From contig CACBEJ010000007.1 of the NCBI GenBank assembly GCA_902538255.1, forward strand, positions 1 through 37,891: a stretch of DNA of 37,891 nucleotides, given 5' to 3'. This document shows, in pieces, positions 1-37,891 of this stretch. The DNA comes from an uncultured Pelagibacteraceae bacterium. Lineage in GTDB: Bacteria; Pseudomonadota; Alphaproteobacteria; Pelagibacterales; Pelagibacteraceae. Position numbers and translations under genes: made by a program. Below the pieces are notes generated by a model. It was not told the origin of the DNA. It made no database searches and saw only the letters and a list, made by a program, of their open reading frames with translations. Numbering within the stretch: the first letter of the stretch is position 1; the number at the start of each line of letters is the position of its first letter.

Positions 1-1357
1 AAACTTAACAACAACTATCAGAAATTACTTCAAAGAAAAAAATATTAAAATCAATAATATAAAGATAGAAAATCAAAATATTTTTTTTAATGTAATAGAA
101 AATGATAAACAATCTGTCTTAGAAGTTTTTCAGGACGAAAATAGCGATCTTAATCCTTATTACCCAAGATTTAAATCACATCAGTTAGAAATTGAAGACA
201 CGGGGTTAAATTTTAAAGTTAATTTTTCAAGACAGGGTATCATTAAACTTAAAACTTCTTCTCAAGATCAAGCTATAGAGATAGTTAGAAGAAGGGTAGA
301 TGAGGTTGGAACTAATGAACCCAACATCCTTAAAAGAGGAAATAGTCGAATTTTAGTAGAGCTACCTGGATTAGATGATCCGATGAGAATAAAATCATTA
401 CTTGGTAAAACTGCAAACCTTACTTTTCGATTTGTAACAAATGATGAAAATGATCGTTTTGGTGTTGAAAAGTTAAAATTTGAAAATGATCTAGAAGAAG
501 CAACAGTTAGTAAAAGAATTATAATAAGTGGTGAAAATTTACTCGATGCCCAACCAAAAATGGACACTCAAACCAACCAAACAATTGTTTCATTTACATT
601 AGATAGAGTAGGTGCAAAGAGATTTGGTAAGGCAACATCAACTGGTATTGGAAAGCAATTAGCAATTGTTTTAGATGGTAAAATTATTAGTGCACCTGTA
701 GTTAGAGATACAATTGCAAGTGGATCTGGTCAGATAAGTGGTGGTTTCACTTTTCAAACAGCAACTGATCTAGCTTTATTATTAAGATCAGGAGCGTTAC
801 CTGCACCACTAGAAATAATTGAAGAAAGAACAGTAGGCCCAGATCTTGGACAAGATTCAATTAATGCAGGAATGATTGCTTTAGCAATAGGATTTATTTT
901 GGTTATAATTTTTATGTTCGTAAAATATAAAATTTTTGGATTAATTACCAATGTAACATTGATAGTTAATTTATTTATTCTTTTGGGTGTTTTAAGTTTA
1001 TTTGAAGCTACTTTAACGTTGCCTGGTATAGCAGGTATTATTCTGACCGTAGGTATGGCTGTTGATGCAAATGTTTTAATTTTTGAGAGGATTAAAGAAG
1101 AACTAAAAGATGAGACTAATAATATTATAGCTTTTGATGGTGGTTATACTAAATCAAGAACAGCAATTTTAGATGCTAATATTACCACATTATTAGCAGC
1201 AATTATTTTGTTTTTCATGGGCTCAGGTCCAGTCAAAGGTTTTGCTGTAACCTTAGGAGTTGGAATATTTACAACACTATTTTCAGTCTATTTCATAGCA
1301 AGATTGTTCACTAGTATTTATGTATCAAAAAATAAAGATAAGGAAAAATTAATATAA
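1..1357 (+). CDS. secD: SecD, protein translocase subunit (5' end missing)
   Basis: SecD is the inner-membrane RND-like subunit that, with SecF, uses the proton motive force to help proteins exported by SecYEG emerge in the periplasm. The frame is open from base 2, so the gene begins before the window; the first in-frame ATG at 383 is internal because clear SecD periplasmic sequence (for example IVRRRVDEVG and LPGL) precedes it. The C-terminal half carries the P1 head region (ISAPVVRDTI, SGGFT), then hydrophobic membrane helices including the SecD/F signature GMAVDANVLIFERIKEE. The TAA stop overlaps the secF ATG by one base (TAATG), implying translational coupling. I see nothing broken in the part present. 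Confidence 0.96.
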   Translation, partial: NLTTTIRNYFKEKNIKINNIKIENQNIFFNVIENDKQSVLEVFQDENSDLNPYYPRFKSHQLEIEDTGLNFKVNFSRQGIIKLKTSSQDQAIEIVRRRVDEVGTNEPNILKRGNSRILVELPGLDDPMRIKSLLGKTANLTFRFVTNDENDRFGVEKLKFENDLEEATVSKRIIISGENLLDAQPKMDTQTNQTIVSFTLDRVGAKRFGKATSTGIGKQLAIVLDGKIISAPVVRDTIASGSGQISGGFTFQTATDLALLLRSGALPAPLEIIEERTVGPDLGQDSINAGMIALAIGFILVIIFMFVKYKIFGLITNVTLIVNLFILLGVLSLFEATLTLPGIAGIILTVGMAVDANVLIFERIKEELKDETNNIIAFDGGYTKSRTAILDANITTLLAAIILFFMGSGPVKGFAVTLGVGIFTTLFSVYFIARLFTSIYVSKNKDKEKLI

Positions 1358-2247
1358 TGATTGCATTTAATAAATATTATAATCATTTTAATTTATTATC
1401 TTCAGCATTGATTGTTGTTTCATTATTATTATTAATATTCAAAGGACTTAATTTTGGTATAGACTTTAAAGGTGGAACATTAATTGAATTAAGAGCCTCA
1501 GACTCAAAAATAAATGTTAGTTCATTAAGAGATAGATTTAACCAAATGGATTTGGGAGATGTTTCGGTTAAGAAATTTGGTAATGACACTGATTTTTTAG
1601 TAAAATTTGAAAATAAAGACAATAAGAAAAATATCATTGAAGAAATTAAAGTTAATTTAGATAAATCTTTTGGAAGCAACTATGATTTTAGAAGAGTTGA
1701 AAATGTTGGACCAAAAGTTAGTGCTGAGTTATTAAAATCAGGAGTAATAGCAATATCTTTGTCATTGGCATTAATGCTGATTTACATTTGGATTAGATTT
1801 GAATGGCAGTTTAGTCTAGGTGCAATTTTAGCTTTGTTCCATGATGTTATTGTAACTCTAGGTGTTTTTTCATTATTTAGTTTGGAAATTAATTTATCAA
1901 TTATAGCAGCAGTATTAACAATAGTTGGATATTCAATGAATGATACTGTTGTAATTTTTGACCGTGTTAGAGAAAATCTTAGAAAATATTCTGATATTAA
2001 GATTTTTGAATTAACAAATATTTCAATTAATGAAACGTTATCAAGAACTATAATTACATCTGCAACTACTTTACTAGCTTTATTAGCAATTTATTTTTTT
2101 GGTGGAGAAATATTAAAAGGATTTTCATTAGCAATGATACTTGGCGTTGTTTTCGGAACCTATTCATCCATTTATATAGCTAATACTGTTTTAGTTAGAC
2201 TAAAAGTTTCACAAAAAACTGTACTTAGAGAAAACGATAAAAAATAA
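1357..2247 (+). CDS. secF: SecF, protein translocase subunit
   Basis: SecF is the partner of SecD in the SecDF-YajC accessory complex of the Sec translocon. At 296 aa it has normal length. It shows an N-terminal membrane helix followed by the FGIDFKGGTLIELR signature, a short periplasmic domain, and five C-terminal helices with the family motif GYSMNDTVVIFDRVREN. The start overlaps the secD stop by one base. Downstream, the stop lies one base from the stop of the convergent PuuD-type gene, with no visible terminator hairpin between them, typical of this compact genome. Confidence 0.97.
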   Translation: MIAFNKYYNHFNLLSSALIVVSLLLLIFKGLNFGIDFKGGTLIELRASDSKINVSSLRDRFNQMDLGDVSVKKFGNDTDFLVKFENKDNKKNIIEEIKVNLDKSFGSNYDFRRVENVGPKVSAELLKSGVIAISLSLALMLIYIWIRFEWQFSLGAILALFHDVIVTLGVFSLFSLEINLSIIAAVLTIVGYSMNDTVVIFDRVRENLRKYSDIKIFELTNISINETLSRTIITSATTLLALLAIYFFGGEILKGFSLAMILGVVFGTYSSIYIANTVLVRLKVSQKTVLRENDKK

Positions 2248-2248
2248 T

Positions 2249-2851
2249 TTAATATAAGTTTTGAGCTATTACCATTGTAAGTAACATTGGTAACGATAAT
2301 AAAGTATTTGTTCTAGAGAAAAGCATAGCAGTTTTAGCTGATTTTGCTTTTGTATCAGGGTCACTTTCTACAATTCCCAAAGCTCTTTTTTGATTTGGCC
2401 AAATAACAAACCAAACATTAAAAGCCATTATGATTCCTAGCCACATTCCAATACCGATTGCTGTATGTTTTGGTACACCTGAACCAATACTTAAAGTCAT
2501 TGCATCATGAAGATATCCGTTTAGAAGAGCAAGAATTAGCCCAGAAAGAACAGTCAATGCAGCGGCCCATCTAAAATAAAATAATGCAGCTGGAGCAATT
2601 ACTTTACCTATGGCAGGTTTTTGTTCATCTGGAATTTTTCCCATATTAGGAATTTGAACAAAATTAAAATACCACAGTAGTCCAATCCACATAATTGCAA
2701 CAATTACATGGATATATCTGAATAACCAGCTCCAGAATAATGTATCTATAGCTATCCCATCATTTAAATAGAATAATCCTAAAAATAATAATATTGCTAT
2801 AGCTATCGATGTGTGAACTGTTTTTGATAACGATGATAACAAATTGCTCAT
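2249..2851 (-). CDS. PuuD-type membrane protein (urate oxidase N-terminal domain family)
   Basis: This 200-aa integral membrane protein has about five to six hydrophobic segments. The stretch RYIHVIVAIMWIGLLWYFNF, the later FYFRWAAALTVLSG and the FNVWFVIWPNQK block match the membrane domain at the N-terminus of PuuD urate hydroxylase (Urate_ox_N family). It lacks the cytochrome c domain found at the C-terminus of full-length PuuD, so urate oxidation cannot be assumed. Conserved histidines in the first helices and at KHTAIG could bind haem or metal, by analogy with related membrane proteins (inference). It lies 48 bp upstream, in minus-strand order downstream, of the uvrA fragment and converges with secF. 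Family assignment is fairly secure; biochemical role is not. Confidence 0.75.
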   Translation of the reverse strand: MSNLLSSLSKTVHTSIAIAILLFLGLFYLNDGIAIDTLFWSWLFRYIHVIVAIMWIGLLWYFNFVQIPNMGKIPDEQKPAIGKVIAPAALFYFRWAAALTVLSGLILALLNGYLHDAMTLSIGSGVPKHTAIGIGMWLGIIMAFNVWFVIWPNQKRALGIVESDPDTKAKSAKTAMLFSRTNTLLSLPMLLTMVIAQNLY

Positions 2852-2899
2852 GATTCTACTAAATATACACTAATTTTTAAAAATTTTAAGTTTTAAAAT

Positions 2900-4321
2900 C
2901 TAATTTAAAAGAGGTTTTAAAAATTGACCTGTGTAGCTGTCTTTAACCTTACATACTTCCTCAGGTTTACCTTCGGCGACAATTTTACCACCTTTTACAC
3001 CACCCTCTGGTCCCATGTCTACAATGTAATCTGCCGTTTTAATTACATCTAAATTATGTTCAATAACAACTACTGTATTCCCAAGTTTTACAAACGTATG
3101 AAGAATCTCCAATAGTTTTTTAATATCATGTTGATGTAACCCTGTTGTTGGTTCATCTAATATATACATTGTTCTTCCAGTTGATCTCTTCGACAATTCT
3201 TTTGCTAATTTTATTCTCTGAGCCTCACCACCTGATAGTGTTGTTGCTTGTTGCCCAATTTTTATATAACCCAATCCAACCTTTTTTAAAGTTAGCAGTT
3301 TTGTTTTTATATTTGATATATTTTCAAAATACTCACAACCTTCATCAACAGACATATCTAAAACATCGGCAATACTTTTTCCTTTAAATTTTATTTCTAA
3401 AGTTTCTCTATTATACCTTGTTCCCTTGCACTCATCACATTGTATATAAACATCAGGTAAAAAATGCATTTCATATGTGATTACACCATCACCTTCGCAA
3501 GCTTCACATCTACCTCCTTTTACATTAAATGAAAATCTACCTGGTTTATATCCTCTTGTTTTGGATTCAGGCAAACTTGTAAACCAATCTCTAATAGGTC
3601 CAAAGGCTCCTGTGTATGTTGCTGGATTTGATCTAGGTGTTCTCCCAATAGGAGATTGATCAATATCAATTATTTTATCAATTAATTCTACTCCTTTATA
3701 ACCTTTAAATGATTTAGGTGCTTTTCGAGCTTTATTATTTAAAGTTAAATTTAAGGCGTGGAATAGTGTTTGTAATATTAGAGTAGATTTACCACTACCC
3801 GAGACACCAGTAACGCAGGTAAAAGTTCCAGTTGGAATTTTAAGATTAACATTATTTAAATTATTTCCACTTGCACCATTAATTTCAACAAATCGTCCAT
3901 TTTTAGCCAAACGTCTTGACTTAGGTATTTCAATTATTTTTTTATTTGCAAGATACTGTCCAGTAATACTATTTTTATCTTTTTTAATTTCCTCATATGA
4001 TCCTTGGGCTGTTATCTGGCCTCCATTGCTCCCAGCCTCAGGGCCTAGATCAATAATATGATCTGCATTCTCCATTGTCTCAGTATCATGCTCAACAACA
4101 ATAACGGTATTACCAAGATCTCGTAATCTTTTTAATGCGCTAATGAGCTTTACGTTATCTTTTTGGTGCAATCCAATTGAAGGTTCATCTAAAACATATA
4201 ATACACCTGTTAAACCAGATCCAATTTGTGAAGCTAATCTTATTCTTTGAGCTTCACCACCTGATAAAGTTCCAGATTCTCTTGATAATGTTAAATAATC
4301 TAAACCAACGTTTAAAAGAAA
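2900..4321 (-). pseudogene. uvrA: uvrA C-terminal half, 5' end lost at the serS junction
   Basis: UvrA is the ATPase damage sensor of UvrABC nucleotide excision repair, normally about 940-950 aa. Only about 473 codons are present. The frame opens at 4321 with residues [19 protein letters not shown], which in intact UvrA sit near the middle, just before the first ABC signature. Present are signature I ([12 protein letters not shown]) and Walker B I ([13 protein letters not shown]), Walker A II (GVSGSGKST), the second zinc module (CX2C-X19-CX2C in GGRCEAC...QCDEC), signature II and Walker B II ([13 protein letters not shown]). Missing are Walker A I, the UvrB-binding region and the first zinc module. 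In-frame TGA at 4324-4322 closes the frame in serS sequence. The ATG at 4171 lies mid-domain and is not a credible start. As drawn, the product cannot be functional UvrA. Confidence 0.9.
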
Positions 4322-5567
4322 TCAATTCCAAATTATTCATATACGGCCGTAGTACCTTTGGAACAACAATCGAACCATCTTTTTGTTGATAGTTTTCAAG
4401 TACAGCAATTAAAGTTCTACCCACAGCTAAACCGCTTCCATTTAATGTTCCAACAAAAACAGTTTCCTTATTTTTATTTTTATATCTTGATTTCATTCTT
4501 TGTGCCTGAAATGTTGAACAAGAAGAGCAAGATGATATTTCACGATATTTGTTTTCTGATGGTAACCACACTTCAATATCATAAGTTTTTTCAGCACTGA
4601 AACCCATATCACCTGAGCACAAAATTACTTTTCGATAAGGTAACTCCAACTTATCTAGAATATCTGTTGCACATTTAGTCATACGCTCTAATTCATCTAA
4701 ACAATTTTCTTTTTCAACAATACTTACCAGCTCAACTTTATAAAATTGATGTTGTCTAATCATCCCTTTTGTATCTTTCCCATAACTTCCAGCTTCTTTT
4801 CTAAAACATGGGGTTGAAGCAACAAATCTCATAGGTAATTCTTTTTGATCAACAATTTTATCTTTAACAATATTAGTTAATATTACCTCTGCTGTTGGAA
4901 TTAAAAATTTTCTATCAGATCCTTGATCAAATTTTATTTCAAATTGATCGTTTTCAAATTTCGGTAATTGTCCTGTTCCATACATTGTATTATCAGAGGC
5001 TATTAATGGAGGTGAAATTTCTTGATAACCATTTTGAATAATATGAGTATCTAGCATAAAATTAGATAAAGCACGTTCCAATAATGCTAGCTCTTTTTTT
5101 ACAAATACAAACCTTGACCCTGTTGTTTTTGTTGCAAGATCAAAATCTAGCATGCCTAAATTTTCACCGAGTTCATAATGGGATTTAGGTTTAAAATCAA
5201 ATTCAGGAATTTTACCAGCTTTTAAAACTTCCACATTATCATTTTCATCTTTTCCATTTGGAACATCTTGATGTGGTATGTTTGGTATACTAGATAAAAT
5301 TTTATCTAATTCAGTTTTGGTATTTTTTTGTTGATCAGAAATCTTCTCTAATTCCGTAGATATTTCTTTAGATTTTTTAAATAGACTTTCATCTTTAGAT
5401 TTTGAAATATCTTTTTTTTCTTTTTCTAAATTTTCTTTTTTTAGTATTAAATCTCTATTTAACTTATCAAGTTTTTTTAAATTATTAAAATCAATTGTAA
5501 CCGAGCGTTTTTCAAGATCTTTTTCAAATTTCGAAAAATCTTTTCTTATTTCTTTTAAATTATGCAT
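4254..5567 (-). CDS. serS: Seryl-tRNA synthetase with an artificial C-terminal tail
   Basis: SerRS charges tRNA-Ser (and tRNA-Sec where present) with serine in the cytoplasm. The first roughly 110 residues form the long lysine/glutamate-rich coiled-coil arm. The class II core follows, with motif 2 around [20 protein letters not shown] and motif 3 [17 protein letters not shown], ending in the normal-looking C-terminus [13 protein letters not shown] near 4314. About 18-20 further codons (starting KRWFRLF) are out-of-frame uvrA sequence, so the native stop has been lost at the junction. The catalytic domain itself is intact. The start overlaps the tatC end by 8 bases, fitting an operon tatA-tatB-tatC-serS. 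Confidence 0.93.
4311..4321. other. Abnormal junction joining serS 3' end to mid-uvrA
   Basis: Read on the minus strand, the SerRS frame encodes the normal C-terminus ([15 protein letters not shown]) and, within about ten bases, the sequence becomes the middle of uvrA in another frame (LLNVGLDYL). The shared bases TTCTTTTAAA make sense in both genes, so the exact crossover falls inside a short stretch that probably represents microhomology. There is no transposon end, target duplication or repeat at the site. Either a genomic rearrangement or an amplification/assembly chimera would produce this. Confidence 0.85.
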
Positions 5568-6330
5568 CAGTTTTTTCTAATTTTTTGTTCTCTATAAATT
5601 TTACTGAAAATATAGATAATTCATATAAAATTAATAATGGAATGGCTAAACCAATTTGAGTGATTGGATCTGGTGGTGTTAGTAATGCTGCAGTAGCAAA
5701 TATAATTACAACAACATATTTCCTTCTTTCTTTTAGAAATTGACTGTCTACAACACCTATTCTAGCTAATAAACTTAAAACTATAGGTAGTTGAAAACTT
5801 ATTCCAAATGCAAAAATTAACTTCATAACAAGTGATAAATATTCATTTACCTTTGCTTCTAATTGAATTGGCAGACTTGTAGATATTCCTGCACTTTCAA
5901 ATGATAAAAAGAATTTAATAGCAAGAGGCATTATCAAATAATAAACAAGCATACCTCCTAAAAAGAAAAGAATAGGTGTTAAGATAAGGTATGGAAGTAT
6001 AGCAACTTTTTCATGTTTATATAATCCTGGTGCAATAAATTTCCATATTTGCATTAGAATAAAAGGACAAGTTACAAAAAAAGCTGTAAAAAAAGATACC
6101 TTAATATACGTTAAAAAAGTTTCCTGTAAGGCGGTAAAAATAAGCCTTCTATCAGATCCATCATCTTTCACAGCTTGAGCAAATGGATCAACTAAAAAAC
6201 CGTAGATATGTTCTGCAAATATATAACAAATTACAAAAAAGATTATTAGAAATATAAAACTATGTATTAATCTTTTTCTTAGTTCTGTTAGATGGCTAAC
6301 AAATCCACCTTCATTTTCTTCATTGCTCAT
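5560..6330 (-). CDS. tatC: TatC, twin-arginine translocase subunit
   Basis: TatC is the six-helix inner-membrane receptor that binds the twin-arginine signal peptide of folded export substrates. The 256-aa protein begins with the conserved cytoplasmic segment FVSHLTELRKRLIHS and contains the ALQETFLTYIKVSFF block and the FAFGISFQLPIVL helix typical of TatC. The DPITQIGLAIPLLILYE motif closes the core. The start lies within the end of tatB (11-base overlap) and the end overlaps serS by 8 bases, so translation is probably coupled along the tatABC-serS run. No anomalies. Confidence 0.97.
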   Translation of the reverse strand: MSNEENEGGFVSHLTELRKRLIHSFIFLIIFFVICYIFAEHIYGFLVDPFAQAVKDDGSDRRLIFTALQETFLTYIKVSFFTAFFVTCPFILMQIWKFIAPGLYKHEKVAILPYLILTPILFFLGGMLVYYLIMPLAIKFFLSFESAGISTSLPIQLEAKVNEYLSLVMKLIFAFGISFQLPIVLSLLARIGVVDSQFLKERRKYVVVIIFATAALLTPPDPITQIGLAIPLLILYELSIFSVKFIENKKLEKTDA

Positions 6331-6541
6331 CTTTTTTTGTTTCTTTTTTTATTTCATTATCAATTTTTTCTTCATCAATTTCTAAATTAGAAACTTCATT
6401 TTGAATGTTGCTTACATATCTTTTAGCAGTTCCTATCCAAGAACCGGCTTTCTTTAACATGATTGGAAAATCTTTTGGGCCTAAAACAACAATTGCAATA
6501 CCAACAACAATTAATATCTCAAACCAACCAATAGTAGGCAT
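6320..6541 (-). CDS. tatB: TatB, twin-arginine translocase subunit
   Basis: This 73-aa protein has one N-terminal membrane helix, the glycine-proline hinge (VLGPKDFP), and an amphipathic helix. The sequence MPTIGWFEILIVVGIAIVVL with GPKD after the helix marks it as TatB rather than TatA. It is short, since TatB is often 100-170 aa; the trimmed acidic/lysine-rich tail agrees with genome streamlining. TatB pairs with TatC in the substrate receptor complex. It lies 5 bases downstream of tatA and overlaps tatC. Confidence 0.93.
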   Translation of the reverse strand: MPTIGWFEILIVVGIAIVVLGPKDFPIMLKKAGSWIGTAKRYVSNIQNEVSNLEIDEEKIDNEIKKETKKDEQ

Positions 6542-6546
6542 GTGAT

Positions 6547-6747
6547 TTAATCTTTTTTTTCTGAGTCTTTATTTTCGTCGGAAATATTTTTTGGCTCTGT
6601 ATCGTCAGTAACATCTGACGCCATTCCCTTTTTAAAACTTTTAATTCCCTTAGCTACATCACCCATCAGACTAGAAATTTTACCTCGTCCAAATAATAAG
6701 ACTACTAATATAACTACGATTGCTATTTGCCAAATTCCTATGCTCAT
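6547..6747 (-). CDS. tatA: TatA, twin-arginine translocase pore subunit
   Basis: This 66-aa protein is the multimeric pore-forming subunit of the Tat system. It shows a short N-terminal helix ([20 protein letters not shown]), the [20 protein letters not shown] hinge and amphipathic helix characteristic of TatA, and a charged tail. It is first of the tatABC genes and lies 47 bp after scpB, so a promoter in that gap is possible, although I see no clear consensus there. Confidence 0.95.
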
Positions 6748-6794
6748 GAAAAACTTATAACCTTTTTATGATTAATTTAAAAGTTACTTTTTTG

Positions 6795-7496
6795 TTAATC
6801 TTTCTCTTCTGTATCAAGAGTGCTGTTTAGCATCTCATCAATATTGGAATAAATATCCTCTTTTTTTTCTTCTAGTTTTTCTTTGTAGAATTTACTAGTT
6901 CCAAAAATTGCATTATCGACACTAGAGCTGTCAATTAATCCAGCAGCACCTAATTCATCAATTGTAGGTAAATCAGATAATTTTTGTAGATTGAAATGAC
7001 TTAAAAATTCATCAGTTGTGACATACTGAATTGGTTTACCTGGTACATCTTTACGACCACCTGGCTTCACCCAATTAAGCTCCATCAATATTTCAAGAGT
7101 GTTTATACCAAATGCAACGCCTCTTATCTCCTCAATCTCTGCTCTTGTAACAGGTTGGTGATAAACAATTATTGCTAAAGTCTCTACAGCAGCTCTAGAA
7201 AGTTTTTTTTCGACTGTCCTTTCTTGTGACATGATATTTGACAAATTAGGAGAAGTTCTGAATGACCACTTTTCTTTTATGCAAACCAGATTAATTCCAC
7301 GTTTAGAGTATTCTTGCTGCAACTTTTCTAATGATTTAGAGATGCTTCCTTTTTTAGTAACTTTACTTTCAATTGTATCAACATCCAATGGCTCAGCAGC
7401 AGCAAAAATAACTGCTTCAATTTCTTTTTCTAATTCAGATAACTTAGATGGAAATTTAACAATATTATTTTTTGAAATTTTTTCTTTTTTAATCAT
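6795..7496 (-). CDS. scpB: ScpB, segregation and condensation protein B
   Basis: ScpB is the winged-helix kite subunit of the SMC-ScpAB condensin that compacts and segregates the chromosome. The 233-aa protein has the family blocks LEKEIEAVIFAAAEPLD near residue 20, the AAVETLAIIVYHQPVTRAEI segment with RGV following, and GRKDVPGKPIQYVTT. The C-terminal 40 or so residues are charged and low in complexity. The start overlaps the scpA end by 8 bases. The scpA-scpB-tatABC order is common in alphaproteobacteria. Confidence 0.95.
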   Translation of the reverse strand: MIKKEKISKNNIVKFPSKLSELEKEIEAVIFAAAEPLDVDTIESKVTKKGSISKSLEKLQQEYSKRGINLVCIKEKWSFRTSPNLSNIMSQERTVEKKLSRAAVETLAIIVYHQPVTRAEIEEIRGVAFGINTLEILMELNWVKPGGRKDVPGKPIQYVTTDEFLSHFNLQKLSDLPTIDELGAAGLIDSSSVDNAIFGTSKFYKEKLEEKKEDIYSNIDEMLNSTLDTEEKD

Positions 7497-8232
7497 TATT
7501 TTCCTTCACATAAATATCATCAAATAACTTATCCTGTTTTATTGTTAGATTTCCCTCTTTAACCAATTCTAATGAGCCAGCAAAAATTCCTGCTTTCCCA
7601 GTACGTTTGTATATTGAGCCGCTTTTAAAATTTTTAGGAATTAAATCATCTAGTTTTTTCCAATCAATTAATTTACCAAAAAACTCTCTGATAGTTTTAA
7701 TTCCATCCTCTGCAGTAAAGACAGGTAATTTTGGAATATTAATTTTTTGAAAGTCTTTGGTCATAATAATTGTTGAATATGACTTAAGTAGTTCAAATAA
7801 ACTTAAATTGTATTCTGTGCTATAAATAGATCTTATATTTCCTTTCATTCCTCTTGACCTAATTTCTCTTCCCAGTCTTTTTCTTTTAAGCATTTGTTCA
7901 GAAAGCAATCTTATTAGCTCTAATTTTTTTAGTTGTAATTTTAATTTTTCAGCCACCTCTTGTACTTTAAATTCTTCTTCTGGAGTTCCCGGAAGTAATA
8001 ATTTAGATTTCAAATATGCTAACCAAGTTGCCATCAATAAATATTCTGAAGCAATTTCTAAATTTAAGTCTTTTTCTTTTGTAATATAATCGTGAAATTG
8101 ATCTGCTAACTTTGTAATTGATATCTCTTCAAGGTCTACTTTTTGTGCTTTTGCTAAATCTAAAAGTACATCTAGAGGACCATTATAGTTATTTATATCG
8201 ACATTAAATAATGCAGAATCAGAAATAGTCAT
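7489..8232 (-). CDS. scpA: ScpA, segregation and condensation protein A (kleisin)
   Basis: ScpA is the kleisin that bridges the SMC heads and recruits ScpB. The 247-aa protein has the signature NYNGPLDVLLDLAKAQKVDL, followed by ISITKLADQFHDYI and the ASEYLLMATWLAYLKSKLLL helix typical of the N-terminal SMC-neck-binding region; the C-terminal winged-helix part is present but diverged. It lies 9 bases after nagZ and overlaps scpB, forming nagZ-scpA-scpB. Confidence 0.95.
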   Translation of the reverse strand: MTISDSALFNVDINNYNGPLDVLLDLAKAQKVDLEEISITKLADQFHDYITKEKDLNLEIASEYLLMATWLAYLKSKLLLPGTPEEEFKVQEVAEKLKLQLKKLELIRLLSEQMLKRKRLGREIRSRGMKGNIRSIYSTEYNLSLFELLKSYSTIIMTKDFQKINIPKLPVFTAEDGIKTIREFFGKLIDWKKLDDLIPKNFKSGSIYKRTGKAGIFAGSLELVKEGNLTIKQDKLFDDIYVKENND

Positions 8233-8241
8233 GCTCAGATA

Positions 8242-9192
8242 TTAACTTAAAATTTTATAAAATAGTGATGTTTTTTTTATGATAAAATTACTAACCTTAG
8301 GTGAATTATCACCAACCACCTTCATTTCAGACATTTTACCATTGCAATGAAGAGCAAGATTACAACCTGCACTAAATGTTTTGATAGTATTGGTTTTTAA
8401 ATCATCTTTTAAACTTTTCATTGATAAATCATCTGAAATCAAAATGTTTTTAAAACCAATTTTTTTTCTAATTAAATTAATAATTTTTTTAGAGTGTGTA
8501 GTTGTATTTAACTTATCGATGCTTCGATATATTACATGAGCTGTCATTGCAAAATAACTCTTTTTTTTCTTAAATGCAAAAAAATCATTATTACTCAAAT
8601 AGTTTAAGTTTTTTGTAACCACAGGAGTAAATTTATGACTATCTACTTTAGCTAATCCGTGCCCTGGTATGTGTTTCATCACAGTTCCAATGGAATTTTC
8701 ATGAAAATAATCAATGCAAATATCACCTATTTTAGAGATATTTTTTTTATTTTTTGAAAAAGACCTATCTCCAATAATGTTACTAGCCCCTTTAACTCGA
8801 ATATCTAAAACAGGAACTGTATTTATATTAACACCTATTGATTTAAGCAAATACGAGGTTTTATCGATAAATAATTTATAAATAATATTAAATTTTTTCT
8901 TATCTTCTTTAAATAAATTGCCAAAATATTCAGAGGTCAAATTATCAAATGAAATAATTTTACTTAATCGATTTACTCGTCCACCTTCTTGATCAATTAA
9001 TATTGGGTATTTTTTATCTTTAAAAATCTTTTTTATTTTATCAGTTAACTTTTTAGTTTGTTCAATTGAGCTAATGTTTCTTGAAAATAAAATAACACCC
9101 CATGGTTTATATTTCTTTAAAAAAGTTTTTTCTATATTTGATAATTTTGATGATTTTAAACCAACTATAAAAGCTCTTCTATTCTTAATCAT
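8242..9192 (-). CDS. nagZ: Beta-N-acetylhexosaminidase NagZ (glycoside hydrolase family 3)
   Basis: NagZ removes GlcNAc from anhydro-muropeptides during cytoplasmic peptidoglycan recycling. The 316-aa single-domain GH3 enzyme shows PILIDQEGGRVNRLSK, the catalytic-loop motif KHIPGHGLAKVDSH (His/Asp pair) and the nucleophile motif ILISDDLSMKSL. No signal peptide is present, consistent with a cytosolic enzyme. The sequence is unusually rich in lysine, asparagine and isoleucine even for the window. The start overlaps the preceding small membrane gene by 8 bases. Confidence 0.93.
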   Translation of the reverse strand: MIKNRRAFIVGLKSSKLSNIEKTFLKKYKPWGVILFSRNISSIEQTKKLTDKIKKIFKDKKYPILIDQEGGRVNRLSKIISFDNLTSEYFGNLFKEDKKKFNIIYKLFIDKTSYLLKSIGVNINTVPVLDIRVKGASNIIGDRSFSKNKKNISKIGDICIDYFHENSIGTVMKHIPGHGLAKVDSHKFTPVVTKNLNYLSNNDFFAFKKKKSYFAMTAHVIYRSIDKLNTTTHSKKIINLIRKKIGFKNILISDDLSMKSLKDDLKTNTIKTFSAGCNLALHCNGKMSEMKVVGDNSPKVSNFIIKKTSLFYKILS

Positions 9193-9445
9193 TCTCTAAA
9201 AGTTTCCAAAAATTAAACTTTTTTTTCTTTTTTTTGTTTGTTTGCTTAACGTACTCTATTACATTTTGTGTATCATTCTCCAAAATAGGTAAATTTTGTG
9301 AATATAATTTAATTTTTTCATCGTTATTTTTATAAGATCTGTATGATTTTTTCTTATTTTCATCTGAAAAGTAATATCTACCGGTTAAAAAAATAAATAA
9401 AGCTATTACAAGAATAAAGATTAAATACTTAATTTCTTTTAGCAT
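9185..9445 (-). CDS. Small single-pass membrane protein of unknown function
   Basis: This 86-aa protein has one N-terminal hydrophobic helix (about residues 7-25, IFILVIALFIFLTGRYYF) followed by a hydrophilic, very lysine- and asparagine-rich tail. I do not recognise a domain. It sits between argS and nagZ and is coupled on both sides (1-base overlap with argS, 8-base overlap with nagZ). Many alphaproteobacteria carry a SPOR-domain septal protein at this position; here only an anchor-like helix and tail are seen, so it could be a reduced remnant of that gene (inference from position only). The frame is well supported by the overlaps and the absence of internal stops. Confidence 0.75.
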   Translation of the reverse strand: MLKEIKYLIFILVIALFIFLTGRYYFSDENKKKSYRSYKNNDEKIKLYSQNLPILENDTQNVIEYVKQTNKKKKKKFNFWKLLEND

Positions 9446-11178
9446 TACATTTTATCTGGTGTATCTACACCAACTATGTCCATTCCTGATTTTACAACGT
9501 TAGATATTGCTTTTAAAAAAATTAATTTATCTGGTGAAACTGTTTTTTGAACATTAATAAATCTTTTTTCTGGGTTTTGTTTACCAAGATTCCAATACGA
9601 ATGAAATTGTGAAGCCAAATCATATAAATAAACAGGTATTCTATGTGGTTCTAATTTTGAACTAGCTGCATCGATACATTTAGGCCATTCTGAAATCTTT
9701 TTTAAAATTTTGATCTCATCATTTGAATATTCAAAGCTAAAATCATCTAATTTAATGTTTGAATTTAAATCTTTATCAATATGTCTAAAGACAGATGAAA
9801 TTCTGGCATAACAATATTGAACATAATATAACGGATTGTCTTTTGATTTTTCTTTTACAGCATCAAAATCAAAATCTAATTCTACATCACTACTTCTGTT
9901 GAGCATGATGAATCTAGTTGCATCTTTTCCAACTTCTTCAATTAAATCATCAACGGTAATGTAGTCTCCCTTTCGTTTAGACATCTTAAATGGTTTGTTA
10001 TCTTTAATTAATTTTACAAGCTGACTAATTTTACAAATCAATTTATCTTCTTTTCCTGACAATGCTTCAACTGAAGATGAAATTCTTTTGATATATCCAG
10101 CATGGTCTGCACCGAGAATATTTATTAAATAATCAAATTTACGATCAATTTTGTTTTTATGATAAGCAACATCGCTTGCAAAATAAGTCCATGCTCCATC
10201 TGATTTTTGCAATGCTCTATCTTTATCATCACCAAAATCAGTAGATTTAAAAAGTAACTGTTCTCTTTCTACCCAGTTTTTATCGTCTTCTCCAGCTGGA
10301 GCTTTAATTTTTCCTTTGTATACAAATTTATTCTTTTCTAAAAATTTTATTACACTTTCTACTTCATTATTTAAAACAATGCTTTTTTCACTAACAAAAT
10401 TATCATGGTTAATTCCTAAACTATTAAGGTTCTTTTTAATTAAAAGTAGAGCCTGTTCTATCGATAAAGCTGTTAGCTTATCTCTAATTTCATCATAATT
10501 ATCAAAATTTAGATCTGAATTATCTGAAACTATATTTTTCGCAAAATCTATAAGATAATCTCCTGGATATAAATCAGGGTTATCTTGAGGGAATTTTTCA
10601 TTAAGTTTTACTTCTCTAATTCTAAAGTATACAGATTTAGTAAAATTTATAATCTGGTTACCATAGTCATTTACATAATACTCTTTTGTAACCTTATGTT
10701 TATTAAACATTAACACATTAGATATGACATCGCCTAAAATAGCTCCTCTACAGTGACCAACATGCAAAGGCCCTGTAGGATTGGCTGATACAAATTCAAC
10801 TAAATAATTATTTTTTTTCTCTTTCTCATTAATTCCAAATTTTTCTGCGTTATTAATAATTTCTTTAATAAAGTTTGACCAAAAAGATGGCTTAAATTTT
10901 ATGTTTATGAAACCAGGTTTGGCAACAGATATATTATCTATTTGATCGTCGTTATTTTTTATTTCAGGTGCAAGTTTTTCTGCTAATTCGATTGGAGAGG
11001 TTTTATTTAGTTTAGATAAAACCATTGCAACATTAGTTGAAATATCACAATCAAATTTTGGAGGTGGTATTTCTGCATTAATACCATTGAAACTTTCTGG
11101 AATGATGAGTTGATTTCTTTTACCAAGCTCAACAATAATTGATTTAATTTTATCTAAATATAATTCAAAAATATTCAT
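9445..11178 (-). CDS. argS: Arginyl-tRNA synthetase
   Basis: ArgRS is the class I synthetase that charges tRNA-Arg. The 577-aa protein has the N-terminal additional domain, the HIGH-type motif as HVGH in ANPTGPLHVGHCRG, the KMSKRKGDYITVDDL motif (KMSKS-type), and the C-terminal DALR anticodon-binding domain ending in VDTPDKM. The length is normal. The start overlaps the dgt stop by four bases (ATGA), and the stop overlaps the next gene by one base. The dgt-argS-nagZ-scpAB order is widespread in alphaproteobacteria. Confidence 0.97.
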   Translation of the reverse strand: MNIFELYLDKIKSIIVELGKRNQLIIPESFNGINAEIPPPKFDCDISTNVAMVLSKLNKTSPIELAEKLAPEIKNNDDQIDNISVAKPGFINIKFKPSFWSNFIKEIINNAEKFGINEKEKKNNYLVEFVSANPTGPLHVGHCRGAILGDVISNVLMFNKHKVTKEYYVNDYGNQIINFTKSVYFRIREVKLNEKFPQDNPDLYPGDYLIDFAKNIVSDNSDLNFDNYDEIRDKLTALSIEQALLLIKKNLNSLGINHDNFVSEKSIVLNNEVESVIKFLEKNKFVYKGKIKAPAGEDDKNWVEREQLLFKSTDFGDDKDRALQKSDGAWTYFASDVAYHKNKIDRKFDYLINILGADHAGYIKRISSSVEALSGKEDKLICKISQLVKLIKDNKPFKMSKRKGDYITVDDLIEEVGKDATRFIMLNRSSDVELDFDFDAVKEKSKDNPLYYVQYCYARISSVFRHIDKDLNSNIKLDDFSFEYSNDEIKILKKISEWPKCIDAASSKLEPHRIPVYLYDLASQFHSYWNLGKQNPEKRFINVQKTVSPDKLIFLKAISNVVKSGMDIVGVDTPDKM

Positions 11179-12293
11179 TTATTATCGTTATAAAGGTTAA
11201 TTGCGTATCTATCCGTCATACCAGATATAAAATCTGAAATAGCTCTATATTTGTCTTTAGTCAATTGCTCTTTAGTAAGAAATTTTCTAGGATTTAATTT
11301 AATGATTTTAAACAATTTTTTAATTATCATATTACCTCTTTGATTCTTATTAAGGACTGATTTATTGTCATACATTCTGTGTCTTAAAAATGATTTGATT
11401 TCTTTTTCTGAATTTTCTATTTTATCTGAAAAAGAAACTATTAATTGATTTGATTTTGATACATCTTTTAATGACTTAATATTAAATTTTTTAATATTTT
11501 TTTCAGTATTACTTAGTAAATCTCTTATCATAATATCTATTGAATCTCTTATAATTTGGTAAATAGCAATTTTATAATTTTTTTTATTAATTTTGTTTTT
11601 ATATTTTTGATAAATATTTTTGAAAAAATCTATTTCAACTAATTCCTCAAGTTCAAATAAATTGGCTTTAATTCCATCCTGAATATCATGATTATTATAT
11701 GCAATATCATCTGATATGGCGGATATTTGAGCTTCTAAAGATGGATAACTATTAAAATTAATCTTATTTTTAAAAACTTTTGATCCAATTAGTCTGTTGA
11801 TCCTAGTTAGATCATCTACTGGTCCATTATGTTTTAAAAGTCCCTCTAAAGTTTCAAGAGTTAAATTTAGTCCAGCAAATTTAAAATATTTATTCTCTAA
11901 AAACATTACTATTCTTAGTGTCTGAAGATTATGATCAAAACCTCCATAATTTTGCATACATTCATCTAGAGCATCCTCTCCTGCATGGCCAAATGGAGTG
12001 TGACCTAAATCATGAGCAAGACTTAAGGTTTCTGCTAAATCTTCATTTAATTTTAGGTATTTTGCTATTGATCTAGCTATTTGTGCTACTTCAATTGAAT
12101 GTGTAATCCTAGTTCTAAAATGATCCCCTTCAGTGTTAACAAATACTTGGGTTTTATGCTTTAATCTTCTAAATGATGCGCTGTGAATTATTCGATCTCT
12201 GTCACGTTGAAAAGGAGATCTGTATTTTGAATTAGCTTCTTTATTAAGTCTACCGTTACTTTTAAATACGCCTAACAAAGTGTCTTTTTTCAT
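11175..12293 (-). CDS. dgt: dGTP triphosphohydrolase-like HD protein
   Basis: This 372-aa HD-superfamily protein matches the deoxyguanosinetriphosphate triphosphohydrolase-like family, which hydrolyses dNTPs to deoxynucleosides and triphosphate. The N-terminal block SPFQRDRDRIIHSASFRRLK, the metal ligands in RTRITHSIEV and LAHDLGHTPFGHAGE, and the downstream GGFDHNLQTLRI and ISDDIAYNNHDIQDG motifs are all present, so the H...HD...D site appears intact. The gene starts 50 bp from the divergent erpA start and heads the minus-strand run through argS, nagZ and tatABC. Confidence 0.94.
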   Translation of the reverse strand: MKKDTLLGVFKSNGRLNKEANSKYRSPFQRDRDRIIHSASFRRLKHKTQVFVNTEGDHFRTRITHSIEVAQIARSIAKYLKLNEDLAETLSLAHDLGHTPFGHAGEDALDECMQNYGGFDHNLQTLRIVMFLENKYFKFAGLNLTLETLEGLLKHNGPVDDLTRINRLIGSKVFKNKINFNSYPSLEAQISAISDDIAYNNHDIQDGIKANLFELEELVEIDFFKNIYQKYKNKINKKNYKIAIYQIIRDSIDIMIRDLLSNTEKNIKKFNIKSLKDVSKSNQLIVSFSDKIENSEKEIKSFLRHRMYDNKSVLNKNQRGNMIIKKLFKIIKLNPRKFLTKEQLTKDKYRAISDFISGMTDRYAINLYNDNK

Positions 12294-12343
12294 CCTTTAA
12301 TTTAAATAATTAAGTATTATATTAGTAATATCAGTGTTCAGAC

Positions 12344-12661
12344 ATGATTAAAGAAATTAAATTTACGGATAAAGCGTTAAAACAAATAGATAATTTGTTA
12401 GCAAAAAAAGACAAAGGATCATTCTTTAGAATCGCTATTAAAGGTGGGGGATGTTCTGGTTTTCAGTATGAATTTACTTTTGATAAATCAAAACAAGATG
12501 ATGATTTAAATTATCAAAATATTTTAATTGATAAAACATCTGCTGATTTACTTAAAGGGTCTGAGGTTGATTATGTTTCTGAACTTATAGGTGAACAATT
12601 CAAAATATCTAATCCACAAACCAAATCTTCATGTGGTTGTGGAGTTTCTTTCTCACTTTAA
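12344..12661 (+). CDS. erpA: Iron-sulfur cluster insertion protein (ErpA/IscA type)
   Basis: This A-type carrier delivers Fe-S clusters to apo-proteins. The 105-aa protein has normal length and the three invariant cysteines, one in IAIKGGGCSGFQYEF and two in the C-terminal SSCGCGVSFSL. The divergent position next to dgt and the following xthA match a common alphaproteobacterial arrangement in which this gene is annotated erpA. The distinction between ErpA and IscA is made on context more than sequence. The stop overlaps the xthA ATG by one base. Confidence 0.92.
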   Translation: MIKEIKFTDKALKQIDNLLAKKDKGSFFRIAIKGGGCSGFQYEFTFDKSKQDDDLNYQNILIDKTSADLLKGSEVDYVSELIGEQFKISNPQTKSSCGCGVSFSL

Positions 12662-13437
12662 TGCTCATTTCATCTTGGAATGTAAACTCGGTAAGAGCAA
12701 GAATTGAAAATATTAAAAGCTATTTATTAAAATATAAACCTGATATTTTAATGATGCAGGAAATCAAAACTGAAGATGTTAATTTTCCATATGATGATTT
12801 TTCATCAATGAACTATGAAAGTCATGTGTTTGGTCAAAAAAGTTATAATGGTGTAGCAATTATATCTAAAAATAAACTAAAAAATGTCAAAACAGATTTA
12901 ATTAAGGATAAGTTAAAACAATCAAGAATAATTTCAGCTGAATTTGAATATAAGAAAAAAAATATACAATTAATAAATATTTACACCCCTAACGGTAATC
13001 CTGTAGATACTGAAAAATATGATTATAAAAAAAATTGGCTTGATAAATTAATAAAGCAATTAAAAACTTTATCTAAAAAAAATTCAAATATTATTTTAGC
13101 TGGTGATTTCAATATTATCCCTTCAGCAGAAGATGTTTATAATGTTAAAAGTTTCGAAGACGATGCTTTATACAGACTTGAAATAAGAAAAAAATTTAGA
13201 GAAATGATTAATCTTGGTTTAAATGATGTATACAGATATTTTTATGAAGATAAAGAAGGATATACATTTTGGGATTATATGAGAGGTGCATGGCAAAAAA
13301 ATAACGGTATGAGGATTGATCATTTTTTAGTTTCAAATTCTATAATTGATCAAATTAAAGATATTAATATTAATAAAGATCCACGTGGAAGAGAAAAGCC
13401 TTCTGATCACACACCAATTGAGATTAATTTAGCTTAG
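12661..13437 (+). CDS. xthA: Exodeoxyribonuclease III (AP endonuclease)
   Basis: XthA cleaves abasic sites and degrades DNA 3'-to-5' in base excision repair. With the start at 12661 the protein has 258 aa and begins MLISSWNVNSVRARIENIK, the canonical N-terminus. An ATG ten codons upstream (12631) would add sequence that is really out-of-frame erpA. Active-site motifs are MMQEIKTED, the AGDFNIIPSAEDV block, TFWDY with the following RIDHFLVS, and the terminal SDHTPIEINL. The TAATG overlap with erpA suggests coupling. The 3' end overlaps the convergent dehydrogenase gene by 9 bases. Confidence 0.96.
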   Translation: MLISSWNVNSVRARIENIKSYLLKYKPDILMMQEIKTEDVNFPYDDFSSMNYESHVFGQKSYNGVAIISKNKLKNVKTDLIKDKLKQSRIISAEFEYKKKNIQLINIYTPNGNPVDTEKYDYKKNWLDKLIKQLKTLSKKNSNIILAGDFNIIPSAEDVYNVKSFEDDALYRLEIRKKFREMINLGLNDVYRYFYEDKEGYTFWDYMRGAWQKNNGMRIDHFLVSNSIIDQIKDININKDPRGREKPSDHTPIEINLA

Positions 13438-14427
13438 AGATTTAATTTTATTTACTAATTCTTCGTTAATATTTCTTGGACCAGTATCCATTCTATTCTT
13501 GTGACGTCTTTCTCCAGGTAATCTTACTTCACCCATTGATTTCATTTTTTCAAAAAATTCCTCGGCATGTTTTTGCCAATTAGTACCTGATGTTTTGTCT
13601 GGATTAATTGCTAGTATGAATTCACCACCACTTGGAGGACCACCATCATTATTGTCTTTGGCTGCCGTTTCAAAACTAAAATTGTCTCCAACTAATGCGC
13701 CTGCCATTAATTCTACCATCATTGCAATTGCAGAACCTTTGTAACCACCAAAGGGTAATAAAACTCCACCATCAGCAATTTCCCCTGGATCAGTTGTTTC
13801 TTTTCCATCTTTAGTTAAACCAGTTCCAAGAGGAACTTTGTGCCCTTCTCTTTTAGCAACTTGAACTTCTCCCATCGCCATTGAAGCTGTTGCCATATCA
13901 TAAACAACAGGTGTTTTACCTGAACGTGGCCAAGCAAACGAAATTGGGTTTGTTCCAAATAATGGTTTTATAGCACCAGCAGGTGCTACAGCAGGCTTAT
14001 AAGAAGTACAAGCAAATGCGACTAAACCATCTTCTGCTAACTTTTCTGTTTCGGGCCACATAGCAGCCATATGATGTGAATTATTTATTGCTAAAACGGC
14101 TACACCATTTTCTTTTGTAGCTTTTGCTAATTCAGGCAATCCTTTATTTAATACAACAGGTGCTAAACAATTATTTCCCTCAACTTTAATTACTGATGGA
14201 GATATTTTTTTTACTTCGGGTTTCCCTTTACCATTTATCTTTCCACTTTTAAGTCCAGTTACATAGGCTGGTAATCTGAATAAACCGTGCGATAAAGAAC
14301 CATCTCTTTCAGCATTTCTAATTAAGTCTGATAAAATTGATGCTGTTTCATCATCACAACCATTTGCCAAAAGAGTTTTTTTAGCTAGTTCAAATATTTC
14401 GTCTAAAGTTAATGAAACTGTGCCCAT
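13429..14427 (-). CDS. Malate/lactate dehydrogenase-family reductase, DpkA-like (cyclic imino acid reductase)
   Basis: This 332-aa protein belongs to the Ldh2/MDH2 family of NAD(P)H-dependent oxidoreductases. The block GVAVLAINNSHHMAAMWPE, KPLFGTNPISFAWP, GGALVG-like MVELMAGALVG and the C-terminal RLPGERRHKNR strongly resemble, from memory, delta1-piperideine-2-carboxylate/delta1-pyrroline-2-carboxylate reductase DpkA. Those enzymes reduce cyclic imines in D-lysine, D-proline or hydroxyproline degradation. The catalytic-type histidine appears in GSLSHGLFRLP. The ATG overlaps the zur stop by one base, so it is the last gene of a znuC-znuB-zur-reductase run and probably shares zinc-responsive transcription. 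Family certain; substrate inferred. Confidence 0.82.
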   Translation of the reverse strand: MGTVSLTLDEIFELAKKTLLANGCDDETASILSDLIRNAERDGSLSHGLFRLPAYVTGLKSGKINGKGKPEVKKISPSVIKVEGNNCLAPVVLNKGLPELAKATKENGVAVLAINNSHHMAAMWPETEKLAEDGLVAFACTSYKPAVAPAGAIKPLFGTNPISFAWPRSGKTPVVYDMATASMAMGEVQVAKREGHKVPLGTGLTKDGKETTDPGEIADGGVLLPFGGYKGSAIAMMVELMAGALVGDNFSFETAAKDNNDGGPPSGGEFILAINPDKTSGTNWQKHAEEFFEKMKSMGEVRLPGERRHKNRMDTGPRNINEELVNKIKSLS

Positions 14428-14825
14428 TATTTTGATTTACATTTTTTACATAAACCAAAAAATTCTAAATTGTATTTGTTATATTTCATTCCGGAGTTAT
14501 CTGAAAAATTAGATAAATATTTTGATAGTTTTGAATTACTTATCTCAGATACATTTTCACAACTTTCACAAATTGAAAAAGCGGTAGCTTTTGAAATTTG
14601 ACAACTAGAATTTTGACACGCAATAAAAGCATTTCTACTTTCAATCTTATGAATTTTACCAATTTCTACTAATTTATCTAAAGCTCTGTAAACTTGTAAT
14701 GGCGCTTTAATTCCCTTTTTTTGAACATTAAAAAGAATTGAATAAGCTTTCATGGGGCCACGAGATTTATCAATCAAATCAAAAATAATTTTTTGGTTTT
14801 TTGAAAGATTGTGTTGTTTTTCCAT
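14427..14825 (-). CDS. zur: Zur, Fur-family zinc uptake regulator
   Basis: Zur represses zinc uptake genes when loaded with zinc. The 132-aa protein has the Fur winged-helix N-domain (AYSILFNVQKKGIKAPLQVYRALDKLVEIGKIHKIES) described here by its ends at about residues 22-59, then metal-binding cysteines. Two CXXC pairs, ICESC and LCKKC, fit the structural zinc site. The sensory region reads KIHKIESRNAFIACQNSSCQ, where the usual downstream histidines are absent and cysteines appear instead, a small departure from textbook Zur. Its position directly after znuCB and the palindromes before znuC/znuA favour Zur over Fur, Mur or Irr. Confidence 0.88.
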   Translation of the reverse strand: MEKQHNLSKNQKIIFDLIDKSRGPMKAYSILFNVQKKGIKAPLQVYRALDKLVEIGKIHKIESRNAFIACQNSSCQISKATAFSICESCENVSEISNSKLSKYLSNFSDNSGMKYNKYNLEFFGLCKKCKSK

Positions 14826-14839
14826 TTTTAAATTTCCTA

Positions 14840-15643
14840 TTAGTTTTTTAATTTAATCGATTGTTTAATTTTAAACAAAGATAATATGAATAATATCAAT
14901 GCTGCTGCTATAATTGAAGGTCCTGAAGATGTATTAAATTCTAATGAAGAATATAGTCCTAAAATAACTGATAATAACCCACCAATTATAGAGAATAGAA
15001 CCATTTTCTGAGGGCTATCAGAGATATTTCTCGCCATTGCTGCAGGGATAATTAACATACCTGTAATCAATAATAATCCAACCATTTTAATTGAAATAGC
15101 AATAACAGCTGCCATTAATATTGTAAATATAGCTTTTGCTCTATCGGGGTTTAAACCTTCTGCCTCTGCTAATTCATAATTTACAGTTGATGCAAGTAAA
15201 GGTTTCCAAATTAACTTAAGCACAATTAAAATTAAAGCTCCACCTGTCCAAATCACAAACAAATCATCAGTATTTACCGCTAATATATCACCAAATAATA
15301 AACCCATAATATCAAATCTTATAAATGTGAGAAAACCAATAACTACCAATCCAACAGCTAATGATGAATGTGCTAAAAGACCTAATAATGCATCACCAGG
15401 AAGATTAGTTTTTTTCTGAAGCTGAATTAGTATTAATGCAATGACTGATGAAATTAAAAATACTGAAATAGCAATGTTTAAATCAAATGTATAAGCCATT
15501 GTTACTCCAAGAAGAGCGGAGTGTGCAAGCGTATCCCCAAAATAAGACAATCTTCTCCACACAACAAAACATCCAAGTGGACCAGTTACAAAAGCGATTC
15601 CAATACCTGCAACTAGTGCTCTTATAAAAAAATCATCAAACAT
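14840..15643 (-). CDS. znuB: ZnuB, zinc ABC transporter permease
   Basis: This is the membrane channel of the high-affinity zinc importer. The 267-aa polytopic protein has about eight hydrophobic segments and the ABC-3 family blocks GPLGCFVVWRRLSYFGDTLA with HSALLG following, LLGLLAHSSLAVGLV, and KMVGLLLITGMLIIPAAMAR. Its ATG is immediately adjacent to the znuC stop, and zur begins 14 bases after its end, so all are one transcription unit. Specificity for zinc (not manganese) is inferred from Zur and the His-rich ZnuA. Confidence 0.94.
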   Translation of the reverse strand: MFDDFFIRALVAGIGIAFVTGPLGCFVVWRRLSYFGDTLAHSALLGVTMAYTFDLNIAISVFLISSVIALILIQLQKKTNLPGDALLGLLAHSSLAVGLVVIGFLTFIRFDIMGLLFGDILAVNTDDLFVIWTGGALILIVLKLIWKPLLASTVNYELAEAEGLNPDRAKAIFTILMAAVIAISIKMVGLLLITGMLIIPAAMARNISDSPQKMVLFSIIGGLLSVILGLYSSLEFNTSSGPSIIAAALILFILSLFKIKQSIKLKN

Positions 15644-16390
15644 TTAATTTTTCTTTATTTCTCCTTCATCAGAATGAACATGATCATGTTTGTGCTCATA
15701 CGTTGTTAAAATTTGAGATGCTTTTTCACCAAATAAAGCTTTATATTCATTATTTTTCGCTACATACGATGGTGAACCTGAACAACAAACATGGCCATTT
15801 AAACAAATTACATGATCCGTTGCTGACATCACCATATGCAGATCATGAGAAATTAACAATATTCCACAATTTAAAGTATCAGATATTTTTTTAATTAATT
15901 CATACAAAGCAATTTCGCCTGTATAATCAACTCCCTGTACTGGTTCATCTAATACTAATAATTCTGGTTTTTTAGAAATTGCTCTTGCAATTAAAACTCT
16001 TTGAAATTCACCACCAGATAAACTACCCAAATTTTTATTTTTAAGATGAATTACACCTGTTAGTGATAATGCTTCATCAATAGCACTGTCTTCTATAGTT
16101 TCTGTTAAAAGCATAAAATCATAAACTCTAATAGGTAAAGTCCAATCTATTGAAATTTTTTGGGGAACATAACCAACTTTAGTTGTATATTTTTCAACAC
16201 TGCCCTCAATATTTTTATAAATTCCTAAAGCAATTTTAGCAGTAGTACTTTTCCCAGAACCATTTGGGCCAATGAGGGTTACAATTTTACCCTTTTCAAC
16301 CGTAAGAGAAACACCTTCTACTAACCATTTTTCACTTTGGCGAAAACCGGCATTATTTAATTTAACTAAAATATTACTATTAGAATTCAT
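15644..16390 (-). CDS. znuC: ZnuC, zinc ABC transporter ATPase
   Basis: The 248-aa nucleotide-binding subunit powers ZnuB. Walker A is GPNGSGKST, the signature is LSGGEFQRVLIARA, Walker B is LLVLDEPVQGVD, and the switch histidine is in LLISHDLH. The C-terminus is histidine-rich (YEHKHDHVHSDEGE), a feature that may bind zinc locally (inference). It is the first gene of the minus-strand zinc operon, starting 71 bp from the divergent znuA, and the intervening DNA contains two Zur boxes. Confidence 0.95.
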   Translation of the reverse strand: MNSNSNILVKLNNAGFRQSEKWLVEGVSLTVEKGKIVTLIGPNGSGKSTTAKIALGIYKNIEGSVEKYTTKVGYVPQKISIDWTLPIRVYDFMLLTETIEDSAIDEALSLTGVIHLKNKNLGSLSGGEFQRVLIARAISKKPELLVLDEPVQGVDYTGEIALYELIKKISDTLNCGILLISHDLHMVMSATDHVICLNGHVCCSGSPSYVAKNNEYKALFGEKASQILTTYEHKHDHVHSDEGEIKKN

Positions 16391-16397
16391 TTAACCC

Positions 16398-16426
16398 TTG
16401 ACTTGTAAATGTTATATTATTACATA
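16398..16426 (+). promoter_or_regulatory. Candidate znuA promoter overlapping Zur box 1
   Basis: TTGACT at 16398-16403 and TACATA at 16421-16426 are separated by 17 bp, giving a reasonable -35/-10 pair for znuA. The first Zur palindrome occupies the spacer and -10, and the second covers the expected transcription start, so bound Zur would block RNA polymerase. Start site inferred only. Confidence 0.55.
16410..16424. promoter_or_regulatory. Zur box 1 in znuC/znuA intergenic region
   Basis: TGTTATA T TATTACA is a 7-1-7 inverted repeat with one mismatch. It resembles the known Zur operator core TGTTATA-N-TATAACA of proteobacteria. Its centre is 18 bp from that of box 2, close to two helical turns, which suggests two Zur dimers on nearly the same face. 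Confidence 0.82.
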
Positions 16427-16427
16427 G

Positions 16428-16442
16428 TGTTATATTATAACA
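16428..16442. promoter_or_regulatory. Zur box 2, perfect palindrome
   Basis: TGTTATA T TATAACA is a perfect 7-1-7 palindrome matching the proteobacterial Zur operator core. It lies 20 bp upstream of the znuA ATG and about 38 bp from the znuC start, so it can control both divergent units. Confidence 0.88.
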
Positions 16443-16461
16443 ACCAATTAATAGTGTATTT

Positions 16462-17553
16462 ATGAAAAATTTAAAAAAACTACCAATAATCATATCAATT
16501 TTATCCTTATTTACTTTTTTTCTACCAGCTAGTGCTGATATTAAAGTAGTTGCCTCAATTAAACCAATACATTCGTTAGCTAGTTACCTTATGAATGGAG
16601 TGGCTAAACCTGATTTAATTGTAGATGGATATGCTTCTCCACACGGTTTTGCAATGAAACCATCTCATGCAAAAATGTTGCAAAATGCAGATATAATTTT
16701 TTGGGTTGGTGAGGATTTAGAAAATTTCCTAGAAAAACCATTAGGATCGATTGCTAAGAAAGCTGAAAAAATTGAATTAATGCAAGTTAAAGGTCTTCAA
16801 GTTTTAAAATTTAGAGAAAGAAATATTTTTGATGATCACGATGATCACGGACATGATGATCATGGTAAAAAAGACGACCACGACGATCACGACCACGATT
16901 CACATGCAAAGAAAGATGACCACGACGATCATGGACATGACGATCATGGTAAAAAAGAAGATCATGATGACCACGACCACGACTCTCATGCTAAAAAGGA
17001 TGATCATGATGATCACGATGATCATGATGGGCACGAAGGTCATAACCATGGTGAATTTGATCCACACATCTGGTTAGATCCTATTAATGCAAAAGTAATT
17101 CTATTTGAAATGTCTAAACATCTAATTGAGAATGACCCAAAAAATGAGACAGTCTACAGAGCTAATTTAAGTAAGGCATATAAAGATATTGATAAACTAA
17201 CAAGCGATGTAACATCTGAATTAAATGAAAGTGTAGCTTCAATTGTTTTTCATGATGCTTATCAATATTTTGAAAAAAGATTTAATGTAAATATATTGGG
17301 TGCTTTTACAGTGAATACAGATGTCATGCCTGGTGCAGAACAATTAGCTGAAATCAGAGAAGTAATCGAACATGACAATGTAGCTTGTGTATTTTCAGAG
17401 CCTCAATTTAATCCTGATATTATTAAAGCAGTGGCAAAAGATATGAATATAAAAACTGGTGTAGTTGATCCTTTAGGAGCAACTCTAAATCCTGGGAAAA
17501 CATTATATTTTGATCTAATTAAAAACATGTCTGCGTCATTTAAAGGTTGTTAA
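16462..17553 (+). CDS. znuA: ZnuA, periplasmic zinc-binding protein with long His/Asp loop
   Basis: ZnuA captures zinc in the periplasm and delivers it to ZnuBC. The 363-aa precursor starts with a signal peptide (hydrophobic to about residue 25, PASADIKVV). Zinc ligands expected of the family are visible as histidines in SPHGFAMKPSHAKML, DPHIWLDP and FHDAYQYF, and the acidic ligand region near VVDPLGA. Between the two lobe-forming parts lies a 74-codon His/Asp-rich loop (residues about 124-197) built of repeated 14-residue units. His-rich loops are common in ZnuA, but this one is long and highly ordered. The protein ends in a single cysteine. It is monocistronic from the sequence and controlled by the Zur boxes just upstream. 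Confidence 0.95.
   Translation: MKNLKKLPIIISILSLFTFFLPASADIKVVASIKPIHSLASYLMNGVAKPDLIVDGYASPHGFAMKPSHAKMLQNADIIFWVGEDLENFLEKPLGSIAKKAEKIELMQVKGLQVLKFRERNIFDDHDDHGHDDHGKKDDHDDHDHDSHAKKDDHDDHGHDDHGKKEDHDDHDHDSHAKKDDHDDHDDHDGHEGHNHGEFDPHIWLDPINAKVILFEMSKHLIENDPKNETVYRANLSKAYKDIDKLTSDVTSELNESVASIVFHDAYQYFEKRFNVNILGAFTVNTDVMPGAEQLAEIREVIEHDNVACVFSEPQFNPDIIKAVAKDMNIKTGVVDPLGATLNPGKTLYFDLIKNMSASFKGC
16831..17052 (+). repeat. Tandem 42-bp coding repeats in znuA (14-aa His/Asp units)
   Basis: Four 42-bp units at 16831-16872, 16873-16914, 16915-16956 and 16957-16998 encode an A-B-A-B pattern: DDHDDHGHDDHGKK, DDHDDHDHDSHAKK, DDHDDHGHDDHGKK, EDHDDHDHDSHAKK. A degenerate tail rich in DDH and GH follows. 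Copies 1 and 3 encode identical residues yet differ at four codons; copies 2 and 4 differ at nine synonymous positions and one replacement, so the peptide pattern appears maintained after duplication. Confidence 0.9.
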
Positions 17554-17586
17554 CATTAGCTTCATATTTCTGTATGTTAATGGAAT

Positions 17587-18126
17587 ATGAAAATAAATGT
17601 TAATGATAAATTAGAAGAAATTACACTACCAGATCAAAATGGTAACACATTTAATTTATCTCAGACTTTAGGAAAAAAAGTCTTATTAACTTTCTATAGA
17701 ATTGCTGGTTGTAGCTTCTGCAATCTAAGACTTAATGAAATTAATAAGAGATTTGGTGAGCTTGGAAATAACTTTACGCATGTCGGAATATTTCATTCAC
17801 CAGTAGATAATTTAAAATTATATATGGATAAACATAAAAATTTACCATTCACAGTATTAGCAGATGAAAATTTTGAATATTTCCAAAAATATGAAATTGA
17901 AAGATCAATGAGTAAAACAATCAATGCAATGTTGTTTAAGCCACATAAAATTATTCCTGCTATGTTAAAAGGATATATTCCAACAAGAATAAAAGGTCAT
18001 TTAGATATAGCTGTAACTGACGTTCTAATTAATGAGGTTGGTGTAGTTCAAGATGTTTATTATGCTAAAAAGGACATTGCAGATCATTTTGAATTTGAAA
18101 AAATTAAGCAGTTTGCACTTAATTAA
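17587..18126 (+). CDS. Peroxiredoxin-like (AhpC/TSA-fold) protein
   Basis: This 179-aa thioredoxin-fold protein begins with an AhpC/TSA-type segment (ITLPDQNGNTFNLSQTLGKK, then VLLTFYRIAGCSFCNLRL). The active site is a CXXC, Cys42 and Cys45 (GCSFC), rather than the single peroxidatic cysteine of classical peroxiredoxins, which places it in the peroxiredoxin-like group of uncertain substrate. No signal peptide is seen, so it should be cytoplasmic. It is followed 7 bases later by another thioredoxin-fold gene; the pair probably forms one transcript. Peroxide or disulfide reduction is a reasonable guess, not shown. Confidence 0.8.
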   Translation: MKINVNDKLEEITLPDQNGNTFNLSQTLGKKVLLTFYRIAGCSFCNLRLNEINKRFGELGNNFTHVGIFHSPVDNLKLYMDKHKNLPFTVLADENFEYFQKYEIERSMSKTINAMLFKPHKIIPAMLKGYIPTRIKGHLDIAVTDVLINEVGVVQDVYYAKKDIADHFEFEKIKQFALN

Positions 18127-18133
18127 ATAAATA

Positions 18134-18727
18134 ATGAAAATTGAATATTATTTTAGTGTCTTGTCTCCATTTACTTATTTAGGTGCTGATAGATTTACAA
18201 AAATAGTAAGTCAATATAATTTAGAAGTAATAGAAAAACCACTTGATTTAGTTGGTGAAATTTTTCCAAATACCGGAGGATTACCAATTCCTAAAAGACA
18301 CCCTGCAAGACAAAAGTACAGACTTTTGGAAATGGAGAGAATTTCAAATAAATTAGGTTTGCCAATTATTAAACAGCCAAAATTTTTTCCACCTAGTGAT
18401 CCACATTTGCCAGCAAAATTTGTAATCGCCTCAAATAAAATGGGAAATAAACTTCATTTTGGAAATGAGTGTTTAAAATATTTATGGTCTATGGATAAAG
18501 ATCTTTCAGATCACAAAATACTTCAGGAAATTTGTGAAAAATTAAATTTAAATTTTGAGGAAATGAAGAACTTAGCTTTAACTGACGAAGTAAACATTGA
18601 GTACCAAAAAAATTCAAAAGATGCAGTTAATAACCATGTATTTGGTGCTCCTTCATATGTCTTAAATAATGAGATTTTTTGGGGTCAAGATAGATTAGAT
18701 TATCTTGAAGATGCATTAAATAAATAA
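18134..18727 (+). CDS. 2-hydroxychromene-2-carboxylate isomerase-like DsbA-family protein
   Basis: This 197-aa protein begins MKIEYYFSVLSPFTYLGADR, the signature of the kappa-class GST/HCCA isomerase branch of the DsbA family, in which the serine of the S-P motif replaces the CXXC and binds glutathione. The C-terminal FGAPSYVLNNEIFWGQDRLDYLE block is also typical. In aromatic degraders the homologue NahD isomerises 2-hydroxychromene-2-carboxylate; no naphthalene genes occur here, so a different glutathione-dependent role is likely. It sits 7 bases after the peroxiredoxin-like gene. Confidence 0.85.
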   Translation: MKIEYYFSVLSPFTYLGADRFTKIVSQYNLEVIEKPLDLVGEIFPNTGGLPIPKRHPARQKYRLLEMERISNKLGLPIIKQPKFFPPSDPHLPAKFVIASNKMGNKLHFGNECLKYLWSMDKDLSDHKILQEICEKLNLNFEEMKNLALTDEVNIEYQKNSKDAVNNHVFGAPSYVLNNEIFWGQDRLDYLEDALNK

Positions 18728-18813
18728 TTAAAAATTACTAAATTTTATTAATAATTTAATTAAACATTGTATTTTTTAATAAGAAGATTTATTTTTATTT
18801 ATAACCTACATTT

Positions 18814-19695
18814 ATGAATGATTTTAATTTATTTAAAAGAAATGGCTTTCTTGTTAAAGAAAATCTAATTTCTCAAACAAAGATAAATAAAATAAATAAA
18901 ATTGTTAATGAAGTAATTTCAAAAGAAAAAAAAAGAAAAAAAGGTAATGGTGCAAATGGAACTCAGTCCTATGATAATTACCATTTTGTCTACAATTCAG
19001 GTTCTTCAAAAAATAAAGAAATTTTAAGACTTAATAATCCTCAGAATAGGCATAAAGTTTTCTATGAATTATCTAGAGATAAAAAGATTATATCCATAGC
19101 TAAAAAATTATTAGGTGGAACAGTAAGATTTCATCTAGGTAAATTAAATTTTAAACTACCAAATAAGAAAAAAGGTAGTGAAATTGGATGGCACCAAGAT
19201 TGGGCTTTTTACCCTCATACAAACGATGATTTAATTACAGTTGGTATATATTTAGATGATTGCTATGAAAAAAATGGGCCGCTTAAAATAATAAAGAATT
19301 CACACAAAAAGAAATTGTACAGTCACCACAGCAAAGAAAATTATTTTGTTGGAAAAATAGACACTAAGAAAAATAAAATAGGAACTAAGGATAGTGTTTC
19401 CATAACTGGGACGGCCGGAACAGTGGTATTTTTTCATTGTAGATCAGTTCATGGGTCTGGACACAATCAAATGAATAACTCAAGACCCTTAATTTTATTT
19501 GGTTATAGAGCTTGTGACGCGTGGCCATTAATCAATGATGGAAATCCTCATCCTGAGGTTGATTTGGAAAATTATGACAAAAATATAATTGTAGGAAATA
19601 AATCAATAAAACCAAGATTGACTAAAGTTCCAACCATAATCCCACTGCCTAAGAAGAAACATTATGTTTCTATCTATGAACTTCAAAAAAATTAA
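18814..19695 (+). CDS. Phytanoyl-CoA dioxygenase (PhyH) family protein
   Basis: This 293-aa protein is an Fe(II)/2-oxoglutarate-dependent oxygenase of the PhyH family. The metal triad is visible as the HXD in GWHQDWAFYPHT and a distal histidine in VVFFHCRSVHGSGHN, with a following arginine in SRPLILFGYRACDAWP that could bind 2-oxoglutarate. No signal peptide or membrane segment is present. It begins after an 86-bp AT-rich gap and is followed at 56 bp by the small membrane protein, so it may be transcribed alone. The substrate cannot be deduced; the family includes ectoine, phytanoyl-CoA and other small-molecule hydroxylases. Confidence 0.88.
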   Translation: MNDFNLFKRNGFLVKENLISQTKINKINKIVNEVISKEKKRKKGNGANGTQSYDNYHFVYNSGSSKNKEILRLNNPQNRHKVFYELSRDKKIISIAKKLLGGTVRFHLGKLNFKLPNKKKGSEIGWHQDWAFYPHTNDDLITVGIYLDDCYEKNGPLKIIKNSHKKKLYSHHSKENYFVGKIDTKKNKIGTKDSVSITGTAGTVVFFHCRSVHGSGHNQMNNSRPLILFGYRACDAWPLINDGNPHPEVDLENYDKNIIVGNKSIKPRLTKVPTIIPLPKKKHYVSIYELQKN

Positions 19696-19751
19696 ATCAC
19701 ATTAAAGTTTATTGTAATAAATCTTTAACAAAACATTCATATAAATTTTGA

Positions 19752-19976
19752 ATGTCATTTTTAAAAAAATATCTCAAATGGATCAGTACATTCTTAGTGT
19801 TAACTGGTATTTTACTTACAAATCTTAATATTTACCCACTGAATATTTATTTTCATGGGCTTGGAGTTGTTGGATGGACAATTTCAGGTTTCTTATTAAA
19901 GGATAAGGCTATTTTAACAAATTTTGGATTGCAAATTCCATTATTTGTAATTGGTATTTATAAAATTATTTTTTAA
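19752..19976 (+). CDS. Small membrane protein of unknown function
   Basis: This 74-aa protein consists almost entirely of three hydrophobic segments (about residues 10-25, 32-47 and 55-74), including YFHGLGVVGWTISGFLLKDKA. I do not recognise a named family with confidence. Its last base overlaps the first base of the arsC-type gene (TAATG), so it belongs to the same transcription unit as arsC and the aquaporin-like channel. A role in arsenic handling is possible only by association. Confidence 0.72.
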   Translation: MSFLKKYLKWISTFLVLTGILLTNLNIYPLNIYFHGLGVVGWTISGFLLKDKAILTNFGLQIPLFVIGIYKIIF

Positions 19977-20407
19977 TGAAAAATATTTTATTTGTATGTA
20001 CAGGTAATTCAGCAAGAAGCATTATTGCTGAGAGTATTATCAATAATGAATACTCAAATAAATTTAAAGCTTTTAGTGCTGGTAGTAATCCATCAGGAAA
20101 AATCAATATTGATGTTAGAAGTTTTTTAGAGAAAAATAAAAATTATGATCTAACTAATTATAGTTCTAAAAACTTTGAAGAGTTTTTAAATAATGAAATA
20201 ATGATGGATCACGTAATAACGGTATGCAATAACGCAAATAATGAGGTATGTCCTATTTGGCCTGATAAAAACCAAATTATACACTGGGATATAGACGATC
20301 CAGTAACTAAACTTCAAAATGCAAATGACGAAGAAAAGCAAATAATCATTAGAAACACTTTTAATATTATAAGCAATAAAATTAAAGATTGGCTAGATGA
20401 AAAATAA
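19976..20407 (+). CDS. arsC: Arsenate reductase, low-molecular-weight phosphatase (thioredoxin-coupled) type
   Basis: This 143-aa protein has the CX5R phosphatase loop at residues 8-14 (CTGNSAR), the acid loop HWDIDDP, and two further cysteines at 84 and 92 in ITVCNNANNEVCPIWP. The three-cysteine layout matches the ArsC family that reduces arsenate to arsenite with thioredoxin and distinguishes it from plain protein tyrosine phosphatases. It is coupled to the small membrane protein (1-base overlap) and overlaps the channel gene by 11 bases. No arsR, arsB or acr3 lies in the window. Confidence 0.88.
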   Translation: MKNILFVCTGNSARSIIAESIINNEYSNKFKAFSAGSNPSGKINIDVRSFLEKNKNYDLTNYSSKNFEEFLNNEIMMDHVITVCNNANNEVCPIWPDKNQIIHWDIDDPVTKLQNANDEEKQIIIRNTFNIISNKIKDWLDEK

Positions 20408-21053
20408 AAATAGATATTTTCTTTCAGAGTTTATTGGAAGTTGCTTCCTGGTAATGATGATAGTTGGATCAGGTTTAATGGCAGAAAATCTTACCAATGA
20501 TACAGCGGTAATGCTAATTGCAAATACTATAGCAACTGGAGCTGGATTATTTGTGTTAATAACTGTTTTTGCAGATGTATCTGGAGCTCATTTCAATCCA
20601 TTTGTAAGTATTGCTATGACAATTACAGGAAAGTTAAAAAAACGTCTTCTACCCTTTTATATTTCAGCTCAGATCCTTGGATGTTTACTAGGTGTGGCTT
20701 TAGCTAATTTCTTTTTTGAACATCAAATTTTTGAATTATCGACAAAATCAAGAGATGGCATCTATATTTTTGTATCAGAAATTGTTGCTACATTAGGACT
20801 AATAATCATTATTTTTGGATCCATGAAGTCAGGTAAAATTACCGTAGCTGCATCTGTTGGGTTATATATTACAGCTGGTTATTGGTTTACTTCATCAACA
20901 TCGTTTGCAAATCCTGCTGTTGCAATAGCAAGAACATTCACAGAGTCGTTTACTGGTATAAGTTATTTAAACACTCCTTTTTATATAGTTGCTGAATTGA
21001 TTGGTATGTTGATTGCTGTGTATTTGGTAAAAAGGATTTTCTTAAATAAGTGA
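20397..21053 (+). CDS. Aquaglyceroporin-family channel, AqpS-like
   Basis: This 218-aa MIP-family channel has six hydrophobic segments and two half-helix motifs: NPF at residues 67-69 (HFNPFVS) and NPA at 172-174 (ANPAVAIAR). The position after the second NPA, usually the selectivity-filter arginine, is valine. From memory, the arsenic-associated AqpS of Sinorhizobium has a similar valine, and it works with ArsC by letting arsenite leave the cell down its gradient. The 11-base overlap with arsC supports that role here. The 3' end overlaps the convergent phoB end by 12 bases. Confidence 0.87.
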   Translation: MKNKNRYFLSEFIGSCFLVMMIVGSGLMAENLTNDTAVMLIANTIATGAGLFVLITVFADVSGAHFNPFVSIAMTITGKLKKRLLPFYISAQILGCLLGVALANFFFEHQIFELSTKSRDGIYIFVSEIVATLGLIIIIFGSMKSGKITVAASVGLYITAGYWFTSSTSFANPAVAIARTFTESFTGISYLNTPFYIVAELIGMLIAVYLVKRIFLNK

Positions 21054-21722
21054 ATAACCAGAAGATCTAACTGTTCTAATTAATTCTTTTTTATTTTTTA
21101 AGTTAACTGATTGCCTCAATCTTCTAATGTGAACATCTATAGTTCTGCTTTCGACATTTACATTATTTGGCCAAACACTTTCTAGTATTTGATCTCGAGA
21201 ATAAACTCTTTTAGGATTTGTTAAAAAAAACTCTAATAACCTAAACTCAGTTGGCCCAAGTTTAATTTCTTGACCGTCTCTAAAAACTCTTTTTTCAATT
21301 CTATCTAACATTAAGTCATCAAACTTTAAATTATCTGATACAGTATTTGGATTAGATCTTCTTAAAACTGCTTTAATTCTCGCCATTAGCTCATTGAAAC
21401 TGAAAGGTTTAGTTAAATAATCATCTACACCACTATCTAACCCTTTAATTTTATCTTCTTCTTCACCTTTAGCAGTTAACATGATCACAGGTAAATTTTT
21501 AAAACTTTTGTCTTTTCTAATATTTTTGCAAATTTCAATACCGGAGAGATCAGGTAACATCCAATCTAATAAAAGTAAATCTGGCTGAAATTTTTTTAAT
21601 TCCTTTAAGCCATCATTGCCATTCAATGAAGATGAAACTAAAAAACCATTCTTTTCTAAATTATGTTGAACTAGTTGAATTATTGAAGGTTCGTCCTCAA
21701 TAATAAATATTTTGCCATTCAT
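21042..21722 (-). CDS. phoB: PhoB, phosphate regulon response regulator
   Basis: PhoB is the OmpR-type response regulator that activates phosphate-starvation genes by binding Pho boxes. The 226-aa protein has the acidic pocket (IIEDEPS), phospho-acceptor Asp in LLLLDWMLPDLSGIEIC, the conserved lysine in DDYLTKPF, and the winged-helix DNA-binding domain with LGPTEFRLLEFFLTNPKRVYS and the C-terminal TIDVHIRRLRQSV block. It lies directly after phoU and ends the pstCAB-phoU-phoB run, whose Pho box implies autoactivation. Confidence 0.96.
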   Translation of the reverse strand: MNGKIFIIEDEPSIIQLVQHNLEKNGFLVSSSLNGNDGLKELKKFQPDLLLLDWMLPDLSGIEICKNIRKDKSFKNLPVIMLTAKGEEEDKIKGLDSGVDDYLTKPFSFNELMARIKAVLRRSNPNTVSDNLKFDDLMLDRIEKRVFRDGQEIKLGPTEFRLLEFFLTNPKRVYSRDQILESVWPNNVNVESRTIDVHIRRLRQSVNLKNKKELIRTVRSSGYSLI

Positions 21723-21723
21723 T

Positions 21724-22416
21724 TTATTGCTGAATAACTTTACCTTTTGGTCTGCTTCCTTTTAGATACTCGCCTTTAATTAAATAACAAATTGACTCAG
21801 CAATATTTGTTATATGATCTCCAGCTCTTTCAAGATTTTTTGTTGCAAAAATTAAATGTGTTGAAAAGTCTAAATTCTTTTTATCTTTAGAGAGAAAATC
21901 AATTACACTTTCCATAGCAATATAAGTAAGGTCATCTACTTGCTCGTCTTTTTCCCACACTTCTTTTGCCTTATCATAGTTTTTATTAACGTAACTATCT
22001 AGCACATCGTTTAATTGCTTTATAACTAATTCGCCTAATCTTTTTAAATTACCTAAAAGTTCTTCAGGTAAATCTAATGGAAGAGGTTTAACTTTCTTTG
22101 CATTACTCTTAGATAAATCTCCAATTCTTTCTAAATCTTGAGATATTTTTAATGAGCTAATTGTTTCTCTTAAATCAATTGCCATTGGCGCTCTCTTTAC
22201 CAACAATGTCATTATTTGAGTATCAATTTTAGATCTGAATTTATTTATTTCATCATCACTTTTAATAATTTTATCAATTGAATCTTTATCAACTTTAATT
22301 ACCGCATCCATTGAATCAATTAATTGAGACTCGGTTAGACTTCCCATTTTTATAACAGAGTCTATTAAGTGCCTTAATTCTTCTTCATAAGATTTTACTG
22401 TGTGTTCATTGCTCAT
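21724..22416 (-). CDS. phoU: PhoU, phosphate signalling adaptor
   Basis: PhoU is the cytoplasmic helical-bundle protein that links the Pst transporter to PhoR and keeps the regulon off when phosphate is sufficient. The 230-aa protein has two three-helix repeats; the metal-binding type motifs appear in DLERIGDLSKSNAKK and the second-repeat equivalent NLERAGDHITNIAE. The length is normal. It sits 3 bases after pstB and one base before phoB. Confidence 0.96.
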   Translation of the reverse strand: MSNEHTVKSYEEELRHLIDSVIKMGSLTESQLIDSMDAVIKVDKDSIDKIIKSDDEINKFRSKIDTQIMTLLVKRAPMAIDLRETISSLKISQDLERIGDLSKSNAKKVKPLPLDLPEELLGNLKRLGELVIKQLNDVLDSYVNKNYDKAKEVWEKDEQVDDLTYIAMESVIDFLSKDKKNLDFSTHLIFATKNLERAGDHITNIAESICYLIKGEYLKGSRPKGKVIQQ

Positions 22417-22419
22417 AAT

Positions 22420-23190
22420 TTATCCAAATCTACCTGTAATATAGTCTTGTGTCATTTTATTGTCAGGATTTTTAAAAATTTTCTCTGTTTTGCCTACCTC
22501 TATTAGTTTACCAAGGTGAAAAAACCCTGTTTTCTGCGAAACTCTAACTGCTTGTGCCATTGAATGAGTAACAATTACTATAGTATAGGTTTTTTTAAGC
22601 TCATCTATTAATTCCTCAATTTTTGCTGTTGCTATTGGGTCTAAGGCTGAACAAGGTTCGTCCATTAATATAACTTCAGGATTAACAGAAATTGCTCTAG
22701 CAATACAAAGACGTTGTTGTTGACCACCAGAAAGACCAGTTCCAGGTTCATCGAGTCTATCTTTGACTTCTTCCCACAATGCAGCTTTCTTTAAACTATT
22801 TTCCACGATTTCATCTAATTCACTTTTAGTTTCACCTTTTCCATGAATTTTTGGACCATAAGAAATATTATCATATATGCTTTTTGGAAATGGGTTTGGT
22901 TTTTGAAAAACCATTCCTACTCTTTCTCTTAAAGATACTACATCTAAATTTTTATCGTTGATTTCAACACCATCTATTTCAATGTTTCCAGATACTTTAC
23001 AAATATCGATTACATCGTTCATGCGGTTAATACATCTGATGAAAGTAGATTTTCCACATCCAGATGGCCCAATTAAAGCAGTAACTTCTTTTTCGTTTAA
23101 ATCTAAATTCACATCAAACAAAGCTTGTTTTTCTCCATAATAGACATTTAGATTTTTAGATTTTATTTTTACATTATTCATTAGTTCCAT
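22420..23190 (-). CDS. pstB: PstB, phosphate ABC transporter ATPase
   Basis: PstB powers phosphate import through PstCA. Walker A is GPSGCGKST, the signature is [14 protein letters not shown], Walker B is [12 protein letters not shown], and the switch histidine is in [10 protein letters not shown]. These, with [11 protein letters not shown] and the MNDV insert near residue 55, are PstB-specific. The start at 23190 overlaps pstA by 10 bases; an alternative ATG three codons later (23181) makes a TAATG overlap with the pstA stop, and I cannot decide between them. Confidence 0.96.
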
Positions 23191-24443
23191 CTTTTCTCAA
23201 ATTTTTGTCTTAAGTATACTGCTAAAAAATTCATTACAATCAAAAAACTTAATAACATCATAATAGTGGCTGATGTTTTTTCAACAAATCCTCTCTCAGC
23301 AGACTCTGACCATAAATAGACTTGTACAGGTAAAGACGAAGAAGGATCAATTGGTGTTGATGGAATATCAACAACAAAAGCTACCATTCCTATCAAAATT
23401 AATGGAGCTGTTTCTCCTAATGCTTGTGCTAATCCTATTATAGTTCCTGAAAGTGTACCAGGTAATGCTAAAGGAACTACATGGTGAAATACAGATTGAA
23501 ACTTAGAGGCACCAACAGCCAATGCGCCCTCTCTTATTGATGGTGGTACAGCTTTTAATGATGCTCTACATGGTATGATTATTCTAGGTAAAGTCATGAG
23601 TGCTAATGTAATTCCAGCTACTAATGGTGTTGATCTAGGTAATTGAATTGTTGCTAATAATATTTGTAGTGCTAATAAACCATAAACTATTGACGGCACA
23701 GCAGCTAAATTATTAATATTAATTTCAATAAAATCTGTGATTTTATTTTTTGGTGCAAACTCTTCTAAGTAAATTGATGCTAACACTGCAACAGGAAATG
23801 CTAACAATAAGCAAATAATTATACTATAGAATGATCCAATTAGAGCACCACCTATACCAGCAAGCTCAGGATCACGTGAGTCTCCATTTTTAAAGAAATA
23901 ATTATTAAAATTTTTAATAATTTTTTTATTTTCGACTAAATTATCATAAATGATTAATTGAAAATCTGAAATTCTTCTTCTATCTTCAGGCAAATCTCTT
24001 GGATAATTTCCTTTATGAAGTTGATCAATATCATCAGATGCGGTTATTTCTAAATTTATTTTTTTTCCAATTAGATTGTTATTTTCTAAAAAGGCTCTTT
24101 TAATCTCGATTTCTGCATCTGTTGTGAATAAATCAATTAACTGATTTTCTTGATCTAAATCTTGAGCTGGAAATACTTTTAAAAGACTTTCAATTGTAAT
24201 GTCATAGAAATCAGCTTCTAAAATTTGATCCTCAGTGGCACCATTTTTAATTTCTAATAACTCTTGATCAAAGAAAACCTCTACATTTATAGCCGTTTTC
24301 ATAAATGCTGAGCTACCTTTTGAAAAAATATTATGCACTAAGATTAATACAAATAATAAAGCAACAAAAATTGATGCCAGACCATAAAACCTAAATCTTT
24401 TTTCAGCACTATGTCTTTTTTTTAATCTTTCTTCTTTAGTCAT
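23181..24443 (-). CDS. pstA: PstA, phosphate ABC transporter permease
   Basis: PstA is one of the two membrane subunits of the phosphate importer. The roughly 420-aa protein has a membrane helix near residue 30, a long hydrophilic insertion of about 150 residues, then the usual permease core with [20 protein letters not shown]-type helices and the EAA-like [21 protein letters not shown] loop. The large insertion makes it much longer than the E. coli protein but is common in alphaproteobacterial PstA. I take the ATG at 24443, which overlaps the pstC stop by 8 bases; an in-frame GTG lies 3 codons upstream at 24452. Confidence 0.94.
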
Positions 24444-25839
24444 ACTTCTCACGATATTTTTTAACTGCTCTTTGAGCTATATAATTAAGAACAAGTGTGG
24501 CTATAAATAATGTTAAACCTAAAGCAAAAGCAGATTGAGTTTTTGGACTGTCAAATTCTTGGTCTCCAACTAAGATCATTACTATTTGTGTAGTTATAGT
24601 TGTTGTAGACTCTAAAGGATTAATTGTGAGATTTGCAGCAAGACCAGCTGCCATCACAACTATCATGGTTTCTCCTATAGCTCTCGAGACAGCTAACAAA
24701 ACAGAACCAATAATTCCAGGTAATGCCGCAGGTATAACTACTTTTTTTATCGTTTCTGATTTAGTGGCTCCTACAGCATATGATCCATCTCTTAATGATT
24801 GAGGAACAGAGTTTATTACGTCGTCTGATAGTGATGAAACATATGGAATAATCATTATACCCATAATTAATCCAGCTGCTAAAGCACTCTCTGACGAAAC
24901 AGTTAATCCTAAATTTTCTCCAATTTGTCTAAAGAAGGGTCCAACTGTTAAAGCTGCAAAAAAACCATAAACAACAGTTGGAATACCAGCTAAGATTTCA
25001 ATAATTGGTTTTGAAATTCTTCTGATTTTTACTGATGCATATTCGGCCATGTAAATTCCAGAAAACAGTCCAATTGGGACAGCAACAAGCATTGCGATGA
25101 AAGCAATAAAGGAAGTGCCGGCTATTAATGGAATAAATCCAAATGCATCTTTTAATTCATCATATTCTGCAGCAGTGATAGCAGAAGCGTCACTAACAAA
25201 AGCTCTTTGAGGACTCCAATTTGTTCCAAACAAATAATCAAAAATATTGATTACAGAAAAGAATTTTATACTTTCAAAGAGAAGAGAAAATATTATTCCT
25301 AAAGTTGTTAAAATTGCAATTAATGATGATGCAAATAATAATCCTTTTAAAATAACCTCGACATCGTCTCTTGCTTTATTATTATTTTTTATTTTTTTTA
25401 ACGAATAAATTACCGATGCAATAACGATACCAAAAATTAATACTATTTTGGAATTAGTAAAAAGATTTATAAATTTTGCGTAGGAAAGTGCACTTTCTTT
25501 TAAAATAGTATCTATATCTCCAAAATAAGTTCCAGCATATATAGCTTTAATTTTTTCATAAATTAAGTTAGCTTCATTTTTATCATTAAAAATAGCTCCT
25601 TGATTAGCAGCAGTTTCAATAATAATTGATTTAATAATTACTGGTTCAAATAGTGTCCAAATTAAAAGAAATACCAATGAAGGTATAGAACACCATAAAA
25701 CTAAATAATACCCATAAAATTTTGGTAGAGCATTTAATTTTATATTTTTCTCAATTGAAATACTTTTAGTTTTTGATCTACCGTAGAAAAATAATGATAA
25801 TGAAAATATTGTTATTAAAAAGATTAATACGAAATTCAT
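24436..25839 (-). CDS. pstC: PstC, phosphate ABC transporter permease
   Basis: PstC is the partner permease of PstA. The 467-aa protein has extra N-terminal helices and a hydrophilic segment before the conserved core, which includes FGFIPLIAGTSFIAFIAMLV, the EILAGIPTVVYGFFA motif and the cytoplasmic GSYAVGATKSETIKKVVIPA loop. It starts a second transcription unit after a strong terminator, with its own Pho box whose downstream spacing puts the predicted transcript start within a few bases of the ATG. No Shine-Dalgarno sequence is visible in front of the ATG. Confidence 0.95.
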   Translation of the reverse strand: MNFVLIFLITIFSLSLFFYGRSKTKSISIEKNIKLNALPKFYGYYLVLWCSIPSLVFLLIWTLFEPVIIKSIIIETAANQGAIFNDKNEANLIYEKIKAIYAGTYFGDIDTILKESALSYAKFINLFTNSKIVLIFGIVIASVIYSLKKIKNNNKARDDVEVILKGLLFASSLIAILTTLGIIFSLLFESIKFFSVINIFDYLFGTNWSPQRAFVSDASAITAAEYDELKDAFGFIPLIAGTSFIAFIAMLVAVPIGLFSGIYMAEYASVKIRRISKPIIEILAGIPTVVYGFFAALTVGPFFRQIGENLGLTVSSESALAAGLIMGIMIIPYVSSLSDDVINSVPQSLRDGSYAVGATKSETIKKVVIPAALPGIIGSVLLAVSRAIGETMIVVMAAGLAANLTINPLESTTTITTQIVMILVGDQEFDSPKTQSAFALGLTLFIATLVLNYIAQRAVKKYREKYD

Positions 25840-25848
25840 TCGCTCAGA

Positions 25849-25882
25849 TTGATATCTTTTAAATGTTACAATTTTGTTACAA
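25849..25882 (-). promoter_or_regulatory. Pho box and -10 element of pstC
   Basis: On the minus strand, TTGTAAC AAAA TTGTAAC (25882-25865) is a perfect 7-4-7 direct repeat with the 11-bp periodicity of PhoB sites. Exactly 10 bp later comes TATCAA (25854-25849), a suitable -10. This is the same spacing as at pstS. The predicted start is around 25842, about 3 nt before the ATG, implying an almost leaderless mRNA. Confidence 0.88.
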
Positions 25883-25902
25883 ATTAAAGCCTTGATTGAA
25901 AT

Positions 25903-25936
25903 AAAAAAAAAGGCCAGTAAATACCGGCCTTTTTTT
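25903..25936. terminator. Intrinsic bidirectional terminator between pstS and pstC
   Basis: A run of A, GGCC, a short AT-rich loop (AGTAAATACC), GGCC and a run of T form a GC-clamped hairpin with a U-tract in both directions. It lies 17 bp after the pstS stop and before the pstC Pho box. It should end most pstS transcripts, leaving pstCAB-phoU-phoB to its own promoter plus limited readthrough. Confidence 0.92.
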
Positions 25937-25952
25937 GGGGATAAGTTTAAAT

Positions 25953-26981
25953 TTATTTAATATTAATTGTATTTAGATCCAAAGCTGCAGTTCTAGTTAC
26001 CTTGTACTTATCAGAAGCTAATGGAACTAATCCAATTTTCGCTAAGTAACCTCTGTTACCCATAGATTTTTTAGAGGTAAATTCTTTTAAATATTCCTCA
26101 ATACCTGGAACTACACCAATATGAGCTTTTTTAACGTAAAAGAATAATGGTCTAGCAATTGGATATGAATAATCTTGAATACCTTCTAAAGATGGTTGCA
26201 CACCTTCAATTGAAGCAGCTTTAACCTTATCTTTATTAGCAACTAGATAACTATAACCAAAGAAACCATAAGCGTCTGGGTTTGAAGTTAGTTTTTGAAC
26301 AATTAAAGTGTCATTTTCACCAGCTTCAACTGCATAACCATCTTCTCTCATTTTAGCACATTCTTTTTTTGCTTTTTTACCTGCAGCGTCATAAAGTGTT
26401 TTTGCAGTTTTTGTGCATCCTTTACCCATAACTAAAGAATTCCACGCATCTCTAGTTCCTGATGTTGGGGGTGCTATTAAAATTTCAATTTTTTTGTTTG
26501 GAAGACTTGCATCTATATCACTCCATTTTTTGTATGGATTTTCAACAAGTTTGCCATCAACATCAACTTTAGCAGCTAAAGCTCTCCACAATTGCTCTTT
26601 TGTAAAATCTGCATCTGGAGCACTCACTGCATGTGCAAATGAAATTCCATCGTTACCTACTACAATTTCAATAATTTCAGAAACTCCATTTTTTTCACAT
26701 AATGCTTTTTCTTTTGGCTTAATTGCTCTTGAAGCATTTGTTACATCTGGATGATTAACACCAACTCCAGCGCAGAATAATTTCATTCCACCACCAGTAC
26801 CTGTACTTTCAATAACTGGAGTTTTAAATTTTCCACTTTTACCGAATTTTTCAGCAACCACTGTTGCATATGGGTAAACAGTTGATGACCCTACAATTTT
26901 GATTTGGTCTCTTGAGTAACTATTTGTTGTAAAACTTAATACTAAAAGAAATCCAAATATTACGCTTATTATTTTATTCAT
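25953..26981 (-). CDS. pstS: PstS, periplasmic phosphate-binding protein
   Basis: PstS binds phosphate in the periplasm and hands it to PstCA. I choose the ATG at 26981 (342 aa) because it has a strong AGGAG 4 bases upstream and gives a clean signal peptide (MNKIISVIFGFLLVLSFTTN, cleavage near SYS-RDQ). An in-frame ATG at 27002 would add seven charged residues and lacks such a site. Phosphate-binding motifs are VGSSTVYPYATVVAEKF, ESTGTGGGMKLF and PPTSGTRDAWN. It is transcribed from its own Pho promoter and closed by a terminator, fitting the high dose needed for a binding protein. Confidence 0.96.
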   Translation of the reverse strand: MNKIISVIFGFLLVLSFTTNSYSRDQIKIVGSSTVYPYATVVAEKFGKSGKFKTPVIESTGTGGGMKLFCAGVGVNHPDVTNASRAIKPKEKALCEKNGVSEIIEIVVGNDGISFAHAVSAPDADFTKEQLWRALAAKVDVDGKLVENPYKKWSDIDASLPNKKIEILIAPPTSGTRDAWNSLVMGKGCTKTAKTLYDAAGKKAKKECAKMREDGYAVEAGENDTLIVQKLTSNPDAYGFFGYSYLVANKDKVKAASIEGVQPSLEGIQDYSYPIARPLFFYVKKAHIGVVPGIEEYLKEFTSKKSMGNRGYLAKIGLVPLASDKYKVTRTAALDLNTINIK

Positions 26982-26985
26982 AATT

Positions 26986-26990
26986 CTCCT
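26986..26990 (-). promoter_or_regulatory. Ribosome-binding site of pstS
   Basis: AGGAG on the minus strand, 4 bases before the ATG at 26981. It is among the clearest Shine-Dalgarno sequences in the window and decides the start in favour of the shorter signal peptide. Confidence 0.85.
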
Positions 26991-27033
26991 TTTTAGATTC
27001 ATAATTCGGTCTTAATAAAATTGATTCTTAAAC

Positions 27034-27067
27034 ATTTTATTAAAGGAAGGTTAAACTTTTGTTACAA
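27034..27067 (-). promoter_or_regulatory. Pho box and -10 element of pstS
   Basis: On the minus strand TTGTAAC AAAA GTTTAAC (27067-27050) is a Pho box with a perfect first half and a diverged second half. TAAAAT follows exactly 10 bp later (27039-27034), as in the pstC promoter. The predicted start near 27027 leaves an untranslated leader of about 46 nt containing the strong ribosome-binding site. Confidence 0.83.
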
Positions 27068-27087
27068 TGACTAACTTTTTAGTTGAA

Positions 27088-28245
27088 TTACAAAGGATTA
27101 AATTTGATATCTATTGTGGTTCCTTCATTTTCAACACTATTAATATCCATCTCTGCTCTATGTTGTGAGACTAAATGTTTTACAATAGCTAAACCAAGAC
27201 CTGTACCACCTACACTTCGGCTTTTGCTTGGATCAACAGTAAAAAATCTTTCAGTGATTCTATGTATAGACTCCTTTGGAATACCTATTCCCTGATCTGC
27301 TACTGAAACAGTATTAAACTCACCATCTTTTTTAGCAGTGATTGTAATTTCTTTATTTTTATCACTGTATTTGATTGAATTATCTATAAGATTAGTAAAA
27401 ATTTCTATTAATTTATCTCTATCACCAATTATTTTAAAATTATCAGTTTTATTAAATTTAATACTAATATTATTTTTACTAATTATTTTTTCATAAGTTT
27501 TAATAACATAATCAATCAATTCTATAAGATCTATTTCATGCGTTGGTCGTATATGTTCCTGTAATTCAATTTTAGATAATGACAATAAATCTCTGATTAA
27601 ATTTTCCATTCTCTCAGATTGAGAGCTCATTACAGGAAGTAAATTATTTACCTCAGAATTCTTTTTTAAATCTGAATTATTTTCAAATGTTTCAAGTCCC
27701 ATTTTGATGGATTGTAGAGGTGTTCTTAGTTCATGTGATACGTTAGCCACAAAATCAGATTTTAATTGTTGGAATTTGTGGAATTCAGTTAAATCCCTTA
27801 TGAATAAGACACAACATATTTCATCAAAAAATAGATTATTCTGATCAAGGTAAATTGTTATATTTAATCTTTGAACAGCTTGATTTCTAATTTCAATTTC
27901 AAGATCTGAAATATTGCTACCCTCGAATGATTTATCAATTGAACTTAAAAGATCAGGGTTTCTTAAAAAGCCGCTTATATTCTCTTCTAGTTTTATCTGA
28001 AATAATTTATTAGCAGAGTTGTTGCTAAAAAGAATTTTCTTACCTTTGTCTAAAATTATTATTCCCTCAGGAATATAATTTAATAAATCATAAATATTTT
28101 TTCTATAATCTTTATTTTCTACGACTTTAATTTGATCATTATTATTTTTAGTTTCAGTTTTAATACCTAATACTTTTTCTTTTTTTAATAATAGATAAGT
28201 AAGAAGAACAATTATTACTAATAAAATTATTGTTAATAACTCCAT
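27088..28245 (-). CDS. phoR: PhoR, phosphate regulon sensor histidine kinase
   Basis: PhoR phosphorylates PhoB under phosphate limitation. The 385-aa protein has one N-terminal membrane helix (residues about 3-20), a PAS-like domain (IPEGIIILDKGKKILFSNNSA), the H-box SDFVANVSHELRTPLQSIK, the N-box IFTNLIDNSIKYS, and ATP-lid motifs DQGIGIPKESIHRITERFF and GGTGLGLAIVKH. Only one membrane helix and no periplasmic domain are visible, so signalling should come through PstSCAB-PhoU. Its ATG overlaps the manC stop by one base, placing it at the end of the valS-ilvD-manC run. Confidence 0.94.
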   Translation of the reverse strand: MELLTIILLVIIVLLTYLLLKKEKVLGIKTETKNNNDQIKVVENKDYRKNIYDLLNYIPEGIIILDKGKKILFSNNSANKLFQIKLEENISGFLRNPDLLSSIDKSFEGSNISDLEIEIRNQAVQRLNITIYLDQNNLFFDEICCVLFIRDLTEFHKFQQLKSDFVANVSHELRTPLQSIKMGLETFENNSDLKKNSEVNNLLPVMSSQSERMENLIRDLLSLSKIELQEHIRPTHEIDLIELIDYVIKTYEKIISKNNISIKFNKTDNFKIIGDRDKLIEIFTNLIDNSIKYSDKNKEITITAKKDGEFNTVSVADQGIGIPKESIHRITERFFTVDPSKSRSVGGTGLGLAIVKHLVSQHRAEMDINSVENEGTTIDIKFNPL

Positions 28246-29450
28246 TACTTCACTCTACCATATACATCTTGATATCTTACAATATCGCTTTCCTTCAAAA
28301 TTGAGCCAACTTGAGCTTCAATAATTTTAACAGGTTTTTTTCCTGGATTTTGAACTCTATGAATAGCCTCTAACGGAATGAATATATGTTCACCAGGTTT
28401 TTTAATTATAATATCTTTATTAAGAGTTATTTTAGCATTTCCTTGTGTGACCAACCAATGTTCAGCTCGGTGATGGTGTTTTTGTAAACTCAAAATACCT
28501 TTTGGTTTTACATACAACTCTTTAATTAAAAACTCTTTGCCCTCGAATAGATTTGTGTATCTACCCCATGGACGGTAATAGACATTTTTTTTTTTAATAT
28601 ATTTGTTTTTATTTTTGTCATACATCTTCAAAATTTCTTTCCAACTACCAAGATCTGACCAAGGAATGTCTAATTTGATAGCGTTAATTTGTTTAGTTTT
28701 TTCTAGAATTGCATAATCAAATGATTTGGCAGTCGCTTTTATGAATGAAGCTTTATTTAGATAATATGTATTAGCCTTATATTTTGCTTTGCTAACTGCA
28801 TCTAAACAATTTCTGTAAGTTTTGGGCTGATATTTTTTAAAGTTATTAATAATAGAATCTTTTCTAAGATAAAACATTCCAGAATTCCAATAACCTTTAT
28901 TCTTTATAATTTGTTTGGCCTTAGCTTCTTTTGGTTTTTCAATAAATCTAGTTACTTTATTAATATTACCTTTGAATTTTTTAGTTAAAAAATAACCATA
29001 TTCGCTAGATGGTGAGCTTGGTTTTATCCCAAATATAAATATATTTTGATCACTTAAATTCTTTTTGTTTTTATTAATAGCCTTATTAAAAATACTCATC
29101 TTTTCAATTAAATGATCTGCTGAAAAAAACATTAAAGGTTGATTGTCTGGAATGTCTTTAATCAAAGCCATACTTAATATAGCTGGTGCAGTGTTTCTTT
29201 TTGCTGGTTCTAGAACAATTTTGTAATTATTTATTTTGTATTTTCTAAGATGTTGTTTTATTTGTTTAAGATATTTTTTATTTGTACTTATAACAGGTGC
29301 ATCAAATATTGATGTTTTTGTTCTCTCAAGAGTTTTTCCAAGTAAAGTCCAATCACCAAAATTAATAAACTGTTTAGCTTGATGATTTTTAGAATTTGGC
29401 CAAAGTCGAGTTCCAGCACCTCCACATAAAATAACTGGACGAATTTTCAT
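28245..29450 (-). CDS. manC: Mannose-1-phosphate guanylyltransferase / mannose-6-phosphate isomerase
   Basis: This bifunctional-type enzyme makes GDP-mannose for surface polysaccharides. The 401-aa protein has the nucleotidyltransferase start LCGGAGTRLWPNSKNHQAKQ, the FFSADHLI region, VTRFIEKPKEAKA, and NSGMFYLRK. A C-terminal cupin carries YRPWGRYTNLFEG and the metal-type LQKHHHRAEHWLV block of type II phosphomannose isomerase. It is shorter than the 470-480 aa of well-studied AlgA/ManC proteins, with reductions mostly in the transferase half. It is joined by 1-base overlaps to ilvD and phoR. Confidence 0.92.
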   Translation of the reverse strand: MKIRPVILCGGAGTRLWPNSKNHQAKQFINFGDWTLLGKTLERTKTSIFDAPVISTNKKYLKQIKQHLRKYKINNYKIVLEPAKRNTAPAILSMALIKDIPDNQPLMFFSADHLIEKMSIFNKAINKNKKNLSDQNIFIFGIKPSSPSSEYGYFLTKKFKGNINKVTRFIEKPKEAKAKQIIKNKGYWNSGMFYLRKDSIINNFKKYQPKTYRNCLDAVSKAKYKANTYYLNKASFIKATAKSFDYAILEKTKQINAIKLDIPWSDLGSWKEILKMYDKNKNKYIKKKNVYYRPWGRYTNLFEGKEFLIKELYVKPKGILSLQKHHHRAEHWLVTQGNAKITLNKDIIIKKPGEHIFIPLEAIHRVQNPGKKPVKIIEAQVGSILKESDIVRYQDVYGRVK

Positions 29451-31168
29451 TAAATCTCTGAATAATCCTTAACTTCTTTTTTCTTACCTGGGTGTGTTGG
29501 TGCTCCTAAATATGCGGGTCCAACTGTTTGTGCGTATTTCCATAAAGTACCAGATCCAAATTCTGATTTTCTAGCTTTCCATTTTCTTTTTCTTTTAGCT
29601 AATTCTTTTTTAGAAAGTCTTACGTTGATCGTTCCTTTTTTGGCATCGATATCAATGATATCTCCAGTACGTAAAAGGCCTATAGGACCTCCTAGAGCGG
29701 CCTCAGGGCCCACATGACCCACACAAAAGCCTCTTGTGGCTCCAGAGAACCTACCGTCTGTAATAAGGGCTACTTTCTCCCCTTTTCCCTGTCCATAAAT
29801 TGCACTTGTTGTAGATAACATTTCTCTCATACCTGGACCTCCAACAGGTCCTTCGTATCTAATTATAATTACATCACCATCATTATACTTTTTGCTTTGA
29901 ACAGCTTTCATTGCACTTTCCTCATTTTCAAAACATCTTGCTTTTCCAGTAAATTGCAATTTTTTAAGTCCTGCAACTTTAACAATTGCACCTTCAGGTG
30001 CTAAGTTTCCTTTTAATCCAACAACGCCGCCTGTTGGTGATAATGGATTTTTATAAGATCTCATTACTTTTTGTTTTGGATTGAATTTAATACCTTTTAA
30101 ATTTTCCTTCATAGTTTTTCCAGTAACTGTCATGCAATCACCATGAATATATCCGCCTTCATATAAAGTTTTTAATAACATTGGAACGCCGCCTGCTAAC
30201 CACATATCTTTAGCAACATATTTTCCACCTGGTTTTAAATCTGCAAGATAAGGTGTTCTTTTAAAAATTTTAGCAACATCCATTAAATCAAATTTAATTC
30301 CTGCTTCATTTGCAATAGCAGGTAAATGTAATCCTGCATTTGTAGAACCACCAGTTGCAGCAACTACAGTTGCAGCATTTTCTAAAGCCTTTCTTGTAAC
30401 TATATCTCTTGGTTTAATTCCTTTTTTCAAAAGGTTCATAACCGTTTTACCACTAGCTTTTGCGTATTTATCTCTTTCTTCATATGGCGCTGGTGTTCCT
30501 GCTGAATAAGGTAATGCTAATCCAATTGCTTCTGATACACATGCCATTGTATTTGCTGTAAATTGTCCTCCACAAGCGCCTGCACTTGGACAAGCAACTA
30601 ATTCTAATTTTCTAAGTTCTGCAGCAGACATTTGACCTGTTGAATGTTTTCCAACCGCCTCAAATACATCCACAACTGTTACGTCTTTTCCTTTATATTT
30701 GCCTGGAAGGATTGATCCACCATATATAAATACACTTGGTACATTTAATCTAACCATAGACATCATTAGACCTGGTAAAGATTTATCACATCCAGCAATA
30801 CCAACTAAAGCATCATAACAATGACCTCTAACCGTAAGTTCAGCTGAATCTGCAATTACTTCTCTAGATATCAATGAGGACTTCATTCCTTCATGACCCA
30901 TTGCAATACCATCAGTAACAGTAATTGTACAAAATTCTCTTGGAGTTCCGCCATTTGCTCTAACTCCTTTTTTAACTGATTGAGCCTGTCTCATTAGAGC
31001 AATGTTACAAGGCGCTGCCTCATTCCATGTGGAAACGACGCCAATAAAGGGTTTAGCTACATCTTTCTCAGTTTCCCCCATAGCATAATAGAATGATCTG
31101 TGTGGAGCTCTATCTGCCCCTAATGATGTATGTCTGCTTGGAAGTTTCTTTTTATTGAATTTAGCCAT
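29450..31168 (-). CDS. ilvD: Dihydroxy-acid dehydratase
   Basis: IlvD dehydrates dihydroxy acids to the 2-keto acids of valine, isoleucine and pantothenate synthesis. The 572-aa protein has normal length. Cluster-ligand cysteines appear in [22 protein letters not shown] and [16 protein letters not shown], fitting the Fe-S dehydratase family, and the C-terminal [20 protein letters not shown] signature is present. Its GC content and codon use seem slightly higher than its neighbours, as expected for a highly conserved gene. It overlaps valS and manC by one base each. Confidence 0.97.
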
Positions 31169-33795
31169 TATATACCCTTTATTGTTACTGATATTTTATC
31201 AATATCATTCTTTAAATTATTATAATTATTTTTTTCTTGTTCAACAATCTCTTTTGGAGCTCGATCTACAAAACTTTTATTTTCTAATCTTTGAGATATT
31301 TTATTCATCTCTTGCTCTAACCTGCTTTGTTTATTTGTTAAATTTTCTTTTATTAATTTTAAATCAACGTCTTTATCAAAATAAATCTTAAACAAATCAC
31401 CAGAAACAACCATTGTCGCAGCTGGTTTATCTAAATCTTTGTCTAGTATCGTATTTATTCTGCCAAGTTTCTTAAGAATAATTTCATTTTTATTAATAAA
31501 ATCTTTTTGGTTTTTGTTAATATTACTTATTGATACATCAATAAATGAGCCTGGACTTACATTTAGCTCATTTTTAAATGATCTAATCTCTGAAATAATA
31601 TTAATGATATTTTCAACCTGTTTGGTGCTACTATCCTTGTTTATTTCTCCAGATAACCAATTTTTAAGCATCAAATAATCACTACCGTCATTATCAAATT
31701 TATTTTTGAGCCATATTTCTTCAGTTACAAAAGGAATAAAAGGATGTAGCAAAATCAAAATTTGTTTAAATACAAAAGATGATACTTTTTTTACCTCTGC
31801 TTTAGCTTTTGCATCATCTGAAAAGAGTATAGTTTTAGATAGTTCTAAATACCAATCACAATACGAATGCCATGCAAATTGATAAGCATTTTTAGCTGCT
31901 TCATCAAATCTATAATCTTCAAGGTTTTTTTCTATCTTATTTTTGGTTTCAACAAGTTCTGAATAAATCCATTTGTTAATATTTACATTTAAACTAGGAA
32001 CTTTATCTATATCTTTAAAATCACATTCATTAGTGATTAAAAAATTATTTGCATTCCATAATTTATTTAAAAAATTTCTATAACCTTTAACTCTATCTTC
32101 AGAAAGCTTAACATCTGTACCAGGTGAGGCCATTGATAACAAAGTAAATCTAAGTGCATCTGCACTATATTTTTCAATTAAATCTAAAGGATCAATTACA
32201 TTACCTTTAGACTTAGACATTTTCTGTCCCTTTTCATCTCTAACTAATGCATGAACATATATATCTTTAAATGGTTCTTTGTTTAAAAATTCAGTACCAA
32301 ACATAATCATCCTAGCTACCCAAAAAAATATAATATCAAAACCTGTAACTAATACTGATGTTGGATAAAATTTATCTACATATTTATTATCATCTGGCCA
32401 ACCAAGTGTAGCAAAAGGCCATAAGCCAGATGAGAACCAAGTGTCTAAAACATCTGGATCACGATTTAATTCAACATCTTTACCGTAATGTTTTTTTGCT
32501 TGTTGTTTTGCATCATCTTCATTTTCTGCAACAAAAATTTTTTTATCTGGACCATACCAGGCAGGAATTTGATGTCCCCACCAAAGTTGTCTTGAAATAC
32601 ACCATGGCTCAATATTATTCATCCATTGAAAATAAGTTTTTGACCAATTCTCAGGAAAGAAATTTGTCTTTTTTGAATTAACAACCTCTTTAGCTTTAAC
32701 AGATAATTTACCCGCATCAGCAAACCATTGTTCTGTTAGGAAAGGTTCAATTATTGAATTAGATCTATCTCCGTAAGGAACTTTATTTTTAATATTCTCT
32801 TCTTTTACAAAAAATTCTTTTTCTTTAAGCTCTTTTAAAATTTGTTTTCTTGCTTCCGAGCGATCAAGACCTATGTAATGTTCTGGAGCGTTTTCATTTA
32901 TTTTTCCTGATTCAGTAAAAACATTTATGATTTCAAGATTGTTTCTTTGACCAACATCATAGTCATTGAAATCATGTGCGGGAGTTATTTTTAATGCTCC
33001 AGTTCCTTGTTCAGGATCTGCATAATCATCTTCAATAATTTTTATTTTTCTTCCAACTATTGGGATAGTAACTGTTTTACCAACAAAGGATTTAAATCTT
33101 TCATCTTTTGGATTAACAGCAATAGCTGTATCACCGAGCATTGTTTCGGGTCTAGTTGTTGCAATTGTAATAAATTCTTCGGTTCCATCTATTGGATATC
33201 TGATGTAATAAATTTTAGAATTTACCTCTCTTTGATCTACTTCTAGGTCTGAAATAGCTGTTTTTAAAACCGTATCCCAGTTAACTAATTTCTTATCTTT
33301 ATAGATTAGACCTTTTTTGTAAAGATCTACAAAAACCTTAATTACTGACTTAGATAAATTCTCATCCATTGTGAAGGCATTTCTTGACCAATCACAAGAA
33401 CAACCAAGTTTTTTTAATTGGTTAATTATTATGTCTCCATATTGCTCTTTCCACTCCCAAACTTTTTCAATGAATTTTTCTCTACCAATTTCATTTTTAT
33501 CAATTTTTTCAGAGGTCAATTTTTTCTCTACTAATGCTTGGGTAGCAATTCCAGCATGGTCTGTACCTGGTTGCCATAAAGTTTCAAAATTATTCATCCT
33601 GTGATAACGAATTAACAAATCTTGAATAGAATTGTTAAGCGCGTGCCCCATATGTAAACTGCCTGTTACATTTGGTGGCGGTATAACAATTGAGAATTTT
33701 TTTGAATTTTCTTTAGGTTTAAATAGACCATTTTTTTCCCAATAAGAATAAATTCTATTTTCTACATCAGAATGTATATATTTATCGCTACTCAT
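31168..33795 (-). CDS. valS: Valyl-tRNA synthetase
   Basis: ValRS is a class I synthetase with an editing domain. The 875-aa protein has the HIGH-type motif HMGH in [13 protein letters not shown], editing-domain sequence [19 protein letters not shown], the [13 protein letters not shown] block, [14 protein letters not shown], and a C-terminal coiled coil that is lysine- and asparagine-rich. It starts 125 bp from the divergent tRNA-Cys and leads the valS-ilvD-manC-phoR run. No anomalies. Confidence 0.97.
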
Positions 33796-33858
33796 TGATG
33801 TTAAAGTTTATAATTTAATAATTTAAATTAACAATAATCAATTTGAATCGTTATTTAA

Positions 33859-33886
33859 TAGACTAATAGAAATAATTTAATATAAA
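33859..33886 (+). promoter_or_regulatory. Candidate promoter of the tRNA pair
   Basis: TAGACT (33859-33864) and TATAAA (33881-33886) are 16 bp apart, with a predicted start near 33893, 27 bp before tRNA-Cys. The match is moderate in very AT-rich DNA. The rest of the 124-bp gap from 33796 to 33919 holds no other recognisable element apart from the likely minus-strand valS promoter, which I cannot place. Confidence 0.4.
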
Positions 33887-33919
33887 AAGGCATCTGTAGC
33901 TATTAGCTAAAAATAAGAT

Positions 33920-33993
33920 GGCAACGTGGCGGAATGGTTACGCAGAGGATTGCAAATCCTTGTATCCCGGTTCGATTCCGGGCGTTGCCTCCA
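33920..33993 (+). tRNA. tRNA-Cys (GCA)
   Basis: The acceptor stem GGCAACG pairs with CGTTGCC, followed by discriminator U and an encoded CCA (33991-33993). The anticodon loop reads ATTGCAAAT with anticodon GCA, and the T arm is CCGGGTTCGATTCCGGG-like (CCCGGTTCGATTCCGGG). Discriminator U73 is expected for tRNA-Cys. Confidence 0.97.
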
Positions 33994-34042
33994 AAAAAAT
34001 TCTTGTTTTAGTTATAAAAAAAAGTAAGTTTGCTTTTTATAT

Positions 34043-34118
34043 TCCTCGGTAGCTCAGTTGGTAGAGCAGTTGACTGTTAATCAATTGGTCGCAGGTTCGA
34101 GTCCTGCCCGAGGAGCCA
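34043..34118 (+). tRNA. tRNA-Asn (GUU)
   Basis: The acceptor stem TCCTCGG pairs with CCGAGGA, with discriminator G and encoded CCA (34116-34118). The anticodon loop CTGTTAA carries GTT, and the D arm (AGCTCAGTTGGTAGAGC) and T arm (GCAGGTTCGAGTCCTGC) are canonical. It lies 49 bp after tRNA-Cys, probably on one precursor. Confidence 0.97.
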
Positions 34119-34180
34119 CAAAAATTTATAGAAAAATACATAAGCTAAAAATTTAACATTGGGTCTTAATAAAATTTAAA

Positions 34181-34552
34181 TTAAACTGCTTTTGAAATTC
34201 CTGAACCTGAAATTTGTAAAGACTTATTAAATTTTAATTTTTGATCAGCATTGAGTTCTGAATATAATTTTACTAAAAAATTATAATTTACATTCATATG
34301 TCCTTCTTGTGATTTTTCTAAATTGACTAAATATTCTGAAAAATCTTCAAAGAAATAATTGATTGGAACTTTTAAATAATTTGCAAGTTGAAGTAATCTT
34401 ATTGAACTTACCCCGTTAGTCCCTTTTTCATATTTTTGAATTTGTTGAAATGTTACATTTATCGCTTTGGCTACTTTAGTTTGAGTTAAACCTAAAGCTA
34501 ATCTTCTTAGCTTAAGCTTATTGCCTAAGTGTTTATTGAAATTATCGTCCAT
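34181..34552 (-). CDS. XRE-family helix-turn-helix transcriptional regulator
   Basis: This 123-aa protein has a Cro/CI-type helix-turn-helix at about residues 12-66 (LKLRRLALGLTQTKVAKAIN, then VTFQQIQKYEKGTNGVSSIR) and a roughly 55-residue C-terminal part with no recognised ligand domain. Length and layout resemble small XRE regulators common in alphaproteobacteria. Regulatory target unknown. It lies alone between the tRNAs and the aap genes. Its start region contains a perfect palindrome that could be its own operator or an mRNA hairpin, and three TTGAAC repeats lie upstream. Confidence 0.88.
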   Translation of the reverse strand: MDDNFNKHLGNKLKLRRLALGLTQTKVAKAINVTFQQIQKYEKGTNGVSSIRLLQLANYLKVPINYFFEDFSEYLVNLEKSQEGHMNVNYNFLVKLYSELNADQKLKFNKSLQISGSGISKAV

Positions 34553-34568
34553 TAAGACCCCTCTTAAT
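34551..34568 (-). promoter_or_regulatory. Palindrome/hairpin enclosing the RBS and start codon of the XRE gene
   Basis: On the minus strand ATTAAGA GGGG TCTTAAT is a perfect 7-4-7 inverted repeat. Its loop contains the purine-rich ribosome-binding sequence (GAGGGG), and its 3' arm includes the first two bases of the ATG. It could act as a protein operator for autorepression or as an RNA stem that gates translation. Confidence 0.6.
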
Positions 34569-34662
34569 TAAATTTTATAAAGCTCATTCAACCTATTTAT
34601 TAATGCTACTGCAATAGAAAAATTTATTTTTTTTTCACAGAAAATTAGGTTTATTAAAACAC

Positions 34663-34711
34663 TGTCAAGCATTAGTTGAACGTGAATTGAACATATTTAG
34701 ATTGAACATAT
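34663..34711 (-). promoter_or_regulatory. TTGAAC repeat cluster next to a TTGACA -35 element
   Basis: Three copies of TTGAAC on the plus strand (34676-34681, 34687-34692, 34702-34707), two of them within the 11-mer ATTGAACATAT (34686-34696 and 34701-34711), lie just upstream of TTGACA read on the minus strand (34668-34663), a perfect -35 for the XRE gene. The -10 is not clear (TAATTT at 15 bp spacing is the best). The remainder of this 190-bp gap is AT-rich with no other element seen. Confidence 0.5.
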
Positions 34712-34742
34712 GTAAAATTATGCCTTATAAATTATATATTTT

Positions 34743-35477
34743 TTATAAAATTTGACTTAAAAATAGCTTGGTTCTGTCATTCTTTGGGTTAGCAAAAAAC
34801 TCTTTAGTTTCTGCTCTTTCTACGATCATTCCTTCATCCATAAAAATAACCTCATCGGCTACCTCTTTAGCAAATCCCATCTCATGAGTAACAACTATCA
34901 TTGTCATACCTTGGTTTGCTAAATCAACCATTACATCTAAAACTTCTTTAATCATTTCTGGGTCTAGCGCTGATGTAGGCTCATCAAATAACATTATTTT
35001 AGGTTCCATACAAAGAGCTCTAGCTATAGCCACCCTTTGTTGTTGACCACCTGATAATTGACCAGGAAACTTATGAGCCTGATCAAGAATTTGAACTCTT
35101 TCTAAATGTTTTAAAGCTAATTCTTCAGCTTCTTTTTTTGGCATTTTTTTTACCCAAATTGGTGCAAGAGTACAATTATCTACAATTGATAAATGAGGAA
35201 ATAAATTAAACTGTTGGAATACCATTCCAACTTCTGCTCTAATTTGCTCAATATTTTTTGTATCTTCCGTTAAAGTGTTTCCATCAACAATAATATCACC
35301 TTGCTGATGTTCTTCTAATCTATTGATGCATCTAATTAATGTAGATTTACCTGATCCTGATGGACCACAAACAACGATTTTTTCTTTTGGTTTAACCTCA
35401 AGATTAATATCTTTTAAAACTTGAAAATCACCAAACCATTTATTTACGTTTTTTATTTGAATGATACTGTCAGACAT
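34743..35477 (-). CDS. aapP: General L-amino acid ABC transporter ATPase (AapP-type)
   Basis: This 244-aa ATPase of the polar amino-acid uptake family powers the AapQM permease. It shows Walker [10 protein letters not shown], the Q-loop [12 protein letters not shown], signature [15 protein letters not shown], Walker [15 protein letters not shown] and switch histidine in [13 protein letters not shown]. It lies 3 bases after the aapM stop. Adjacent permease lengths and order (Q-M-P) match aapJQMP/bztABCD systems rather than a single-permease glutamine transporter. Confidence 0.92.
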
Positions 35478-35480
35478 AAT

Positions 35481-36923
35481 TTATCGCTCTGTTTTGTATT
35501 TCTGTTCTAGATTATAGCTATACTTACTCATTGCATAACAAATAATCCAGAAAATTATTGCAGCAAAAACATAGCCTTCCATGGCAAAACCTAACCACTC
35601 TGGATTAGTTTTGGCTAAATTTAACATTCCTACTATTTCAAGTAAACCAACTACAAATATTAGAGGAGTATCTTTAACTAGAGCTAAAAAAGTATTAGCA
35701 ATACCTGGAATTACTAATTTTAAAGCTTGAGGAAGGATTACAAATATATGCATTCTCCAATATCCCATACCTAATGATTTTGCAGCTTCATATTGACCAC
35801 GTGGCAATGCTTGTAAACCTCCTCTAATAACTTCAGCAACATAAGCTGCTTCAAATAAAGAAATAGCTATTATACACCTCACCAATTTATCTATAAAAAA
35901 ATCTGCAGGTAAAAACATTGGAAACATCACAGCAGACATAAATAAAACTGTAATTAACGGAACACCTCTCCAAAATTCAATAAACCCAATTGATATATAT
36001 CTTATTAATGGAAAATCTGATCTTCTGCCAAGAGCAAATGCCATTCCTATAGGAAAACAGAAAATTAAACAGAAAAATGAAATTATAAATGTAAGTGATA
36101 ATCCTCCCCAAGCTCCAGTTTCGACCCAATTTAATCCATCAAGTTTACCTAATTCAATTAATTCCTCATAAAAGATGAAATATTTTAAAGCAATATAAAG
36201 AGTAATTGGTACAAATATAAAATAATAAAATTTAAATTTACTTGGAATAAAGAAACCAATAATTATTGAAATTACTGCAGCGATTATTCCATAAGAAAAA
36301 TCAAAAAATATAGGACCACCTGATATAAAAAAGAAAATAAATAAGAATGCTATAAAGGGATAAATTACAACATAATATAAAGTTAAATATTTTTTAAATT
36401 TTTCTGTAGCAAAATATCCTACAGAACCTAAAAGAGCTAAAGCAATAAAAGATAAATTTATTCTCCATTGTTCTGCATTTGGATACATTCCATACATAAA
36501 TCTTCTAAACCAGACTTTTATATAAGTCCAACAAGCACCAGTGCCTGAGCAAACATCTTTACTATCACCAGCAAAACTTGCATCAACCACAAACCAACTT
36601 AAAACTGGTGGTATTGATTTAATAATAATAAAAATAATTAATAAGGATAAGATTGCATTAAAATTATTTGTATTAATATTTTTATTTACTTGATCTAGAA
36701 ATTTATTACCACTGTGTTCAATTCTAATAAAATACAGTCCTATAAAACCTAATATAATTGGAATTATAAAGCTTAATGATGCAGGTAAGAATCCAGTGAT
36801 GTTTAAACTAAAGAATGAATTAAGAAAAACATCAATAACACTAATAACAAATAAAAATGAACCCATATATAAAAAGGTAGTCAAATTATCTTTATCTGGT
36901 TTTAAAAAATTAATTTTTGACAT
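35481..36923 (-). CDS. aapM: General L-amino acid ABC transporter permease (AapM-type)
   Basis: This 480-aa permease is much longer than ordinary 220-aa His/Glu-type permeases, with an extended N-terminal region of about seven hydrophobic segments before the HisM-type core. The core has EFWRGVPLITVLFMSAVMFP, EAAYVAEVIRGGLQALPRGQ and the coupling loop AAKSLGMGYWRMHIFVILPQ. Extended size and a duplicated-looking architecture are features of AapM/BztC. A CSGTGACW segment in the N-terminal region is also typical. Its start is adjacent to the aapQ stop. Confidence 0.92.
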   Translation of the reverse strand: MSKINFLKPDKDNLTTFLYMGSFLFVISVIDVFLNSFFSLNITGFLPASLSFIIPIILGFIGLYFIRIEHSGNKFLDQVNKNINTNNFNAILSLLIIFIIIKSIPPVLSWFVVDASFAGDSKDVCSGTGACWTYIKVWFRRFMYGMYPNAEQWRINLSFIALALLGSVGYFATEKFKKYLTLYYVVIYPFIAFLFIFFFISGGPIFFDFSYGIIAAVISIIIGFFIPSKFKFYYFIFVPITLYIALKYFIFYEELIELGKLDGLNWVETGAWGGLSLTFIISFFCLIFCFPIGMAFALGRRSDFPLIRYISIGFIEFWRGVPLITVLFMSAVMFPMFLPADFFIDKLVRCIIAISLFEAAYVAEVIRGGLQALPRGQYEAAKSLGMGYWRMHIFVILPQALKLVIPGIANTFLALVKDTPLIFVVGLLEIVGMLNLAKTNPEWLGFAMEGYVFAAIIFWIICYAMSKYSYNLEQKYKTER

Positions 36924-37891
36924 TTATTTTTCCTTAATAGCAATTTTTTTATTGTACCAATTCATAAGAATTGAAATTGAAATACTTAAGCTTAGGTAGG
37001 TAAGCATCGTTATTGAAACTATTTCAATTGCTTTACCTGTTTGCATTAAAGCTGTTCCTGCAAAAACTAGTACTAGGTCAGGATAAGCGATTGCAGCAGC
37101 TAATGAAGAATTCTTAGTTAAATTTAAATATTGGTTTGTTGTTGGTGGAATAATAATTCTTAATGCTTGTGGCATAACAACTAATTTTAAAACTTGGTTA
37201 GGATTCAATCCAATTGATGCAGCTGCTTCTTTTTGACCTTTACCTACACCTTGAATTCCAGCTCTTACACACTCTGCAATAAAAGTTGCTGTATATAATG
37301 CCAGCGATAAAGTTAAAGCTATTAATTCAGGGGGTAAGCTTATACCACCTTCATATTTGAATGATGTTGTAGCTAATTGCTTTAATTTAGGAATTTCAAA
37401 CGATAAACTCACACCTCCAATTAAAAAGCTAAGTAAAGGTAATATAAAAATTAAACCTACTGATATCCAAAAAACTGGTAACTGTTTACCTTGTGTTTCT
37501 TGAACTTTTCTTGCATGAATTCTAATTACAACTATTGCAATTATTGCTGCAATTATTGAATATAAAAATATATTAAGATTTTCCCAAACAAATGCTGGAA
37601 CGTACAAACCTTTAATAGTTAAGAAAAAAACACCTAACATTGCATCCGCATCCTGAGGCAATGGTAGAGCTCTTAAAGCAGCAAAATACCAAAAAAATAT
37701 TTGTAAAAGTAATGGGATGTTTCTAAAGAATTCTACATAAAAAGCAGCAAACTGATTTATTAAATAGTTTGTCGAGAGCCTTGCAATAATAATTCCAATT
37801 ACAGAAACTAAAATAGTATTAAGTAAACCAACTAAATAAGCTCTAAAATATGAATGTGACCCATCATATTCAATAAGAGAAAACTGAACGT
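36924..37891 (-). CDS. aapQ: General L-amino acid ABC transporter permease (AapQ-type), 5' end beyond window
   Basis: The frame is open to the window edge, so the gene is truncated at its 5' end. The visible 322 codons include the HisM-type start of the conserved core (FRAYLVGLLNTILVSVIGII), the FFRNIPLLLQIFFWYFAALR motif, a central membrane insertion, then ATFIAECVRAGIQGVGKGQ and ASIGLNPNQVLKLVVMPQAL. The internal ATG at 37661 lies after conserved permease sequence and is not the start. The binding protein AapJ would be expected just outside the window on the same strand. Confidence 0.93.
   Translation of the reverse strand, partial: VQFSLIEYDGSHSYFRAYLVGLLNTILVSVIGIIIARLSTNYLINQFAAFYVEFFRNIPLLLQIFFWYFAALRALPLPQDADAMLGVFFLTIKGLYVPAFVWENLNIFLYSIIAAIIAIVVIRIHARKVQETQGKQLPVFWISVGLIFILPLLSFLIGGVSLSFEIPKLKQLATTSFKYEGGISLPPELIALTLSLALYTATFIAECVRAGIQGVGKGQKEAAASIGLNPNQVLKLVVMPQALRIIIPPTTNQYLNLTKNSSLAAAIAYPDLVLVFAGTALMQTGKAIEIVSITMLTYLSLSISISILMNWYNKKIAIKEK

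Follow-up and report, generated by a model that had tools for sequence, protein, structure and literature searches.

The window analysed here, 37,891 bases long, is the whole of contig C7 of a Pelagibacteraceae assembly (1.08 Mb in 43 contigs, 82.8% complete, 0.29% contamination), and close to one of its ends a seryl-tRNA synthetase gene, serS, continues without a stop codon of its own into mid-uvrA, both genes lying on one strand. Starting from that end, secD (1-1357, plus strand) is truncated at base 1, where the contig ends, and is followed by secF (1357-2247, plus strand), a native neighbour lying between serS and uvrA; both were delimited from reading frames and comparison with the related genome G022. 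The minus strand then carries a membrane protein gene with a Urate_ox_N match (2249-2851), placed as a native neighbour of uvrA by frames, Pfam and the G022 order, the 3' half of uvrA comprising about codons 478-950 (2900-4321; family search, tblastn and Pfam), and a serS open frame of 437 aa whose tail is altered past the junction (4254-5567; translation, TIGR00414, and Pfam Seryl_tRNA_N and tRNA-synt_2b). Read along the minus strand, the order is tatC, serS and the uvrA 3' half, with the switch at 4321-4318, after ATTTC. The names tatC, yajC, secD, secF, ssb, gyrA and znu were given from a look at the sequence, without a family search.

The change to SerRS itself is small. The protein spans TIGR00414 positions 1-418 of 418 in the profile search, and only its last two native codons and stop have been swapped for 20 residues, where the G022 protein ends in ELISTK and a stop. 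Alignment blocks against G022 abut at window positions 4318 and 4321. Because serS reads ATTTC and then A or G in all 15 relatives shown, the sequence shared by the two sides comes to 4 nt, TTTC (4318-4321, minus strand), with the window genome's own native serS and uvrA bases judged from those relatives; uvrA at this point has TTTC or a variant, and the bases past TTTC agree with uvrA. A sequence-only reading of the same DNA had proposed a crossover of about ten shared bases, TTCTTTTAAA, which the 15 relatives shorten to these four. Its description of a SerRS C-terminus that passes into mid-uvrA with loss of the serS stop and of roughly the first half of uvrA matches what lies at 4321-4318 and the tblastn start of uvrA at about codon 478 of 950. 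A SerRS-UvrA fusion protein was rejected: the two genes are read in different frames, which means that no such protein is encoded, and a TGA stands in the uvrA frame at 4324-4322; the fusion that had been suggested thus holds for the DNA and fails for the protein. The uvrA frame is open from the junction to its stop, and the family match (positions 447-923) overshoots the junction by about 84 bases upstream and hence shows two TGA codons.

Gene order in relatives gives the arrangement against which the window can be read. At about 88-92% DNA identity to the window here, G022 has tatC, serS, yajC, secD, secF and an acyl-CoA synthetase-like gene in one direction, then the membrane protein gene and uvrA in the other, followed by ssb and gyrA again in the first; the closed genome G012 and genome G006 are collinear with that order, without a gap of the size of the synthetase gene. 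Of the series surE, pcm, yajC, secD and secF expected after serS, the last three are found in G022, while surE and pcm are not, yajC coming directly after serS. The opposite strand of secD-secF beyond the uvrA fragment is seen in the window as described, and the convergent serS and uvrA of relatives agree with the inverted block order that was read from it. Among the matches listed for 61 searched genomes, counted by eye and with some of the weaker matches left out, serS and uvrA lie on opposite strands in 48 of the 50 genomes that have both on one contig, the two same-strand exceptions being the window genome and G031; in G047 the genes are on separate contigs. Wherever a named locus has a serS match (67/67), the two genes are again convergent, their ends about 3.4-6.2 kb apart; these loci belong to a set of 80 loci chosen regardless of serS, and the other 13 have no serS match within the stretch covered.

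Orientation was screened with 36.5 kb of G012 as the reference. The sequences compared were the window, the 80 named loci and 12 of 17 other stretches; blocks of at least 250 bases were counted, and at least 300 bases were required on the minority strand (L074 and L079 were left out; L071, L189 and L190, which are the reference or overlap it, stood outside the screen). A change of orientation appeared in none of the 80 named loci and in two of the 13 other sequences, namely the window and G031. Against G012 the window has two such changes, one at 4318-4327 and one framing a fur-znu block at 14435-17553. By these comparisons, the window holds a serS-uvrA segment joined in inverted orientation relative to its relatives.

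The junction is private to one genome. A 25-mer across it, searched with up to 3 mismatches, was found in 1/399 genomes sampled from the larger genus group, namely the window's own, and a clade-wide rearrangement was rejected on the absence of the pattern from all the others; none of those sampled has the same junction, the join in G031 lying at other breakpoints. A query with 12 kb of the G022 locus found no match in the window genome for two stretches: 569 bases after the end of serS, with yajC and the start of secD (L069 4423-4991), and 1,845 bases from mid-uvrA into ssb (L069 11347-13191). Contig C19 of the same genome begins at L069 13192, just past the second gap. The native distance between the joined points would be about 4.9 kb (4318 + 569 bases). 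Neither the family search nor the G022-locus query found the first half of uvrA in the assembly, and the family search found no further uvrA copy near its cut-off. The reciprocal junction was not found in the assembly either, but the whole stretch is missing from this 83% complete assembly.

We regard it as highly probable that the join arose by strand switching during multiple displacement amplification (MDA), as an inverted chimera from single-cell DNA amplification that was carried into the assembly. The window genome is inferred to be a single-cell amplified genome from the form of the assembly and from the names of its nearest records: 77 of the 80 nearest named records, counted by eye, have single-cell-style names, the forms AG-, AH- and AAA795 presumably denoting sorted single cells. 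What is observed is an inverted join, its absence from the other sampled genomes, the overlap, the spacing, the missing flanks and an undecayed uvrA half. In the molecular steps that we infer, a strand made by phi29 polymerase would copy tatC and serS up to '...GGAATTGATTTC' and then be displaced, its 3' end (TTTC) would re-anneal within uvrA on an opposite-sense single strand about 4.9 kb off, and it would be extended back towards serS. The product would read serS, the uvrA 3' half, the membrane protein gene and, reversed, secF and secD. If recovery of the true neighbours was poor (yajC with the 5' end of secD on one side, the 5' half of uvrA and most of ssb on the other), the chimeric path would have remained the sole path and the contig would end soon after.

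Published MDA chimeras offer a close parallel. Lasken & Stockwell 2007 (PMC1855051) amplified a single E. coli cell by MDA and found that 406 of 475 chimeras were inverted, that their segments tended to lie less than 10 kb apart, and that more than 70% of junctions had 2-21 nt of complementarity; a second study (PMC5372508) puts segment distances mainly within 5 knt and more than 95% of overlaps at 3-13 nt. The window is alike in its second segment being inverted relative to the native order, in an estimated distance of about 4.9 kb, and in an overlap of 4 nt as judged from relatives, and its junction is confined to one of the genomes sampled and flanked on both sides by sequence that was not recovered. 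It differs in that the chimeras of those studies are reads, whereas here the join has been assembled into a 37.9-kb contig. The single-cell workflow of SCGC gave 1.5 misassemblies per 100 kb on benchmark cultures (cited in PMC11247762), a figure that includes misassemblies of every kind. Some points speak against the amplification artefact: the absence of any orientation change in the 80 named loci means that such joins are uncommon here in published contigs, and two inverted joins, in the window and in G031, hit the same gene pair.

The second of these joins lies on G031 contig C13 (L070 13511-14973), where serS and the 3' part of uvrA meet on one strand and the contig ends soon after, in an assembly without a whole seryl-tRNA synthetase match. 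It resembles the window in this layout, in a short overlap, estimated from relatives at about 8 nt (AGAAAAAT), and in the nearby contig end. Its breakpoints differ, with serS cut at about codon 316 vs the last codons in the window, and uvrA starting from about codon 440 vs 478; on G022 coordinates, about 113 bp in uvrA and 302 bp in serS separate the alignment ends of the two joins. We therefore take it as an independent event. The sole SerRS match in G031 is the cut serS piece (profile 1-323 of 418), and a single SerRS is present in each of G022 and G012. Since the join cuts the only SerRS match, it is hardly a living arrangement, although a second copy may be absent from this assembly, which is only 76% complete; secD, secF and gyrA likewise gave no match in its assembly. 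By analogy, this suggests that such joins can arise in these assemblies without being living arrangements. That G031 hits the same gene pair is partly ascertainment, because genomes outside the named set were examined with serS-uvrA queries and other joins would have gone unseen.

A real and very recent chromosomal inversion, running from the last serS codons to mid-uvrA by microhomology-mediated end joining or replication template switching and destroying uvrA, is the main competing explanation, and we consider it very unlikely. In its favour, the break falls in the last two codons of serS, an essential gene that might tolerate a 20-residue tail. A single 2.4-kb gap separating the ends of C7 and C19 could account for the missing stretches, in which case a real inversion would leave the same contigs, and another block in this genus does appear to have been truly inverted. 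Against it stand the single occurrence among the 399 sampled genomes, an assembly that yielded neither the reciprocal junction nor the uvrA 5' half at 82.8% completeness, and the join in G031, alike in form and hardly viable for a living cell. The state of uvrA bears on its age. The remaining half has a dN/dS of 0.012-0.020 against 16 relatives, which among themselves have a median of 0.017 and a range of 0.006-0.027 (120 pairs), and neither dN/dS nor the open frame reveals relaxed selection or extra lesions in it; it is under normal purifying selection and is not decaying. A long-broken gene would show relaxed selection, so this opposes an old inversion only, and a break within this very cell would leave no trace in dN/dS.

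The repair genes point the same way as the uniqueness of the junction. The UvrA_inter and UvrA_DNA-bind domains are missing from the window's half and present in the complete G022 protein (Pfam), but uvrB and uvrC are retained whole on other contigs of the window genome, and uvrA is above its family cut-off in 53/61 genomes and matched in 18/18 of those at least 90% complete. The cell very probably had an intact uvrA, and serS and uvrA were most likely intact and convergent in it, as in relatives. Of the choice first offered between inversion and chimera, only the chimera finds support, and the suggestion that this cell lacks UvrABC repair finds none. Had it been right, a streamlined ocean bacterium would have lost nucleotide excision repair via a small inversion; this one contig is no sound basis for claiming a loss of UvrA or of excision repair. 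Still less credible is a pure assembler error without a chimeric molecule, which we think extremely improbable. Misjoins generally occur in assemblies of uneven coverage, but an overlap of just 4 nt is much shorter than the word lengths that assemblers normally use and would not suffice for them to make a join. Reads across the junction would then be expected to exist, and a physical chimeric molecule is therefore likelier than a software misjoin. We give just as little credence to the serS-uvrA interval of SAR11 being a recurrent inversion site in living cells, hit independently in the window genome and in G031, that yields transient, uvrA-null and mutation-prone ocean cells. In sum, the join is very probably no real feature of the organism, and it shows that draft SAR11 assemblies can carry inverted gene joins that resemble biology.

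Since uvrA is cut in several relatives, a hotspot of assembly breaks within it was also considered, and it was set aside, as no clear one emerged. In 35 of the 80 named loci, 46 contig ends were placed (26 towards serS, 20 towards gyrA), and they scatter over about 20 kb; this set could not include ends inside the uvrA 3' half, and the positions of three of its ends (L158; L123, serS side; L155) were extrapolated across stretches of 972 to 8401 bases that did not align. In nine further genomes with a cut uvrA (G007, G013, G017, G021, G025, G030, G041, G046 and G053), the gene stops at most 44 bases from a contig end.

The native interval varies in gene content. Between secF and the uvrA neighbour, G022 has a 653-aa acyl-CoA synthetase-like gene (L069 7302-9263), so named from a look at the sequence. 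At this place about 2 kb of G024 went unmatched; the window, G012 and G006 have no such stretch. Contig C1 of the window genome holds a stretch 72% identical to the G022 gene.

Further along the window, the fur-znuB-znuC / znuA block (14435-17553; Fur by Pfam, the znu names being our assumption) has the orientation opposite to that in closed G012 and in the seen part of G031 and agrees with G022 and G006, with both ends at gene ends. It is probably a real inversion polymorphism in the genus. The block, about 3 kb long, resembles the serS-uvrA join in lying in opposite orientations in different genomes of the genus; unlike that join, it has both junctions present and at gene ends, and the window shares its orientation with G022 and G006, as a real inversion would lead one to expect. 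Next to it, positions 17610-19703 are 96.5% identical to G022 vs about 88-89% in the adjoining blocks, which suggests recent recombination there. At 19704-21041 a LMWPc-family protein, which we take to be arsenate-reductase-like, lies beside a MIP channel (Pfam), a pair absent from G022 at this place. Within the block, what we take to be a ZnuA-like protein (16462-17553) has long His-Asp-rich repeats and is 363 aa long, vs 370 aa in G031.
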